Below are positions 1 to 64,000 of a DNA stretch of 64,000 bases, in pieces. The position numbers were made by a program, and so were the translations under genes. Position 1 is the stretch's first letter. Every line of letters begins with the position of its first letter. The notes beneath the pieces were generated by a model. It searched no databases. It was not told where the DNA came from and worked only from the letters and a program-made list of their open reading frames with translations. This stretch comes from Mycolicibacter virginiensis (GTDB lineage: Bacteria; Actinomycetota; Actinomycetes; Mycobacteriales; Mycobacteriaceae), in assembly GCF_022374935.2 (NCBI RefSeq), contig NZ_CP092430.2, positions 1,550,001 through 1,614,000 of the forward strand. Reading direction: 5' to 3'.

Positions 1-663
1 TCGATGCCCGGTGTTAACGAGGGCATCTCTGCCGGCGTCAACATGCTCGGTGACTTTGTTACCTCGTTGATCAACTCGGCAATCCCAGTGGCCGCTTTAG
101 GCGGTGGGTTCCAGATCGGCATTCCATCGCTCGGTGGGGCGATGGATGCGGTAGCTAAAATCCTCTATGAGAATACGTTTCTTGCGTTCGAGGAGACACC
201 TACTTTACGGGCTATGCCCGGTGGTGAGAAACTCCCGCTTGCAGGTTTGGAAAGTAACCCATCATCGTTGGGGGACTTTCACTTGTACGAGGACTGGGCT
301 GAAGGTGCGGAGCGTGCTTTCACCATCTCGATGGCGGCAGCTAAGCGGGCACGGATCTTCGCTACCCGTGCCAGGACCACCCACAAACTCAAGATGTCGG
401 ATGCTGCACCGTACTACCTCGGTGAAAGAGGTTACGGGCATTTCTGGCTGGGTGATCGTGTCGGCGTGAAGCCGTTGGACTTCCCCATCGAAGACCTGGT
501 GTTTGTCGAGCGGGTTACCCGGATCGTCTGGGAAGAAGACGAGAACGGGCCTAAAGGCTGGGACATCGAGATCGGTTATGTCGAACCGCAAGATCCGAGT
601 TTGAAAGCGCTCGACTTTGTTCGCGAGTTCAACTCGGGCCTTGGAACGATGGGAATTTTGTGA
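1..663 (+). CDS. Phage minor tail protein, Gp37-like, C-terminal part (partial at left edge)
   Basis: The frame is open to the left edge of the window, so the true start probably lies outside; the first ATG inside is at base 4. The visible 219 residues end with a segment of the type Y-LGERG-G-HFWLGDRVG followed by a strand-rich tail (residues ~135-205). I recognise this as the carboxy end of the ReqiPepy6 Gp37-like minor tail proteins of actinobacteriophages, which probably sit in the tail tip or baseplate. A Gly/Ala-rich hydrophobic stretch lies at residues 1-50. Base composition is more A/T-rich than the neighbouring chromosomal genes, which fits a phage origin. The next gene starts inside its stop codon (GTGA overlap). 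The family call is moderately sure; whether the prophage is intact cannot be seen from here. Confidence 0.65.
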   Translation, partial: SMPGVNEGISAGVNMLGDFVTSLINSAIPVAALGGGFQIGIPSLGGAMDAVAKILYENTFLAFEETPTLRAMPGGEKLPLAGLESNPSSLGDFHLYEDWAEGAERAFTISMAAAKRARIFATRARTTHKLKMSDAAPYYLGERGYGHFWLGDRVGVKPLDFPIEDLVFVERVTRIVWEEDENGPKGWDIEIGYVEPQDPSLKALDFVREFNSGLGTMGIL

Positions 664-1010
664 TAGACGAAGACACGAACGAAGACGATGTGCTGGATAT
701 CCCCGGCGTTGTCCACGCGGTGGGCAACCCGGATGAAGTGGTGGTGTGGAAAACACCGTTCAAACGGGTCTCTGAGATTCTCCCGCTGTTCCTGTTCCTC
801 CACTGTCACAATCTTGTGCTGGTCGACTCGACCACTTGTGAAGACGCAACGATGGATGGCGGGATCGCGTGGGTAGGCAGATATCTACCCGCAGCGGTCC
901 GCCGTGACGAGGGACTAGAACCGGGGTTGCTGGCGTCGATGATCAACTCGGTAGACGCCCAGACCCCTGAGGATCGGTCGCTAAGTTGGGAAGATTCGTC
1001 GGTGCGGTGA
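660..1010 (+). CDS. Hypothetical phage-type protein downstream of tail gene
   Basis: A 116-residue acidic protein starting at GTG, overlapping the stop of the preceding tail gene by 4 bases, so the two are probably translationally coupled. No motif is recognised. The N-terminal 12 residues are almost all acidic or polar. The rest has a short hydrophobic segment (LPLFLFLHCHNLVLV, about residues 41-55) that looks like a buried strand pair, not a signal. Composition resembles the tail gene more than the mycobacterial genes that follow, so I take it as the last phage gene of a remnant. It could also be a small tail-associated protein, as such genes often follow the Gp37-like gene. Confidence 0.55.
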   Translation: MIDEDTNEDDVLDIPGVVHAVGNPDEVVVWKTPFKRVSEILPLFLFLHCHNLVLVDSTTCEDATMDGGIAWVGRYLPAAVRRDEGLEPGLLASMINSVDAQTPEDRSLSWEDSSVR

Positions 1011-1025
1011 TGTAAAAAGTTGTCT

Positions 1026-1319
1026 ATGAAACCGCTACTCGCCGCCCTGGCCCTTCCTGCCGCTGTCCTACTTGCCTCGCCGGCATCTGCGACCCCTGCC
1101 GATTTCGAGAACGCAGTACGCGAACAAGGCATCGACATCGGGATGATGGTGTTCAACCCCGGCGGGGTTGCGGCATCGGGGATGGAGACCTGTAACCGGC
1201 TTCGCAACGGGCAGACGTTGCCCGAAGTCCTGGCTGCCTACCCGAACGGGATGTTCGGGGATGGTGCCAGGTTGGTACCGCTGGCCCAGAAGACTATCTG
1301 TCCAGAAACCATCAAGTAG
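1026..1319 (+). CDS. Small secreted DUF732 protein
   Basis: A small exported protein of the mycobacterial DUF732 family. The ATG at 1026 opens a typical signal peptide: MKP, then a hydrophobic core (LLAALALPAAVLLA), then a small-residue cleavage region ending ASA about residue 22. An in-frame TTG two codons upstream is a weaker start. The mature part carries the family's two cysteines, one in 'ETCNRLRNG' and one in 'TICPE' at the C-terminus, likely forming a disulfide in the cell envelope. Function is unknown. It lies between phage genes and bcp and is convergent with bcp. A second family member lies at 10332-10625 on the other strand. Confidence 0.8.
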   Translation: MKPLLAALALPAAVLLASPASATPADFENAVREQGIDIGMMVFNPGGVAASGMETCNRLRNGQTLPEVLAAYPNGMFGDGARLVPLAQKTICPETIK

Positions 1320-1334
1320 CCCCGACTCCGGTGG

Positions 1335-1832
1335 TCAGCTTGCAGGTGGTGTGCCGAACTCGGCAAGGATCTTCTTGATCTTTGTTGTTGTATGTGCAGC
1401 CTTGACGTTGTACTGGGCCTCGGCGATCTTGCCCTGCTCGTCGACAACGAACGTCGAGCGAATGACGCCCTGCACGGTCTTGCCGTACATCTTCTTCTCG
1501 CCGTAGGCGCCCCAGGCCGCCAGCACCGACCGGTCCGGGTCGGACAGCAGCGGGAAGGTCAATCCCTCGGTGTCGCGGAACTTGGCCAGTTTGGCCGGCT
1601 TGTCGGGGGAGATGCCGACGACGTCGAGGCCGGCGTCGTTGAAGTCGCGCAGGTTGTCCCGGAAGTCGCAGGCCTGCTTGGTGCAACCGGGGGTCGACGC
1701 GGCCGGGTAGAAGTAGACGACGACGCGTCGCCCCCGGTAGTCGGCCAGCGACACGGTGTTGCCGTCGGCGTCGGGAAGACTGAACGCGGGCGCTTCATCG
1801 CCGGGCGCCAGGCGTGCGGTGTCGGTCAACAA
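1335..1832 (-). CDS. bcp: Thioredoxin-dependent peroxiredoxin Bcp
   Basis: A 165-residue atypical 2-Cys peroxiredoxin of the Bcp/PrxQ class that reduces hydrogen peroxide and organic hydroperoxides with electrons from thioredoxin. The active-site string P-ASTPGCTKQACDFRD gives the peroxidatic cysteine C50 and the resolving cysteine C55 of the PrxQ type. Length and sequence fit M. tuberculosis Bcp (Rv2521). The start is a TTG at 1832 preceded by an AAAGGGG ribosome site; a second TTG follows directly, so the exact start is uncertain by one codon. It is divergent from the DUF3618 gene at 1922 and convergent with the DUF732 gene. Confidence 0.93.
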   Translation of the reverse strand: MLTDTARLAPGDEAPAFSLPDADGNTVSLADYRGRRVVVYFYPAASTPGCTKQACDFRDNLRDFNDAGLDVVGISPDKPAKLAKFRDTEGLTFPLLSDPDRSVLAAWGAYGEKKMYGKTVQGVIRSTFVVDEQGKIAEAQYNVKAAHTTTKIKKILAEFGTPPAS

Positions 1833-1921
1833 CTGCCCCTTTCTGCTCGCCGGAGCATGAGACGAACCCCGGCTGCTCTAGGGTAGTTCGATAGGGGCAG
1901 CATCGGACAGGGAGGACGACA

Positions 1922-2149
1922 GTGGCGGAACGCGATCCCGACACGATCAAGAAGGACATCGATCAGGCCCGCGAGCAGCTGGCGTCGACGGTCGATATTC
2001 TCGCGGACCGGGCCAACCCCCGTCGGCTGGCCGACCGCGCCAAGGCCCGGGCGGTCGAGATCGTCACCCAACCTGCGGTGATGGCATCGCTGGCCGGTGT
2101 CGGCGGACTCATCCTCATCCTGACGATTCGCCGGATCCGCAACCGCTGA
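1922..2149 (+). CDS. DUF3618 small membrane protein
   Basis: A 75-residue protein beginning at GTG. The first 50 residues are charged and helical with the DUF3618 pattern (DPDTIKKDIDQAREQLASTV, DILADRANPRRLADRAK); a single transmembrane segment follows (about residues 54-69) and the end is basic (RRIRNR). I expect an inner-membrane protein with the charged part facing the cytoplasm. It corresponds to Rv2520c beside bcp in M. tuberculosis. The family is widespread in mycobacteria, often beside genes acting on membranes or phasin-like proteins; no biochemical role is known to me. Confidence 0.85.
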   Translation: MAERDPDTIKKDIDQAREQLASTVDILADRANPRRLADRAKARAVEIVTQPAVMASLAGVGGLILILTIRRIRNR

Positions 2150-2209
2150 GATCCCCGCGCTCCGGCGCGGAAATTGGGTCTGGTGGCGTGATGCTGCCGG
2201 GACGAAGAT

Positions 2210-4552
2210 ATGGCGGTGCGCGCCCAACAGCCCCCGGCGCCGCGGCCTGACCCGATCGGCTACACGCTCAAGCGGCTGGTGCTGGGACGGCCGCTGGTCA
2301 CCGGTGCGCTGCGCTCCGAGCGGTTGTCGAATCCGGTTGCGTTAGGCGTACTTTCACCCGATGCGATCTCCTCGAATGCCTATGGCGTCGAGGAGATCCT
2401 GATCGAGCTGCTGCCGTACGCCGGCCTGGCAGCCTTCGCGCTACTGCTGCCCATCACCGGTGTGGTCCTGCTGATCCTGGTCCTGGTCACCGCCTCGTAT
2501 CGCCAGGTGGTGATGACCTACACCCGGGCCGGTGGTTCCTACATCGTCTCGCGGGAGAACTTCGGCCCAAAGGTGGCGCAGGTCGCCGCCGCGGCGCTGC
2601 TGATCGACTATGTGGTGACCGTCGCGGTGCAATCGGCGGCCGGCACCGTGGCCGTCGTCTCGGCGATCCGCCCACTGGGCCCCTACAGCCTGGAGATCAC
2701 CGTCGCAGTGGTGATCGTGATGTGTTACGCGAACCTGCGCGGGGTGCGAGAAGCCGGCCGCACGTTCGCGGTACCGACCTACTTCTTCGCGGGCGTGCTC
2801 GGGCTGATGATCATCGTCGGCGTGGTGCGCGAGATCTTCTGGGGCTTACCGGTTTACGACGCCAAGCATCTCCCCGGGGCGGTGCCGGTGCATCAGGGCA
2901 ATGGGCTGATCATGGGGGCGACGGTCCTGGTGGTGCTGCGCGCGTTCGCCAACGGCGGGTCATCGCTGACCGGTGTGGAGGCCATCTCCAACACCGTCAG
3001 CGTCTTCCAGAAGCCGCAGGGCCTCAACGCGCGGCGGGTGCTCACCACGATGGCGTGCATTCTGGGCTTCCTGCTGGCAGGCGTCACCTACCTGGCCTAC
3101 CGCACTCACACCCCGCCGTACGCGGTCGGATATCCCTCGGTGCTGTCCGAGGTGGCCCGGGCGGTGTTCGGCGGCGGCTGGCTCGGGCAGGTTCTCTACG
3201 TACTGGTGCAGACGGCGACGGCGCTGATCCTGTTCACCGGCGCGAACACCAGCTTCAACGGGTTTCCGATGCTGGCCAGCTTCGTCGCCGAAGACCGCTT
3301 CCTGCCGCGCCAGTTGACCAAGCGCGGGCATCGGCTGGTCTTTTCCAACGGGATCATCGTGCTCACCGTCTTGGCGGTGACTCTGCTGGTGGTCACCGGC
3401 GGTTCGGTCAACGCGCTGGTGCCGTTCTACGCGATCGGGGTGTTCACCGGATTTGCGATGGCCGGCTACGGCATGGCCAAACATCATGTGACGCATCGGG
3501 AATCGGGATGGCGGTACAAGCTCGTCATCAATTTCTCGGCGGGGCTGTTATCCACCGTGGTGGTGGGGATCTTCGCGGTGGCGAAGTTCACCGAGGGGGC
3601 CTGGCTGGTCGTGGTCGTGTTCCCGTTGCTGGTGGTGGTGCTGATCCGGCTCAACCGGGAATACCGGGCCGAGGCCGCGATCCTGGAGCGATTCCGCACC
3701 GACCGGCCTGACTCCGTCAAATACGCCCGTCACCGGGTGATGGTCTTTGTGCATTCGCTGGATCTGGCAGTGCTCGAGGCCCTGCGGTACGGCAAAGGGC
3801 TCTACGCCGACGACCTGGTCGCGGTGCACCTGGTGGTCGACGCCGCCCATGCCGCGCAGCTGCAGCAGCGGTGGGAGTACTACGGACTGGACACCCCGCT
3901 GCGGGTGGTGGACTGCCCGGACCGCCGGCTGACGCGCACCGCCCAGCAACTGGTCGACACCGCGCGTGCCCAATACCCGGACTGCCACGTGACGGTGTTG
4001 CTGCCCCGGCGCACCTATGCGCCGCTGCTGGGTCGGCTGCTGCACGATCGCACCGCCGACAAGATCGCCAAGGCCGTGAGCGTGGTTCCCGACGCGGCGG
4101 CGACGATCGTGCCCTACGACGTGCAGTCGCGTGTGCGCCAGGCATTTCCGGATCTGTTCGAGCAGCGCGTTGTGCGCGAGGTGGGGAAACTGCAGCAATG
4201 GGTGGCGCGCCACGACCAGCAGGACGTGGACCGCTACGAGCATCCGGCGACGCCACCGGACGCCATCGCGGAGGACGCCCTCATCGTCGGCCACCTGTCC
4301 ACCATCGAGGGACGGGTCAACGAGGTCGACGACACCATCAGCCGCGGCAAGCCGGTGCGTGTCGCGGTGGTCGGCGACGGCAGCGGCGAGCTGCGCGCAA
4401 CATTTCATGCCGGGCGGGGCACCGACATCGCCCCCGGCGATGTGGTGGCGCTCACCGGCAAGGCGCGACAGAACGGCAATGGGCCGGTGTACATGTCGGA
4501 CCCGAGCTACCGGATCGTCAAAGCCACGGAGGAGTCGACGCCGTCGCAATAA
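2210..4552 (+). CDS. KimA-like APC-superfamily transporter with USP-like and OB-fold tail
   Basis: A 780-residue transporter. Residues ~35-490 hold about 12 hydrophobic segments with the APC-superfamily fold. The first begins with SPDAISSNAYGVEEIL, very like the 'LSSDALSSVAYGTEQI' signature of the KimA potassium importers, so potassium (with proton) is the best guess for the substrate; amino acids are the alternative. Residues ~505-640 look like a universal-stress-protein-like alpha/beta domain, which in KimA sits in the cytoplasm and takes part in nucleotide control. Residues ~685-775 look like a small OB-fold, an addition not present in the 607-residue B. subtilis KimA. The ATG at 2210 is the first good start. 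A strong hairpin follows the stop. Fold call firm, substrate inferred. Confidence 0.75.
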   Translation: MAVRAQQPPAPRPDPIGYTLKRLVLGRPLVTGALRSERLSNPVALGVLSPDAISSNAYGVEEILIELLPYAGLAAFALLLPITGVVLLILVLVTASYRQVVMTYTRAGGSYIVSRENFGPKVAQVAAAALLIDYVVTVAVQSAAGTVAVVSAIRPLGPYSLEITVAVVIVMCYANLRGVREAGRTFAVPTYFFAGVLGLMIIVGVVREIFWGLPVYDAKHLPGAVPVHQGNGLIMGATVLVVLRAFANGGSSLTGVEAISNTVSVFQKPQGLNARRVLTTMACILGFLLAGVTYLAYRTHTPPYAVGYPSVLSEVARAVFGGGWLGQVLYVLVQTATALILFTGANTSFNGFPMLASFVAEDRFLPRQLTKRGHRLVFSNGIIVLTVLAVTLLVVTGGSVNALVPFYAIGVFTGFAMAGYGMAKHHVTHRESGWRYKLVINFSAGLLSTVVVGIFAVAKFTEGAWLVVVVFPLLVVVLIRLNREYRAEAAILERFRTDRPDSVKYARHRVMVFVHSLDLAVLEALRYGKGLYADDLVAVHLVVDAAHAAQLQQRWEYYGLDTPLRVVDCPDRRLTRTAQQLVDTARAQYPDCHVTVLLPRRTYAPLLGRLLHDRTADKIAKAVSVVPDAAATIVPYDVQSRVRQAFPDLFEQRVVREVGKLQQWVARHDQQDVDRYEHPATPPDAIAEDALIVGHLSTIEGRVNEVDDTISRGKPVRVAVVGDGSGELRATFHAGRGTDIAPGDVVALTGKARQNGNGPVYMSDPSYRIVKATEESTPSQ

Positions 4553-4572
4553 GACCGTCGCAATAAGACGAA

Positions 4573-4607
4573 ACGGCCGGGAGGGACCCAGGGTCCCTCC
4601 CGGCCGT
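4573..4607. terminator. Perfect bidirectional terminator hairpin
   Basis: Two perfect 17-base arms (4573-4589, ACGGCCGGGAGGGACCC, and 4591-4607) are separated by a single A. It lies between the converging KimA-like and GjpA-like genes, 21 bases after the first stop and 33 bases from the second, so it can stop transcription from both sides. There is no U-run, as usual in mycobacteria. Confidence 0.85.
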
Positions 4608-4640
4608 CGTTGCGTTCTACGTGTTCAGGAGCCGATAGGC

Positions 4641-5624
4641 CTAGAAGCCCAAGGCGTCCCACAACCCGCCGTCCAGCAGGTCAGCTCCGGCCGCCCCGAG
4701 GTCCGGCACCTCCACGGCGTTGACCGGCAGGTCCGCGGTGCCCACGGTGAGGGCCTCGGCTGCGCGGGCAGGCCACTGGTTCAGCAGCAGGTCGAAGATG
4801 CCATCTTCGGTGAGTATGCCGGTGAAGACGTCCTCGGTCTCGGGCACGATGTACCCGTTGAGCACGGTGTTCAGCAGGTCGGCGGGCAGGTTGAACAGCG
4901 CCTCAAGGTCGCCGCCGGCTGCAGCGGTGATGTTCTGGGTCAGTTGGTACACGGCACCGATCATCGGCGACATCATTGCGTCGCTGACCTGCTTGATGAA
5001 GGCCCAACCATCGAGCGGGCCGATGAATTCGTTCAGCAGGCTCGACTGGTTCATCATCTCGCGGGCGGGAATGGACAGCACCGGGCCCAGGGACTTGCCC
5101 ATCTCTTCGATGCCGTAGAGGTACCAGATGTTGAACTCGTTGAATGCGTTGAAGGGGTCTCCCTGCGACATGTAGTCGGAGATCCGTTCCATCAGCACCT
5201 CGAGCCCCGGGTACCGGACGGGGTTGGACTCGTCGCCGTCGATCATCTTGTCGAGCGCCTCGTTGATGCCGGCGAAGCCCGAGGTGATGAAGCGAGGTGA
5301 CATGCCCTCCCGCGCGTCCAGCGGGACGTCTTCCATGCCGATGATCAGCTGGGCGTAGTCGCTCCAGTTGCTGCTGTACTGGCCCAGCAGAGTGTTGACG
5401 TTGGAGCTCTCCATCAGCGCGGTCAGGTTCTCACTGGTCCGCTCGAACAGCGATTCCCAGCCGGTCAACTGCACAGCTTGCTGCCGAATGGTGTCCTGCA
5501 GGATGGGCGCCACCGGGTTGACGGCGATCAGGCTTGCTCCCGCCAACGCGATCCCGGCGGCCGCTAGCCGGGTTGGCCGGCCGCTGCCGAACCTGGTCGT
5601 TTGGGGATGTACGGCGAACTCCAC
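4641..5624 (-). CDS. gjpA: GjpA-type outer membrane porin / secreted envelope protein
   Basis: A 327-residue exported protein of the family annotated as outer-membrane porin GjpA (named for Gordonia jacobaea). The N-terminus is basic (RPTR) and then hydrophobic (LAAAGIALAGASLIAVNPVAP), a signal peptide of the kind usual for this family. The mature part is rich in Asn, Leu and acidic residues with repeated amphipathic helices and ends in aromatic F. Start GTG at 5624 is fixed by a GAAGGAG ribosome site 5-7 bases upstream (5631-5637). The upstream region holds an IdeR-like iron box and two other palindromes, so metal-dependent control is likely. Porin function is taken from the family name and has not been shown for most mycobacterial members. 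Confidence 0.7.
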   Translation of the reverse strand: MEFAVHPQTTRFGSGRPTRLAAAGIALAGASLIAVNPVAPILQDTIRQQAVQLTGWESLFERTSENLTALMESSNVNTLLGQYSSNWSDYAQLIIGMEDVPLDAREGMSPRFITSGFAGINEALDKMIDGDESNPVRYPGLEVLMERISDYMSQGDPFNAFNEFNIWYLYGIEEMGKSLGPVLSIPAREMMNQSSLLNEFIGPLDGWAFIKQVSDAMMSPMIGAVYQLTQNITAAAGGDLEALFNLPADLLNTVLNGYIVPETEDVFTGILTEDGIFDLLLNQWPARAAEALTVGTADLPVNAVEVPDLGAAGADLLDGGLWDALGF

Positions 5625-5654
5625 AGGTGACTCCTTCAGCTTTGTCTGTGTGAT

Positions 5655-5670
5655 TCCCTAGGGTTAGGGA
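5655..5670. promoter_or_regulatory. Short inverted repeat in gjpA leader
   Basis: TCCCTA (5655-5660) and TAGGGA (5665-5670) form a 6-base inverted repeat with a 4-base spacer, about 30 bases upstream of the gjpA start. The same TAGGGA string recurs inside the IdeR-like box at 5705. It may be a second operator or an mRNA hairpin over the leader. Confidence 0.35.
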
Positions 5671-5688
5671 GCAGAACCCTGCGAGTTC

Positions 5689-5704
5689 GATAATAAGCAT
5701 TATC
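5689..5704. promoter_or_regulatory. A/T-rich palindrome, possible promoter and metal-regulator site for gjpA
   Basis: GATAAT-AAGC-ATTATC is a perfect palindrome with a 4-base spacer in otherwise G/C-rich DNA. Read on the minus strand it contains TATTAT (5695-5690), a good -10 element, and 17 bases further upstream lies TTAGGT (5718-5713), which is part of the IdeR-like box. The shape resembles Fur/Zur family operators, but which protein binds cannot be told from the sequence. Confidence 0.45.
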
Positions 5705-5723
5705 ATAGGGAAACCTAACCTAA
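5705..5723. promoter_or_regulatory. IdeR-like iron box upstream of gjpA
   Basis: On the minus strand these 19 bases read TTAGGTTAGGTTTCCCTAT. Against the published IdeR consensus TTAGGTTAGGCTAACCTAA this is 15 matches of 19, with one half-site perfect. It overlaps the probable -35 of the gjpA promoter, the position expected for iron-dependent repression. Confidence 0.55.
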
Positions 5724-6053
5724 CTGGGCGAATTTTTGGTGAACAGTTGGTGACATCAGCGGACTTGCCGCAGGGTGGAGCTACCATCCGCGTCCTGAGT
5801 CCAGGGAGCGCGCTCGCCCGCAGGAGTCCCGTCCAGGGGTTGTGCGTCGAGCAGTGGGCGGTGGGGCGCGGGTGCGATTCACCGGCCGCTGCAGCTACAT
5901 CGGGCATCGCTTGTTCGGAGCCGGGTGCGGCCATCACGGGCCGGCGGTGCGGTAACAGCAGACCTGATCTTGGTTTGTTGAGGGAAACGGATTTCGAACC
6001 GATCGCATACACCCGCGGGTGCAGCGGAATATCGAAAAATCCTCCGAACTAAG
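5724..6053. other. Intergenic stretch with no supported gene
   Basis: About 330 bases between the gjpA control region and tRNA-Lys. The open frames here show no ribosome site, no signal peptide and no recognisable protein. I looked for a cobalamin or other riboswitch core and did not find one. A promoter for neighbouring genes could be present but cannot be assigned. Confidence 0.5.
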
Positions 6054-6126
<73 letters not shown>

Positions 6127-6281
6127 TGGGCGGTCAAGAACCGCGAAAGAGACAATAACAGGCGTCGCGCCGGGAGACGAAATCGCGACGTCAGAGCGCT
6201 CTTCTGGACGGCACAGCGGCAGTTCCGATTACCCACTAGACTGCCTGCGAGCAGTATCAGCACGGTCAGGTGGGAAAAGCT

Positions 6282-7511
6282 ATGGGGCAGGTTGGTTTGG
6301 CGGAACGCTGCCGGGGGTTCGGGTCCCGGGCAGCGGCATTGCTGATGGTTCCGGCCGCAGTAATGAGCTTGAGCGCGTGCGGCAGTAACGCCGACGCCGA
6401 AGCGGCCAAGATCATCACCGACAAGGGCACTCCCTTCGCTGACCTGCTGATCCCCAAGGTCACTGCGTCGGTCACCGACAAGGCAGTCGGGGTCGCGGTG
6501 GACGCGCCGGTGACCGTGACCGCCGAAGACGGCGTGCTCGATTCGGTCACCATGGTCAACGAGTACGGCGCGATCGTCGACGGCAAGCTCAGTGCCGACG
6601 GGTTGACCTGGGCGACATCCGAGCAGCTCGGCTACAACAAGCGCTACACGGTCAACGCGAAGGCGCTGGGCCTCGGTGGCGTGACCAGCCGGCAGATGAC
6701 GTTCCAGACGCACTCGCCGCAGAACCTGACCATGCCCTACGTCATGCCGCGCGACGGCGAGGTCGTCGGCGTCGGTCAACCGGTAGCAATTCGGTTCGAC
6801 GAGAACATCGTTGACCGTGAGGCGGCCGAAAAGGCGATCACCATCACCACCGAGCCTCCGGTGACGGGCGCGTTCTACTGGCTGAACAATCGCGAGGTTC
6901 GCTGGCGCCCGCAGGCCTTCTGGAAGCCCGGAACCAACGTCGACGTACAGGTCAACACCTACGGGGTGGACCTGGGCAACGGGGTCTACGGGCAGGACAA
7001 CGCGACCAGCCACTTCGTCATCGGCGACGAGGTGATCGCCACCGTCGACGACGACACCAAGTCGATGGTGGTGCGCATCAACGGTGAAGTGGCCAAGACC
7101 ATGCCGGTCTCGATGGGCAAGGAAAGCACCCCGACCAACAACGGCACCTACATCGTCGGCGAGCGTTTCGCGCACATCGTCATGGACTCATCGACCTACG
7201 GCGTGCCGGTCAACTCGCCCAACGGGTATCGCACTGACGTGGACTGGGCCACCCAGATCTCCTACAGCGGCATCTTCGTGCACTCGGCCCCGTGGTCGGT
7301 GGGAGCCCAAGGCTACGCCAACACCAGCCACGGCTGCATCAACGTCAGCCCCAGCAATGCGCTGTGGTTCTACGACCACGTCAAGCGCGGCGACGTGGTG
7401 CAGATCAACAACACCATCGGTTCGCTGCTGCCCGGCAATGAGGGCCTCGGCGACTGGAACGTGCCGTGGTCGCAGTGGCAGGCCGGCAACGCCAAAGACC
7501 CAGTGCGCTAG
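6282..7511 (+). CDS. ldtB: L,D-transpeptidase LdtB (LdtMt2 type), lipoprotein
   Basis: Cell-wall enzyme that makes the 3-3 cross-links of mycobacterial peptidoglycan and is the main target of carbapenems. With the ATG at 6282 the protein has 409 residues: a lipoprotein signal with lipobox LSAC (C33), two immunoglobulin-like domains (about 50-145 and 145-245) and the YkuD catalytic domain (about 250-380). The catalytic triad region is clear: H334 in FVHSAPWS, H350 and the nucleophile C352 in TSHGCINVS, matching H336/H352/C354 of LdtMt2 with an offset of two. A GTG at 6270 would add four residues, but 6282 matches the start of Rv2518c and has GGGAAAAG just upstream. Confidence 0.95.
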
Positions 7512-7526
7512 GCGCGTTAGGCGCCG

Positions 7527-8288
7527 TCAGGATGGAGGCGGTCCGGCTTCCTCGCGCAGGTACTCCTCGTTGCCGTTGGGATAACCCCCGCCGAACGTGG
7601 TGATGTGCACGTGGTCGTAGTGGCCGTTGCCGCCACCGCTGGGCCCGGCCGGTGTGTAATAGGTGCCGCGCCAGATCGCGTCCTGCATGGCGAACCGACC
7701 GGCGTTCTGCCGGACGTACGCGACGATCTCGTCTCCCAACGCGATGCCCTCCGGGCTGCCGGCGTTGGGAATCATCACGTCGATGGCTAGTCCGGACGGG
7801 TGCCAGCGCTGACCATCGGGACGCACCCCGATCATGTCGTGAATCTGCGGGAACGCTTCGCTGATGCTGCGCGCGACGAGGATCGTCTTGACCTGCATGC
7901 CGCGCTCGTTGACGATCCCGGGCGGCAGCGCGTGCGGCGCCGGCATGGACCAATTGGTCACCAGATCAGGTACGGGCGGTCCCCAGTCCTGCGGAGGGGG
8001 CGGAATGTCTTCGGGCGGCGGTGGTGGCCCGTCTTCGGGTGGCGGGGGAGGTGCGTCCTCGGGTGGTGGGGGAGGTGCGTCTTCCGGGGGCGGAAGTGGT
8101 CCGTCCTCAGGTGGCGGGGGAGGTGCGTCTTCCGGAGGTGGAGGTGGCGCGTCCTCGGGCGGCGGCGGCACATCGGCGGCGGCCGGAGGGGGTGGTTCGT
8201 CGTTGTTTCCCGGCTCGGCACCGACGCCGCCAGCCAAGAACACGGCGGCCGGCAACAGAGTCGTCGCGGCCAGAACCGAGGATTTCAT
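7527..8288 (-). CDS. Secreted M15-like peptidase-domain protein with proline-rich octapeptide repeats
   Basis: A 253-residue exported protein. The ATG at 8288 opens a signal peptide (MKSSVLAATTLLPAAVFLAG, cleavage near residue 24). Residues 41-96 are seven copies of an eight-residue unit PPPPED(A/G/I)P, encoded by a 24-base DNA repeat (8001-8168); this is likely an extended wall-spanning spacer. Residues ~110-240 resemble the D-Ala-D-Ala carboxypeptidase-like (M15/ARB_07466-type) fold: H163 and D170 in RWHPSGLAID and H226/H228 in YDHVHIT are the expected metal ligands. It is convergent with ldtB and may also act on peptidoglycan, which is inference. Some longer starts exist upstream (TTG at 8336), but they would put 16 residues before the signal peptide. 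Confidence 0.75.
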   Translation of the reverse strand: MKSSVLAATTLLPAAVFLAGGVGAEPGNNDEPPPPAAADVPPPPEDAPPPPPEDAPPPPPEDGPLPPPEDAPPPPPEDAPPPPPEDGPPPPPEDIPPPPQDWGPPVPDLVTNWSMPAPHALPPGIVNERGMQVKTILVARSISEAFPQIHDMIGVRPDGQRWHPSGLAIDVMIPNAGSPEGIALGDEIVAYVRQNAGRFAMQDAIWRGTYYTPAGPSGGGNGHYDHVHITTFGGGYPNGNEEYLREEAGPPPS

Positions 8289-8840
8289 GCGCAGATCTAC
8301 TAGTCCTTGCGTGAGCACGCAGGGCACCGTAACCAAAACGTTACCTCGACATCAACCCGGCGCGCGCAATGGCGCGCCCCAAGTCGCTGCCTAGCGGTTG
8401 GGCCGTCGCGGGTCGCGCAGCCGTCGGGCGAGGTCAGCTCGCTAGTTGACACCGGTCGCCGCAAACGTAATGTGCGAGTGTTCGCTAGGTCACAAAATCC
8501 CGAACACGGCAACGATTGCCGACACCGCATCGATGAAATCAGCCTGGGCGGCCTCGGCCAGCGGTGTGAGGGCCGACCAGGGCTGGAATGGGCCGCTGAT
8601 CGCGTTCTGGCGACCTTGCTGGGCGCGATCGTGGAGTGCTTGCTGGACGGCGGACCACGTCCAGGTCGGCCAAATCGGGTTCCAACAGGTCACAGAGCGG
8701 CTGTCCGATCACCGGGAAGAGCAGTAGCGGCGACAGCACGGGGCGCAAGGGTGAATTCCTCTAAAACCCTGAGCATTGTCTGTGCGATTGCTAGGGTCGC
8801 CGGGCAGTCTCGCGCAAAACTTCGACGAGGGAATCCGATC
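8289..8840. other. Intergenic region containing a gene relic
   Basis: About 550 bases between the divergent proline-repeat gene and the phosphatase-family gene. Bases 8490-8748 read on the minus strand as a frame-broken piece of a PE-PPE-type gene (separate entry). In 8289-8489 I see no gene or clear regulatory motif. The long plus-strand frame that crosses the region lacks any start signal before 8841. Confidence 0.45.
8490..8748 (-). pseudogene. Frameshifted relic resembling the end of a PE-PPE-domain gene
   Basis: On the minus strand one frame reads PVLSPLLLFPVIGQPLCDLLEPDLADLDVV (bases ~8742-8650), in the style of the PE-PPE (PF08237) segment '[24 protein letters not shown]'. A second frame then reads SGPFQPWSALTPLAEAAQADFIDAVSAI and stops at 8490, like the usual C-terminal 'PTPFGLFPDV...AQQGINDFVADL'. 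The match needs a frame change near 8650 and has no start or upstream part. I read this as the decayed 3' end of such a gene. The resemblance is by eye only. Confidence 0.38.
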
Positions 8841-10280
8841 GTGACAAAGGTGAAGCGGTTTCTGTGCGGTGCGACCGTCGCCGGCTTGGTTGCCGGAACG
8901 GGGGCGGTGGTCGGGGCGCAGACGGGGCTGTCGGCGGTGACTGCCGACTGGATGTTGGCCGCCGAGCACGTGCTGCTGATCGGTACCGACGGCACCAACC
9001 TGGACAAGATCCTGGAGTACGCCTACAACGACGGCAGCGGCTTCAAAACCGCGATGGACCAAGGCATTACCGGAACTGCGAGCCTGGTTAACCACACCAC
9101 CTTCTCCGGCCCATCATGGTCGACGATTTTGACCGGGGTGTGGGACGACAAGCACGGTGTGACCAACAACCTGTTCAGCCCCGAGCCGTATAACCAGTGG
9201 CCGACGGTGTTCAACCTTCTCGAGTACTACAAGCCCGAGATCAACACCACGGTGATCGCCGACTGGGACTACATCAACGACATCGCTGCCGCCGGCGGCT
9301 ACCCGGTCGACAACAACGTCTTCGTGCCCTTCGAGACCAACTGGGCCGATGCCGACGCGCTGGTCACCTCGCAGACCATCGCCCAGATCCTGGCGACCGC
9401 GGACAACCCCGACGACATCTCCAACTTCCTGTTCTCCTACCAAGTGCAGGTCGACGAGGCCGGGCATGCATTCGGTGGCGGGTCGGCCGAATACGCCCAA
9501 GCGGTCGTGAACGTGGGCGCCAACATCCAGCAGATCCTGGCCGCGGTCGCGCAGGTCAAGGCGATCACCGGTGACGACTGGTCGATCATCATCACCACCG
9601 ACCACGGCCACCAGCAGTCGCACGACATCTTGGGTCACGGCTTCCAATCGCCCAACGAGACATCATCTTTCGTCATCTTCGACCAGGCTGGTGATCACGC
9701 CACCGACGGCAGCCAGAACCTGAACTACTCCACCGTCGACATCACGCCCACGATCCTGTCGCTGTTCGGAGTCCCGATGCGGTCGGACTTCGACGGCGTC
9801 TCGATGGCGAACGACCCCTCCATCCTGAACAGCATCGTCACGCCCGCGGACCTCAAGCAGGCGCTCCTCGCCGCGCTCGCGAATTACGGCTACCCCAATA
9901 TCGGTAACGACATCGAACTGGCCATCCGCACGGTTGTCACCTCCATCCCGTACGGGCTCAATCTGGTCGTCACCGAGATCGACAAGCTCCTGCAATCGAT
10001 CGTCGATCAGGACATCTTCCTGATCAGTGGACTGGCCCAATTCGCCCAGCAGATCAACGATTTCGTTGGCGGTCTGGTGGTCGACACGAGCGTTGCACTG
10101 GCCCGGGGCGTTGCGTTCCTGACCGGATCGGGCGTGATCGAGCCGACTGACCCGCCGCTGCCGCTGCCTGGTGCCTCGGAGTTCTCTGACCCGTGGGGGC
10201 TGCTCGCCGCAGGCGTCAACCTGTTCGCGCCCGACCAGTCGGTCGGGGATCTCGAACTGCCCTGGCTGCTCGACGCCTGA
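8841..10280 (+). CDS. Secreted alkaline phosphatase / phosphodiesterase family protein
   Basis: A 479-residue exported metalloenzyme of the nucleotide pyrophosphatase/phosphodiesterase branch of the alkaline phosphatase superfamily. GTG 8841 has a GAGGGA site 8 bases upstream and opens a signal peptide (KVKRFLCGATVAGLVAG...VVGAQ). Metal and catalytic residues are visible: D50 in LIGTDG, a probable nucleophile T87 in NHTTFSGPSWST, the VDEAGHAFG Asp/His pair near residue 210 and the DHGH near residue 255. The last ~150 residues form amphipathic helices of unknown role that end in a Pro/Leu-rich segment. Substrate unknown; a phosphodiester or nucleotide outside the membrane is likely. The gene is followed by a short hairpin at 10308. 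Confidence 0.8.
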   Translation: MTKVKRFLCGATVAGLVAGTGAVVGAQTGLSAVTADWMLAAEHVLLIGTDGTNLDKILEYAYNDGSGFKTAMDQGITGTASLVNHTTFSGPSWSTILTGVWDDKHGVTNNLFSPEPYNQWPTVFNLLEYYKPEINTTVIADWDYINDIAAAGGYPVDNNVFVPFETNWADADALVTSQTIAQILATADNPDDISNFLFSYQVQVDEAGHAFGGGSAEYAQAVVNVGANIQQILAAVAQVKAITGDDWSIIITTDHGHQQSHDILGHGFQSPNETSSFVIFDQAGDHATDGSQNLNYSTVDITPTILSLFGVPMRSDFDGVSMANDPSILNSIVTPADLKQALLAALANYGYPNIGNDIELAIRTVVTSIPYGLNLVVTEIDKLLQSIVDQDIFLISGLAQFAQQINDFVGGLVVDTSVALARGVAFLTGSGVIEPTDPPLPLPGASEFSDPWGLLAAGVNLFAPDQSVGDLELPWLLDA

Positions 10281-10307
10281 TAGGTCCAGGGGACTGGCAG
10301 CGAATTG

Positions 10308-10323
10308 CCGTCTGTGCGGACGG
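10308..10323. terminator. Short hairpin between converging genes
   Basis: CCGTC (10308-10312) and GACGG (10319-10323) with a 6-base loop, between the stops of the phosphatase-family gene and the DUF732 gene. Small but well placed. Confidence 0.4.
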
Positions 10324-10331
10324 AGAATCCC

Positions 10332-10625
10332 CTATCGAAGCGTGTCGGGGCAGATCTCATGCTGGGCGGCATCCAGCACGCCCGCAACATCCATGGCGCC
10401 GAACGGCATACGTCGAACATCATCCGGCGAAGCCCCGCCGCGAAGCATCTGACACATCTGCGTGGCGTTCGCGAACAGTCCACCGGGGAACTCGAACCGC
10501 ATCGTGCCGTGGTCCTCGAGGTACTTGTAGAAGCTGTCGTAGTCCGCATGGACTGGGGGCGCCACGGCCATCAAGGTGGCGACAAACGCTGTACCCACTC
10601 CGGTCAACATCCGCACAGCAAACAC
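10332..10625 (-). CDS. Small secreted DUF732 protein (second copy)
   Basis: Paralogue of the protein at 1026-1319. I choose the GTG at 10625 because a GGAGG site lies 8 bases upstream; it gives 97 residues with a signal peptide (VRMLTGVGTAFVATLMAVAPPVHA) cleaved after HA. Starts further upstream (to 10682) would place 19 polar residues before the signal. The mature part keeps the two family cysteines, in ATQMCQMLRGG and in HEICPDTLR, 40 or so residues apart. Function unknown; likely a periplasmic or surface protein. Confidence 0.78.
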   Translation of the reverse strand: MFAVRMLTGVGTAFVATLMAVAPPVHADYDSFYKYLEDHGTMRFEFPGGLFANATQMCQMLRGGASPDDVRRMPFGAMDVAGVLDAAQHEICPDTLR

Positions 10626-10787
10626 TCTGACATCCTCCAGGGTTCGTAGTTGGGACATACGGTGGCACATCACGAACGACACCGCTCGGCATGCGATCTG
10701 TGCACAAGGCTCGATGAGATCTGGCCCGGCGGCCGAGGAGGGTGGGAACTCACGCGGGATTCTGCGGCATACTGCAGAAACGAGTCA

Positions 10788-10807
10788 GGCCCCCTCGAAA
10801 GGGGGCC
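10788..10807. terminator. G/C-rich hairpin downstream of tRNA-His
   Basis: GGCCCCC (10788-10794) and GGGGGCC (10801-10807) with loop TCGAAA, starting 8 bases past the tRNA-His 3' end on the minus strand. It is the probable terminator of the tRNA transcript. Confidence 0.65.
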
Positions 10808-10815
10808 CGACCTGT

Positions 10816-10892
10816 TGGGGTGGCTGACGGGACTCGAACCCGCGACACCCAGGATCACAACCTGGTGCTCTACCAACTGAACTACAGCCACC
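10816..10892 (-). tRNA. tRNA-His (anticodon GTG), CCA encoded
   Basis: Minus-strand cloverleaf: acceptor GTGGCTG/CAGCCAC, anticodon arm with AGGTTGTGATCCT (anticodon GTG), T arm GGGTTCGAGTCCC. The extra G at position -1 special to histidine tRNAs is encoded (base 10892) opposite C73, and CCA is encoded at 10818-10816. It sits beside orn, as in M. tuberculosis. Confidence 0.97.
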
Positions 10893-10926
10893 ATTGCTGC
10901 CCGACTAGCAAGCAGCGTCGTCGATA

Positions 10927-11583
10927 CTAACCGCTAGGGCGCTCAGCCACCGAATCGATATCGTCGGGCGCGTCCACCGGCGGACCCAGCTCCCCGGCCA
11001 CCGCGGCAATGTCGCTGGTAGAAGGCCCGGGCGGGGCGACGAACGCGGTGCGGCGGTAGTACTTCAATTCCCGGATGGACTCGTGGATATCGGCCAGTGC
11101 GCGGTGCGCCAGGCCCTTCTCCGGCTGGCCGAAGTAGATCCGGGGGTACCACCGACGACACAACTCCTTGATCGAGCTGACGTCGATCATCCGGTAGTGC
11201 AGGTAGTCGTTGAGGGCGACCATGTCGCGGGCCAGGAAACCCCGATCGGTGCCGATCGAGTTGCCCGCCAGCGGCGCCGTCCTGGCCTGCTTGACGTGGG
11301 TGCGGATGTAGTCCAGCACCATCGCCTCGGCGGTGGCCAGGTCGACGGTCGACGCTCTGACCTCGTCAATCAGGCCCGACCGGGTGTGCATGTCGGTCAC
11401 CACAGGGCTCATCGCGTCCAGGTCCGCGTCGTCGGCGTGGATCACCACGTCGATACCGTCGCCCAGGATGTTCAGCTCGCCGTCGGTGACCAGGGCAGCG
11501 ATCTCGATGAGCTTGTCCGAGCCCAGATCCAGGCCGGTCATCTCACAGTCGATCCAGACGAGTTCGTCTCGTGCAGCACTCAC
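10927..11583 (-). CDS. orn: Oligoribonuclease Orn
   Basis: A 218-residue DEDDh 3'-5' exoribonuclease that finishes RNA decay by cutting di- to pentanucleotides, including pGpG from cyclic-di-GMP breakdown. All catalytic residues are present: D12 and E14 in [11 protein letters not shown]113 in [10 protein letters not shown], and H160/D165 in LAHRALADI. Length fits Rv2511. GTG at 11583 is the start. The last 25 residues are an acidic, proline-containing tail that is variable in the family. It is divergent from the HerA-like ATPase gene, with 75 bases between. Confidence 0.95.
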
Positions 11584-11658
11584 AGTGAGCCAACGTTAGC
11601 CGTTCACCGCAGCCATAGGCGCACAGCGGTACAGACCGGCCAAGTAATGTCGTGACCT

Positions 11659-13227
11659 GTGAGTCCCGAGTCGGCGGCGAACGCCGCGCAGCAGATCGCG
11701 GCGGGCTATGTCGCAGACGGCCAGGCCCTGGAGCTGGGCACGGTCGTCATCGACGACACCGCAGACGCCTCCGCCCAGGTCCGCATCCCGCTGGCCACGA
11801 TCAACCGCCACGGATTGGTGGCCGGCGCCACCGGCACCGGCAAGACCAAGACCTTGCAGGTGATCGCCGAGCAGCTGTCCGCCGCCGGTGTCCCGGTGCT
11901 GATGGCCGACGTCAAGGGCGACCTGTCCGGGCTGTCGCGGGCAGGGGAGGCCGGGGACAAGATCACCCAGCGCGCCACCGAGACCGGCGACGACTGGACG
12001 CCGACGGCGTTCCCGGCGGAGTTCCTGTCGCTGGGCACCGGCGGTCTCGGAATCCCGGTGCGCGCCACCATTTCCAGCTTCGGACCCATCCTGTTGTCGA
12101 AGGTCTTGGGGCTCAACAGCACCCAGGAGTCGACCCTCGGGCTGATCTTCCACTGGGCAGACCAGAACGGTTATCTGCTGCTGGACCTGAAGGATTTGCG
12201 TTCGGTCATCACGTTTTTGACCAGCGACGCCGGAAAACCCCAGCTCAAGAACATCGGCGGAGTATCGGCTCAGACCGCGGGGGTGATCCTGCGTGCCCTG
12301 GTCAATCTGGAGGCCGAAGGCGGCGACACCTTCTTCGGTGAGCCGGAGCTCAAACCGGAGGACTTGCTGCGCACCGACAGCCAGGGCCGCGGCATCATCT
12401 CGCTGCTGGAACTGGGTGATCAAGCCGCCCGCCCGGTGTTGTTCTCCACCTTCTTGATGTGGGTGCTCGCCGACCTGTTCACGCTGCTTCCTGAGGTCGG
12501 CGACGTCGACAAGCCCAAGCTGGTGTTCTTCTTCGACGAGGCGCACCTGCTGTTCACCGACGCCTCGAAGGCGTTCTTGCAGCAGGTCGAACAGACCGTG
12601 AAGCTGATCCGCTCCAAGGGCGTCGGAGTGTTCTTCTGCACTCAGTTGCCCACCGATGTGCCCAACAGCGTGCTGTCGCAGCTGGGCGCCCGGATCCAGC
12701 ACGCGTTGCGGGCGTTCACCCCCGATGATCAGGCGGCGCTGAGCAAAACGGTGCGCACCTACCCGAAAACGAAGGTGTATGACCTGGAGTCGGCGCTGAC
12801 GTCGCTGGGGATCGGCGAGGCGATCGTCACCGTCCTGTCGGAGAAGGGTGCCCCGACCCCGGTCGCCTGGACGCGACTGCGGGCGCCGCGATCACTGATG
12901 GCCTCCGTCGGCGATGCGGCGATCACCGCCGCGGCCACCGCGAGCCCGCTGCACGCCGTCTACAGCGAGACGGTGGATCGGGAGTCGGCCTATGAGATCT
13001 TGTCCGGCAAGCTCGCGGCGGGGGAGGGCAGTGCGCCGCCCTCCGACGCCCAGGGGTACGACGGTGTGCCGCCGCCACCGAAAGTGCACTGGTGGACGCG
13101 GTTCGGTCGCTGGCTCGCCCACTTCCTCTCCACCCGGGAGGGAAAGCAGGTGACACGCGCTGTCACCACCGTGGTGGTCGGTCAGATCACCCGCGGCGCA
13201 ATGGGTACCGGCCGCCGTCGGCGGTGA
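11659..13227 (+). CDS. HerA-like ATPase (DUF853)
   Basis: A 522-residue P-loop ATPase of the DUF853/HerA-like group, equal to Rv2510c. Walker A GATGTGKT is at residues 56-63 and Walker B LVFFFDEAH around 289-297; an arginine-rich region 'LIRSKGVGVFFCTQLPTDVP' follows in the usual place of sensor motifs. The C-terminal ~80 residues are Ala/Pro-rich and then basic (GTGRRRR). HerA proteins pump or resect DNA with NurA, but no NurA partner is visible here and the bacterial DUF853 proteins are mostly uncharacterised. GTG at 11659 is the first sensible start. Confidence 0.85.
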   Translation: MSPESAANAAQQIAAGYVADGQALELGTVVIDDTADASAQVRIPLATINRHGLVAGATGTGKTKTLQVIAEQLSAAGVPVLMADVKGDLSGLSRAGEAGDKITQRATETGDDWTPTAFPAEFLSLGTGGLGIPVRATISSFGPILLSKVLGLNSTQESTLGLIFHWADQNGYLLLDLKDLRSVITFLTSDAGKPQLKNIGGVSAQTAGVILRALVNLEAEGGDTFFGEPELKPEDLLRTDSQGRGIISLLELGDQAARPVLFSTFLMWVLADLFTLLPEVGDVDKPKLVFFFDEAHLLFTDASKAFLQQVEQTVKLIRSKGVGVFFCTQLPTDVPNSVLSQLGARIQHALRAFTPDDQAALSKTVRTYPKTKVYDLESALTSLGIGEAIVTVLSEKGAPTPVAWTRLRAPRSLMASVGDAAITAAATASPLHAVYSETVDRESAYEILSGKLAAGEGSAPPSDAQGYDGVPPPPKVHWWTRFGRWLAHFLSTREGKQVTRAVTTVVVGQITRGAMGTGRRRR

Positions 13228-13265
13228 GGGCTGCCCGGCGCATCATCGGCGTTGGATAGCAGCAG

Positions 13266-13338
13266 TTGCCCGGCTTTGAGCGACAACGACGGGTACGCCG
13301 ACGAAGTCCGTTGCCCGGTGTCGCTCAGAGGTGGGCAA
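13266..13338. terminator. Large imperfect inverted repeat after the HerA-like gene
   Basis: Nested complementary segments: TTGCCC (13266-13271) with GGGCAA (13333-13338), and TGAGCGACA (13277-13285) with TGTCGCTCA (13319-13327). The loop is long. It lies 40 bases after the HerA-like stop, between convergent genes, and may end that transcript. Confidence 0.45.
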
Positions 13339-13370
13339 ATATCTGTATGGGTCCGGCTGAGCACCGTGCT

Positions 13371-13393
13371 AGCCCGAATGTTCAGTCCGGGCT
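13371..13393. terminator. Hairpin after the cmrA-like gene
   Basis: AGCCCG (13371-13376) and CGGGCT (13388-13393) with an 11-base loop, 16 bases downstream of the minus-strand reductase stop. Plausible terminator of that gene. Confidence 0.4.
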
Positions 13394-13408
13394 GACAACC
13401 ACCAGGCG

Positions 13409-14215
13409 TTAACCCCCGCCGAGCTTTTTGTAGACCGCCCCCACAATGGGCGTGACGATGGCGCGCGGCGCGTAACCGCTCGCCATCGACATGGCCTTGG
13501 AGGTGATCCCGGGTACGACGCGCATCTTGTTGCGCGCCAACGCATCCAGCGACAGTTTCGCGGTGTGTTGGGTGGAGATCCACAAGAAATCCGGGATCAG
13601 CCGGTCAACCAACGAGGCCTCGGTGGCATCAGGCATCTCGGCGCGTACCGGTCCGGGCGCCAGCAACGTGACGTGCACCCCGGACTTCAGCAGCTCGCCG
13701 CGCAGCGACTCGCTGAACGTGTTGGCGAAAGCCTTGGTCGCGGCGTAGGTGGCGTTGTTGGGGATCGGTGAGTTGCCGGCCGCCGAACCGGAGATCAAGA
13801 TGCCGCCGGCGCGGCGTGCGAGCATGCCGGGCAGCACCGCCAACACCAGGTCGTGCACCGCCACCGCGTTCAGCTGCACCTGGGCCTTCTCCGCTGCCGG
13901 GTCCAGGCCGGAGATCGGTCCGAATGTCGCGGTGCCGGCGTTGGCGCACAGCACCGAGATCTCCCGCTCGGCCAACTCGGCGCAGAACGCGTCCCGTGCC
14001 GGCGGGTCGGCGAGGTCGACCGCGCGTACCTCGACCGCGACCTGGTACTTGTCACGCAGCCGCGCCGCCACGTCGTTGAGCACGTCTTCGCGGCGTGCGG
14101 TGATGATCAGGGCGTGGCCGCGGGCGGCCAGCTCGGTGGCCAGCGCCTCACCGATTCCCTGGGACGCTCCGGTGACGACAGCGCGGGCATCTGGGCTGGG
14201 AGCAGGAATTGGCAT
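13409..14215 (-). CDS. cmrA: Short-chain reductase, CmrA type (mycolate ketoreductase)
   Basis: A 268-residue SDR. NAD(P) site TGASQGIG at residues 15-22, NAG at 92-94, catalytic S142/S144 region, Y157 and K161 in TYAATK. Sequence and neighbours match Rv2509. As I recall, that protein and its corynebacterial relative carry out the last reduction in mycolic acid synthesis, turning the 3-keto mycolate ester precursor into the beta-hydroxy form. The ATG at 14215 gives the usual length. It is divergent from the MFS gene with a gap of only ~23 bases, so the two promoters must overlap. Confidence 0.85.
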   Translation of the reverse strand: MPIPAPSPDARAVVTGASQGIGEALATELAARGHALIITARREDVLNDVAARLRDKYQVAVEVRAVDLADPPARDAFCAELAEREISVLCANAGTATFGPISGLDPAAEKAQVQLNAVAVHDLVLAVLPGMLARRAGGILISGSAAGNSPIPNNATYAATKAFANTFSESLRGELLKSGVHVTLLAPGPVRAEMPDATEASLVDRLIPDFLWISTQHTAKLSLDALARNKMRVVPGITSKAMSMASGYAPRAIVTPIVGAVYKKLGGG

Positions 14216-14238
14216 GGGGCAATCGTAGAGTGCGAGTC

Positions 14239-15549
14239 ATGGGAGAGCCGGGGGCGGACAAGCCGGGGCGATCCCGGATCGTGGCGTGGGCCCTGTGGGA
14301 CACCGGTGCGGCCGGCATTTCCGCCATCGTCGTGACGTTCGTCTACTCGGTGTATCTGACCAGCAGTGTCGGTCGAGAGCTGCCTGGAGAGGTGTCCCCG
14401 GCCAGCTGGCTGGGCCGCACCCTGGCCATCTCCGGGCTGACCGTGGCCGCGGTCGCGCCGGTGATCGGGGTCTGGGTGGCCGCCCCGCACCGCCGTCGCG
14501 TGACGCTGGCGGTGCTGACCGGTACCGCGGCTGTGTTGACCGCCTCGATGAGCCTGATCCGTGACGAGCCCGCCTACCTGGCTCCGGGACTGTTGCTGTT
14601 GGCGCTGACCGCCGCGTGCGGCGACCTGGCCAGCGTGCCCTACAACGCCATGCTGCGGCAGCTGTCGACCCCGCAGAACTCCGGCCGGATCTCCGGATTC
14701 GGCTGGGCGGCGGGCTATGCCGGCAGCGTGGTGTTGCTGCTGCTGGTCTACGTGGGCTGCATCGCCGGCAGCGGCCCCACCCGCGGTCTGCTGCGCTTGT
14801 CCACCGAAGGCGGACACAACATTCGGGTGGCGATGCTGCTGGCCGCGGCCTGGCTGACGGTGTTCGCGTTGCCGTTACTGCTCACCGCGCACCGCTTGGC
14901 CGGCGAGAGCGAGGCGCCTGCCCCGCGGCTGGGCTTCTTCGGCGGCTACCGCCAGTTGTGGCGCGACATCACCGCGGAATGGCACCGCGACCGCAACCTG
15001 GTCTTCTATCTGGTGGCTAGCGCGATCTTCCGTGACGGGCTGGCCGGGGTGTTCGCGTTCGGTGCGGTGCTCGGCGTCAACGTCTACGGCATCTCGGCCG
15101 GCGACGTGCTCATCTTCGGGGTGGCCGCCAGCGTGGTGGCCGCACTCGGGGCCATCGCCGGGGGCCTGCTCGACGACCGGATCGGGTCCAAGACCGTCAT
15201 CGTCGGCTCACTAGTGGCGATGATCGCCGCCGGCACCACGTTGATGACGCTGTCGGGCCCAGGGGCGTTCTGGGCCTGCGGGCTGGTGCTGTGTCTGTTC
15301 ATCGGGCCGACCCAGTCCTCGGCGCGCACCCTGCTGCTGCGGATGGCCCAAGAAGGACGGGAGGGGTTCGAAGGGGTGGCGTTCGGCCTCTACACGATGA
15401 CCGGTCGGGCGGTGTCGTTCCTGGCGCCGTGGCTGTTCTCGGTCTTCGTCGACGTCTTCGGCGCCGACCGGGCGGGCATGGGCGGACTGTGCACCGTCCT
15501 GCTGCTCGGTCTGCTGGCGCTGCTGCCGGTGCGGGTCAGCAGGGTTTGA
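14239..15549 (+). CDS. MFS permease, UMF1/Atg22-like
   Basis: A 436-residue protein with about 12 transmembrane segments and the conserved loop R-D-G-L-A-G-V-F-A-F-G around residue 275 that is typical of the UMF1/Atg22 branch of the major facilitator superfamily. Equal to Rv2508c. The family exports amino acids in yeast; the bacterial substrate is unknown. ATG 14239 is preferred because an upstream TTG (14209) would run back into the divergent reductase gene. The C-terminus ends just past the last membrane segment (PVRVSRV). Confidence 0.82.
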   Translation: MGEPGADKPGRSRIVAWALWDTGAAGISAIVVTFVYSVYLTSSVGRELPGEVSPASWLGRTLAISGLTVAAVAPVIGVWVAAPHRRRVTLAVLTGTAAVLTASMSLIRDEPAYLAPGLLLLALTAACGDLASVPYNAMLRQLSTPQNSGRISGFGWAAGYAGSVVLLLLVYVGCIAGSGPTRGLLRLSTEGGHNIRVAMLLAAAWLTVFALPLLLTAHRLAGESEAPAPRLGFFGGYRQLWRDITAEWHRDRNLVFYLVASAIFRDGLAGVFAFGAVLGVNVYGISAGDVLIFGVAASVVAALGAIAGGLLDDRIGSKTVIVGSLVAMIAAGTTLMTLSGPGAFWACGLVLCLFIGPTQSSARTLLLRMAQEGREGFEGVAFGLYTMTGRAVSFLAPWLFSVFVDVFGADRAGMGGLCTVLLLGLLALLPVRVSRV

Positions 15550-15591
15550 CGGCGATCCGCTTCGCCCGGCTTCGCCGCGCTTGCGATCGCC

Positions 15592-16359
15592 TTAGCCAGC
15601 TGCCGCGCACACCGTGAGAATCGAACCGGTGCGCTGACGGACCTGGGCGCCGTCCACCGATACCGAGCAGGTGATCTGCTCGCCGAAATTGACCACCGTG
15701 ACCGCCGCAGCCGTCGTCGCCGGTGGCGTCAATGTCACCTGCTTGGTCCACGGCAGGGACACATTGAACTCGGTCTGCAAAATCCCGCCGGAATCGATGT
15801 AGGCGATGCTCAGCGCCCGACCGGTCCCGCTCACGCTGTAGACGATCGTCTCGGGCACCCCGGCGGTGGTCGACGTCGTCGGCGGCGCCGTGGTTGTGGT
15901 GCTGGGCGCGGGGGTCTTCGACGGCGACGGAGTGGTGGTGGGGATGCGCTTGGGCACCGGCGTGCTCGGGGCGGTCGGCAACGGGGTCACCGGCGTGACG
16001 GTGGCCGAATTGCGCTGCGAGCCATTGGCGATCACTAGGGCGATCACCATGCCGACCACCAGCAACACGGCGGCACCGGCCACCAGGAACAGCCAGTTCG
16101 GAAACCGCGGAGGCTCCGGCGGTCCACCCTCGCCGCCGCCTACGGGTTCACCCGGAGGGGGCTGGGGCGCCTCCCAGTGCTGCCGCGGCAATTGCTCGGT
16201 CGGGTGGGGAGCCTGCGGCGGATAACCGGACGGGTACGACGGGAGCTGTCCGGCGTAGGCCGGGTCGACGTAGGGCGGATAGCCGGAAGTCGGCGGCTCA
16301 GACGCTCCACCTCGCTGCCAGGGCTGATTTGTGCCCTCCGGTCGATACGGATCGGTCAT
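15592..16359 (-). CDS. Proline-rich MmpS-like membrane protein
   Basis: A 255-residue protein matching Rv2507. Residues 1-85 are cytoplasmic, rich in Pro, Tyr and Gly ([17 protein letters not shown]). One transmembrane helix follows (about 88-112, [23 protein letters not shown]), then a Thr/Pro linker and a C-terminal domain (~165-255) with the MmpS pattern [16 protein letters not shown] and LPWTK. MmpS proteins are accessory factors to MmpL transporters, but no mmpL lies nearby. The ATG at 16359 has GAGGTGGG directly upstream; the frame is open further upstream without a signal. Confidence 0.82.
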
Positions 16360-16424
16360 GCCCACCTCATGGCTTGCAGGGTACCTGCGCCGGGCGTCTG
16401 CGGCCGGGACGTCGGCGCGCCGTC

Positions 16425-17078
16425 CTAAATTCCGGCCGCGCCCAGCGCGCTGATAGTCATCGCCCGCAACACCGCTCGCGAGCGCTCCGGGCCGGCCGAC
16501 TTGGCGCCACTGGGCTTCATGCTGTGCGGGGTCGAATTCAGCAAACCGAACGCGGCGTGGGCCATCAACCGTGCATCGGCTTCGGCCAGCTCTGGGTGCA
16601 GCGCGCGCAACACGCTCACCCACACTTCGACGTACTGCCGCTGGGCGCTGCGCACCTGACGCTGCGCGGCGGCCGGCAGATGCGCCAAGTCACGGTCCTG
16701 GATCCGGATCAGGTCCGGCTCGCCGAGGGCGAAATCGAGATGAAAATCGACCAGGCCGTCCAGCACTTCCTGCGGACTATCGCCACCCGCTTCGACGGCG
16801 CGCGCCCCGGCGAGCAACCGGGTGCTGATACCGACGAGCAACTCGACCAGCAGGGCCTCCTTGCCTGCGAAGTGCCGGTAGATGGCCGGGCCGCTGACTC
16901 CTGCGGCCGCACCGATGTCCTCCAACCGCACCGCCGGGTAGCCGCCCTGGGCGAAGAGGCGTTCGGCGGCCGCGAGCAACTGGCTACGCCGGTCGGACTT
17001 CAGTCGGCTGCGCCGGTTGGCCGGCTCGTCGTTGCCCGCCGAGTTGGCCGAGATGGACTCCGGAATGGAAGAAGCCAT
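16425..17078 (-). CDS. bkaR: TetR-family repressor BkaR of branched-chain ketoacid catabolism
   Basis: A 217-residue TetR regulator. The helix-turn-helix is at about residues 45-75 ([21 protein letters not shown]) after a basic, Ser-rich arm; the rest is the all-helical ligand domain. It lies divergently from fadD35 exactly as Rv2506, named BkaR for control of the branched-chain ketoacid operon. Two near-identical palindromes at 17108 and 18854 are its likely operators. ATG 17078 is preferred to the GTG one codon upstream because GGAG lies 5 bases before it. The likely ligand is a branched-chain acyl-CoA, which is inference. Confidence 0.9.
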
Positions 17079-17096
17079 CACGTCTCCGCTCCGTCG

Positions 17097-17125
17097 TGGA
17101 CATCTCAGTTAATGGCCACTAACGT
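17097..17125 (+). promoter_or_regulatory. fadD35 promoter overlapped by operator
   Basis: TGGACA (17097-17102) and TAACGT (17120-17125) have a 17-base spacer and match the SigA-type -35 (5 of 6) and mycobacterial -10 (TANNNT) elements. The palindrome 17108-17123 lies between and over the -10, so a bound repressor would block RNA polymerase. The start of transcription would be near 17132, leaving a ~49-base leader with a GGAGGGG site before ATG 17181. Confidence 0.6.
17108..17123. promoter_or_regulatory. BkaR operator O1
   Basis: GTTAATGGCCACTAAC, palindromic in 7 of 8 base pairs. The left half (AGTTAATGG) is identical to that of the second site at 18854. It lies between bkaR and fadD35 and can serve both, giving autoregulation. 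Confidence 0.75.
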
Positions 17126-17180
17126 AACACCCGCCGCCGCGGAACACATCCGGCTTCGGGCGGCACCGGTGGAGGGGCCG

Positions 17181-18821
17181 ATGGCAACTGCGGTACCCGC
17201 GGCGCAGAACGACTTGTCCTACGCCCGCGGCGAGGACCAGCCCGCCCTGTTGGAGACGACGATCGGCGCCACTCTCGCGGCGATCGCCGGCGTATTTCCC
17301 GAACGCGATGCGTTGGTTGACGTTCCGTCGGGTCGGCGCTGGAGCTACGCCGAGCTGCTAGCTGGTGTGCGTGGCCTGGCGACCGGCCTGCTGCAGGCCG
17401 GCATCAGCACCGGGGATCGGGTGGGCATCTGGGCGCCCAACTGCGCTGAATGGGTGCTGACCCAGTACGCCACCGCCGAGATCGGTGCGGTTCTGGTCAA
17501 CATCAATCCCGCCTACCGCTCCCACGAACTGGCCTTTGCGCTCAAGCAGTCCGGGGTCGCGATGGTCATCTCGGCGGAGCGTTTCAAGACTTCCGACTAC
17601 GCCGGAATGCTGCGGGAGGTGGGCCCCGAATGTCCGGATCTGCGCGAGGCGGTGTTCATCGGCGGCTCCCGGTGGCAGGAGCTGGCCGGCACGCCGATTG
17701 ATTCGAAGGCGCTGACGCAGGTGGCCGCGACACTGCATGCTCAGGATCCGATCAATATCCAATACACCTCGGGCACAACGGGTTACCCCAAGGGTGCGAC
17801 GCTCAGTCACCGCAACATCCTCAACAACGGCTACCTGGTCGGCGAGCTGCTCGGCTACACCGAAACGGACCGGATCTGCCTTCCGGTGCCGCTGTATCAC
17901 TGCTTCGGACTGGTGATGGGGAGCCTGGCGGCGACCAGTCACGGCGCGGCCATCGTCTTGCCGGGGCCCGGTTTCGATCCGGCGGCGACGCTGCGGGCCG
18001 TGCAGGACGAGGGCTGCACCAGCCTCTACGGGGTGCCGACGATGTTCATCGCTGAGCTCGGCCTGGCGGACTTCGGCGAATACGACCTCACCAGCCTGCG
18101 CACCGGGATCATGGCGGGATCGCCGTGTCCGGCCGAGGTGATGCGACGGGTCATCGACGACATGCACATGGCCGGGGTCGCGATCTGTTACGGCATGACC
18201 GAGACCTCCCCGGTGTCAACCCAAACCCGCAGTGCAGACTCGCTGGTGCAGCGAGTCGAGACCGTCGGGCAGGTCGGCCCGCACCTGGAGATCAAGCTCA
18301 CCGACGCGGTCACCGGTGCGACGGTGCCGCGCGGGCAGGTCGGCGAGCTGTGCACCCGCGGCTACTCGGTGATGACCGGCTACTGGAACGACCCGGACAA
18401 GACCGCGGCGGCCATCGACGCCGAAGGTTGGATGCACACCGGGGATCTGGCCGTGATGGACGGCGACGGCTACGTGCGCATCACCGGGCGGATCAAGGAC
18501 ATGGTGATCCGCGGCGGGGAGAACATCTACCCGCGCGAGATCGAGGAATTCCTCTACACCCACCCCGACATCCGCGACGCCCAGGTCATCGGCGTGCCCG
18601 ACGAAACCTACGGCGAGGAGCTGATGGCGGTGGTGATGATGCGCGACGGAGCGCCGCCGCTGACCGTCGAGCGGCTGCGGGAGTTCTGCACCGGCCGGCT
18701 CGCACACTTCAAGGTGCCGCGGTACGTGCGGGTCGTGACCGAGTTTCCGATGACGGTCACCGGCAAGGTCCGCAAGGACGAGATGCGCCAGCAGGCGATC
18801 GAGCATTTGGCCGGCGGCTGA
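17181..18821 (+). CDS. fadD35: Fatty-acyl-CoA ligase FadD35
   Basis: A 546-residue AMP-binding acyl-CoA synthetase. P-loop [12 protein letters not shown] (~residues 195-206), YGMTETSP and the D-GYV-I-GRIKDM hinge are intact, and the C-terminal lysine is in [14 protein letters not shown] 17181 is chosen because GGAGGGG lies 4 bases upstream, the protein then begins like M. tuberculosis FadD35 (N-DLSYARG) and the earlier ATG at 17112 lies inside the operator and upstream of the expected transcript start. It probably activates a short or branched carboxylic acid for the pathway encoded downstream. The stop codon overlaps the -35 of the scoA promoter. Confidence 0.88.
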
Positions 18822-18846
18822 CAGGGCCGCTCGAGAATGGTATTCT
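18818..18846 (+). promoter_or_regulatory. scoA operon promoter
   Basis: CTGACA (18818-18823) and TATTCT (18841-18846) are spaced by 17 bases, a strong housekeeping-type promoter. The -35 overlaps the fadD35 stop codon. Transcription would begin about 18853, at the edge of operator O2. So scoA onward can be transcribed apart from fadD35. Confidence 0.65.
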
Positions 18847-18853
18847 CTGGCAT

Positions 18854-18873
18854 CAGTTAATGGAAATTAACTG
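18854..18873. promoter_or_regulatory. BkaR operator O2
   Basis: CAGTTAATGGAAATTAACTG: perfect 8-base arms with spacer GGAA. It lies at the predicted transcription start of the scoA operon. Half-site CAGTTAATGG is shared with O1. Confidence 0.8.
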
Positions 18874-18889
18874 AAATGAGGAGGCGCGA

Positions 18890-19645
18890 GTGGCGATAGA
18901 CAAGGTCGTGGCGACGGCGGCAGAGGCCGTGGCCGACGTGACCGACGGCGCGTCACTAGCTGTGGGCGGGTTCGGGCTCTGCGGCATCCCAGAGGCATTG
19001 ATCGAGGCCCTGCTACAGCTCGGGGTCACCGATCTGGAGACGGTGTCGAACAACTGCGGTGTCGACGGCGTCGGGCTCGGTGTGCTGTTGGAGCACAAGC
19101 GCATCCGCCGCACCGTCAGCTCCTACGTGGGCGAGAACAAGGAATTCGCCCGCCAATTCCTCTCCGGTGAGCTCGAGGTGGAGCTGACCCCGCAGGGCAC
19201 CCTCGCCGAGCGGCTGCGTGCCGGCGGCGCCGGCATCCCGGCGTTCTACACGCCCACCGGCGTGGGCACCCAGGTTGCCGACGGAGGTTTGCCGTGGCGC
19301 TACGACGGCGCCGGCGGAGTGGCCGTGGCATCGCCGCCGAAAGAGACCCGAGAGTTCGACGGCCGAACCTATGTCCTGGAGCGGGCGATCCGCACCGACT
19401 TCGCGCTGGTGCACGCCTGGAAAGGCGACCGGCACGGCAACCTCGTCTACCGCGAGGCCGCCGCCAACTTCAACCCGGACTGCGCTGCGGCCGGCCGGAT
19501 CACCATCGCCGAGGTCGAGCACCTGGTCGAGCCCGGTGAGATCTGCCCCGCCGAGGTGCACACCCAGGGAGTCTTCGTGCACCGGGTGGTGCACGTGCCC
19601 AATCCGATCAAGCGAATCGAGCGGGAGACGGTGCGCGCGTCATGA
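18890..19645 (+). CDS. scoA: Succinyl-CoA:3-ketoacid CoA transferase, alpha subunit
   Basis: A 251-residue class I CoA-transferase A subunit (Rv2504c type). It has the CoA-transferase glycine string [10 protein letters not shown] near the N-terminus and the conserved [18 protein letters not shown] and FYTPTGVGT segments. With ScoB it moves CoA from succinyl-CoA to acetoacetate, which is the end product of leucine breakdown. It may also act on related dicarboxylates such as itaconate. GTG 18890 has GAGGAGG 6 bases upstream. It is the first gene of the operon behind operator O2 and its stop overlaps the start of scoB (ATGA). Confidence 0.92.
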
Positions 19646-20283
19646 CCCTGACAAGAGACGAGTTGGCCGCACGGGTGGCCGCCGAGCTGCGCGACGGCCA
19701 GTACGTCAACCTCGGCATCGGACTGCCCACTTTGATTCCCAACCACATCCCCGACGGTGTCAGCGTGGTCTTGCACTCGGAGAACGGAATCCTCGGGGTC
19801 GGTCCCTACCCGCTGCGCGAAGACCTCGACGCCGACCTGATCAACGCCGGCAAGGAAACCGTCACCACCTTGCCCGGCGCATCCTTCTTCTCGTCGTCGG
19901 CATCGTTCGGAGTCATCCGCGGTGGCCACCTCGACGTGGCGGTCCTTGGCGCCATGCAGGTTTCGGCCGCCGGCGACCTGGCCAACTGGATGATCCCCGG
20001 CAAGATGATCAAGGGCATGGGCGGGGCGATGGACCTGGTGCACGGAGCGCGCCGGGTGATCGTGATGATGGAACACGCCGCCAAAGACGGCAGCGCCAAG
20101 ATCGTCGAGCAGTGCACACTGCCGCTCACCGGTGCCCGCTGCGTCAACCGGATCATCACCGACCTGGCCGTCATCGACGTCATCGAGGACGGCCTGCAGC
20201 TGATCGAGACCGCCCCGGGCGTCACCGTCGAGGAAGTCGTCGCGAAAACCGATGCCTCGCTGGATCTTTCGATGCTGTCATGA
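19642..20283 (+). CDS. scoB: Succinyl-CoA:3-ketoacid CoA transferase, beta subunit
   Basis: A 213-residue B subunit. The catalytic glutamate that carries the CoA thioester is E47 in [15 protein letters not shown] at the start and the [13 protein letters not shown] and [10 protein letters not shown] segments are typical. Starts at an ATGA overlap with scoA and ends in an ATGA overlap with accD1, so the subunits should be made in equal amounts. Equal to Rv2503c. Confidence 0.93.
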
Positions 20284-21851
20284 CCGCACCGGCATTCGCT
20301 GACGAACACCGGCGGTTGGTCGCTGAACTCAAGACCAAGCTGGCGGCGGCCGCGCTCGGCGGCAACGAGCAGTCCCGCCAGCGCCATGTGGCGCGCGGAA
20401 AACTGTTGCCCCGCGACCGCGTTGACCGACTGCTGGACCCCGGCAGCCCGTTCCTGGAACTGGCGCCGCTGGCCGCCGACGGGATGTACGACGACGAGTG
20501 CCCCGGCGCGGGGATCATCACCGGCATCGGGCGGGTGTCCGGCCGCGAATGCGTGATCGTCGCCAATGACGCCACCGTCAAGGGCGGCACCTACTACCCG
20601 GTGACGGTCAAAAAACACCTGCGCGCCCAAGAGGTGGCACTGGGCAACCGACTGCCCTGCCTGTACCTGGTGGACTCCGGGGGAGCGTTCCTGCCCCGCC
20701 AGGACGAAGTCTTCCCCGACCGTGAGCACTTCGGCCGCATCTTCTTCAACCAGGCCACCATGAGCGCTGCTGGCATTCCGCAGATCGCGGCGGTGCTCGG
20801 TTCGTGCACCGCGGGCGGCGCCTACGTTCCGGCGATGAGCGATGAGGCCGTCATCGTTCGGGAGCAGGGGACCATCTTCCTCGGTGGACCGCCGCTGGTG
20901 AAGGCCGCCACCGGCGAAGTGGTAACCGCCGAAGAACTCGGCGGCGGAGAGCTGCACTCCAAGGTCTCCGGGGTCACCGACTATCTGGCCGATGACGACG
21001 AGCACGCGTTGCGCATCGTGCGCCAGATCGCGGCGACCTTCGGGCCGCGCCCCGAAAGCCCCTGGGATATCAGCGACTCCGTCCCGCCCCAGCATGACCC
21101 GGCCGAGCTCTACGACGTGGTTCCCCCCGACCCGCGGGTGCCCTACGACGTGCGCCAGGTGATCGTGCGGCTCGTCGACGGCAGTGAGTTCAGCGAGTTC
21201 AAGGCCGAGTACGGCAAAACCCTGGTGACCGCGTTCGCGCGCATCCACGGCCACCCGGTCGGCATCATCGCCAACAACGGAGTGCTGTTCGGTGAATCCG
21301 CCGTCAAAGGGTCGCACTTCATCGAACTGTGCGACAAGCGCTCGATCCCCCTGGTGTTCCTGCAGAACATCGCCGGGTTCATGGTCGGCCGCGACTACGA
21401 GGCCGGTGGCATCGCCAAGCACGGCGCCAAGATGGTCACCGCGGTGGCCTGTGCACGCGTGCCCAAGCTGACCGTCGTGATCGGCGGGTCCTACGGGGCA
21501 GGAAACTACTCCATGTGCGGGAGGGCGTATTCGCCGCGGTTCCTGTGGATGTGGCCCAACGCCCGGATCTCGGTGATGGGCGGCGAGCAGGCCGCCTCGG
21601 TGCTGGCCACCGTGCGCAGCGATCAACTCGACGCCGCCGGCAGGCCTTGGTCGGCGGCCGATGAGGAAGCCTTCAAGGCCCCGATCCGCGAGCAGTACGA
21701 GGTGCAGGGTAACCCGTACTACTCGACCGCGCGGTTGTGGGACGACGGGATCATCGACCCGGCCGACACCAGAACAGTGCTGGGACTGGCGCTTTCGGTC
21801 TGCTCGAACGCGCCTTTGGACCCGGTCTCCTACGGCGTATTCCGGATGTGA
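20280..21851 (+). CDS. accD1: Methylcrotonyl-CoA carboxylase, carboxyltransferase (beta) subunit AccD1
   Basis: A 523-residue carboxyltransferase subunit. It joins carboxybiotin from AccA1 to 3-methylcrotonyl-CoA in leucine catabolism. Two crotonase-like halves are visible, with the acyl-CoA oxyanion glycines near [17 protein letters not shown] and [16 protein letters not shown] in the N-half and [19 protein letters not shown] in the C-half; the latter two are methylcrotonyl-CoA carboxylase type, not propionyl-CoA type. Start ATG overlaps scoB. The end overlaps a possible GTG of accA1. Confidence 0.94.
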
Positions 21852-21868
21852 CCCAGATGAATTCAGCC

Positions 21869-23893
21869 ATGTTCAAAACCGTCTTGATAGCCAACCGCGG
21901 TGAGATCGCGGTGCGGGTGATCCGCACCCTGCGCCGGATGGGCATCCGATCAGTGGCCGTCTACAGCGACGCCGACGCCGGGGCGCGCCATGTGCGCGAA
22001 GCTGACACCGCGGTGCGCCTGGGGCCCGCACCGGTACTGGAGAGCTACCTGTCGATACCTAAAGTGCTCGAAGCCGCCGCCGCGACCGGCGCCCAGGCCA
22101 TTCACCCCGGCTACGGATTCCTTTCCGAGAACGCCGGATTCGCGGCCGCCTGCGAGCGGGCCGGAGTGGTCTTCATCGGGCCGCCGGCCCGGGCCATCGA
22201 GGTGATGGGCGACAAGATCTCCGCCAAGAACACCGTCACCGCGTTTGAAGTGCCGGTGGTTCCGGGTATCGCCAAACCCGGTCTGTCCGATGACGAGCTG
22301 GTGGCCGCGGCAGGCGAGATCGGCTACCCGGTGCTGATCAAGCCCTCGGCCGGCGGCGGAGGCAAGGGCATGCACTTGGTGGAAGAGCCGGCCGGGCTGC
22401 GCGCGGCGCTGGCCACCGCACGGCGCGAGGCCGCCTCGGCATTCGGCGACGACACCCTGTTCTTGGAGCGGTTCGTGCTGCGGCCGCGTCACATCGAGGT
22501 GCAGGTGCTTGCCGATACCCAAGGCAACGTGGTGCACCTCGGCGAACGCGAATGCAGCCTGCAGCGCCGCCACCAAAAGGTGATCGAGGAGGCGCCGTCG
22601 CCGCTGCTGGACGCCGCCACCCGCGACCGCATCGGTACGGCGGCCTGCAACACCGCGCGCAGCGTCGACTACGTCGGCGCCGGCACCGTGGAATTCATCG
22701 TCTCCGCCGATCGCCCGGATGAGTTCTTCTTCATGGAGATGAACACCCGACTGCAGGTCGAACACCCCGTCACCGAAGCGATCACCGGCCTGGACCTCGT
22801 CGAGTGGCAGGTGCGGGTGGCCGCCGGCGAGAAACTGTCCTTCACCCAGGACGACATCACCTTCACCGGGCACGCCGTGGAAGCTCGGGTGTATGCCGAA
22901 GACCCGGCCCGCGGCTTCCTGCCCACCGGCGGGCGAGTGCTGGCGCTACACGAACCCACCGGCGCGGGGGTACGGGTGGACTCGTCGTTGCAGGACGGCA
23001 CCGTCGTCGGCAGCGACTACGACCCGATGCTGTCCAAGGTGATCGCGCACGGTTGCGACCGGGCGCAGGCACTAGCGCGCCTGGATGCGGCGCTGGCCGG
23101 CACCGCGGTGTTCGGGGTGCAGACCAACGTCGAGTTCCTGCGGTTCCTGCTGGCCGATGAGCGGGTGGTCGCCGGTGACCTGGACACCGAACTTTTGGAC
23201 GCCCGGTCAGGCGATTTCACACCGGTGCCCGCCCCCGATGATGTGTTGGCCGCCGGTGGCCTCTACCGCCAGTGGGAGCTCGCCGGGCGATCTCGGCGCG
23301 GTAATCACCGCTCAGCGGGAGAAACCGCGCCGAAATCGCTGTGGGGGATGCCGAGCGGATGGCGCATCGGTGCGGCGGCGCCGGTGCGCACCGAGATGCA
23401 CACCCCGCTGCGCACCGAGACGGTGTCGGTGTGGGGCCTGCCCGACGCTGCGCAGGTGCAGATCGGCGACGGCGAGATCCAGAGCGCCAGTGCCCATGTG
23501 CAAGGCGACCAACTGATCGCGACCGTGGCCGGGCGGCAACGCCGCTACCTGTTCGCCGAGAACGACGGTCAACTGTGGATCAGCGACGAACGCGGAACTT
23601 GGCAGCTGCGGGAGGCCGAAGTGGTACGCGTGCACCGCGGCGGCGGGACCCGCAGCGCCGAGATCGCCAGCCCGATGCCGGGCACCGTGATCGCCGTCAG
23701 TGCCGACTCGGAATCGACTGTCAGCGAAGGTGATCCCGTGGTCGTAGTCGAGGCGATGAAGATGGAGCACACCCTGACCGCCCCGATCTCCGGCCGGGTC
23801 CAGGTGTTGGTAGCGGTGGGCGAGCAAGTGAAGGTGGATCAGGTGCTGGCGCGGCTGATCCCGGAGGAAGAGACCGAGGAAGCGAAATCATGA
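21869..23893 (+). CDS. accA1: Methylcrotonyl-CoA carboxylase, biotin carboxylase/BCCP (alpha) subunit AccA1
   Basis: A 674-residue fusion of biotin carboxylase and biotin carrier domains. N-terminal [19 protein letters not shown], the ATP-grasp loop [23 protein letters not shown] and [20 protein letters not shown] are all intact. Biotin is attached at K631 in EAMKMEHT. I take ATG 21869 because known AccA1 proteins start right before the VLIANRGE string; ATG 21857 and GTG 21848 (overlapping the accD1 stop) are possible alternatives. A ~20-residue low-complexity insert ([16 protein letters not shown]) sits in the linker near residue 480, absent from the M. tuberculosis protein as I recall it. 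Confidence 0.93.
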
Positions 23894-25050
23894 CCACCAT
23901 CGAGGCAGGAACCCTGCCGAGCCACTACCAGGACCTGCGCGACACCGTCGCCGAGTTCGCCCGCACCGTCGTCGCCCCGGTGGCGGCCAAGCACGACGAA
24001 GAGCACAGCTTCCCCTACGAAGTCATCGCCAAGATGGGGGAGATGGGGCTGTTCGGGCTGCCGTTTCCCGAGGAGTACGGCGGCATGGGCGGCGACTACT
24101 TCGCCCTGGCGCTCGCCCTGGAGGAACTCGGCAAGGTCGACCAGTCGGTGGCGATGACCCTGGAGGCCGGCGTCGGCCTGGGGGCGATGCCGATCTACCG
24201 GTTCGGCTCCGAAGAACAGAAGCAGACCTGGCTGCCGGATCTGGTGACCGGTCGCAGCCTGGCCGGATTCGGCCTGACCGAGCCGGGTGCCGGCTCCGAT
24301 GCCGGCGGCACCCGGACCACCGCCCGCCGCGACGGCGACGAGTGGGTCATCAACGGCACCAAGCAGTTCATCACCAACTCCGGTACCGACATCACCTCAC
24401 TGGTGACCGTCACCGCGGTAACCGGAACCCGGCCCGACGGCAAGAAGGACATCTCCACCATCATCGTGCCGTCCGGCACACCGGGATTCACCGTGGAACC
24501 GGCCTACAACAAGGTCGGCTGGAACGCCTCGGACACCCACCCGCTCACCTTCACCGACGCCCGCGTCCCCCAAGCCAACCTGCTCGGTGACGAAGGCCGG
24601 GGCTACGCCAACTTCCTGTCCATCCTGGACGAGGGCCGCATCGCGATCGCCGCGGTCGCCACCGGGGTAGCGCAGGGCTGCGTCGACGAAAGCGTCAAGT
24701 ACGCCGGCGAGCGCGAGGCGTTCGGCCAGACCATCGGCTCCTACCAGGCAATCAGCTTCAAGATCGCTCGGATGGAGGCACGTGCCCACGTCGCCCGTAC
24801 CGCCTACTACGACGCCGCCGCGAAGATGTTGGCGGGCAAGCCGTTCAAGAAGGAAGCGGCGATCGCCAAGATGATCTCCTCGGAAGCGGCGATGGACAAC
24901 GCCCGTGACGCCACACAGATCCACGGCGGCTACGGCTTCATCAACGAATACCCGGTGGCCCGGCACTACCGCGACAGCAAGATCCTCGAGATCGGCGAGG
25001 GCACCACCGAGGTACAGCTGATGCTGATCGCACGATCGCTGGGGTTGTGA
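23890..25050 (+). CDS. fadE19: Acyl-CoA dehydrogenase FadE19 (isovaleryl/short branched type)
   Basis: A 386-residue FAD-dependent acyl-CoA dehydrogenase. FAD and substrate motifs [15 protein letters not shown] (~residues 128-142) and [20 protein letters not shown] are present, with the catalytic glutamate in [10 protein letters not shown] near the end. Place in the operon and sequence (Rv2500c) make isovaleryl-CoA or 2-methylbutyryl-CoA the likely substrate, giving the substrate of AccA1/AccD1. ATG overlaps the accA1 stop, and its own stop overlaps the next GTG. Confidence 0.92.
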
Positions 25051-25553
25051 CGGTGGCCGACAACGAGGGGAAGACCGTCGAGCAGCGCGGACTGTGGTTC
25101 GAGGAATACGAGATCGGCACCACCTACCTGCACCGGCCCGGACGAACCATCACCGAAGCCGACAACGTGCTGTTCACCACGCTGACCATGAACACCCAGT
25201 CGCTGCACCTGGATGCGGCGTGGGCGGCCCAGCAACCGGGTTTCCGCGGTGAGCGCCTGGTGAATTCGATGTTCACCCTCTCCACGCTGGTCGGCCTGTC
25301 GGTGGCACAGCTGACGCTGGGCACCATCGTGGCCAACCTGGGCTTCTCGGAGGTGTCGTTCCCCAAGCCGGTATTTCACGGCGACACGCTCTACGCCGAG
25401 ACGGTCTGCACCGACAAGCGGGAGTCCAAGAGCCGTCCCGGCGAGGGCATCGTGACGTTGGAGCACGTCGGACGTAACCAGAACGGCGACACCGTTGCCC
25501 GCGCGGTACGGACCACGCTGGTGCGCAAGCGGCCGGTCGAGGACGGACGATGA
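25047..25553 (+). CDS. MaoC-like enoyl-CoA hydratase (Rv2499c type)
   Basis: A 168-residue single hot-dog hydratase. The R-hydratase pattern is visible in residues ~37-58 ([20 protein letters not shown]), giving the Asp/His pair. In this operon it should hydrate 3-methylglutaconyl-CoA to (R)-HMG-CoA, and in M. tuberculosis the same set is reported to work on itaconyl-CoA. It starts at a GTG overlapping the fadE19 stop; GTG two codons later is an alternative. The stop overlaps the citE ATG. Confidence 0.85.
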
Positions 25554-26350
25554 GTAGCGTCGGACCGGCCTGGCTGTTCTGCCCGGCGGATCGCCCCGAG
25601 CGATACGGCAAAGCGGCCGCGGTCGCCGACGTGGTGATCCTGGACTTGGAAGACGGTGTGGCCGCAGCGGATCGGCCGGCCGCCCGCGAAGCGCTGCGCA
25701 GCACCCCCCTCGATCCGGAGCGGACCGTGGTGCGAGTGAACCCCGCCGGCACCGAGGACCAGGCCCGTGACCTGGAGGCCCTGGCCGACACCGCCTACAC
25801 GACGGTGATGCTGGCCAAGACCGAATCGGCCGCCCAGGTCGCCGCGCTGGCACCTCGGCAGGTGGTGGCCTTGATCGAGACCCCACGCGGCGCGGTGTTC
25901 TGCGCGGATATCGCCGCCGCGGAGCAATGCGTGGCGATGATGTGGGGCGCCGAAGATCTGGTCGCGGCCATGGGCGGAGGCTCCAGTCGGCACGCCGATG
26001 GCCGGTATCGCGATGTGGCCCGCCACGTGCGCTCAAGTGTGTTGTTGGCGGCATCGACGTTCGGTCGGGCCGCGCTAGACGCCGTCTACCTCAACATCGG
26101 CGACCTCGAAGGGCTCAAAGCCGAAGCACTCGATGGCGCCGCGGTCGGATTCGCTGCTACGGTGTGCATCCACCCGAGCCAGATCGCGGTGGTCCGCGAC
26201 GCCTATCGGCCCGCCCCGGAGCGGGTTGACTGGGCGCGCAGGGTGCTCGCCGCGGCGCAGACCGAGCGTGGGGTGTTCGCGTTCGAAGGACAGATGGTCG
26301 ACTCCCCGGTGCTGCGGCACGCCGAAGCCATCCTGCGACGAGCGGATTGA
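25550..26350 (+). CDS. citE: CitE-like beta-hydroxyacyl-CoA lyase
   Basis: A 266-residue HpcH/HpaI aldolase/CitE family lyase, equal to Rv2498c. The N-terminal [31 protein letters not shown] (metal-binding Glu) and MWGAEDL motifs are intact. CitE of citrate lyase needs partners CitD and CitF, absent here. The stand-alone enzyme has been reported to cleave (R)-HMG-CoA and (S)-citramalyl-CoA, so it closes the leucine and itaconate routes by releasing acetyl-CoA. Followed after 23 bases, with an AGGAGG site, by the tarD-like gene, so the operon continues. Confidence 0.9.
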
Positions 26351-26373
26351 CGCACCAGGAGGACTGACAGCGC

Positions 26374-27549
26374 ATGCGCATCACCCAGATCATCGAGACA
26401 CCGGTGCGCTTGCGCGGCGAGGTCGCCAACGCCTTGGTGGATTTCTCCCGGCACACGGTGTCACTGGTCGCGGTGATCAGCGATCAGATGCGCGACGGGA
26501 AACCGGTGACCGGGGTCGCGTTCAACTCGATCGGCCGTTTCGCCCAGAGCGGCATCCTGGCCGACCGGATGATCCCGCGAGTGCTGAGCGCGAAGCCGGA
26601 GTCGCTGCTTGACGACGCCGGCCGGATCGACCCCGCGCGGGTACTGGGCGCTGCGCTGGCCGACGAGAAGCCCGGCGGGCACGGCGACCGGGCCGGTGCG
26701 GCAGCAGCATTGGAGCTGGCGTGCTGGGACCTCAATGCCAAACTCGCCGACGAGCCCGCCTACCGCACCATCGCTGAGTACTTCGGCCGCGACACCGTTC
26801 CCGCGGCTGTCCCGGTGTATGCCGCCGGCGGCTATTACTACCCGGGCGATGATTCGGACGCCGGCCTGGACCGGCTGCGCAGCGAGATCCGCGGCTATCT
26901 CGATCTGGGCTACGACGCGGTCAAGATGAAGATCGGTGGCGCGTCGACGAGCGAGGACCTGGCGCGCATCGAAGCTGTGATCGACATCGTCGGCAGCGGT
27001 GGCCGGGTCGCCGTCGACGCCAATGGCCGGTTCGACGAGGCCGCCGCAGTGCAGTGGGCACAGACGCTGATCCCGTATGGCCTGCGCTGGTACGAAGAGC
27101 CCGGTGACCCGCTCGATTTCGCATTGAATGCCGCGGTCATTGAGGCCTACGACGGCGCCATCGCCACCGGAGAGAACCTGTTCTCGGTGCGCGATGCGAC
27201 CAACCTGGTTCGCTATGCCGGCATGCGGCCGGAGATCGACATCTTCCAGATGGACGCCGGACTCAGCTACGGGCTGACCGAATACGCCCGGATGATCGAG
27301 ACGCTCGAACGGCACGGGTTTGATCGTCGCTTCGCCTTCCCGCACGGCGGGCACCTGATCAATCTGCACATTGTGGTGGCGCTGGGTCTAGGCGGCTGCG
27401 AGTCCTATCCCGGGGTGTTCGCACCGTTCGGCGGCTATGCGCCGGGTTGTGTACTGGCCGAGGGGACCATCGCGCCGACCGACGCCCCGGGTTTCGGGCT
27501 GGAGGAGAAGCCCGACCTGGCCGCCGTGATCGCCGACCTGGTGGGATGA
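26374..27549 (+). CDS. tarD: D(-)-tartrate dehydratase-like enolase-superfamily enzyme
   Basis: A 391-residue enolase-superfamily protein that closely follows the TarD layout as I remember it: NEKPGGHGE-like stretch DEKPGGHGDR (~98-106), YAAGGYYYPG (149-158), K184 and K186 in VKMKIGG, D215 in VDANGRF, E241 in WYEEPGDP, E267 in TGENLF and H324 in FPHGGHLINL. In TarD, K184 and H322 are the acid-base pair that turns D-tartrate to oxaloacetate. ATG 26374 follows AGGAGG. It lies 24 bases after citE in the same operon, which M. tuberculosis lacks. Substrate could be a related hydroxy-diacid. Confidence 0.8.
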   Translation: MRITQIIETPVRLRGEVANALVDFSRHTVSLVAVISDQMRDGKPVTGVAFNSIGRFAQSGILADRMIPRVLSAKPESLLDDAGRIDPARVLGAALADEKPGGHGDRAGAAAALELACWDLNAKLADEPAYRTIAEYFGRDTVPAAVPVYAAGGYYYPGDDSDAGLDRLRSEIRGYLDLGYDAVKMKIGGASTSEDLARIEAVIDIVGSGGRVAVDANGRFDEAAAVQWAQTLIPYGLRWYEEPGDPLDFALNAAVIEAYDGAIATGENLFSVRDATNLVRYAGMRPEIDIFQMDAGLSYGLTEYARMIETLERHGFDRRFAFPHGGHLINLHIVVALGLGGCESYPGVFAPFGGYAPGCVLAEGTIAPTDAPGFGLEEKPDLAAVIADLVG

Positions 27550-27553
27550 GCAG

Positions 27554-28477
27554 ATGAAGATCGCGGTCATCGGTTGCGGCGCCATGGGTTCCATCTACGC
27601 CGCCAAGTTGGCGGCGGCCGGCAATGATGTGCTGGCCGTGGATCGGTCGCGCGCGCACGTCGACGCCATCGCCGCGGGCGGCCTGCGGATCAGCGGGCCG
27701 CAGCCCGAACAGGTGGTTCGCATGCGCGCGGCCACCACCGCGCCGGCCGAGCCGATGGATCTGGTGGTGCTGGCGGTCAAGGCCGCCGACGTCGCCACCG
27801 GAGCCAATCAGGCGCTGTCCCTGCTCGGCGAGAACACGCCGGTGTTGACCATCCAGAACGGACTCGGTTCGGCCGACACCGTCGCCGACATCGTCGGCGG
27901 GGCCCGTGTTGCGGTCGGCATCGCCAGTGGATTCGGCGCCTCGCGTCCCGCCCCGGGGCATGTGCACCACAACGCGATGCGCGCCGTCCGGTTCGGCGCC
28001 TATGCGGCGCTGCCGTTTTCGACCGTCGACCAGATCGCGCGGGTGTGGTCGGAGGCGGGATTCGACGCGGCCGCGGTCGCCGACATCGCCGCCATGCAGT
28101 GGGAGAAGCTGATCTGCAACGCCGCCTACAGTGCGCCGTGCGCGCTGACCGGCATGACGGTGGGGCAGGTCATGGACGACGCAGACATGGGACCGGTCAG
28201 CCGCGCCACCGCAACCGAGGCCTGGACGGTGGCCCGGGCCGCCGGGATCGGCATCGACGTGGCAGATCCGGTCGAACATGTCCGGGCCTTCGGTGCGCAG
28301 ATGCCGAACGCCAAACCATCTGCGCTGCTGGATCATCTGGCCCGCCGCGTCAGCGAGATCGACGTCATCAACGGTGCCGTGGTGCGCACGGCCGCGCAGG
28401 TGGGGGAGCAGGTCCCGGTGAACGCCACGCTGACCGCGCTGGTCAAAGCGGTTGAACATCAGTGGATAACGCCCTAG
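27554..28477 (+). CDS. Ketopantoate reductase-family (ApbA/PanE) dehydrogenase
   Basis: A 307-residue NAD(P)-dependent reductase. The Rossmann motif VIGCGAMGSIYAAKLA opens the protein (residues 4-19), and the catalytic lysine of the family is in MQWEKLICNAAYSAP (~residue 180). It starts four bases after the tarD-like stop and so is translated from the same mRNA. Ketopantoate is the textbook substrate, but the catabolic setting makes a 2-keto/2-hydroxy diacid linked to the TarD reaction a good alternative. The last 8 residues (EHQWITP) are short of any extra domain. Confidence 0.75.
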   Translation: MKIAVIGCGAMGSIYAAKLAAAGNDVLAVDRSRAHVDAIAAGGLRISGPQPEQVVRMRAATTAPAEPMDLVVLAVKAADVATGANQALSLLGENTPVLTIQNGLGSADTVADIVGGARVAVGIASGFGASRPAPGHVHHNAMRAVRFGAYAALPFSTVDQIARVWSEAGFDAAAVADIAAMQWEKLICNAAYSAPCALTGMTVGQVMDDADMGPVSRATATEAWTVARAAGIGIDVADPVEHVRAFGAQMPNAKPSALLDHLARRVSEIDVINGAVVRTAAQVGEQVPVNATLTALVKAVEHQWITP

Positions 28478-28478
28478 G

Positions 28479-28507
28479 GCTGAACACCACGCCGAGACGC
28501 GTTCAGC
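28479..28507. terminator. Hairpin at the end of the bka/tarD operon
   Basis: GCTGAAC (28479-28485) and GTTCAGC (28501-28507) flank a 15-base loop directly after the reductase stop. Probable end of the operon that starts at 18853. Confidence 0.45.
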
Positions 28508-28546
28508 TCCACCCGGTAGCCGCCGGCGGCGCTAGCGTGGATTGGC

Positions 28547-29368
28547 ATGACCGATGACAAGGCGCGGGTGGACCTGAGCGGGTCACCGCAGACCATGCTC
28601 GCGACGCTGTACGCCAAGGCGCTGGATGCCGATCTGCCCGAACCGATCCTGGGGGATCGCTACGCCAAGGACGTGGTCGCACGCATCGACTACGACTGGC
28701 GCAAGACAACCATCACCGCGGCTCGATCTCCGTCGGTGACCACCCGTGCGGCGCACTTCGACTCCTGGGCCCGCCGATTCCTGGCGGCCAACCCCGGCGC
28801 GGTGGTGTTGCACCTTGGCTGCGGGCTCGACGCCCGATACTTCCGGCTGCAACCGGGCGATGGAATCGACTGGTATGACATCGACTATCCCGATGTCGCC
28901 GCCCTGCGTCGGCAGCTGCTGCCCGATCAACCCCACAACCACGTGGTGGCGGCGTCGGTCACCGACCCGGCATGGTTCGCCGAAATACCCACCGGCCGTC
29001 CGACATTGATGCTCGGCGAAGGCCTGACCATGTACCTCACCGAATCCGACGGGGTGGCGTTACTGCGCCGTGTCGTCGAGCACGCACCGAGCGGGGAGCT
29101 GCAGTTCGATGCCTTCAACTGGCTGGGCATCAAGTCGCAATGGTCCAACGCGGTGGTGCGCAAATCCGGGGCGACGCTGCACTGGGCGATCAACGGCCCC
29201 GACGACATTCTTGCCGCGGTACCGGGCACCCGGCTCCTGCAATGGGAGCGCTGGTTCGAGTCGGCCACCTTTGCCCAACTGCCGCGCGCCTACCGGGCGC
29301 TGGGCAAGGCGATGTCGTTGATTCCGGCGGTGGCGAACATGTCGCAGTACCACCGCTACGCCTTCTGA
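28547..29368 (+). CDS. SAM-dependent methyltransferase, LCMT/PpmP-like family
   Basis: A 273-residue class I methyltransferase. The SAM loop is VVLHLGCGLDARYFRL (~residues 86-101) with D-IDWYDIDYPDV as the acidic ribose-binding part; LMLGEGLTMYL is the third motif. This arrangement is that of the leucine carboxyl methyltransferase-like group, many of which O-methylate polyketides or small acids. It has its own leader with no visible strong promoter and no partner gene, so the substrate cannot be named. It is part of the block inserted between citE and bkdABC. Confidence 0.75.
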   Translation: MTDDKARVDLSGSPQTMLATLYAKALDADLPEPILGDRYAKDVVARIDYDWRKTTITAARSPSVTTRAAHFDSWARRFLAANPGAVVLHLGCGLDARYFRLQPGDGIDWYDIDYPDVAALRRQLLPDQPHNHVVAASVTDPAWFAEIPTGRPTLMLGEGLTMYLTESDGVALLRRVVEHAPSGELQFDAFNWLGIKSQWSNAVVRKSGATLHWAINGPDDILAAVPGTRLLQWERWFESATFAQLPRAYRALGKAMSLIPAVANMSQYHRYAF

Positions 29369-29398
29369 ACTGCGCAGACAAGGCGGGTCGCGAAACCA

Positions 29399-29427
29399 TT
29401 GACGAATTACGTTACGTAATGTAATTG
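29399..29427. promoter_or_regulatory. Promoter and palindromic operator of the DUF1214/sulfotransferase operon
   Basis: ATTACGTTACGTAAT (29406-29420) is a perfect 15-base palindrome around a central T, in A/T-rich DNA just after TTGACG (29399-29404, 5 of 6 to the -35 consensus). A TAATTG at 29422-29427, 17 bases on, may be the -10. A TetR gene starts 35 bases downstream, so this is its likely auto-operator. Confidence 0.6.
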
Positions 29428-29461
29428 TTTAGGGCGTGAGTCGCCGACAGCGGATGCCACA

Positions 29462-30079
29462 GTGACGGCGGGCCCGGACCCGGCCCCGGCCGGTCGCGGA
29501 CGCCCGCGCGATCCGCGCACCGAGCAGGCCATCACCGAAGCGGCCCGCCGACTGCTGGCCCGCGACGGCTACGACCAGGTGTCCATCGAGGCGATCGCCC
29601 GCGAGGCAGACGTCAGCCGCCCCACCGTCTACCGACGCTGGCCCTCGAAGACCCATCTGGTGTTCGACGCGGTCTTCGGTGCCTCCGAGGTCGGTGACGT
29701 GCTGACCAGCTCCGGCGACTTCGAAGCAGACCTGCGCCAATTCGTTGCCGGGGTGTTCGAGTTCTGGCGCGCACCGGACGTGGCCGCGGCGGCACTGGGC
29801 ATCCTGGCCGATCGCCACCGCGACCCGGAACTGTTCATCCGCACCCAACAGCTGCTCGACGAGACGACCCGCACCGCATTCGGTGTGCTGGTCCGCGCAG
29901 GCATCGACCAAGGCGTGCTCGATGCCGACATCGATATCGAGATCGCCTATGACGCTTTGGTAGGCACCAGCTTCTACATCGCCCAAGTCTTGGCCACCGA
30001 GACCGTTGACGCCGCTGCCGACAGGCTGTGCTCCCTACTGCTGCAGGGAATGAGAAAGAAGGAGAACCGGGATGAGTGA
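29462..30079 (+). CDS. TetR-family regulator
   Basis: A 205-residue regulator starting at GTG. A Gly/Arg-rich arm (RGRPRDPRTEQ) precedes the helix-turn-helix VSIEAIAREADVSRPTVYRRWPSK (about residues 40-63), of the AcrR-like type with a C-terminal TetR_C_16-like all-helical half. Its gene overlaps the next gene by 8 bases, so it is the first member of the operon and is likely to control it through the palindrome at 29406. Ligand unknown; the neighbours suggest a sulfated or aromatic/lipid compound. Confidence 0.85.
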   Translation: MTAGPDPAPAGRGRPRDPRTEQAITEAARRLLARDGYDQVSIEAIAREADVSRPTVYRRWPSKTHLVFDAVFGASEVGDVLTSSGDFEADLRQFVAGVFEFWRAPDVAAAALGILADRHRDPELFIRTQQLLDETTRTAFGVLVRAGIDQGVLDADIDIEIAYDALVGTSFYIAQVLATETVDAAADRLCSLLLQGMRKKENRDE

Positions 30080-31145
30080 CGAGCCATCCGAGCTGTCTGA
30101 GGCCTTTGCAGGCCTGCTCGACGAGGTCCGTGCCGTCGAGCAACGCCTGCTGACCGCCGATCCGCCGCTGGAGGAGGCCGATGTCCTCGACGGCTACCGA
30201 TGGGCGTTGAGCCTGCTGCGCGTCGCCTCCGAGGCCTACATCTGGGGCGATGCGGACAAGCCGATCCTGGTCGACGTGATCGGCCCCTATCTCAAGTGGG
30301 GCGGCGACAATTCGGATGCCTTCTACCAGCTGGCGCCCGTCGACCCGAGCCGCAGCTACCGGGTCACCGGCAACCGCGGCGACGCGGTCTACCTGTCCAT
30401 GACCGTCTACGGCGGCCCCGACGACGGCCGCTACAGCGACCGCATCATCGACACCATCAACGACCGCGACCTCGGCTGCGACGCCGACGGCAACTTCGAA
30501 TTCATCATCAGCGCGCAAGAGCAGCAAGGCAACTGGCTCAAACTGGAACCCGACGCCGTATTCATCCTGACCCGCGACTACCTCACCGACCCCGGCACCG
30601 ATCGGCGTGTGCAGTGGAAGATCGAGGCGCTTGACGACACCCCGCGACGTCCCGACAGCCGGGTCGACCTGAGCCGGCGGATGCGCGCGGCGCGCACCTG
30701 GATTCGTGAACAGGCCGCCATGGCGCCCGTGCGGCTACCGGCCAACGTGCTGCAGGAGCCCTACCCGGTTCCCAGCCGCACCGTGGGCTGGGCTGCTGGT
30801 GATGCCGCCTATTCGATGGGCGCTTACGAACTGCAACCCGGCCAGGCGCTGGTCATCGACGGAACCTCACCGGAGTGTGTGTTCTGGAATCTGTGCCTGT
30901 GGAATCCGTTCCTGCACACCTACGACTACACCCGCGAGCGGGTCACCATCAACGGCGCGCACGTCACCTACGCCGCCGACGGGTCCTGGCAGATCGTGAT
31001 CAGCGAAACCGATCCCGGACATCCGAATTGGGTGTCCACCGCGGGCCGGTCGAAAGGACTGATCTGGCTGCGCTGGTTCCTTCCCGAGTCCACCCCCGCC
31101 CCGCTGAACTGTCGGGTCGTCGACGTCGAAGAGCTGGCCTCGTGA
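30072..31145 (+). CDS. DUF1214-domain protein
   Basis: A 357-residue cytosolic protein with no signal peptide. The C-terminal part (~residues 230-345) carries the DUF1214 pattern, e.g. NLCLWNPFLHTYDY and SWQIVISETDPGHPNWVSTAGRSKG. Function of the family is not established; members are often near sulfotransferases and TetR genes in mycobacteria. It starts inside the TetR gene (8-base overlap) and ends in a GTGA overlap with the sulfotransferase, so it is tightly coupled to both. Confidence 0.75.
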   Translation: MSDEPSELSEAFAGLLDEVRAVEQRLLTADPPLEEADVLDGYRWALSLLRVASEAYIWGDADKPILVDVIGPYLKWGGDNSDAFYQLAPVDPSRSYRVTGNRGDAVYLSMTVYGGPDDGRYSDRIIDTINDRDLGCDADGNFEFIISAQEQQGNWLKLEPDAVFILTRDYLTDPGTDRRVQWKIEALDDTPRRPDSRVDLSRRMRAARTWIREQAAMAPVRLPANVLQEPYPVPSRTVGWAAGDAAYSMGAYELQPGQALVIDGTSPECVFWNLCLWNPFLHTYDYTRERVTINGAHVTYAADGSWQIVISETDPGHPNWVSTAGRSKGLIWLRWFLPESTPAPLNCRVVDVEELAS

Positions 31146-32389
31146 GCGCCGCTACCCGCCCGGGCGCCATCCGGCTTGAAGACCTTGCCAACCCGGTGTT
31201 TCCCGAGGCCGCCGGCCCGATGCGCGACGGCCTGGCCGGTTACGGCGCGATCCTGCAACTCACACCGGAAGCCCTGCGGCAGGCCGCGATCGAACGAACA
31301 GGCCTCGACAACTGGGGCGACAATGGGTTCGCCGAACGCCTCGACGTGCTGTGCGGTTCGCTGAACGCCGAAGCAGACCTGTCCGGTGTCGGCCGGGCGA
31401 TGGCCTTCGAGCAACTGGTCGGCCACCTGGTCAACCGGCTTCGGCTGGAAGATCTGATCACGGCGAACCCCGAGATCGAGAGCGTCGAGATAGAACGCCC
31501 GATCATCATCTGCGGGCTGCCACGCACCGGCACCACCCACCTGCACAACCTGATCGCGGCCGACCCGGCACTGCGCTACCTGCCCTACTGGGAGAGCATG
31601 GAGCCGGTTCCCACGCCGGGCGAACCCGATCCACAGGCCAGGCGAGACCGCTGCGCCGTCGGCCTGGATCTGATCAATACCTCGATGCCCGAGTTCAAGC
31701 GCATGCATGACATGACCGTCGATCACGCGCATGAAGAGATTCAGCTGCTGGGCAACGACATCTCCGGAATGCTGTTCGAATGTAGTTACTACCTCCCGAC
31801 ATTCGCGCAGCACTACAAGACACACGATCAGAGCGCGTCGTACGCCTATATGAAGCGCACGTTGCAGGCACTGCAATGGCTGCGCGGAGGGACCCGCTGG
31901 GTGCTCAAATCGCCCCAGCATCTTGAGCAGTTCCCCGCGCTGTATGCGACCTTCCCCGACGCCACCTTCGTTGTCACCCATCGGGATCCGGTCGAGGTGA
32001 CGCGATCGATGGCCACCATGATCAGCTATGCGGCGCGCATGGCCTGCGACCGTCCCGATCCGGTCAAGATCTCGAAGTACTGGTTGGACCGGGCCGACGA
32101 CCTGCTCACCGGCTGCCTGCGCGACCGCGACGTGCTGCCGGCGGCACAGTCCGTCGACGTGCGGTTCGAGGACTTCATGGCCGATGAGGACGGGACCGTC
32201 GCTGCCATCTACGAGCTTGCGGGCCAGCCGCTGGACACCCGGGCCAAAGACGCGATGACGCAGTTCTGCATTGAGCACCCCCGCGGGCGCTACGGCGCGG
32301 TCGACTACCAGCCGGCCGACCTGGGGCTGGATGCCGACGAGGTGGCAAACCGCCTGCGCGCCTACCGAAATCAATTCGTCGCCGACTAA
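31142..32389 (+). CDS. Sulfotransferase family protein
   Basis: A 415-residue PAPS-dependent sulfotransferase. The 5'-phosphosulfate loop is IICGLPRTGTTHLHNL (~residues 120-135) and the 3'-phosphate-binding site VVTHRDPVEVTRSMA (~residues 278-292) is complete. Mycobacterial sulfotransferases act on trehalose, menaquinone or lipid hydroxyls; the acceptor here cannot be read from the sequence. GTG 31142 overlaps the stop of the DUF1214 gene, and the stop TAA touches the following gene's leader. Confidence 0.85.
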   Translation: MSAATRPGAIRLEDLANPVFPEAAGPMRDGLAGYGAILQLTPEALRQAAIERTGLDNWGDNGFAERLDVLCGSLNAEADLSGVGRAMAFEQLVGHLVNRLRLEDLITANPEIESVEIERPIIICGLPRTGTTHLHNLIAADPALRYLPYWESMEPVPTPGEPDPQARRDRCAVGLDLINTSMPEFKRMHDMTVDHAHEEIQLLGNDISGMLFECSYYLPTFAQHYKTHDQSASYAYMKRTLQALQWLRGGTRWVLKSPQHLEQFPALYATFPDATFVVTHRDPVEVTRSMATMISYAARMACDRPDPVKISKYWLDRADDLLTGCLRDRDVLPAAQSVDVRFEDFMADEDGTVAAIYELAGQPLDTRAKDAMTQFCIEHPRGRYGAVDYQPADLGLDADEVANRLRAYRNQFVAD

Positions 32390-32400
32390 TGGGAGAAACC

Positions 32401-33462
32401 ATGAATCAACCGATCTCCGCCGACGCCTGGGTCGCCACCGAACTCGGTGACCCGGCCAAAGTGCTGGCCCGCCAAAGCGTCGAGGTACGCGCGCCCGGAC
32501 CCGGCGAAATCCGGGTCGCGGTCAACGCGTTCTGCCTCAACTTCAACGACATCGACATCATCCAGGGCCGCTACACGACCCTGCCGCTGCAGCCGCCGTT
32601 CGTGCCCGGTATGGAGACCGTCGGAGTCGTGGAAAGCGCCGGCCAGGGCGCCGAGCATCTCATCGGTCGGCGCATCGTCGGCATCCCGGTGATGGCCTTC
32701 GGCGGGTACGCCTCCTACGCGATCGTCGACGCGGCGACCGCTCTGGACCTGCCGGACTGGGTCAGCGACGTCGACGGCGCCGCCCTGCACTACCCGTTCC
32801 ACCTGGGCTGGTTCGCGTTGCGCGAGCGTGGCCGCCTCAAGCCGGGGGAGACCCTGCTGGTGCACGCCGCCGCGGGTGGCACCGGATCCGGTGCTTTGGT
32901 GCTCGGCAAAGCGCTGGGCGCTCGGGTGATCGCCACCGCCGGGAGCGATGAGAAGGTCGAATTCTGCAAAGAACTCGGCGCCGACCATGCGATCAACTAC
33001 CGCAACGGTGACTGGGTTGAGCAGGTCGTGGAACTGACCTACGGCCGTGGTGTCGACGTCGCGTTCGACGCGGTCGGCGGGGACGTGGCGGTACAGACAT
33101 TCCGCTGTATGGGCCTCAACGGCCGGTACCTGATGGCGGGATTCGCCCAGGACATCGCGCTGGAGGACGGCGACTATCTCTCGCCACGACCCATCGCCTA
33201 CAGCAACTTCGATGTGTGCGGGGTATGCCTGGTCTACGTCAACGACCCGGTGGCGATCCGGCGCACCCTGGGCTTCAACTGGCCGGCCCGTTCGGAGGGG
33301 CTGGAAGCGCACGCGAAGATCCTGGAGTTGCTGCGTACCGGAAAGATCCGCACCGTCGTCGGTGCAGAGGTCCCCTGGGGTGATCTGCCGAATGCCTTGG
33401 AGCGCATGGCCGCCCGCCAGACCACCGGACGCCTGGTGGTCACCACCGACCGTCCCCGGTAG
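32401..33462 (+). CDS. MDR-family quinone oxidoreductase
   Basis: A 353-residue zinc-free medium-chain dehydrogenase/reductase (quinone oxidoreductase type). The N-terminal GroES-like domain is followed by the Rossmann loop HAAAGGTGSGALVLGKALGARVIA (~residues 158-181). ATG 32401 has GGGAGA directly before it; an ATG at 32389 overlapping the sulfotransferase stop is possible but has no ribosome site. Last gene of the TetR/DUF1214/sulfotransferase operon, probably supplying or removing a redox equivalent on the same substrate. Confidence 0.82.
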   Translation: MNQPISADAWVATELGDPAKVLARQSVEVRAPGPGEIRVAVNAFCLNFNDIDIIQGRYTTLPLQPPFVPGMETVGVVESAGQGAEHLIGRRIVGIPVMAFGGYASYAIVDAATALDLPDWVSDVDGAALHYPFHLGWFALRERGRLKPGETLLVHAAAGGTGSGALVLGKALGARVIATAGSDEKVEFCKELGADHAINYRNGDWVEQVVELTYGRGVDVAFDAVGGDVAVQTFRCMGLNGRYLMAGFAQDIALEDGDYLSPRPIAYSNFDVCGVCLVYVNDPVAIRRTLGFNWPARSEGLEAHAKILELLRTGKIRTVVGAEVPWGDLPNALERMAARQTTGRLVVTTDRPR

Positions 33463-33541
33463 GCCGCCGCGATCCAACCGATGGCTTTCGATGTCAAAGG
33501 TCACTTCCGGCTGAGCGCGTCGCCACCGTAGCCTGGCGAAC

Positions 33542-36184
33542 ATGATTCAGTTGGGGCCGCCGCCCCCGGCGCCGGTCGTCAAACCCCGCCGCCGGGGTGG
33601 ACCGCGCGGGCCGGTGTTCCTGGGCGCCAACATCGTGGTGCTGGGCTGGCTGGCCCTCGCGGTCGCGTTGCTAGTTGCGCACAACGTCGTTGCGCATCCG
33701 ATCTGGCTGCCGGTGCACGCACTGCTGCTCGGCGCGGCCACCAACGCGATCGTGATCTGGTCGGGACACTTCACCACCACGCTGTGCCGGGTTCCCGACC
33801 CGCCGCAGTGGCACCTGGTGGCCAAACTGGCACTGCTCAACCTCGCCGTGATCGCGACCCTGGCCGGGGTGGCCTTCAACACCGAGGCCCTGACCGGGAT
33901 GGGTGGCACGGCCGTGGCCGTGGTGGCCGTCGCCCACGGTGCCGAGTTGATCGCGATGAAGAAGCGCGCCCTCTCGGCGCGCTTCGACTACCTGGTCGGT
34001 TTCTACCTGGCGGCCATCGCAGCGCTGCTGGCCGGATCGGCGACCGGTGCTGCCATGGCCTTCGGGGTGGCCCGCTGGTATGCGCGGCTGTGGACCACCC
34101 ACGTGCACGTGATGCTCTACGGGTGGATCGGGCTGACGGTGGTGGGCACCTTGTTCACCTTGTGGCCCACCACAATCCGAGAGAAGATCACCCCGCGCAG
34201 CTTTGCGATGGCCAGGCGTGCGCTGCCGACGCTGACGGTCGGGCTGACCGTCGCCGCCGCCGGTCTGCTCACCGACAGTTGGTGGCTGACCGCGGCAGGA
34301 CTGCTGGGTTATGCGGTCGGAGTCGGTCTGTCGATCGTCGGGCTGTGGCCAGGACGTAGCTTCACCGGACCGGCGGCCTGGATGCTGGTCGGCGCGACGG
34401 CCTGGCTCGGGGTCGCCGTCATGACCGAGACGATCCGTCTGATCGCCGCCCGCTCCGTCGACGTACTGCCCGCGTTCGTGGAGAACACCCTGTTGCCGCT
34501 GCTGGCGGTCGGATTCGTCGCCCAGATCTTGCTGGGCGCCCTGAGCCAGCTGCTGCCGATCCTGGTGGCCAACGGCCCACCCGTTCGCAAAGCCGTCATC
34601 AGCTACTTGGACCAGGGCTGGCAGGCCCGGGTGTGCGCGATCAACATCGCCGTGCCGTTGGTCGCCGGGCCGTGGCGGGCGCCGCTGCCGTTGATCGGCT
34701 GGGTGCTGGCCGCGGTCGCGGTCGCCAGCTTCGTCCTCCTGGCGCTGCGGCTCGCGCTGCCCGTGGCGCTGCGCGGCCCGCTCGATGTCGATGCGATCGC
34801 GCCGCATTCCCGAGCGGTCACCGGGGCGGTCGCCGCCGCCGCGGTGGCCGCGGTCGCCGCCGCGCTGGGGTTAGGTGTCGGCGGCTCGGCCCCCTCGGGC
34901 GCCGCCGGTGTCTCCGGTGAAGCCCGCACTGTCGACGTCACGCTGAAGAACATGCGGTTCTCCCCGGATGTGATCAATGTGCCGGCCGGAACCCGGCTGG
35001 TGCTGCGAGTCACCAACATCGACGGACTGCCGCACGACTTGCACGTCGACACCGGCGAGCACACCCCGCGGTTGAGTCGCGGCCAGACCGCGATGCTGGA
35101 TCTCGGTGCAGTGCACCAGGACCGGGAGGCGTGGTGCGACGTACCCGGCCACCGGGCCGCGGGCATGACGATGACGATCCACGCCGTCGGTGGTGCCCCG
35201 CGCCACGAGCACACCGGCGGGGGACATGGTGGCCTGCCCGCGCCGACGGTCTTGGACCTGGCCGCCGACCCGTCGCCAGGCTGGACGCCGCGCGACGCGG
35301 TGCTGGCACCGGCAAAGCCGGGAGTGCACCGGGTGGAACTGCGCGCCGTCGACCGAGAACTGGAGATCGCGCCCGGTCGCCGGGAGACCCGCTGGACCTT
35401 CGGCGGCGTCGAGCCGGCCCCGACCCTGCACGGCCGGGTCGGAGACACCTTCGAGATCACGCTGATCAACGACGCGACCATGGGCCACGGAATCGACTTT
35501 CACGCCGGAGCGCTCGCCCCGGACCAACCGATGCGCACCTTGGCGCCGGGGGAGCGGCTGGTCTACCGGTTCACGGCGCACCGGGCCGGCGCCTGGCTGT
35601 ACCACTGCAGCACCCCGCCGATGGCGCTGCACATCGCCAACGGCATGTACGGCGCCGTGATCATCGACCCGCCCGGGCTACCGGCAGTGGATCGGGAATA
35701 CGCGTTGGTCGGCGCCCAGCTCTATGCGAGCGCACCGGATTCCGACGCCCAAACCACGGCCATCCGCGCCGGCCAGCCCGACGGGTGGATGTTCAACGGG
35801 ACCGCGGCCCAGTACATGCACGCCCCGCTGCCGGCCCGCACCGGTGAACGGGTGCGCGTCTGGGTGGTCAACGCGGGTCCGGGCGACTCGATCGCATTCC
35901 ACGTCGTCGGGACGCAGTTCGACACCGTCTACAAAGAGGGCGCCTGGCTGCTGCGGCCCGGCGGTTCAGCGCGGCTCGACGGAGGAGGGGCGAGGCTGGG
36001 ACCGCCGCATGAGCCGAGTGACCCGTTGGCACCGGCGGGGGGAGCGCAGGCCCTCGACCTGGCGCCGGCCCAGGGCGGCTTCGTCGAGCTCACCTTCCCT
36101 GAACCGGGCCACTATCCGTTCATGGATCACGACATGCGGCACGCCGAGAACGGGGCGCACGGCATCTTCGCAGTGACGGGTTAG
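33542..36184 (+). CDS. Copper nitrite reductase (NirK-type) fused to a membrane domain and a cupredoxin
   Basis: An 880-residue three-part protein. Residues ~25-445 have about 12 hydrophobic segments with His pairs (H59, H76, H187/H189) resembling NnrS/heme-copper type membrane proteins. Residues ~460-550 form a plastocyanin-like domain with type 1 copper ligands H498, C532, H537 and M542. Residues ~600-880 are the two-domain nitrite reductase: type 1 copper H649, C689, H697, M702; type 2 copper H654, H688, H787; catalytic D652 and H760 both present. All active-site residues seem intact, so reduction of nitrite to nitric oxide outside the membrane with electrons from the membrane and cupredoxin parts is expected. 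No strong ribosome site precedes ATG 33542. Confidence 0.82.
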   Translation: MIQLGPPPPAPVVKPRRRGGPRGPVFLGANIVVLGWLALAVALLVAHNVVAHPIWLPVHALLLGAATNAIVIWSGHFTTTLCRVPDPPQWHLVAKLALLNLAVIATLAGVAFNTEALTGMGGTAVAVVAVAHGAELIAMKKRALSARFDYLVGFYLAAIAALLAGSATGAAMAFGVARWYARLWTTHVHVMLYGWIGLTVVGTLFTLWPTTIREKITPRSFAMARRALPTLTVGLTVAAAGLLTDSWWLTAAGLLGYAVGVGLSIVGLWPGRSFTGPAAWMLVGATAWLGVAVMTETIRLIAARSVDVLPAFVENTLLPLLAVGFVAQILLGALSQLLPILVANGPPVRKAVISYLDQGWQARVCAINIAVPLVAGPWRAPLPLIGWVLAAVAVASFVLLALRLALPVALRGPLDVDAIAPHSRAVTGAVAAAAVAAVAAALGLGVGGSAPSGAAGVSGEARTVDVTLKNMRFSPDVINVPAGTRLVLRVTNIDGLPHDLHVDTGEHTPRLSRGQTAMLDLGAVHQDREAWCDVPGHRAAGMTMTIHAVGGAPRHEHTGGGHGGLPAPTVLDLAADPSPGWTPRDAVLAPAKPGVHRVELRAVDRELEIAPGRRETRWTFGGVEPAPTLHGRVGDTFEITLINDATMGHGIDFHAGALAPDQPMRTLAPGERLVYRFTAHRAGAWLYHCSTPPMALHIANGMYGAVIIDPPGLPAVDREYALVGAQLYASAPDSDAQTTAIRAGQPDGWMFNGTAAQYMHAPLPARTGERVRVWVVNAGPGDSIAFHVVGTQFDTVYKEGAWLLRPGGSARLDGGGARLGPPHEPSDPLAPAGGAQALDLAPAQGGFVELTFPEPGHYPFMDHDMRHAENGAHGIFAVTG

Positions 36185-36201
36185 CCCCGGTCCGTAGAAC
36201 A

Positions 36202-36263
36202 CGCCGAGTGTGCGGTTTCGTACGTGACAAGCCGTTTTCGACCACCAAACCGCACACTCGGCG
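36202..36263. repeat. Long inverted repeat, probable mobile or REP-like hairpin
   Basis: CGCCGAGTGTGCGGTTT (36202-36218) and its exact complement AAACCGCACACTCGGCG (36247-36263) enclose 28 bases. I recall this CGCCGAGTGTGCG element in many intergenic regions of mycobacteria and relatives, so it is probably a dispersed hairpin and not a specific terminator. It lies 18 bases after the nitrite reductase stop and ~78 before bkdA. Confidence 0.65.
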
Positions 36264-36341
36264 AGTAGCCACGCCGCATCGGATCACCAGGGCTTTCTGC
36301 GTTCGCTGGCATAATGAGATCAGCGTCACAAGGAGGCTCAC

Positions 36342-37436
36342 ATGGGCCAGCTGCCAGGCATTACCGGTCCGCAGGTCGCCCTGGAGCCTGTGCAGCTGAT
36401 CGCGCCGGATGGGGCGCCTACCGCCGAGAATCGCTATAGCCGGGACCTGCCCGAAGAGACCCTCTGTTGGCTCTACGAGCTGATGGTGCTCACCCGTGAA
36501 CTCGACACCGAGCTGGTCAACCTGCAACGCCAGGGCGAGCTGGGGCTCTACGCGTCGTGCCGCGGCCAGGAGGCCGCCCAGGTCGGCGCCGCCGCGTGCC
36601 TGCGCAAATCCGACTGGCTGTTCCCGCAGTACCGCGAGCTGGGAGTCTTCGTCACCCGGGGCATCCCGCCGTGGCACCTCGCGGCCGCCTGGCGTGGAAC
36701 CTGGAACGGCGGCCTGGAGTTCACCGAGAAGAACTGCGCGCCGATCTCGATTCCGATCGGCACCCAGACGCTGCATGCGGTGGGCGCGGCGATGGCCGCC
36801 CAACGCCTGGCCGAGGATTCCGTCACCGTCGCCTTCACCGGCGACGGCGCCACCAGCGAGGGCGACGTACACGAGGCACTCAATTTCGCCGCTGTGTTCA
36901 CCGCCCCGTGTGTGTTCTACGTGCAGAACAACCAGTGGGCAATCTCGGTGCCGCTGCGCAAGCAGACCGCCGCCGTCTCGCTGGCGCACAAGGCAATCGG
37001 CTACGGCATGCCGGGCATCCGGGTGGACGGCAACGATCCGCTGGCCTGCTATGCGGTGACGGCCGAGGCCGCCGACCGGGCGCGACACGGTGGTGGGCCG
37101 AGCCTGATCGAGGCCGTCACTTACCGGCTCGGCCCGCACACCACCTCCGATGATCCGACCCGCTACCGCAGTGACGCCGAAGTTGACCAGTGGGCATCAC
37201 TGGACCCGATCCCGCGCTACCGCACCTATTTACGCAATATCGGCGTGTGGTCGCAGCGCCTAGAGGACCGGGTCGATGCTCGGGCCAAGCGCGTACGCAG
37301 CGAGCTGCGAGATGCCACGGTCGGGGCCGCCGATGCCGACATCGACGAAGTATTCACCTCCGTCTACGCCGACATCACCTCGGATCTGCAGCAGCAGCGT
37401 GCCGCGCTGCGCGCCGAATTGGGCAGGGGGCGCTGA
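36342..37436 (+). CDS. bkdA: Branched-chain ketoacid dehydrogenase E1 alpha subunit BkdA
   Basis: A 364-residue E1 alpha (Rv2497c/PdhA type). The thiamine diphosphate motif GDGATSEGDVHEALNFAAVF followed by VQNNQWAIS is complete (~residues 167-200). The phosphorylation-loop region is short, as in bacterial BCKDH. With BkdB and BkdC it would decarboxylate the 2-ketoacids of Leu, Ile and Val to branched acyl-CoAs. Despite the M. tuberculosis name pdhA, the link to leucine genes makes the branched-chain role more likely. ATG 36342 follows AAGGAGG. TGATG overlap with bkdB. Confidence 0.92.
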   Translation: MGQLPGITGPQVALEPVQLIAPDGAPTAENRYSRDLPEETLCWLYELMVLTRELDTELVNLQRQGELGLYASCRGQEAAQVGAAACLRKSDWLFPQYRELGVFVTRGIPPWHLAAAWRGTWNGGLEFTEKNCAPISIPIGTQTLHAVGAAMAAQRLAEDSVTVAFTGDGATSEGDVHEALNFAAVFTAPCVFYVQNNQWAISVPLRKQTAAVSLAHKAIGYGMPGIRVDGNDPLACYAVTAEAADRARHGGGPSLIEAVTYRLGPHTTSDDPTRYRSDAEVDQWASLDPIPRYRTYLRNIGVWSQRLEDRVDARAKRVRSELRDATVGAADADIDEVFTSVYADITSDLQQQRAALRAELGRGR

Positions 37437-38485
37437 TGACCCAGATCCTCGAACCACCTACCCGCGCGGCGACCCCTACCGCGGCGGCCGGCTCCAGCAC
37501 CCGCACCGAAGAGCTGACCATGGTGGCGGCGCTCAACCGGGCATTGCGCGATGCGATGGACACCGATCTCAAGGTCCTGGTGTTCGGCACCGACGTCGGC
37601 GTGCAGGGCGGGGTTTTCCGGGTGACCGATGGTCTGGCCGAAACCTTCGGTGAGCAACGCTGTTTCGACACACCGCTGGCGGAATCGGCGGTGATCGGCA
37701 TCGCCATCGGTTTGGCGATTCGCGGCTTCGTCCCGGTTCCGGAGATCCAGTTCGACGGATTCAGCTACCCGGCATTGGACCAGGTGGTCAGCCACCTGGC
37801 CAAGTACCGGACCCGGACTCGCGGCGCGGTGTCGATGCCGGTGACCGTGCGCATCCCGTCGTTCGGTGGAATCGGTGCGGCCGAGCATCATTCGGAATCC
37901 ACCGAAACCTATTGGGCGCACACCGCCGGACTGAAGGTGGTGGTGCCCGCCGATCCGTCGGACGCCTACTGGCTACTGCGCCACGCGATCGCCACTCCCG
38001 ACCCGGTGATGTTCCTTGAGCCCAAGCGGCGGTACTGGGCCCGCGGGCCCGTCGACACCGAACACCCGGCGCCGGGCATCGGGTGTGCTGCCGTTCGCCG
38101 GTCCGGTACCGACGTCACGGTGCTCACCTATGGCGGCGGGGTGGCCACCGCGCTGTCCGCGGCCGACATCGGCGCGCAACAGCACGGGTGGAGCCTGGAG
38201 GTGGTCGACCTGCGCTCGCTGGTACCACTCGACTTCGACACCGTCGCGGCGTCGGTGCGGCGCACCGGGCGATGCGTGGTGCTGCACGAGGGTCCGCGCA
38301 ACCTCGGCTACGGCGCCGAACTGGCTGCGCGCATCTCCGAGGAACTGTTCTACGAGTTGGAGGCACCGGTATTGCGCGCCAGCGGATTCGACACCCCGTA
38401 TCCACCGGCCCGGTTGGAACGCCTGTGGCTGCCCGGCCCCGATCGGTTGCTGGACTACGTGCAGCGCGTCCTAGAGGCGCCGTGA
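37436..38485 (+). CDS. bkdB: Branched-chain ketoacid dehydrogenase E1 beta subunit BkdB
   Basis: A 349-residue transketolase-type E1 beta. Conserved [39 protein letters not shown] and the C-terminal transketolase domain ([30 protein letters not shown]) are intact. The ATG lies inside the bkdA stop. A polar, Ala/Thr-rich N-terminal extension of ~25 residues is likely disordered. Equal to Rv2496c. Confidence 0.92.
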
Positions 38486-39669
38486 GTACCGAGACAGTCC
38501 AGACCTTCACCGTCCCCGATCTCGGGGAGGGCCTTGAAGAGGTGACGGTGACCAGCTGGAACGTCGCCGTCGGTGATCAGATCGAACTCAACCAGGTGTT
38601 GTGCTCGGTGGAGACCGCCAAAGCCGAGGTGGAGATCCCCAGCCCGTATGCCGGCCGGGTGGTCGAGCTGGGCGGCGCGGTGGGAGACGTACTCGCGGTC
38701 GGGGCGCCCCTGGTACGTATCGACACCGGTACAACGGCCGAGCGCCCAGCCGCGCCCGCCGGGCGCGCCCCGGTGCTGGTCGGCTACGGCGCCGACGACA
38801 CCTTCGACACCAGCCGCCGCGCCTGCACGTCCACCAGCGGGCGGCCCAAGGCCAAGCCGGGTGCCCGCAAGCTCGCCGCCGAGTTGGGCGTCGACTTGAG
38901 CCGGGTGCCGCCCGGACCGAGCGGCGTGATCACCCCCGATGGTGTGCGAGCAGCCGCCGGCCAGGCGGCTCCCGACGGTGAACTTCGTCCGCCCAGCCCG
39001 GTGCAGGCGGCCATGGCCGAGCGGATGACACTGTCCCGCAGCAAGATCCCCGACGCGCACGCCAGCGTGCAGGTAGACGGCACCAACCTGCTGCAGCTGC
39101 GGGATCGGCTCGTCGAGACAGGCGGCGCGACGATCACCCCATTCGTGCTGATCCTGCGGCTGTTGGTCATCGCCCTGACTCGCCACCCGGTGCTCAACGC
39201 CACCTGGGTCGAAGCGCCGCAGGGCCCGATGATCCGCACCCACCACGGCGTGCATCTGGGTTTCGGGGTGGCCGCGCCCCGGGGCCTGCTGGTGCCGGTG
39301 GTGTTCGACGCGCACCGCAAAACCACTCGCGAACTCGCCGACACCGTGGCGCGGCTGATCGCCGAGGCCCGGGCCGGCACCCTCAAGCCGGCCGAGCTGC
39401 AGGGATCGACGTTCACGGTCTCCAACTTCGGGGCACTCGGCCTCGACGACGGGGTGCCGGTGATCAATTACCCGGAGGCGGCCATCCTGGGGATCGGTTC
39501 GCTCAAACCACGGCCGGTGGCGGTGGACGACACCGTCGTCGTGCGTCCACAGCTGACCCTGACGTGCGCATTCGACCACCGCGTCGCCGACGGCGCGCAG
39601 ATCGCCGAATTCCTGTGTGCGCTTCGCGATCTGATTGAAGAACCCGAGATCGCGCTACTGGATCTGTAG
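38482..39669 (+). CDS. bkdC: Branched-chain ketoacid dehydrogenase E2 (lipoyl acyltransferase) BkdC
   Basis: A 395-residue E2. Lipoyl domain residues 6-80 with the lipoylated K47 in [10 protein letters not shown]; then a Pro/Ala linker, a peripheral-subunit-binding domain (~residues 125-160, [18 protein letters not shown]) and the catalytic domain with active-site DHRVADG near the end. One lipoyl domain, as in the Rv2495c BkdC protein. The E3 partner (Lpd) is not in the window, as expected. GTG start overlaps the bkdB stop. Confidence 0.93.
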
Positions 39670-39679
39670 TCGGGCGCGG

Positions 39680-40438
39680 TTATTTGCGTTGTGCTGCGGC
39701 CAGTCGTGCGGCGAAATCCGGAGACTCGACGGTGGCGGCCTGCGGACCCAGTTCGGTCTGCTTGGCGAACTCGTGTTGGTCGCCCTCAAGCGCACCGGGA
39801 CTGGCGGTGACGCGCATCGTCGCCTTGGTCGCCAAAACCACCTGCCGAGGCGCCGACGCGGGTCCGGCGGCCAGGTTCATTGCCGCGGTGACCGGGTCGT
39901 CGTCGACCTGCAGCGCCAAGCCGTGCCGCACCGCGGCCTCGGCGTCGAAACGCATGCCGAACAACAGGGCGGCCCGGGCCACCTGAGGACCGACCGCCCG
40001 GTGCAGCATCCAGGTGGCACCGCCGCCGGGGTGCAGACCCAACTGCTGGAAGCGGGCGTCGAACAGCGCCGCCGGACCGGCGATACGCACGTCGGCGGCC
40101 AGCGCCAGGTTCAGGCCCGCTCCCACCGCGGCACCGTTGACCGCGGCGATCGTGGGCAACGTGCACTGCGCGATCGCCATGAAACCGTCGTAGAGCGCCA
40201 ACAGTCCGTCCTCTGTCGCCGCACCGAGGGCCGACAGGTCGGCGCCGGCGCAGAACGCCCGGCCCGCGCCGGTGACTACCACCGCGTGCACCCCGGGGTC
40301 GGCTTCGGCCCGCTCCACGGCGGCCCGCAGCTGCACCGACATCGTGCCGGTGACGGCGTTACGTCGGTCCGGATCGTTGACGGTGATCAGCGCTACGCGG
40401 TCGGTGACGCTGTATAAGACGAGATCGGGACGTGTCAT
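39680..40438 (-). CDS. Enoyl-CoA hydratase/isomerase family protein
   Basis: A 252-residue crotonase. Residues [17 protein letters not shown] (~57-73) form the first half of the oxyanion hole and the [22 protein letters not shown] loop (~98-119) the second. Catalytic glutamates are not both obvious: the G-G-x-x-x-L region near residue 137 reads [10 protein letters not shown], so activity on ordinary enoyl-CoA is not certain. Probably an echA14-like gene given the position next to the bkd genes. Its stop lies 10 bases from the bkdC stop, on the other strand. Confidence 0.82.
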
Positions 40439-40469
40439 AGCGCGATGACGCTACCGCGGTGGGGAGCGA

Positions 40470-40559
40470 TCAGCCGATCCAGGTGACGACCCCTGCGGTC
40501 ACCCCCACCATCGCGATCATGAACATGGTGAAGAAGATGAGCGCCCGTTCGTGGCTCAT
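40470..40559 (-). CDS. 29-residue single-helix membrane peptide
   Basis: A minus-strand frame of 29 codons: ATG at 40559, preceded by AAAGG 7 bases upstream, and TGA at 40472-40470. The peptide starts MSHERALIFFTMFMIAMVGV and then TAGVVTWIG, that is, a short charged N-terminus followed by one membrane helix. Such small helices often are subunits of respiratory enzymes or transporters (CydX-like). I do not recognise it. It lies between the enoyl-CoA hydratase gene and the HNH gene, all on the same strand. Confidence 0.55.
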   Translation of the reverse strand: MSHERALIFFTMFMIAMVGVTAGVVTWIG

Positions 40560-40755
40560 GGATCTGCCTTTCGCGATTTGCCCGGTCTCCTTGTCGTTCC
40601 GCGCGACGCGATGTCATGCGAACCGGGCTTGTGGCGTTCCGCCGCGGCCGACGCGCCGCTGTTCGGCGGCGTTCGATGCGTTGACGGATCGTCCTTGGTT
40701 GATCGTTGACGCTCCAGAGTAGTGGCTGGCCCGGCTGCTTGCCGAATCGCCGGTG

Positions 40756-41130
40756 CTAATCGCTGTGCTGCAGGGCCCGCAAGATGGTCGCGTGGCGTAG
40801 CAGGAACGTGCGTTCGTCAAGTTTCTTGCGGCGAAGCCACTCGGTGACCTCGCGGTTGTGTTTGCTTGCGTTGCAGGCGGCGCAGGCGGGGACCACGTTT
40901 TCGAGGGTGTAGCGGCCGCCACGAGAGATCGGAACAATGCAGTCGCGCTGTAATGCCGTGCTCGTCATCTGGCAGTATGCGCAGCTGCCCCACGCGTCGA
41001 GGATGCTGTCCCATTCGGTGGCGGTGAGGTCATTGTCGACACGAGCGAGCCGCCGTCGTCGTCGCGTCGCGTAACGCGCGCGAGCCGCCCCCGAGGTTTT
41101 AGCTGACGGAAACCTGCGTCGAGGCGGCAT
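40756..41130 (-). CDS. HNH endonuclease-like protein
   Basis: A 124-residue protein from ATG 41130. After a basic region (PPRRRFPS...RYATRRRRRLARV) comes the HNH core, with Cys pairs CAYC and CAAC and the sequence VPISRGGRYTLENVVPACAACNASKHNREV, giving zinc fingers and the beta-beta-alpha metal nuclease motif (the H of the usual DH is replaced by V-P, which is odd). Stand-alone HNH proteins of this size are common in actinobacteria and phage and may act in DNA repair or mobile-element transfer. A start at 41199 would add 23 residues with no clear ribosome site. Confidence 0.7.
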   Translation of the reverse strand: MPPRRRFPSAKTSGAARARYATRRRRRLARVDNDLTATEWDSILDAWGSCAYCQMTSTALQRDCIVPISRGGRYTLENVVPACAACNASKHNREVTEWLRRKKLDERTFLLRHATILRALQHSD

Positions 41131-41187
41131 CCGGTAACGGTAGCCGGGTCGATCGCCTCTATTTGAGCTCGTCGAGCCGGCCGGCGC

Positions 41188-41277
41188 GTCAAGGATCAAC
41201 CGAAGCCGCTGTCAAGCATCACCCGAAACACCGTCAAGCAACACCCGACACCGAAACGTCAAGCATCACCCGAAGCC
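41188..41277. repeat. Short tandem repeat, four units of 20-25 bp
   Basis: Four units beginning GTCAAG, at 41188, 41211, 41233 and 41258, each close to GTCAAGCATCACCCGAA plus a variable tail. They stand between the HNH gene and tRNA-Arg. No coding role is visible. It may be a VNTR. Confidence 0.6.
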
Positions 41278-41292
41278 ATACACCGGCTGTTG

Positions 41293-41366
41293 CGCCCCCG
41301 GCAGGACTCGAACCTGCGACCACAAGATTAGAAGTCATGTGCTCTATCCACCTGAGCTACGGAGGC
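41293..41366 (-). tRNA. tRNA-Arg (anticodon TCT)
   Basis: Minus-strand cloverleaf: acceptor GCCTCCG paired with CGGGGGC, D arm with TAGCTCAGGTGGATAGAGC, anticodon arm GACTTCTAATC giving anticodon TCT, T arm GCAGGTTCGAGTCCTGC. Discriminator G; CCA not encoded. Confidence 0.96.
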
Positions 41367-41441
41367 AATGCGGGTCCAGTTTATCCGCTGGTAGAGGTAG
41401 ATCCGCTCCGACCGAGTAAAGCAGCTACCCGGATTCATGTG

Positions 41442-41726
41442 GCGGTTCCAGCTTCGGCTCTCCTGCGTTGAGCCTCGCTAAACCGCGGGGCTGATGCGGC
41501 GGTTCCAGCTTCGGCTCTCCTTCGTCGAACCTCGCTAAACCGCGGGGCTGATGTGGCGGTTCCAGCTTCGGCTCTCCTTCGTCGAACCTCGCTAAACCGC
41601 CGGGCTGATGTGGCGGTTCCAGCTTCGGCTCTCCTTCGTCGAACCTCGCTAAACCGCCGGGCTGATGCGGCGGTTCCAGCTTCGGCTCTCCTTCGTCGAA
41701 CCTCGCTAAACCGCCGGTTTCCAATT
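41442..41726. repeat. 57-bp minisatellite, five copies
   Basis: Five copies of a 57-base unit start at 41442, 41499, 41556, 41613 and 41670; the last ends partway. Each begins GCGGTTCCAGCTTCGGCTCTCC and closes with CGCTAAACCGC, so GCGGTT and AACCGC at the two ends make short inverted repeats. Copies differ at only a few bases except the first, which has more changes. The unit is a multiple of three, and the minus strand reads LARFDEGEPKLEPPHQP(R/G)G in each, but no start or product is supported. Similar in size to mycobacterial MIRU loci. The 187 bases to the next gene show nothing else. Confidence 0.85.
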
Positions 41727-41913
41727 CAACCGGCCAACACGGTATTTCGATTTGTGGGCAGGCATTCGATCTGGGCCAATCGACACCTGTCGCCGGGGGC
41801 AAGCGATTAGCGTTGAATGGTGCTCGTGACGTCTGTGAATCAGGAGTGGTCTGTGGTGACAGCCTCGGTGCGCCGAGCAGGTCGCGGCATTGCTGCAGCG
41901 TGGGGAGCTCGGC

Positions 41914-43362
41914 GTGGGTGACCTCGTGGACGCCGACGGCTTGCCCACCGAGCTCGGTGCTCTCGACTACCTGTTGCACCGCGGGGAGGCCAATCCGCGT
42001 ACCCGCTCGGGGATCATGGGCCTGGAGCTGCTCGACACCACCCCGGACTGGGACCGGTTCCGGAGTCTGTTCGAGAACGTCTCGCGGAAAGTGCTGCGGT
42101 TGCGCCAGAAGGTAGTGGTGCCCACGCTGCCGACGGCTGCGCCGCGGTGGGTGGTAGACCCCGACTTCAACCTCGATTTCCATGTCCGGCGGGTCCGGGT
42201 GCCCGAGCCCGGCGGCCTGCGTGAGGTGCTCGATCTGGCCGAGGTGGCCCTGCAATCACCGATGGACATCCAGCGCCCGCTGTGGTCGGCGACCCTGGTG
42301 GAAGGGCTGGCCGAGGGCCGCGCCGCCACCTTGATGCATCTGAGCCACGCGGTCACCGACGGCGTCGGCGGTGCTGCGATGTTCGGCCGGATCTATGACC
42401 TGGAGCGCGATCCACCGGCGCGGTCGATGCCGCCGCAACCGGTACCGCAGGACTTGTCGGCAGGCGACCTGATGCGCGACGGCATCAACCACCTGCCGAT
42501 CGCGATGCTCGGCGGCACCCGCGATGTGGTGTTGGGGGCGCTGTCGATGGCGGCCCGCACCGTGCGCGACCCGCTGTCGGCGGTGACCGGCGCCATCACC
42601 TACGCCCGGTCGGGTGCGCGGGTGATGAGTCAGGCCGCCGAACCCTCGCCACTGCTGCGCCGGCGCAGCCTGGCCAGCCGGACCCAGGCGATCGACGTGC
42701 GGCTGTCGGATCTGCATCGGGCCGCCAAGGCCGGCGGTGGATCCATCAACGACGCCTACCTGGCTGCCGTGTCCGGCGCGCTGGGGCGCTACCACCGGGC
42801 GCTGGGGGTACCGATCGCGACACTGCCGATGGCGATCCCGGTGAACCTGCGCGCCGACGCCGATCCCGCCGGCGGCAACCGGTTCACCGGGGTGAACCTA
42901 GCGGCCCCGGTCGGAGTCGCCGACCCGGTAGAGCGGATCAAGCGGATTCGGTCTCAGATGACCCAGCGCCGGGACGAGCCGGCGATGGATGTGCTCGGCT
43001 CCATCGCGCCGCTGCTGAGCGTCTTTCCGTCGCCGGTTCTGGAGAAGATGACCGAGTCGGTGGTCAGTGCTGACGTGCAGGCCAGCAATGTGGCGTTCTA
43101 TCCCGGAGAAACCTACATCGCGGGCGCGAAGGTGCTGCGGCACTACGGAATCGGCCCGTTGCCGGGCGTCGCAATGATGGTGGTGCTGATCTCGCGGGGC
43201 GGTGAGTGCACTATCACGGTCCGCTACGACCGCGCAGCCGTCCGCGACGAGAGGCTGTTCACCACATGCCTGGTGGAGGGCTTCGACGAAGTGTTGGCGC
43301 TCGCCGGGGATCCCGCGCCGCGTTGCGTGCCGGCCTCCTTCACCGCCGGTGGCGAGTCATGA
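41914..43362 (+). CDS. Wax ester synthase/diacylglycerol acyltransferase (WS/DGAT), Rv2484c type
   Basis: A 482-residue acyl-CoA:alcohol/diacylglycerol acyltransferase. Active-site H145 and D149 are in SHAVTDG; the first His of the usual HHxxxDG is Ser here, as in many mycobacterial homologues. DFNLDFHVRRV, PLWTATLVEG-like PLWSATLVEG and the C-terminal NVP-like SNVAFYPGETYIAGAKVL pattern are all present. Start GTG 41914 matches the Rv2484c N-terminus and has GGGGAG 6 bases before it. Its stop overlaps the plsC-like start (ATGA), so the three lipid genes form an operon. Confidence 0.88.
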   Translation: MGDLVDADGLPTELGALDYLLHRGEANPRTRSGIMGLELLDTTPDWDRFRSLFENVSRKVLRLRQKVVVPTLPTAAPRWVVDPDFNLDFHVRRVRVPEPGGLREVLDLAEVALQSPMDIQRPLWSATLVEGLAEGRAATLMHLSHAVTDGVGGAAMFGRIYDLERDPPARSMPPQPVPQDLSAGDLMRDGINHLPIAMLGGTRDVVLGALSMAARTVRDPLSAVTGAITYARSGARVMSQAAEPSPLLRRRSLASRTQAIDVRLSDLHRAAKAGGGSINDAYLAAVSGALGRYHRALGVPIATLPMAIPVNLRADADPAGGNRFTGVNLAAPVGVADPVERIKRIRSQMTQRRDEPAMDVLGSIAPLLSVFPSPVLEKMTESVVSADVQASNVAFYPGETYIAGAKVLRHYGIGPLPGVAMMVVLISRGGECTITVRYDRAAVRDERLFTTCLVEGFDEVLALAGDPAPRCVPASFTAGGES

Positions 43363-44993
43363 CCGACGACGAAAAGTCTCGGCCGCCGCGCGACATGCGG
43401 CTGCCCGGATCGGTGGCCGAGATCGCGGCGAGCCCGCCCGGTCCCAAGATCGGCGCGTTCTTCGATCTCGACGGCACCCTGGTGGCCGGCTTCACCGCCG
43501 TGATTCTCACCCGGGAGCGGTTCCGCAGCCGCGACATGGGGCTGGGGGAGCTGTTCGGGATGATCCAGGCCGGGCTCAACCATCAGCTCGGCCGCATCGA
43601 GTTCGAGGAGCTCATCAACACCGCGTCCTCGGCACTGCGTGGCCGTTCCATCAGTGATCTCGACGAGATCGGTGAGCGGCTGTTCGTCCAGAAGATCGCC
43701 AAACGCATCTACCCCGAAATGCGCGAAGTGGTGCGGGCCCACCAGGCGCGCGGGCACACCGTGGTGCTGAGCTCTTCGGCGCTGACCATCCAAGTCGAGC
43801 CGGTGGCCCGTTTCCTGGGCATCACCAACACCCTCACCAATGCCTTCGTCACCGACGAGGACGGTGTGCTCACCGGCGAGGTAGTCGAACCGATCCTGTG
43901 GGGGCCGGGCAAGGCCGCCGCGGTGCAGAAATTCGCCGCCGAACACGACATCGACCTGCAGGACAGCTACTTCTACGCCGACGGGGACGAGGACGTCGCG
44001 CTGATGCATCTGGTGGGCAATCCGCGACCGACGAACCCCGAGGGCAAGATGGCCTCGGTCGCCCGCAAGCGCGGCTGGCCGATCCTGCAGTTCAGCAGCC
44101 GCGGCAGCGGGGTCGTCGGCCAACTGCGGAACCTGGCCGGCCTCAGCTCGATCGTCCCGGTGGGCGCCGGCGCGATCGGACTGGGCCTGCTGAGCGGCAG
44201 CCGGCGCCGAGGCGTCAACTTCTTCACCGCACTGTTCCCGCAGGTGCTGTTGGGCCTCAATGGCGTGCGGCTCAACGTGATCGGCAAAGAGAACCTCACC
44301 GCAACCCGGCCGGCGGTGTTCATCTTCAACCACCGCAATCAGGTCGACCCGGTGATCACCGCCTCGCTCGTGCGTGACAACTGGATCAGCGTCGGCAAAC
44401 GCGAACTGGAGAGAGACCCGATCGCCGGTCCGCTGGGAAAGCTGACCGAGATGGTGTTCATCGACCGGGACGACGCGGCAGCGGCCGTGGAGTCTCTACA
44501 ACAGGTCGAAGAACGCGCCAAGCGCGGTTTGTCGGTGGTGATCGCGCCCGAAGGGACCCGGGTGGACACCACCGGGGTGGGCCCGTTCAAGAAGGGTCCG
44601 TTCCGGCTCGCAATGGCGGCCGGCATACCGATCGTGCCGGTGATCATCCGCAACGCCGAGGTGGTCGCCGCCCGGGACTCGATGAGCGCTCACCCGGGCA
44701 CCGTCGACGTCGCGGTGTTCCCGGCGATTTCGGTCGAGGACTGGACGGTCGACACGCTGCCCGAGCGGATCGCGGAGGTCCGCCAGCTGTACCTGGACAC
44801 CCTGGCCGACTGGCCGGTCGACGAGTTGCCGGCCTTCTCGCCCAAGCCCGCGGCCAAGAAGGCGCCGGCCAAGAAGGCCCCCGCCAAGAAGGCCCCGGCC
44901 AAAAAGATTGCCGCCAAAAAGGCGCCGGCCAAGAAGGCCGTCGCCAAGAATGCCCCGGCCAAGAAGCCGCCGGCCCCGAAGGGGGAGCAGTGA
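43359..44993 (+). CDS. plsC: Bifunctional HAD phosphatase/1-acylglycerol-3-phosphate acyltransferase PlsC
   Basis: A 544-residue fusion (Rv2483c type). Residues 30-235 are a SerB-like HAD phosphatase with the DxDGT motif D36-L-D38-G-T. Residues ~300-490 are a PlsC acyltransferase with NHRNQVDP (His-x4-Asp, near residue 325) and EGTR. After residue ~497 comes a Lys/Ala/Pro tail made of six AKKAP-like repeats ending in PKGEQ. It would add the second acyl chain of phosphatidic acid; the HAD half could act on phosphatidate or a related ester. ATG overlaps the previous stop; GTG of plsB2 overlaps its own stop. Confidence 0.9.
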
Positions 44994-47344
44994 CGACATC
45001 ACCGGCCACTGACCCCTCCGGCTCCACGGCATCCGCCGACACCCTGGTCTTGGCCTACGTGTCGTCGCCGATGGAGGCCGACCTCGTTCACGAGTGGCTG
45101 GAACGGTACCGGGACGGCCGCCGCGGCGACCGCATCGAACTGCTGGAGCTCGACCCGTCGCAGCGCTCGCCCGGCGCGATGGCTCGGCTGGTCGGGCACC
45201 TCGAACGCGACGAGCGGCGGTCGATCCTGCCGGTGCGGGTCTTCTGGATGCCTCGCGCCGAAGCCTCCGCTCTGAAGCGGGTGGCCGCCTTGCTGCCCGG
45301 CCGCAATCCGTATCGGCCCAGCGAACGCCAACAGCGCCAGATCCTGCGTACCGAGTCGTCGCTGGCCCGCGTCGTGGTGGGTGAGCCGGCCAGCGTCGCC
45401 GACCTGCGCAGCCAGTGGAGTGAGAACACTGTCGGTGAGAACCCGCGGGACTTCGCGCATTTCGTCACGCGCCGAGCAGTGCTGGCGCTGGAGCGCGCCG
45501 AGAACCGGATCCTGGGCCCGCAGTACAAGTCCCCGCGGCTGGTGAAACCGGAGATCTTGGCGTCCACCCGATTCCGCGAAGGACTGGAAGCTATTCCGGG
45601 CGCCACCGTCGACGAAGCCGGCAAGATGCTCGACGAGCTGTCCACCGGCTGGAGTCGGGTCTCGGTGGACATGGTCGCCGTCTTGACCCGGATGCTCAGC
45701 CGCGGCTTCGACCCCGAGATCGACTACGACGAGTATCAGGTCGCCGCATTGCGCACTGCCTTGGAGAACCACCCGGCGGTGCTGCTGTTCTCCCACCGGT
45801 CCTACATCGACGGCGCGGTCATGCCGGTGGCGATGCAGGAGAACCGGCTGCCGCCGGTCCACGTCTTCGCCGGTATCAATCTGTCGTTCGGATTGATGGG
45901 GCCGTTGCTGCGCCGCTCCGGCGTCATCTTCATCCGCCGCGGCATCGGCAACAACCCGCTCTACAAATACGTGCTCAAGGAGTACGTCGGCTATGTGATG
46001 GAGAAACGGTTCAACCTGAGCTGGTCCATCGAGGGCACCCGGTCGCGTACCGGCAAGATGCTGCCCCCCAAGCTTGGGCTGATGACCTACGTCGCCGACG
46101 CCTACCTGGACGACCGTACTGAAGATGTTCTCCTGCAGGGTGTTTCGATCAGTTTCGACCAGCTGCACGAGACCGATGAGTACGCCGCCTACGCCCGGGG
46201 CGGGGAGAAGACCCCCGAGGGGATTCGCTGGCTCTACCGCTTCATCAAGGCGCAGGGCGAACGCAACTACGGCAAGATTTACGTGCGTTTCCCCGAGGCC
46301 GTATCGATGCGCCAGTACCTCGGCGCCCCCGACAGTCAGACGGCGACCGATCCGGACGCCAAGCGGCTGGCCATGCAGAAGATGGCCATCGAGGTGGCCT
46401 GGCGGATCCAGCGCGTCACCCCGATCAGCGCGACCGGCCTGGTGTCGGCGTTGCTGCTGACCACGCACGGGCTGGCATTGACGCTGGATCAGATCCACCA
46501 TTCGCTGCAGGCCGGCCTGGATTACCTGGAACGCAAGCAGACTCCGATCTCCACCAGCGGGTTGCGGCTGCGCAGCCGCGACGGGGTCCGCGCTGCGGTG
46601 GATGCGTTGTCCAACGGGCACCCGGTCACCCGGGTCGACGGCGGGCGCGAGTCGGTGTGGCGGATCGCCCCCGAAGACGAGCACGCCGCGTCGTTCTACC
46701 GCAACTCGGTGATCCACGCCTTCCTAGAGACCTCGATCGTCGAGCTGGCCCTGGCGCACGCCGGCCGCGGCGAGGGCGATCGGCTGGACGCGTTCTGGAC
46801 GCAGGCGATGCGGCTGCGCGACCTGCTCAAGTTCGACTTCTACTTCGCCGACTCCGCGTCGTTCCGCGACAACATCGCCGAGGAGATGTCCTGGTTCGGT
46901 GACTGGCAGGCCCGGGTCGGCGCCGGTGGCGCCGAGATCGACGGCATTCTCTCGGAGAAGACTCCAGTGACCTCCGACGTCATGCTGCGGGTGTTCTTCG
47001 AGTCCTACGCGATCGTTGCCGATGTGCTCTGCGACGCACCGGTCGACATCGGCGAGAACGAACTGACGCAGTTGGCCTTGGGGGTCGGCCGCCAGTACGT
47101 GGCGCAGGGACGCGTTCGCAGCAGCGAATCGGTGTCCACCCTGCTGTTTGCGACGGCCTGTCAGGTGGTCGCCGATCAGGGCCTGCTGGAGCCCGCGCCG
47201 GATCTGGCGGGGCGGCGCAAAGCGTTCCGATCTGAACTGCGGGGGATCCTGCAGGACTCCGACCACATCGCCCGCATCGCCCGGGAGGCGTTTGCCGCCC
47301 GGGACATGGAGGTGCGACGGCATTGGCGGGGTATGAGCCGCTAG
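44990..47344 (+). CDS. plsB2: Glycerol-3-phosphate acyltransferase PlsB2
   Basis: A 784-residue membrane-associated GPAT that makes the first acylation of glycerol-3-phosphate. The catalytic His and Asp are H269 and D274 in SHRSYIDG, followed by IFIRR-GI, the glycerol-3-phosphate site [11 protein letters not shown] and later conserved RLAM motifs. Length and sequence fit Rv2482c. Starts with GTG overlapping plsC and completes the WS/DGAT-plsC-plsB2 operon, so one mRNA codes for the first and second acylation and an ester-forming step. Confidence 0.93.
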
Positions 47345-47411
47345 CGGGGCAGGCCACAACGTCGCCCGCCTGGTATGCGGCGCGGTGGGCGCGCACCATA
47401 CGCTGGGAGCC

Positions 47412-49412
47412 ATGACGGCTACTTCGGCGACCCGCGGCCGCGCGGCGATCTTGGTGCCGATGCTGGCCGGGTTGGCGATCCTCGCCGGGTGCATCGCCGC
47501 CGGGATCGGGGCGCTGTCGTTGGCCGATGCCCTGACCGCGACCGGCCTGCCCGACCCGGGCCCGGTGACCACGCTGGGACTGCCGTTCGTGCGGGCGGCC
47601 GGCGAGATGGCCGCGGCATTGGCGGTGGGATCGTTTCTGCTCGCGGCGTTCCTGGTGCCGCCGCAGGAAAGCGGGGTCCTTGACGTCGCCGGTTACCGTG
47701 CGCTGCGGTTGGGCACCGTGGCGGCGGGAGCCTGGGCGGTGTGTGCCGCGCTGCTGGTTCCGTTGACGATCTCCGATGTCTCGGGGCACCCGTTGTCGGA
47801 GTTCCTCGACCCGGCGACGGCCTGGTCGTTCGCCGGGCTGGTCGACACCGCGTCGGCCTGGCGGTGGACCGCGTTGGTGGCCGCGTTGGTGTCACTGGCG
47901 AGCCTGCCCGTGCTGCGCTGGTCCTGGACACCGGTGCTGCTGGCGGGATCGCTGCTGACCTTGATCCCGTTGGGGTTGACCGGGCATTCGGCCGCCGGCG
48001 GGTCACACGACCTGGCCACCAACAGCCTGCTCATCCACCTGATCGCCGCGGGCCTGTGGGCCGGCGGCCTGCTGGCGCTGCTGGTCCACGCGATCCGCGG
48101 CGGGGAACACGCCGCCCTGGCGGCACGGCGCTTCTCCACCGTGGCGCTGTGGTGCTTCGTGGCGATGGGCCTGTCCGGAGTGCTCAACGCGCTGGTTCGC
48201 CTGACCCTCGCCGATCTGTTGACCACGCCGTACGGCCAATTGGTGGTGGCCAAGTTCGTCGCCCTGTGTGTGCTCGGCGCCCTCGGTGCCTGGCAGCGGC
48301 GCCGCGGGGTGGCCGCACTGCAGGAAGACCCGAACAAACGCGGCCCGCTGATCCGCCTGGCGCTGACCGAGGCCGTCGTCTTCGCGCTGACCTTCGGCGT
48401 CGCAGTGGGGCTGGGCCGCACCCCGCCACCCCCGCCGACGGTGCTCAACCCGTCGGTCCCGATGGTCAAGATCGGCTACGACTTCGCCGGCCCGCCGACC
48501 GTGGCCCGGATCCTGTTCGACTGGCGATATGACGTCGTCTTCGGCACCGCCGCGATAGTCCTGGCCGGCGTGTATCTGGCCGGGGTGCTGCGGCTGCGCC
48601 GCCGCGGTGACGCCTGGCCCGCGGGCCGCACCACCGCCTGGATGCTGGGCTGTCTGACCCTGCTGTTCGCCACCTCGTCGGGCACCGGTCGCTACATGCC
48701 GGCGATGTTCAGCATGCACATGGCCGTGCACATGCTGCTGTCGATGCTGGTGCCGATCCTGCTGGTGCTGGGCGGGCCGACCACACTGGCGCTACGGGCG
48801 CTGCCGGTGGCCGGTCGCGGCGAGCCGCCCGGAATGCGGGAATGGCTGCTGGCCGCGCTGCACAGCCGGGTCTCGCGGGTCCTCACCAATCCGATCATCG
48901 CGGCGGTGATCTTCGTCGTCGGCTTTTACGGGCTCTATTTCAGCAGCCTGTTCGACTCGATAGCCGGCAGTCACGCGGGGCACCTCGCGATGAATATCCA
49001 CTTCATCCTCAGCGGCTACCTCTTCTATTGGGTCGTGATCGGCGTGGACCCCACCCCACGGCCCATCTCGCCGCTGGCCAAGCTGGCGGTGGTGTTCGCC
49101 TCGCTGCCACTGCACGGCTTCTTCGGGGTCTTCCTGATGGGGATGCACAAGGTGCTCGGCGAGTGGTTCTACGGTGCGCTGGGCCTGTCCTGGCACACCG
49201 ACTTGGCCGGCGACCAGCACCTGGGCGGCGGCATCACCTGGTCGGCAGGCGAATTGCCCCTGCTCATGGTGATGATCGCGCTGCTAGTGCAGTGGCATCG
49301 CAGTGACCGGCGCACCGCCAAGCGGCTTGACCGCGCCGCTGACCGTGATGACGACGCCGAGCTGGCCGCCTACAACGCGATGCTGGCCGAGATGGCCCGT
49401 CGCGACGGGTGA
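47412..49412 (+). CDS. CopD-CtaG fusion membrane protein
   Basis: A 666-residue protein with about 14 membrane segments. The first half (~residues 20-330) is CopD-like with H-S-A-A-G-G and H-L-I-A-A-G-L-W-A-G-G motifs. The second half (~residues 370-620) is the caa3-type CtaG copper-delivery family with SMHMAVHMLLSMLVPI, NIHFILSGYLFYWVVIGVDP and LGEWFYGALGLSWH, whose His and Met residues bind copper. It resembles Rv0102. Probably helps to supply copper to cytochrome oxidase, and it might also serve the nitrite reductase at 33542. ATG 47412 has GGGAG just before it. Ends convergent with the TetR gene. Confidence 0.85.
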   Translation: MTATSATRGRAAILVPMLAGLAILAGCIAAGIGALSLADALTATGLPDPGPVTTLGLPFVRAAGEMAAALAVGSFLLAAFLVPPQESGVLDVAGYRALRLGTVAAGAWAVCAALLVPLTISDVSGHPLSEFLDPATAWSFAGLVDTASAWRWTALVAALVSLASLPVLRWSWTPVLLAGSLLTLIPLGLTGHSAAGGSHDLATNSLLIHLIAAGLWAGGLLALLVHAIRGGEHAALAARRFSTVALWCFVAMGLSGVLNALVRLTLADLLTTPYGQLVVAKFVALCVLGALGAWQRRRGVAALQEDPNKRGPLIRLALTEAVVFALTFGVAVGLGRTPPPPPTVLNPSVPMVKIGYDFAGPPTVARILFDWRYDVVFGTAAIVLAGVYLAGVLRLRRRGDAWPAGRTTAWMLGCLTLLFATSSGTGRYMPAMFSMHMAVHMLLSMLVPILLVLGGPTTLALRALPVAGRGEPPGMREWLLAALHSRVSRVLTNPIIAAVIFVVGFYGLYFSSLFDSIAGSHAGHLAMNIHFILSGYLFYWVVIGVDPTPRPISPLAKLAVVFASLPLHGFFGVFLMGMHKVLGEWFYGALGLSWHTDLAGDQHLGGGITWSAGELPLLMVMIALLVQWHRSDRRTAKRLDRAADRDDDAELAAYNAMLAEMARRDG

Positions 49413-49431
49413 GCCTGGTGCCGCGACCCGC

Positions 49432-50010
49432 CTAGGTGATCTGACCGGCCGCGGCGCGTACCGCCGCACGCACCCGGTCGGCAACGACCTGTGCCGAGGA
49501 GGTGTCGAGCTTGCCGTCGAGATGCAGGAAGGCCAGGCCGTGCACCAAGCCCCACACGGCGGTGGCCATCGCCTCCGGATCTGTCGATGGAAACACTTGC
49601 TGCACAATGGAATTCAGATACTGCTGGATCGCGGTGACCGCATCCACCCGCTCGGCGTTGCTCGGGTCGCACTGCTCGGTGAACATCACCCGGAACAGTC
49701 CGGGTCGGTCGAGCGCGAACTGGACGTAGGCGATGGCGATTGCGGCGAGGTCGTCCGCCGTCTTCGGCGCCGGATGTGCCGCGGCCAGGTCGGCGGCCAG
49801 TTCGCGGTACCCCACCGCGGCGATCGCCGACAGTAGAGCGTTGCGGTCGGCGAAATGTCGGTAGGGCGCCGCGGTCGATACGCCGGCGCGTCGGGCAGTG
49901 GCGCGCAGCGACAGTTCGGTGGCGCCGTTTTCCTCAAGGAGATCCATAGCCGCGCGTAGCAGGGTCCCGGGCAGGTCGCCGTGGTGATAGGTCTTGGTGG
50001 ACGCTGACAT
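49432..50010 (-). CDS. TetR-family repressor of a redox cluster
   Basis: A 192-residue TetR regulator with an N-terminal helix-turn-helix in residues ~33-56 (LSLRATARRAGVSTAAPYRHF) and the TetR_C_13-like C-terminal part (AIAYVQFALDRPGLFRVMF). It lies divergently from an SDR gene, with three palindromic elements between, and the same operator is found twice upstream of the OYE gene. The regulon is probably tetR, the SDR, the nitroreductase and the OYE gene. ATG 50010. Confidence 0.87.
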   Translation of the reverse strand: MSASTKTYHHGDLPGTLLRAAMDLLEENGATELSLRATARRAGVSTAAPYRHFADRNALLSAIAAVGYRELAADLAAAHPAPKTADDLAAIAIAYVQFALDRPGLFRVMFTEQCDPSNAERVDAVTAIQQYLNSIVQQVFPSTDPEAMATAVWGLVHGLAFLHLDGKLDTSSAQVVADRVRAAVRAAAGQIT

Positions 50011-50023
50011 CTGTGGTTACCCC

Positions 50024-50042
50024 GTGTTGACGCCGCTTACAT
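50024..50042. promoter_or_regulatory. Operator copy A (TetR/SDR intergenic region)
   Basis: GTGTTGACGCCGCTTACAT; on the minus strand it begins ATGTAAGCGGCGTCAACAC. Matches the family of four sites with core GTAAGC(G/A)(C/G)(C/T)G(C/T)(T/C)AACA and sits just upstream of the TetR start, so it may give autorepression. Confidence 0.65.
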
Positions 50043-50048
50043 GAGCTC

Positions 50049-50058
50049 CTAACGTTAG
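50049..50058. promoter_or_regulatory. Short perfect palindrome between operator copies A and B
   Basis: CTAACGTTAG is a perfect 10-base palindrome and shares CTAAC with copy B. It may be a half-strength site or part of a larger TetR binding region. Confidence 0.35.
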
Positions 50059-50070
50059 CAGCAAGCGCGG

Positions 50071-50087
50071 GTAAGCGCCGCTAACAT
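50071..50087. promoter_or_regulatory. Operator copy B over the SDR promoter
   Basis: GTAAGCGCCGCTAACAT: near palindrome (GTAAGCG/CGCTAAC). TAACAT at its right end (50082-50087) fits a -10 element for the SDR gene at 50125. Confidence 0.7.
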
Positions 50088-50124
50088 TGGGCCTTTGCGG
50101 TGACAAATCGAAGGAGACCTTGCA

Positions 50125-50955
50125 GTGACCTCACCCCGAACGATCGTGATCACCGGCGCCAGTGACGGCATCGGTGCCGTCGCAGCGCGTGCCTTGGCTG
50201 GACCGGAGGTCAACCTCGTTGTCGTCGGCCGCTCGGCGCAGAAGTTGGCGCCGGTCGCCTCCGATGCCGGTGCCACCGCGCTGACCGCTGATTTCGCCGA
50301 TTTGGACCAGGTCCGCTCGTTGGCGGAACAGATCCGCGAACAGGTCGGCGCCATCGATGTCTTGCTGAACAACGCGGGCGGAACGTTCGCCCCGGGTCTG
50401 CGTACCGCCCAGGGGCATGAACCCAACTTCGGGATCAACCACCTCGCACCCTTCCTGCTGACCAACCTGCTGCGCGATCGGCTGGCCGCCGCCGGTGGCG
50501 CGCTGGTGCTGAACACCTCCAGCGTCGGAAACCGGTTCGGGCACGTCGACCTCGACGACCTGGACTACCGGCGCCGGCGTGCCTTCGAAACGCGGGCCTA
50601 CGGGACCAGCAAGCTGATGAACATCTTGTTCACCCGCGGCATCGCCCAGCGCTGGGTTGGCGACGGAATCATCTCCGCGGCAGTGCATCCCGGTCCGGTC
50701 GCGACCAGCTTCGGGCGGGACTCCTGGTTTGTCGGCCTGCTCTACCGCACTCCGCTGCGCCACCTCGCGACGATTACCCCGGCCGAGGGGGCCACGCCGT
50801 TGATCGAACTGGCCAACCGTGGCGCCGACCCCGAGATCAACGGCGTCTATTTCGACCGCCACCGCGCCAACGGCCGCGAGAATCGGCAAGCCCACGACCC
50901 CAAGCTCATCGACGGGCTATGGGCCCGCTCCGTCGATCTCGTGGGCCTGGGCTGA
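50125..50955 (+). CDS. Short-chain dehydrogenase/reductase
   Basis: A 276-residue classical SDR. NAD(P) motif TGASDGIG at residues 10-17, NNAGG near residue 90, S in LNTSSVG, and Y159/K163 in YGTSK. It resembles the retinol-dehydrogenase/protochlorophyllide-like group (NFGINHLAPFLLTNLL). GTG start with AAGGAG 8 bases upstream. The last 39 bases overlap, on the opposite strand, the end of the nitroreductase gene, an unusual amount for convergent genes, so the very ends of the two proteins are the least sure part. Confidence 0.85.
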   Translation: MTSPRTIVITGASDGIGAVAARALAGPEVNLVVVGRSAQKLAPVASDAGATALTADFADLDQVRSLAEQIREQVGAIDVLLNNAGGTFAPGLRTAQGHEPNFGINHLAPFLLTNLLRDRLAAAGGALVLNTSSVGNRFGHVDLDDLDYRRRRAFETRAYGTSKLMNILFTRGIAQRWVGDGIISAAVHPGPVATSFGRDSWFVGLLYRTPLRHLATITPAEGATPLIELANRGADPEINGVYFDRHRANGRENRQAHDPKLIDGLWARSVDLVGLG

Positions 50956-51657
50956 TCGCCACGGCTGGTGGCCGAATCGATCGACGTGCACGACTTCCTC
51001 GATCGGCGGACGCTGGGTCGGGCCGTATCGCCCGCGAGCCCAACCGATCGGGATGATGCACACCGGCACCATCTCGGGCGGCAGCTCCAGCACGCGGCGC
51101 GTGCTACGGACCAACCACAACGGCAGCGTCTGCAGTGAGGCGCCTAGGCCCACGGCTCGGCACGCCAGGAGCAGATTCTGCACCGCCGGATAGACCGAAC
51201 CGTAGAACGACGAAACCCTTATCTGCGGCCACCCGACAGGCTGGTGTTTGAGGGTGCGCCGGTAGCAGGCCACCACCAGGGTGGGCAGTTCGTGGTAATG
51301 CTCACGCTGCCACTCGGACACCCGCAACTGGCGCCTCGTCGGCTCATCGGTGGCAGCGCGCCTGGCAAACCAGCCGAACAGCCTGAACGCCCGTTGGTAG
51401 CTGCGCACCAGGCGGCGCTTCTGCTCGGGATCGTTGACCACGACAAATGCCCAGTCCTGGCTGTTCGAACTGGTGGGAGCCTTGAGCGCGAGCGCAAGCA
51501 CTTCGCGCAGTAGTTCCTCGTCGACGGGGTCGAAGTGCAGCCGCCGGATCGCCCGCTGTGAGCGCATCGCCTCGGCGAGCGGCATATTCAATCCCGCGAG
51601 TGCCTCGGCGGCAGCAGGGGGTACGAAGGGGCTGGGGGACGAGTCGACGGGGGTCAT
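50917..51657 (-). CDS. Nitroreductase-family flavoprotein
   Basis: A 246-residue FMN-dependent nitroreductase-fold protein. The FMN site (RSQRAIRRLHFDPVDEE) is at residues ~32-48, with PTSSNSQDWAFVVV (residues ~62-75) and GSVYPAVQNLLLACRAVGLGASLQ (~155-178) as other conserved parts. The C-terminal GRYGPTQRPPIEEVVHVDR is typical of the family. It starts in an overlap with the OYE gene stop, so the two are co-translated. Substrate not known: a nitro-, quinone- or enone-like compound. Confidence 0.85.
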   Translation of the reverse strand: MTPVDSSPSPFVPPAAAEALAGLNMPLAEAMRSQRAIRRLHFDPVDEELLREVLALALKAPTSSNSQDWAFVVVNDPEQKRRLVRSYQRAFRLFGWFARRAATDEPTRRQLRVSEWQREHYHELPTLVVACYRRTLKHQPVGWPQIRVSSFYGSVYPAVQNLLLACRAVGLGASLQTLPLWLVRSTRRVLELPPEMVPVCIIPIGWARGRYGPTQRPPIEEVVHVDRFGHQPWRSAQAHEIDGAGP

Positions 51658-52934
51658 GGCTGCACCACCAGCGATTCGCCGTGCTCCAGGCGGGGGCCGG
51701 CGGTGCGTGCCTGCAGCCAGCTGCGGTAATGGCGAAGCGCGCGGCGCCCCAATACGGCTTCGAGGGCGTATGCGGTGAGCGGATGGACGCCGGGCCGGGC
51801 CCGCCTGCCCTTTCCCAGGCGGCGCAGCTGGTAGCGGACGCGGGCCAGAGCTACCGCTGAGGCGATCGCCTTGTCCTTGAAGCGGACCGGTTTGAGTTCG
51901 ACCGCGGCGTCAGTGCCCGCGCGCCATTTGTTGGGCAGATCGGGGTCCACGGCCAGCGCGGTTCCCATACCGACCAGGTCGATACCGCCGGCGAGGACTT
52001 CGTCGGCCACCGATCTGCGGACGATACCGCCGGTCAGCATCAGCGGCAGCGGACTGGACTGGGCCAGTTCCTCGGCGAGGGTGAGGAAATACGCCTCGCG
52101 GGCCCGCGTCCGCTCATCGGCGGCCTGACCGGTCATGGCGGGGCTTTCGTAGCTGCCGCCGGAGAGTTCGACCACCTCCACCCCCAGCGGCGCCAGCAGC
52201 CCGATCACCGTCGCGGCGTCGTCGGCGTCGAAGCCGCCACGCTGAAAGTCGGCCGAGTTGAGCTTGACCGCCACCGTGAACGCGGGGGACACCGACGAGC
52301 GGACCGCGCCGACGATGTCGAGCAGCAGGCGCGCCCGGTTCGCCAATGTTCCGCCCCATTGATCGGTGCGCTGGTTCGACAGAGGCGAGAGGAACTGCGA
52401 AATCAGATAGCCGTGGGCGGCGTGGATCTCGACTCCGTCGAACCCGGCCTGCTCTGCGCGTCGAGCGGTCTCGGCGAAGCGAGCGACGGTGGCGTCGATC
52501 TGCTGGGTGGTCATCGCGACGGGCTGGGCCAGCCGCGTGCTGTTGCGGCCGATATCCACGCGGATGGCCGAGGGCCCCCATGCGACACCGGGCATATTGG
52601 CCATCACCTGTCGGCCGGGGTGGTTGATCTGCATCCACACCCGTGAGCCGCCACTTTTCGCTGCGGCCGCCCACTGCCGGAACGGCTCCAGCGGCGTTTC
52701 CGAGTCGAGCACAACGCCGGCCGGTCCGGTCAGCGCCTCGGCGTGCACCATCACATTGCCGGTGATGATCAGCCCGACACCGCCCTGGCTCCACCGCCGG
52801 TAGAGCCGGAAGATCGCCTCGTCGGGCAGTTGACCGGCGACCGCCATGTTCTCTTCCATGGCGGCCTTGACCAGGCGGTTTTCGACGACGGAGCCGTTGG
52901 CCAGGCGTAAGGGCGTAAAGATGGTGGCGGGCAT
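51654..52934 (-). CDS. Old Yellow Enzyme-family NADH:flavin oxidoreductase
   Basis: A 426-residue OYE-fold protein. The active-site segment GFDGVEIHAAHGYLISQFLSP (residues ~165-185) and the FMN contacts around MQINHPGRQ (~102-110) and GGIVRRSVADEVLAGGIDLVGMGTALAVDPD (~305-335) are clear. There is no C-terminal NADPH/FeS half, so it is a small OYE, not a 2,4-dienoyl-CoA reductase; ~60 residues of basic C-terminal tail follow (GKGRRARPGVHP). OYEs reduce activated C=C bonds. First gene of the OYE-nitroreductase operon, with operator copies C and D just upstream. Confidence 0.87.
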   Translation of the reverse strand: MPATIFTPLRLANGSVVENRLVKAAMEENMAVAGQLPDEAIFRLYRRWSQGGVGLIITGNVMVHAEALTGPAGVVLDSETPLEPFRQWAAAAKSGGSRVWMQINHPGRQVMANMPGVAWGPSAIRVDIGRNSTRLAQPVAMTTQQIDATVARFAETARRAEQAGFDGVEIHAAHGYLISQFLSPLSNQRTDQWGGTLANRARLLLDIVGAVRSSVSPAFTVAVKLNSADFQRGGFDADDAATVIGLLAPLGVEVVELSGGSYESPAMTGQAADERTRAREAYFLTLAEELAQSSPLPLMLTGGIVRRSVADEVLAGGIDLVGMGTALAVDPDLPNKWRAGTDAAVELKPVRFKDKAIASAVALARVRYQLRRLGKGRRARPGVHPLTAYALEAVLGRRALRHYRSWLQARTAGPRLEHGESLVVQP

Positions 52935-52955
52935 CGCACACTCCGGACGTGAGTA

Positions 52956-52972
52956 ATGTTAACAGTGCTTAC
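52956..52972. promoter_or_regulatory. Operator copy C upstream of OYE
   Basis: ATGTTAACAGTGCTTAC; on the minus strand GTAAGCACTGTTAACAT, with TAACAT at its end suited as -10 for the OYE gene at 52934. Perfectly inverted copy of the site B sense relative to its gene. Confidence 0.7.
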
Positions 52973-52990
52973 GTCAGGATAGGGGTCGAA

Positions 52991-53007
52991 GTAAGCGCCG
53001 TCAACAT
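52991..53007. promoter_or_regulatory. Operator copy D upstream of OYE
   Basis: GTAAGCGCCGTCAACAT, 18 bases beyond copy C and on the other strand. No plus-strand gene follows, so it is probably a second binding site that strengthens repression through copy C. Confidence 0.6.
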
Positions 53008-53029
53008 CGATCCTCGGGCTAGTGCTGGC

Positions 53030-54466
53030 CTATTCGTGCAGCCCCGCTTCGGCGATGGCCTCGGCCTCTTGCTCGGTGGCCACCGACGGCCCCGATCCGG
53101 GCAGGCGTTTACCGGCCGTCTCCGGGGTGAACCACACCGTGATTGCGCCGATGACGCCCGCGCCCATCAAGAGGTAGGCCGGCAACATCACGTTGCCGGT
53201 TCCCGACACCAGGGTCTCGGCGACCAGGGGAGTGGTGCCGCCGAACACCGAGACCGAGATGTTGAATCCGATCGCCACCGCGAAATAGCGCACCCTGGTG
53301 GGGAACAGCGCGGGCAGCGTCGACGGCGTGGTGCTGTAGAAGCACAGCAGCATGACACCGATGAGCAGCACACCGAGCAGTCGCAGCGGGTAGCTGCCGC
53401 CCTGGCGGATCAGCAGGAAGGCGGGAACAGACCCCACGATCAGTAGAGCGCTGCCGGTCCACAGAATCGGTTTGCGGCCGATGCGGTCGGACAATTTCGC
53501 CAGCGGCAACACGGCGACCAGCATGAACACCAGTGCCACCACGATCATCGTCAGTCCGCGGCTGCCGCTGATGCGACCGACCTGTTTGAAGTACGTGGGC
53601 AGATACCCGGTGAGCATGTAGTTGGTGACGTTCTCGGCCAACACCAGGCCCATGCAGATCAGCAGACCCTTGCGCTGCCCGGTGACGGTCTGCTTGAACT
53701 GCAGCCACCCGTTGCTGTGGCCGGTGGCGGGTTGTTCGCTGAGCTGCTCGAGCTCTTCAAAGGCCGGTGACTCGTCGATGCGCAGCCGCATGTACAGCGT
53801 CACCATGGCCAGCGGCACGCCGAGTAGGAACGGGACTCGCCAACCCCAGTGCAGCATGTCCGAGACCGGCAGTTGGGTTTTGAGCACGGTCACCACCGCG
53901 GCGCCCGTGATGTAGCCGCCGAGTGTGCCCAGCGGTAGATACCCCGTCAGCGCGCCGCGGCTGCGGTCTGGGGCGTGTTCGCTGACGTAGGTCATGGCCC
54001 CGACGTATTCGCCACCGGTGGAGAACCCCTGCAAGATCTTGGTGACGATCAGCAGGATCGGGGCCCACACGCCGATCGTCTCGTACGAGGGCAGCAACCC
54101 CGTGATCGTGGTGCCCACCGCCATCAGGGTGACGGTCATGACCAAGACCCGCTTACGGCCGATGCGGTCTCCGAGCGCGCCGAAGACGATGCCGCCGAAC
54201 GGCCGCACCGCGAAAGCTGCCGCCAGCGTGCCGAAGGTGGCGATCAGGCCCACCGCGCTGGAACTGTCACTGGGGTAGAAAACCTGCGCGATGGTGGTGG
54301 CCAGGAAGCCGTAGATCCCGAAGTCGTACCACTCCATGAAGTTGCCGACGGCCGTGCCCGCGATCGAGCGCTGCATGGCCGCCGGATCCGAGACCCGGAT
54401 GTCGTCGCGTGCCCATGTGCTGCGGCTCGTGTGTTCACCGCTGCCGGACCGGCCTTTGGTATCCAC
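53030..54466 (-). CDS. MHS-family (ProP/ShiA-like) MFS transporter
   Basis: A 478-residue transporter with 12 membrane segments. MFS signature parts are GALGDRIGRKRVLV (~residues 85-98) and LSDRIGRKP (~310-318); GNFMEWYDFGIYGFLATT near residue 45 marks the metabolite:proton symporter (MHS) branch, which carries osmolytes, shikimate or organic acids. GTG 54466 is used because an earlier start would run back across the divergent lipoprotein gene. The stop lies 25 bases from operator copy D, but the genes converge, so it need not belong to that regulon. Confidence 0.83.
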   Translation of the reverse strand: MDTKGRSGSGEHTSRSTWARDDIRVSDPAAMQRSIAGTAVGNFMEWYDFGIYGFLATTIAQVFYPSDSSSAVGLIATFGTLAAAFAVRPFGGIVFGALGDRIGRKRVLVMTVTLMAVGTTITGLLPSYETIGVWAPILLIVTKILQGFSTGGEYVGAMTYVSEHAPDRSRGALTGYLPLGTLGGYITGAAVVTVLKTQLPVSDMLHWGWRVPFLLGVPLAMVTLYMRLRIDESPAFEELEQLSEQPATGHSNGWLQFKQTVTGQRKGLLICMGLVLAENVTNYMLTGYLPTYFKQVGRISGSRGLTMIVVALVFMLVAVLPLAKLSDRIGRKPILWTGSALLIVGSVPAFLLIRQGGSYPLRLLGVLLIGVMLLCFYSTTPSTLPALFPTRVRYFAVAIGFNISVSVFGGTTPLVAETLVSGTGNVMLPAYLLMGAGVIGAITVWFTPETAGKRLPGSGPSVATEQEAEAIAEAGLHE

Positions 54467-54554
54467 CGCAAGCAACGTATACCAACCGCGCGCCCACTTC
54501 TCGTTGGCACCGCAAGAGCTGCCAGGCGGGGCGGTGGCCTCTACGATGGCGGGC

Positions 54555-55346
54555 ATGCGCAGGCTCCCGGGCGTCCTGACCGTGGTCAGCGTCGCCGCTG
54601 CCCTGGTCGCCGGTTGCTCATCCGACTCCCCAACGGTCCCGGCGGATGCGTCGTCAACCGTCGTTGCGACCACGCCGCCAACCTCGTCGGCACAAGCATC
54701 CACGGTGGCGCCGTCGCCCACTTCGCCGAAGAAGTCCAGCGAGCCCCTGCCGGACGCCGCGGCGATCCTCAAGGAGTCCAGCGCCACCACTGCGGAGCTC
54801 GACAGCGTGCGCCTGTCGCTGGCGGTGACCGGCAGCATCGAGAACATGCCGGTCACAGCGCTCGACGGGGACGTGACCCAGCAGCCCGACCCGGCGGCGA
54901 AGGGCTACGCCAAGATCGCCTACCGGGGCGCGCCGGCCTATGTCGCGTTCGTCGTGTTCGGCGGCGACTTCTACGTGTCGCAGGGGAACGGCCGCTGGGT
55001 CGACTACGGTCCGGCCGCCAAGTTCTATGACGCGGCCAGCATCCTGAGCCCCGACACCGGGCTGGCCGGCCTGCTGACCGATTTCGTCGATCCCGAGGTC
55101 GAGGGGCGCGAGACGATCGATGACGTACACACCGTGCGGATCAGCGGCGAGGTATCGGCCGACGCGGCGAAGAAGATCGTGCCGCAACTGCAGGCCACCA
55201 AACGGACCGCGTGCACGGTGTGGATCGAGGAGACCGGCGACCACCACCTGGTTGCGCTGAAGCTCGCCTCCGGCGACGACGACGCCGTGGCGATCACCTT
55301 CTCGAATTGGAATGCGCCGGTGACCATCGGCAGGCCGCGGGTGTAA
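54555..55346 (+). CDS. LppX/LprAFG-family lipoprotein
   Basis: A 263-residue lipoprotein. ATG 54555 opens the signal with lipobox LVAGC (C21); a Ser/Thr/Pro linker (residues ~22-65) then leads to the conserved lipid-binding domain of the LprG/LprA/LppX group, with DVTQQPDPAAKGYAK and TVRISGEVSA. LprG and LppX bind triacylglycerides or phthiocerol dimycocerosates in their cavity and move them through the periplasm. Not next to an MFS gene of Rv1410c type, so a partner is not clear, although an MHS permease is divergent. A second ATG at 54546 is possible. Confidence 0.83.
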   Translation: MRRLPGVLTVVSVAAALVAGCSSDSPTVPADASSTVVATTPPTSSAQASTVAPSPTSPKKSSEPLPDAAAILKESSATTAELDSVRLSLAVTGSIENMPVTALDGDVTQQPDPAAKGYAKIAYRGAPAYVAFVVFGGDFYVSQGNGRWVDYGPAAKFYDAASILSPDTGLAGLLTDFVDPEVEGRETIDDVHTVRISGEVSADAAKKIVPQLQATKRTACTVWIEETGDHHLVALKLASGDDDAVAITFSNWNAPVTIGRPRV

Positions 55347-55404
55347 CCGCCCGGGTTATCCCCAGTGCGCTGTTCTTCCACAGCTGCCCTCGCGTGGCCC
55401 GGTC

Positions 55405-55426
55405 GGCCCGGCTTTTTTGTCGGGCC
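55405..55426. terminator. Hairpin with T-run loop after the lipoprotein gene
   Basis: GGCCCG (55405-55410) and CGGGCC (55421-55426) with loop GCTTTTTTGT. It may end the lipoprotein mRNA. Confidence 0.45.
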
Positions 55427-55494
55427 CGCCCGGCCCAATGGGTGCAGCACCGGCGAGCTTGTCAGGCCCGCCGCAACCAGGAAGGAAACATCTA

Positions 55495-55959
55495 ATGTTC
55501 GAGACAACGCTGACCGTGATCGGCAACATCGTCAACGACCCGATCCGGCGCCGGGTGGGCGAGTACGAACTGATCAAGTTCCGGGTCGCCAGCAACTCAC
55601 GCAAGCGTGCTGCCGACGGCAGTTGGGAGACCGGCAACTCGCTGTTCGTGACGGTCAACTGCTGGGACCGGTTGGTCACCGGGGTGGGCGCGTCGCTGAG
55701 CAAGGGATTGCCGGTGATCGTGGTCGGCCACGTCTTCACCAGCGAGTATGAGGACAAGGACGGGGTCCGCCGTTCGTCGGTGGAGCTGCGCGCCACCGCG
55801 GTGGGCCCCGATCTGGCCCGGTGCGCGGCCCGGGTGGAGAAGATCATCGCCGCCGGCCCGGACATCCCGCCGGCTGCTGCCCACGCCGAGGAGGCCGACG
55901 ACCCGGATTCCGCCGAGGACGACACCGACGCCGATGAGGGGATGGCGCTTACCGCCTGA
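55495..55959 (+). CDS. ssbB: Single-strand DNA-binding protein paralogue SsbB
   Basis: A 154-residue OB-fold protein. The N-terminal 115 residues match the SSB fold (TVIGNIVNDPIRRRVGEYEL, FRVASNSRKR, VTVNCWDRL). The acidic tail ends in DEGMALTA and lacks the DDDIPF-like terminus by which major SSBs recruit repair proteins, which marks it as the second SSB (Rv2478c, SsbB of M. smegmatis). Its job is thought to be stress and recombination related. ATG 55495 has AGGAAGGA upstream. Confidence 0.88.
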   Translation: MFETTLTVIGNIVNDPIRRRVGEYELIKFRVASNSRKRAADGSWETGNSLFVTVNCWDRLVTGVGASLSKGLPVIVVGHVFTSEYEDKDGVRRSSVELRATAVGPDLARCAARVEKIIAAGPDIPPAAAHAEEADDPDSAEDDTDADEGMALTA

Positions 55960-56039
55960 GCGCAGCCGACAGTGGTGCCGGGGCACCCCCTAGGATGGTT
56001 GGCGAGCAAATTCGCGAGACCAGGAGGCGACACCCCGGC

Positions 56040-57713
56040 ATGGCTGAGTTCATCTACACGATGAAGAAGGTGCGCAAAGCACACGGCGACAAAGTCATCC
56101 TCGACGACGTCACGCTGAACTTCCTGCCCGGCGCCAAGATCGGTGTCGTCGGCCCCAACGGTGCGGGTAAGTCCAGCGTCCTGCGGATCATGGCTGGGCT
56201 GGACAAGGCGAACAACGGCGACGCTTTCCTGGCGCCCGGCGCCACGGTCGGCATCCTGTTGCAGGAGCCGCCGCTGGACGAGACCAAGACCGTCCGGGAG
56301 AACGTCGAAGAGGGTGTGCCGATCAAGGCCAAGCTCAATCGGTACAACGAGGTCGCCGAGCTGATGGCCACCGACTACACCGACGAGCTGATGGAGGAGA
56401 TGGGCAAGCTGCAGGAGGAGCTTGACGCCGCCGACGCCTGGGACATCGACTCGCAGCTCGAACAGGCGATGGACGCGCTGCGCTGCCCGCCGGCCGACGA
56501 GCCCGTCACCCACCTCTCCGGTGGCGAGCGCCGGCGGGTGGCGCTGTGCAAGCTGCTGCTGAGCAAGCCTGACCTGCTGCTCCTGGACGAGCCGACCAAC
56601 CACCTCGACGCCGAGAGCGTGCTGTGGCTCGAGCAGCACCTGGCCTCCTACCCGGGCGCCATCCTCGCGGTCACCCACGACCGTTACTTCCTCGACAACG
56701 TCGCCGAGTGGATCCTGGAGCTCGACCGCGGCCGCGCCTACCCCTACGAGGGCAACTACTCCACCTACCTGGAGAAGAAGGCCGACCGCCTCGAGGTGCA
56801 GGGCAAGAAGGACCAGAAGCTGCAGAAGCGGCTCAAGGACGAACTCGCCTGGGTGCGCTCGGGTGCCAAGGCCCGCCAAGCCAAGAACAAGGCCCGCCTG
56901 CAGCGCTACGAGGAAATGGTTGTCGAGGCGGAGAAGACCCGCAAGCTTGACTTCGAGGAAATCCAGATCCCGGTCGGCCCGCGGTTGGGCAACACCGTCG
57001 TCGAGGTGGAACACCTGGACAAGGGTTTTGAGTCGCGCCAGCTGATCAAGGACCTGTCGTTCACGCTGCCGCGCAACGGCATCGTCGGCGTGATCGGCCC
57101 CAACGGCGTCGGCAAGACGACGCTGTTCAAGACGATCGTCGGTCTGGAAGAGCCGGACAGCGGCACGGTCAAGGTAGGCGAGACGGTCAAGTTGAGCTAC
57201 GTCGACCAGAACCGCGCCGGCATCGACCCGAAGAAGACGGTCTGGGAAGTGGTCTCTGACGGCTTGGACTACATCGAGGTCGGGCAGACCGAGATCCCGT
57301 CCCGGGCCTACGTTTCGGCGTTCGGTTTCAAGGGCCCCGATCAGCAGAAGCCCGCGGGCGTGCTCTCCGGTGGTGAGCGCAACCGGCTGAATCTGGCGTT
57401 GACCCTCAAGCAGGGCGGCAACCTGATCCTGCTCGACGAACCGACCAACGACCTGGATGTCGAAACACTCGGCTCACTGGAGAACGCCCTCGAGCAGTTC
57501 CCCGGCTGCGCCGTGGTCATCAGCCACGACCGCTGGTTCCTCGACCGCACCTGCACCCACATCCTGGCGTGGGAGGGTGACGACGACAACGAGGCCAAGT
57601 GGTTCTGGTTCGAGGGCAACTTCGGTGCCTACGAGGAGAACAAGGTGCAGCGACTCGGTGCCGAAGCGGCGCGTCCGCATCGAGTGACCCACCGCAGGCT
57701 CACCCGCGACTAA
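56040..57713 (+). CDS. ettA: Energy-dependent translational throttle EttA (ABC-F)
   Basis: A 557-residue ABC-F ATPase without membrane segments. Two ABC halves: Walker A GPNGAGKS (residues 38-45), signature LSGGERRR and LLLLDEPTNHLD in the first; GPNGVGKTT, LSGGERNR and LILLDEPTNDLD in the second. The linker between (~residues 240-300) is rich in Lys and carries the arm that reaches tRNA in the ribosomal E site. Full length for the family, equal to Rv2477c. It gates the first peptide bond according to ATP/ADP. Confidence 0.95.
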   Translation: MAEFIYTMKKVRKAHGDKVILDDVTLNFLPGAKIGVVGPNGAGKSSVLRIMAGLDKANNGDAFLAPGATVGILLQEPPLDETKTVRENVEEGVPIKAKLNRYNEVAELMATDYTDELMEEMGKLQEELDAADAWDIDSQLEQAMDALRCPPADEPVTHLSGGERRRVALCKLLLSKPDLLLLDEPTNHLDAESVLWLEQHLASYPGAILAVTHDRYFLDNVAEWILELDRGRAYPYEGNYSTYLEKKADRLEVQGKKDQKLQKRLKDELAWVRSGAKARQAKNKARLQRYEEMVVEAEKTRKLDFEEIQIPVGPRLGNTVVEVEHLDKGFESRQLIKDLSFTLPRNGIVGVIGPNGVGKTTLFKTIVGLEEPDSGTVKVGETVKLSYVDQNRAGIDPKKTVWEVVSDGLDYIEVGQTEIPSRAYVSAFGFKGPDQQKPAGVLSGGERNRLNLALTLKQGGNLILLDEPTNDLDVETLGSLENALEQFPGCAVVISHDRWFLDRTCTHILAWEGDDDNEAKWFWFEGNFGAYEENKVQRLGAEAARPHRVTHRRLTRD

Positions 57714-57766
57714 TGTGAGTCCGGTAGCCGTGCTGCCGGAGCTGACACACAGTCGGGAGGGGTGGG

Positions 57767-60700
57767 ATGACGAAGTCCACCAAGGAAGCGACCGCGTGGA
57801 CAACATTTCCCGATCCCTCTGAGCCGCAAGGCATTCCTGCCTGGGTCTCGACCGCCTACGTCGAGACTTATCGTGGGTCGCACAGCGACTCTTTGGTCGA
57901 CGACGAACCGTCGGGTGGCACCGATCCGGCGAGCCGGGCCGCCGCCACCGCTGTCGTGACGCCGGCGCTACTGGCCGCGCACGCCCGGCTGGCGCAGGAC
58001 CGGCGTGCCGGTGAGACCCGGGTTGCGGTGTATCCCGCCGACGATCCGGCCGGGTTCGGGCCGGCGCTGCAGGTGGTCACCGAGCACGGCGGCATGCTGA
58101 TGGACTCGGTGGCGGTGCTGCTGCACCGGCTTGGGGTGGCCTACGTCGGGATCATGACGCCGGTGTTCACCGTGCAGCGCGATGCGGCCGGGGAACTGCG
58201 CTCGGTGGAACCGAGATCCGCCGACGGCTCCGCGGGGGCCGAGGCCTGGATTCACGTCCAGCTCTCACCCACGGTCAACCGCAACACCCTCGCCGAGACC
58301 GAACGCCTGCTGCCCGATGTCATGGCCGACGTCCGTCAGGTCGCCATCGATTCCGCGGCGATGCGCGAAGCGCTCAACGAGCTTGCCGCCGACGTCGAAG
58401 CCAATGCGCAGGGCCACTACACCGCACCGGACCGCCACGATGTCGCCGCTCTGCTGCAGTGGCTGGCCGACGGGCGCTTTGTGCTGCTGGGTTACCAGAG
58501 CGGCGTGGTGCGCGACGGGCAGGTTCACATCGAAGACGCCGCCCGGCTGGGCGTTTTGCGCCTGCGTAAGTCCTTGCGGCCCAGGCTCACCGGCAATAAT
58601 CTGCTGACCTTGGCGCAAGCCACCGTGCCCAGCTACATGCGGTTCAGTTCGCACACCTATGTGGTGGTGATACGCGAGGACACCGGCGACAGCATCGTCG
58701 CGCACCGTTTCGTCGGGCTGTTCACCGCCGGAGCGATGAACGCCGACGTCTTCGAGATCCCGGTCATCTCGCACACCGTCCGCCACGCCCTGGCGTTGGC
58801 GGAGCAGGAGCCCGGCCACCCCGGGCAGCTGCTGCTCGACATCATCCAAACCGTCCCGCGGTCAGAGCTTTTCGCGATCGATGCCCAGCAGTTGCTGAAC
58901 ATGGCGATGGCGGTGTCCGACCTGGGTGCGCGGCGCGGAACCCTGCTGTTCCTGCGCGGCGACCGGACCGGTCGCTTCGTGTCCTGCCTGGTGTACCTGC
59001 CGCGCGATCGCTACACGACCCCGGTGCGGTTGCACATGGAGGACATCCTGATCCAGGAGTTCGGTGGGGTAGGGCTGGAGTACAGCGCCCGTGTCAGCGA
59101 AGCGCCCTGGGCGCTGCTGCATTTCATGGTCCGGATGTCCGACGATCCCGATGCCCGGCCGGTCGACACCGGCGAGGCCAACCGGGTCCGGATCCAGGCG
59201 CTGCTGGCCGAGGCCACCCGCACCTGGGGGGACCGACTGCTCGAGACGGCGGCGCAAGACTCCATTGACGCCGAGGTGGCCGAACACTATGCGGTCGCCT
59301 TCGACGAGATCTACAAGCAGGCCGTCACTCCGGCGGAGGCGGTCGGCGACATCGCGATCATCGAGCGATTGACCGCCGACTCAGTGAAATTGGTGTTCTC
59401 CGACTACGGCGAGGTCACCGGAAGTCAGTTGGCCTGGTTTCTCGGCGGGCACGGTGCGTCGCTGAGCCACCTGCTGCCGATGCTGCAGTGCATGGGAGTG
59501 GCGGTCCTCGAAGAGCGGCCGTTCACCGTCACCCGCGCCGACGGCCTGCAGGTGTGGATCTACAAGTTCAAGGTGTCCGCACACCCCACCATCGAGATCC
59601 CGGCGAGCGGCGCCGAGCGCGTCGACGCCGAACAACGATTCGCCGACGGCGTCACCGCGATCTGGGAGGGCCGCGTCGAGCCCGACCGATTCAACGAGCT
59701 GGTGCTGCGCGCCGGACTGAACTGGCAACAGGTGGTGGTGCTGCGCGGCTACGCCAAATACCTGCGCCAGGCCCGATTCCCCTACAGCGAGAACCACATC
59801 GCCTCGGTGCTCAACGACTATCCGAGCATCGCGCGGGCCCTGGTGGCACTGTTCGAGGCGCTCTTCGATCCGTCGCGCACGCAGCGCAACCGGGACGCGC
59901 AGGCGGCCGCCGCTGAGGTCGCGGCGGGCATCGACGCGGTGGTGAGCCTGGACACCGACCGGGTGCTGCGTGCGTTCGCCTCCCTGATTCAAGCCACCCT
60001 GCGCACCAATTACTTTGTCACCCGCGACGATTCGGCTCGCGCACGTAACGTGCTGGCGCTCAAGCTGGATGCCGGCCTGATCGACGAGTTGCCGCTGCCC
60101 CGGCCGAAGTTCGAGATCTTCGTCTACTCACCCCGGGTCGAGGGCGTGCACCTGCGGTTCGGTTTCGTCTCGCGCGGCGGGCTGCGCTGGTCGGACCGCC
60201 GCGAGGACTACCGCACCGAGATCCTCGGGCTGGTCAAGGCCCAAGAGGTCAAGAACGCCGTCATCGTCCCGACAGGGGCCAAAGGCGGGTTCGTGGTCAA
60301 ACACCCGCCGACCCCCACCGGTAACCCGGTAGCCGACCGGGAGGCGGCCCGCGACGAAGGGATCGCCTGCTACACGCTGTTCATCTCTGGGCTGCTCGAC
60401 GTCACTGACAACGTCGACCACGCCACCGGCGCGGTCAGCGCGCCGCCGCAGGTCGTGCGCCGCGACGGCGACGACGCGTACCTGGTGGTGGCCGCCGACA
60501 AGGGAACCGCCAGCTTCTCCGACATCGCCAACGGCGTGGCGCAGTCCTACGGCTACTGGCTGGGTGACGCGTTCGCGTCCGGCGGGTCGGTCGGCTACGA
60601 CCACAAGGAGATGGGCATCACCGCCAAGGGTGCCTGGGAGTCGGTCAAGCGGCACTTCCGGGAGATGGGCATCGATACCCAGACCCAGGATTTCAGCGTC

Positions 60701-62611
60701 GTCGGGGTCGGAGACATGAGCGGCGACGTGTTCGGCAACGGCATGCTGCGCAGCGAACACATCCGGCTGCTGGCAGCTTTCGACCATCGGCACATCTTCC
60801 TCGATCCCGACCCCGATCCCGCCCGGTCCTTCGCGGAGCGTCAGCGGATGTTCGACCTGCCCCGATCAAGTTGGGACGACTACGACAAGTCGCTGATCAG
60901 CGCTGGAGGCGGCGTCTACGCACGGGACCTGAAGTCGGTGCCGGTCAGTCCGCAGGTCGCCGCCGTGCTGGGCCTCGATGAGGACGTCACCGAGCTCACC
61001 CCGCCGGTGCTGATCCGGGCGATCCTGCGGGCGCCCGTGGACCTGCTGTTCAACGGCGGCATCGGCACCTACGTCAAAGCCGAATCCGAATCCGACGCCG
61101 AAGTGGGCGACCGTGCCAACGATCAGGTCCGGGTCAATGGAAACCAGGTGCGCGCCAAGGTGATCGGCGAAGGCGGAAACCTCGGCGTCACGCCGCTGGG
61201 CCGTGTCGAGTTCGACCTTGCCGGGGGCCGTATCAACACCGATGCCCTGGACAACTCCGCCGGCGTCGACTGCTCCGACCACGAGGTCAACATCAAGATC
61301 CTGATTGACGCCCTGGTGACCGTCGGCAAGGTCGACGCCGCCGACCGGCCGGAGTTGCTGGCGTCGATGACCGACGAAGTCAGCGCACTGGTCTTGGCGG
61401 ACAACACCGCCCAGAACGATCTGATGGGCACCAGCCGGGCCAACGCCGCGAGCCTGCTGCCGGTGCACGCCGACCAGATCCGCCACCTGGTGGCCGACCG
61501 CGGGCTCAACCGTGCCCTGGAGGCGCTGCCCTCGGAGAAGGAGATCGCCCGGCGCGCCGAGGCCGGACTGGGTCTGGCCTCACCGGAATTGGCCACCCTG
61601 ATGGCACACGTCAAGCTGACGCTGAAAGCGGCGGTGCTGGCCACCGACCTACCCGAACAGGATGTGTTCGCCGCCCGGCTGCCGCAGTACTTCCCGCAGG
61701 TACTGCAACAGCGCTTCGGCCCCGAGATCCGCCAGCATCAACTGCGCCGCGAAATCGTCACCACCATGCTGATCAACGACGTGGTGGACACCGCGGGCAT
61801 CACCTACGCCTTCCGGATCACCGAGGACGCGGGCGTCGAGCTGATCGACGCGGTGCGCGCCTATGTCGCGACCGATGCCATCTTCGGGGTCGGCGACCTG
61901 TGGCACCGGATCCGCGCTGCCGGTGAGCAGGACGGTCTGCCGGTCGCGGTGACCGACCGGATGACGCTGGACCTGCGGCGGCTCATCGACCGGGCCGGCC
62001 GGTGGCTGCTCAACTACCGCCCCCAGCCGCTGGCGGTGGGCGCCGAGATCAATCGGTTCGCCGAGCAGGTCGCCGCGCTGTCACCGCGGATGTCGGAATG
62101 GCTGCGCGGCGACGACGCCGACATCGTCGCCAAACACATCGGCGAGTTCGAGGCGCAGGGCGTGCCGCACGGCCTGGCTTCCGACGTCGCCCTGGGCCTC
62201 TACCGTTACAGCCTGCTCGACATCATCGACGTCGCCGACATCACCGAACGCGACGCCGACGAGGTCGCCGACACCTACTTCGCGCTGATGGATCGGTTGG
62301 GCACCGACGGGCTGCTGACCGCGGTCGCCCAGCTCCCGCGCGACGACCGCTGGCATGCCTTGGCGCGGTTGGCGATCCGTGACGACATCTACAATTCGGT
62401 GCGGTCGCTGTGCCTGGACGTGCTGGCGGTCGGAGAACCGGACGAGGACGGGATGCAGAAAATCACCGAATGGGAGTCGACCAACGCCTCACGCGTGGAG
62501 CGGGCGCGGCGCACGCTGACCCAGATCTACGAATCCGACCAACGGGATCTGGCGACCCTGTCGGTGGCGGCGCGGCAGATCCGCAGCATGACGCGCGGCG
62601 CGGCGTCATGA
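57767..62611 (+). CDS. gdh: Large NAD-specific glutamate dehydrogenase
   Basis: A 1,614-residue member of the 180-kDa GDH class (Rv2476c). The N-terminal ~600 residues hold ACT-like regulatory domains; the catalytic part begins around residue 700 with the Lys-Gly-Gly loop [12 protein letters not shown] (~residue 830) and [17 protein letters not shown] (~residue 980), then a helical C-terminal domain. It deaminates glutamate to 2-oxoglutarate with NAD and is checked by GarA, whose control passes through PknG; GarA is not in the window. ATG 57767 has a GGGAGGGG site 5 bases upstream. ATGA overlap with the thioesterase gene. Confidence 0.94.
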
Positions 62612-63048
62612 GTCCGGCAGCAGAATCCACCGGAGAGCCGGTGGGCTTTGTGGCAGCGGTTCCGGTGCGCTGGTCGGACATCGACATGTACCAGCACGTG
62701 AACCACGCGACCATGGTCACGATGCTCGAAGAGGCGCGAGTGCCCTTCCTGTCGCCGGCGTTCGCAGTCGACATCACTAGCGTCGGCCTGCTGATCGCCG
62801 AGGTCAAAGTCGCCTACAAGGGACAACTGCGGCTGACCGACTCACCGTTGCAGGTGACGATGTGGGTGTCTCGGCTGCGCACGGTGGACTTCACCATCGG
62901 CTACGAGGTGCGCTCGGTGCACGCGGCCCCGGATTCACGGCCTGCCGTGATCGCTGAGACGCAGTTGGCCACGTTCAGCATCGACGAGCAGAAGCTGGTG
63001 CGGCTGTCCGCGGACCATCGCGCCTACCTGGAGAAATTCATTCGCTGA
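62608..63048 (+). CDS. Hot-dog fold acyl-CoA thioesterase
   Basis: A 146-residue single hot-dog thioesterase (4HBT-like, Rv2475c type). The active-site stretch [17 protein letters not shown] (residues ~21-37) gives the catalytic Asp D26 and H30. ATG overlaps the gdh stop, so it is translated from the same mRNA. Acyl group unknown; it is probably a short or medium acyl-CoA. Ends 17 bases from the convergent TetR gene. Confidence 0.87.
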
Positions 63049-63065
63049 GCGCCTGACGCTCCTGA

Positions 63066-63707
63066 TCAGCCCTCGGTGAGCATGGCGTCGAGTAGTCGCT
63101 GAATGACGAGGCTCACGTCGGCGCGCGTCTGCTCGGGGTCGTCGGCTGTCGCGATCACCATCGCTGCTTCGTCGAGCGCGCCGATCAACACGTGGGCGAG
63201 CGCGCGGACCGGCTGGTGCGAGAGTTGTCCGGCCCTCATCGCTTCGCTGAGCAGCTGCTCGGTCATGCCCAGGCTGTAGCGCTGGGCCACGTCGCGAAAG
63301 CCGTCCCAACCCAGGACGTTGGGGGCATCGAGCAGGACGAGCTGGCGCACCTCGGGATCCTCGGCGACCACCAGCCAGTTTTCCGCGGCCGCCCGTAGCG
63401 CGGCGGCGGGGGTGGTTGCCGCGGAGGCGGCCACCGCTTCGCCGAGTCGCGCCATCACGTCGGCTTCCACGGACTCCACGACAGCCAAAAAAAGCGCTGC
63501 CTTGTCCGGGAATTGGTGGTACATCGCGCCCCGGGTCACGCCGGCGGCCTCCGCGATCTCGGGGGTCCCCACGGCCGCGTAGCCACGCGCACCCCACAGT
63601 CTGCGGGCCGCGCTCATCAGGGCAGCACGGGTGGCGGCGGAACGCTCGGCTTGCGTCCGACGCTTGATTTCCGTACAGGCTGTCGGTAAGTTATCGGCAG
63701 GTTGCAC
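63066..63707 (-). CDS. TetR-family regulator
   Basis: A 213-residue TetR protein. The helix-turn-helix is at residues ~45-70 (VGTPEIAEAAGVTRGAMYHQF), after a basic arm (KRRTQAERSAATRAALMSA). The C-terminal half is helical and ends DAMLTEG. GTG 63707 is used. It is divergent from the alpha/beta hydrolase gene with 22 bases between, so it probably controls that gene. I do not see a convincing operator; weak arms AGTTA/TAACT flank the gap. Confidence 0.82.
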   Translation of the reverse strand: MQPADNLPTACTEIKRRTQAERSAATRAALMSAARRLWGARGYAAVGTPEIAEAAGVTRGAMYHQFPDKAALFLAVVESVEADVMARLGEAVAASAATTPAAALRAAAENWLVVAEDPEVRQLVLLDAPNVLGWDGFRDVAQRYSLGMTEQLLSEAMRAGQLSHQPVRALAHVLIGALDEAAMVIATADDPEQTRADVSLVIQRLLDAMLTEG

Positions 63708-63729
63708 GTAACTATGTTAGGAGCTTCCA

Positions 63730-64000
63730 ATGCCCACCGTTGACATTGACGCCGGAACAATCCACTACGACACCGCGGGCCCGCAGGATGGCCGCCCGGT
63801 GCTGTTCGTCCACGGCTACGCCATGGGTGCCTCGCTATGGGGGCCACTGAGCGCCCGCCTGGCAGCGCGAGGTCTCCGCTGCATCGCCCCGAATTGGCCG
63901 CTCGGCGCGCATCCGACGGCGTTGCGGTCCGGCGCTGACAGAACCCTGCCCGGGATCGCCGCCATGGTCGACGCATTCATGGGCGCACTCGGCCTCGAGG
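63730..64000 (+). CDS. Alpha/beta hydrolase (partial at right edge)
   Basis: The first 90 residues of an alpha/beta hydrolase. The string PVLFVHGYAMGASLWGPL (residues ~23-40) has the HG oxyanion turn and the start of the fold; nucleophile and histidine lie past the window. Start ATG 63730 has TAGGAGC upstream. Probably regulated by the divergent TetR gene. Substrate class cannot be given. Confidence 0.8.
   Translation, partial: MPTVDIDAGTIHYDTAGPQDGRPVLFVHGYAMGASLWGPLSARLAARGLRCIAPNWPLGAHPTALRSGADRTLPGIAAMVDAFMGALGLE

What the first reader, a model, noticed from the sequence alone, without database searches (positions are those of the whole stretch)
33542..36184. Single-chain nitrite reductase: membrane domain, cupredoxin and NirK with intact active sites
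One gene encodes an electron-input membrane part, a type 1 copper carrier and a complete NirK, with D652, H760 and all three type 2 copper histidines. It could make nitric oxide in an organism otherwise not seen as a denitrifier. It sits in the inserted block, and no nitric oxide reductase is nearby, so NO may serve as a signal or be handled by another enzyme. A CopD-CtaG copper supplier lies 11 kb away.
Basis: partly seen in the sequence, partly recalled or inferred. Interest (0 to 1): 0.75.

Follow-up and report, generated by a model that had tools for sequence, protein, structure and literature searches.

The report
Membrane-anchored copper nitrite reductase, actinobacterial type
This gene encodes a membrane-anchored copper enzyme of a type already known from actinobacteria that probably turns nitrite into nitric oxide; what is still open, and newly testable, is whether its unexplained membrane part feeds it electrons through haem.

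Summary
The ORF is real: 880 aa at 33542-36184 (+), with 13 predicted membrane helices, a type 1 copper cupredoxin and a NirK domain. Copper ligands and the catalytic Asp are kept in the window and 79 related loci (H863 in 79 of 80). One residue is misassigned: the catalytic His is H787, not H760.
The architecture is in print (PMC4770552: actinobacterial NirK with a 400-aa membrane domain 'of unknown function' plus cupredoxin).
The host is a Mycolicibacter-type mycobacterium. The same genome has narG and a qNOR-like NO reductase 1.9 Mb away. In 148 genomes of its genus, 24 of 28 with NirK have such a reductase, against 26 of 120 others. Outside Mycolicibacter the gene is often beside narGHJI. 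Within the genus it is syntenic, not a recent insert.
New here: histidines at helix ends placed as candidate haem-b ligands (H59/H187, outer side), and distant actinobacteria with the parts as neighbouring separate genes. I infer a single-chain quinol:nitrite oxidoreductase. Kinship of the membrane part to haem-copper oxidases is weakly supported only; no structure could be predicted.
Verdict: new member of a known kind, interest 0.4.

The parts
33542..36184 (+). nirK-type gene, 880 aa: membrane part + cupredoxin + NirK
33623..34879 (+). membrane part (aa 28-446), 13 predicted helices, N-terminus in, C-terminus out
   Evidence: hydropathy and K+R counts over 80 aligned sequences; helix borders set by hand
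33716..33718 (+). H59, outer end of helix 2; candidate haem ligand
   Evidence: 79 of 79 with a letter there, 156 of 156, 6 of 6 distant forms
33767..33769 (+). H76, inner end of helix 2; candidate haem ligand or quinone-site residue
   Evidence: 78 of 79; 139 of 156, with 15 Y and 2 Q; 6 of 6 distant forms
33935..33937 (+). H132, inner end of helix 4
   Evidence: 79 of 79; 155 of 156; but 0 of 6 distant forms as aligned
34100..34102 (+). H187, outer end of helix 6; candidate haem ligand
   Evidence: 80 of 80; 155 of 156; 6 of 6 distant forms
34904..35191 (+). N-terminal cupredoxin domain (aa 455-550) with type 1 Cu ligands H498, C532, H537, M542
   Evidence: PF13473; ligands 80 of 80
35309..36181 (+). 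NirK domain (aa 590-880): type 1 Cu H649/C689/H697/M702; type 2 Cu H654/H688/H863; D652 and H787 catalytic
35900..35902 (+). H787, the catalytic His (not H760)
   Evidence: alignment with 2dv6, 3wi9, 3wkq; 80 of 80
35957..36040 (+). stretch (about aa 806-833) holding the 57-bp dispersed-repeat unit inserted in frame (19 aa extra against M. icosiumassiliensis)
   Evidence: alignment with 11 relatives; 70 matches in the genome, itself included
32389..33462 (+). zinc alcohol dehydrogenase, upstream neighbour in 7 of 17 Mycolicibacter loci
36342..39669 (+). pyruvate/2-oxoacid dehydrogenase E1-alpha, E1-beta, E2: conserved downstream genes, no evident link to nitrite
47385..49412 (+).
   Evidence: PF05425 + PF09678; no match at E 1e-30 within the stored flanks of any of the 80 fetched nirK loci

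Best explanation
It is an actinobacterial NirK that reduces nitrite to NO on the outer face of the membrane. Shown by sequence: intact type 1/type 2 copper ligands, D652 and H787; an intact extra cupredoxin; a 13-helix topology that puts both copper parts outside; retention with narG and a qNOR-like gene. Inferred: the membrane part binds haem b, at least one between H59 and H187 near the outer face. It oxidises menaquinol and passes electrons to the cupredoxin copper, then to the NirK type 1 copper, then to the type 2 site. NarG supplies nitrite and the qNOR encoded elsewhere in the genome turns the NO into N2O, giving partial denitrification under oxygen limitation.
For: Ligands kept in window + 79 loci; solved NirKs align across the active site; dN/dS 0.08-0.14 in the NirK domain against nine Mycolicibacter loci. 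Thirteen-helix topology: K+R per loop 2.1-4.5 in the seven inside loops and 0.0-1.5 in the seven outside ones. H59, H132 and H187 in at least 155 of 156 membrane parts; H59/H76/H187 in 6 of 6 distant split or stand-alone forms. Same three modules as neighbouring separate genes (L162: NirK, cupredoxin, membrane protein, Rrf2 regulator; L160 and L158 in part fused). Two or more narGHJI gene clusters within the stored flanks in 22 of 63 non-Mycolicibacter loci; representatives score over NCBIfam cut-off as narG, narH, narJ, narI. narG in the own genome. qNOR-like gene in the own genome. PF22085-type reductase in 24 of 28 NirK genomes against 26 of 120 others, Fisher p = 3.7e-10, shared descent not corrected for.
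Against: No structure could be predicted, so haem ligation and the electron path are unproven. PMC4770552 (passage) reports that the N-terminal cupredoxin of such NirKs is too far from the core for effective transfer, and that an N-terminal T1Cu mutant was more active than wild type. H76 is Tyr or Gln in 17 of 156 and H132 is absent from all 6 distant forms as aligned, so a second haem is doubtful. Only 2 of the 7 full-length fusion genomes in the phylum-wide draw have PF22085, and PMC10999283 reports Nor absent in many cases among NirK clades 2-4, which include the actinobacterial one. NCBIfam's NirK model is matched below its cut-off (140.9 against 296.3 bits), and NCBIfam names no family for the qNOR-like protein. 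Covariation did not help.
Confidence: 0.55

Rival explanations
1. The membrane part is only an anchor or a copper-handling module; electrons reach the cupredoxin from a cytochrome c or the bcc complex, as for ordinary NirKs.
For: Some genus members carry a NirK match with no membrane part in its open frame (G340, and one of two copies in G359), and PMC4770552 says not all actinobacterial NirKs have it. A small, weakly CopD-like protein follows nirK directly in 21 of 63 non-Mycolicibacter loci.
Against: An anchor needs one helix, not 13 with conserved histidines at helix ends. The CopD-like gene was not found in the window's own genome (a search without a positive control).
Confidence: 0.25
2. 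The enzyme makes NO as a signal or to remove toxic nitrite rather than for respiration.
For: Nor is absent in many carriers of NirK clades 2-4 (PMC10999283); 4 of 28 NirK genomes in the genus lack PF22085.
Against: This genome has a qNOR-like gene and narG, and co-occurrence in the genus is strong.
Confidence: 0.15
3. The membrane part is a remote haem-copper-oxidase relative with its own chemistry (for example NO or O2 reduction), so the chain does two reactions.
For: 15 of 54 membrane parts match Pfam COX1 weakly, best 1.5e-5; 9 of the 120 listed relatives carry a precomputed COX1 match, and those nine rescanned give 1e-7 to 2e-5 over much the same stretch.
Against: All below Pfam's cut-off (best 31.6 against 34.8 bits); those nine were chosen because they had a match. 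The window's own sequence has none. hhalign probabilities are 0.8 (qNOR set), 3, 9, 10 and 29 percent against oxidase sets, with controls at 0.1-0.7, and the registers of these alignments disagree. The conserved histidines do not include an evident CuB set (my reading).
Confidence: 0.06
4. It is a multicopper oxidase-like enzyme with a substrate other than nitrite.
For: Many database names are 'multicopper oxidase domain-containing protein'; the TIGR02376 cut-off is not met.
Against: Asp/His pair and three type 2 histidines as in NirK; narGHJI neighbours. A paper whose title reports a dissimilatory nitrite reductase purified from Streptomyces thioluteus is cited in PMC10999283 (reference line; the paper itself is not held, and I do not know its architecture).
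Confidence: 0.04

Closest known systems
Actinobacterial membrane NirK (Propionibacterium acnes type; PMC4770552; probably within Clade 3 of PMC10999283, not tested by a tree here)
   Same: About 900 aa, 400-aa membrane domain, cupredoxin with CX4HX4M, NirK core (paper passages; here)
   Different: No difference in architecture found. The window copy carries 19 extra residues from a dispersed 57-bp repeat
Hyphomicrobium denitrificans-type NirK with N-terminal cupredoxin (2dv6; organism of the entry recalled)
   Same: N-terminal cupredoxin plus NirK; best solved-structure match, E 1.1e-40
   Different: 2dv6 is 447 aa and the match covers query 480-803, without the 13-helix part
Geobacillus NirK / Neisseria AniA (3wi9, 1kbv; source organisms recalled)
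   Same: Catalytic core, FHV stretch around the catalytic His (PMC4770552)
   Different: The best stretches cover only query 592-811; chains are about 324-327 aa
Haem-copper oxidase subunit I (COX1) and NnrS
   Same: Twelve helices before the thirteenth, histidines at helix ends (the comparison with these families' structure is recalled); weak COX1 matches
   Different: Below family cut-offs; NnrS matched by 1 of 54 at E 0.12

Membership tests
Copper nitrite reductase (NirK) | Type 1 Cu ligands His-Cys-His-Met in domain 1 | tested here: met
   H649, C689, H697, M702, 80 of 80; aligned with solved NirKs
Copper nitrite reductase (NirK) | Type 2 Cu ligands, three His | tested here: met
   H654, H688 80 of 80; H863 79 of 80
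Copper nitrite reductase (NirK) | Catalytic Asp and His | tested here: met
   D652 and H787, 80 of 80; H760 rejected, 57 of 80
Copper nitrite reductase (NirK) | Homotrimer, with type 2 Cu between subunits | not testable with these tools
   structure prediction switched off
Copper nitrite reductase (NirK) | Nitrite to NO activity | not testable with these tools
   needs the bench
NCBIfam TIGR02376 equivalog (Cu_nitrite_red), a naming model | Score over curated cut-off | tested here: not met
   140.9 against 296.3 bits; so not filed under this equivalog, only under NirK in the wider, ligand-based sense
Actinobacterial membrane NirK | Membrane domain + cupredoxin CX4HX4M + NirK in one chain | tested here: met
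   described in PMC4770552
Actinobacterial NirK Clade 3 (PMC10999283) | Placement in that clade of the NirK tree | not tested
   no tree was built; inferred from actinobacterial origin
Haem-copper oxidase subunit I | Pfam COX1 match over cut-off | tested here: not met
   window: none; best relative 31.6 against 34.8 bits
NnrS | Pfam NnrS match over cut-off | tested here: not met
   1 of 54 at E 0.12; no NnrS match in the own genome (no control rang)
Quinol dehydrogenase with haem b | Haem b ligands and quinol oxidation | tested here: inconclusive
   conserved histidines and topology fit; covariation analysis inconclusive, Neff about 105 for 388 columns

The most novel reading that the evidence does not exclude
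The membrane part is an undescribed b-haem quinol-oxidising module, a remote offshoot of the haem-copper-oxidase fold without its catalytic centre. It was recruited to cupredoxin enzymes both as a neighbouring gene and by fusion, so that this protein is a self-sufficient quinol:nitrite oxidoreductase in one chain: quinol, haem b, type 1 Cu, type 1 Cu, type 2 Cu.
Probability: 0.35. Interest if true: 0.7.

Novelty: new member of a known kind. Interest (0 to 1): 0.4.

Why it matters
How actinobacterial NirKs receive electrons is open as far as I could see: the membrane domain is called 'of unknown function' in PMC4770552. Candidate haem ligands, a definite topology and natural split versions make it testable with a few mutants. 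If the membrane part oxidises quinol, many actinobacterial enzymes, environmental mycobacterial ones included, would couple the quinone pool directly to NO, and with qNOR to N2O, without cytochrome c. That bears on soil NO and N2O budgets. For this genome it also shows that absence of a neighbouring NO reductase is not absence from the genome.

Tried and rejected
H760 as catalytic His: rejected. Recent insertion: rejected within Mycolicibacter as sampled; base composition of nirK (GC 0.711, GC3 0.876; window GC 0.671) is near that of CopD-CtaG (0.704, 0.899). CopD-CtaG as copper supplier: no match at E 1e-30 in the stored flanks (up to 8 kb) of any of 80 loci; Mycolicibacter loci do not reach 11 kb, so it cannot be excluded there. 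NnrS as relative of the membrane part: no support. Profile comparison of the membrane part with A-type oxidases, qNOR/NorB and divergent oxidases: weak, undecided. Covariation for helix contacts: inconclusive. DosR-like box in the window: none (pattern recalled). PDB search with the membrane profile: one hit at E 0.3, not credible. CopD-like downstream gene in the own genome: not found, no positive control. Searches whose listings showed no earlier proposal of a haem b or quinol function for this domain: (open-licence papers only; passages read, no paper read whole); absence from print is not claimed.

Rows dropped or chosen: L053 was left out of the 80-row ligand count because no single ORF of 600 aa or more passed the filter. 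A1 uses 39 of the 120 listed proteins, chosen for spread. A2 uses the window and 53 of the 80 loci. The 156-row set is A2 plus 102 stand-alone or partial proteins of 385-460 aa among P0122-P0237. The dN/dS table uses 11 loci, nine of them Mycolicibacter. Gene clusters come from a crude ORF caller of mine; only representatives were checked, and the NarK-like and flavohaemoglobin representatives score below their NCBIfam cut-offs (203.3 against 311.7; 405.5 against 432). Five genus genomes with weak or broken NirK-like hits (G306, G321, G354, G373, G415) were counted as NirK-negative; counted as positive, the table would read 26 of 33 against 24 of 115.

Full report
What is there. The window holds an intact gene at 33542-36184 (+) of 880 codons. 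Pfam finds a cupredoxin-like domain at residues 458-523 and multicopper-oxidase/plastocyanin-type domains at 610-711; NCBIfam's NirK model aligns at 589-806 with E 5.6e-41 but below its naming cut-off. Solved NirKs match with E down to 1.1e-40. The window lies in a 4.98-Mb single-contig genome whose closest fetched relatives at this locus are Mycolicibacter records at up to 93 percent identity.

Active sites. In an alignment of the window with 79 related loci, H498, C532, H537, M542, H649, D652, H654, H688, C689, H697, M702 and H787 are kept in 80 of 80, and H863 in 79 of 80. H787 lies in the FHV stretch that aligns with solved NirKs and belongs to the motif reported around the active-site His. 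Against nine Mycolicibacter loci dN/dS is 0.08-0.14 for the NirK domain and 0.09-0.27 for the membrane part.

Membrane part. No Pfam family is found in the window's own residues 1-425. Hydropathy gives 12 helices plus a thirteenth before the cupredoxin (borders set by hand). Mean K+R per loop is 2.1-4.5 in the seven loops predicted inside and 0.0-1.5 in the seven predicted outside. The N-terminus is therefore predicted inside and both copper parts outside, where known NirKs work. H59 and H187 sit at the outer ends of helices 2 and 6, H76 and H132 at the inner ends of helices 2 and 4. Over 156 membrane parts H59 is kept in 156, H132 and H187 in 155 each, and H76 in 139 (15 Tyr, 2 Gln). In six distant split or stand-alone forms H59, H76 and H187 are kept 6 of 6, but H132 in none as aligned. 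I read this as one better-supported candidate haem site on the outer side (H59/H187) and a doubtful second one.

Possible ancestry. Fifteen of 54 membrane parts match Pfam COX1 (best 1.5e-5), against at most three for any other family. Nine of the 120 listed relatives carry a precomputed COX1 match; I rescanned those nine, chosen for that reason, and one without it: the nine score 1e-7 to 2e-5 over much the same stretch, all under the cut-off, and the tenth has none. Profile-profile comparison gave 0.8 percent with the qNOR/NorB set, 3, 9, 10 and 29 percent with other oxidase sets, and 0.7, 0.1 and 0.1 percent with NarK, NarI and the CopD-like set; the registers disagree. A remote tie to haem-copper oxidases is possible, not shown.

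Modularity. Distant actinobacterial genomes encode the parts separately. In L162 the order is NirK, a 126-aa cupredoxin, the membrane protein and an Rrf2-family regulator on one strand. L160 has NirK with a C-terminal cupredoxin, the membrane protein and Rrf2. L158 has cupredoxin-NirK followed by the membrane protein. The two Rrf2 proteins carry three closely spaced cysteines, as Fe-S sensors of the NsrR kind do (recalled). Fusion and separate neighbouring genes together argue that the three parts act together. A stand-alone case without NirK in its 6-kb stretch also exists (L163).

Context. In 63 loci outside Mycolicibacter, 22 have at least two narGHJI-type gene clusters in the stored flanks (up to 8 kb), 18 have the narH cluster, 17 a NarK-like transporter, 17 a hemerythrin and 8 a flavohaemoglobin (crude ORF calls and clusters; representatives checked). 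In Mycolicibacter the pyruvate-dehydrogenase-type genes lie downstream in 15 of 15 testable loci, after 0.8-4.4 kb in six of them (two more loci end at the contig end), and a sulfotransferase upstream in 15 of 17. Nothing there points to nitrite, but the gene is a resident of the genus, not a local insert.

Where the NO goes. The same chromosome encodes a 796-aa protein with the qNOR make-up (PF22085 + COX1; bases 3489770-3492160; NCBIfam names no family for it) and a full narG. In 148 genomes of the genus, PF22085 is found in 50 and strong NirK hits (over 380 bits) in 28. They overlap in 24, against 26 of the other 120 (Fisher p = 3.7e-10, uncorrected for descent). Against this, in a draw of 296 genomes of the phylum only 7 have a full-length fusion and only 2 of those 7 have PF22085, and PMC10999283 (passages) says Nor is absent in many cases among NirK clades 2-4. 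So the partnership holds for this genus, not for the phylum.

Known or new. PMC4770552 (passages) already describes the P. acnes NirK with a 400-aa membrane domain of unknown function and a cupredoxin, and says all actinobacterial NirKs in its set have the cupredoxin. A protein search scored 8000 candidates and kept 3366 at E 1e-3; of the 120 listed, 115 besides the query cover 94 percent or more of it. The window gene is a member of that kind. What is added here is the membrane topology, the candidate haem ligands, the split gene sets, the genus-level tie to a qNOR-like gene and the correction of the catalytic His.

Side finding. The window copy carries 19 extra residues after the catalytic His, matching one 57-bp unit of a dispersed and tandem repeat with 70 matches in the genome, itself included. 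The eleven relatives compared lack it.

Noticed in passing
35957-36040, and 41437-41717: A 57-bp repeat unit (70 matches in the genome, many in tandem; 4.9 tandem copies at 41437-41717) is inserted in frame in the nirK coding sequence as 19 extra residues; it resembles mycobacterial interspersed repeats (resemblance recalled). P0001 residues about 804-840 also hit other places, many in open frames, in this genome and in G314, G363, G376, G391 and G420.
   Followed up: partly
21 of the 63 non-Mycolicibacter loci among L019-L083, e.g. L059 10651-11085: A 145-150-aa, weakly CopD-like membrane protein of unknown role directly follows fused nirK; it is a candidate accessory factor and was not found in the window's own genome.
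   Followed up: partly
L045 10986-12044 and 15 other loci: A cluster found within the stored flanks of nirK in 16 of 63 loci; one representative is an Acg/Rv3131-family FMN oxidoreductase, another matched nitroreductase weakly.
   Followed up: no
G373 (genus scan): NirK-like pieces in three places, one with a stop inside, in a genome that has a PF22085 hit: looks like a decayed nirK.
   Followed up: no
P0121: Database protein in which another hydrophobic stretch of about 340 aa, without a Pfam match, precedes a membrane part of the NirK type.
   Followed up: no
44844-44975: Lysine/alanine-rich tandem repeat at the C-terminus of the HAD-acyltransferase protein, with weak histone-H1-like matches.
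   Followed up: no
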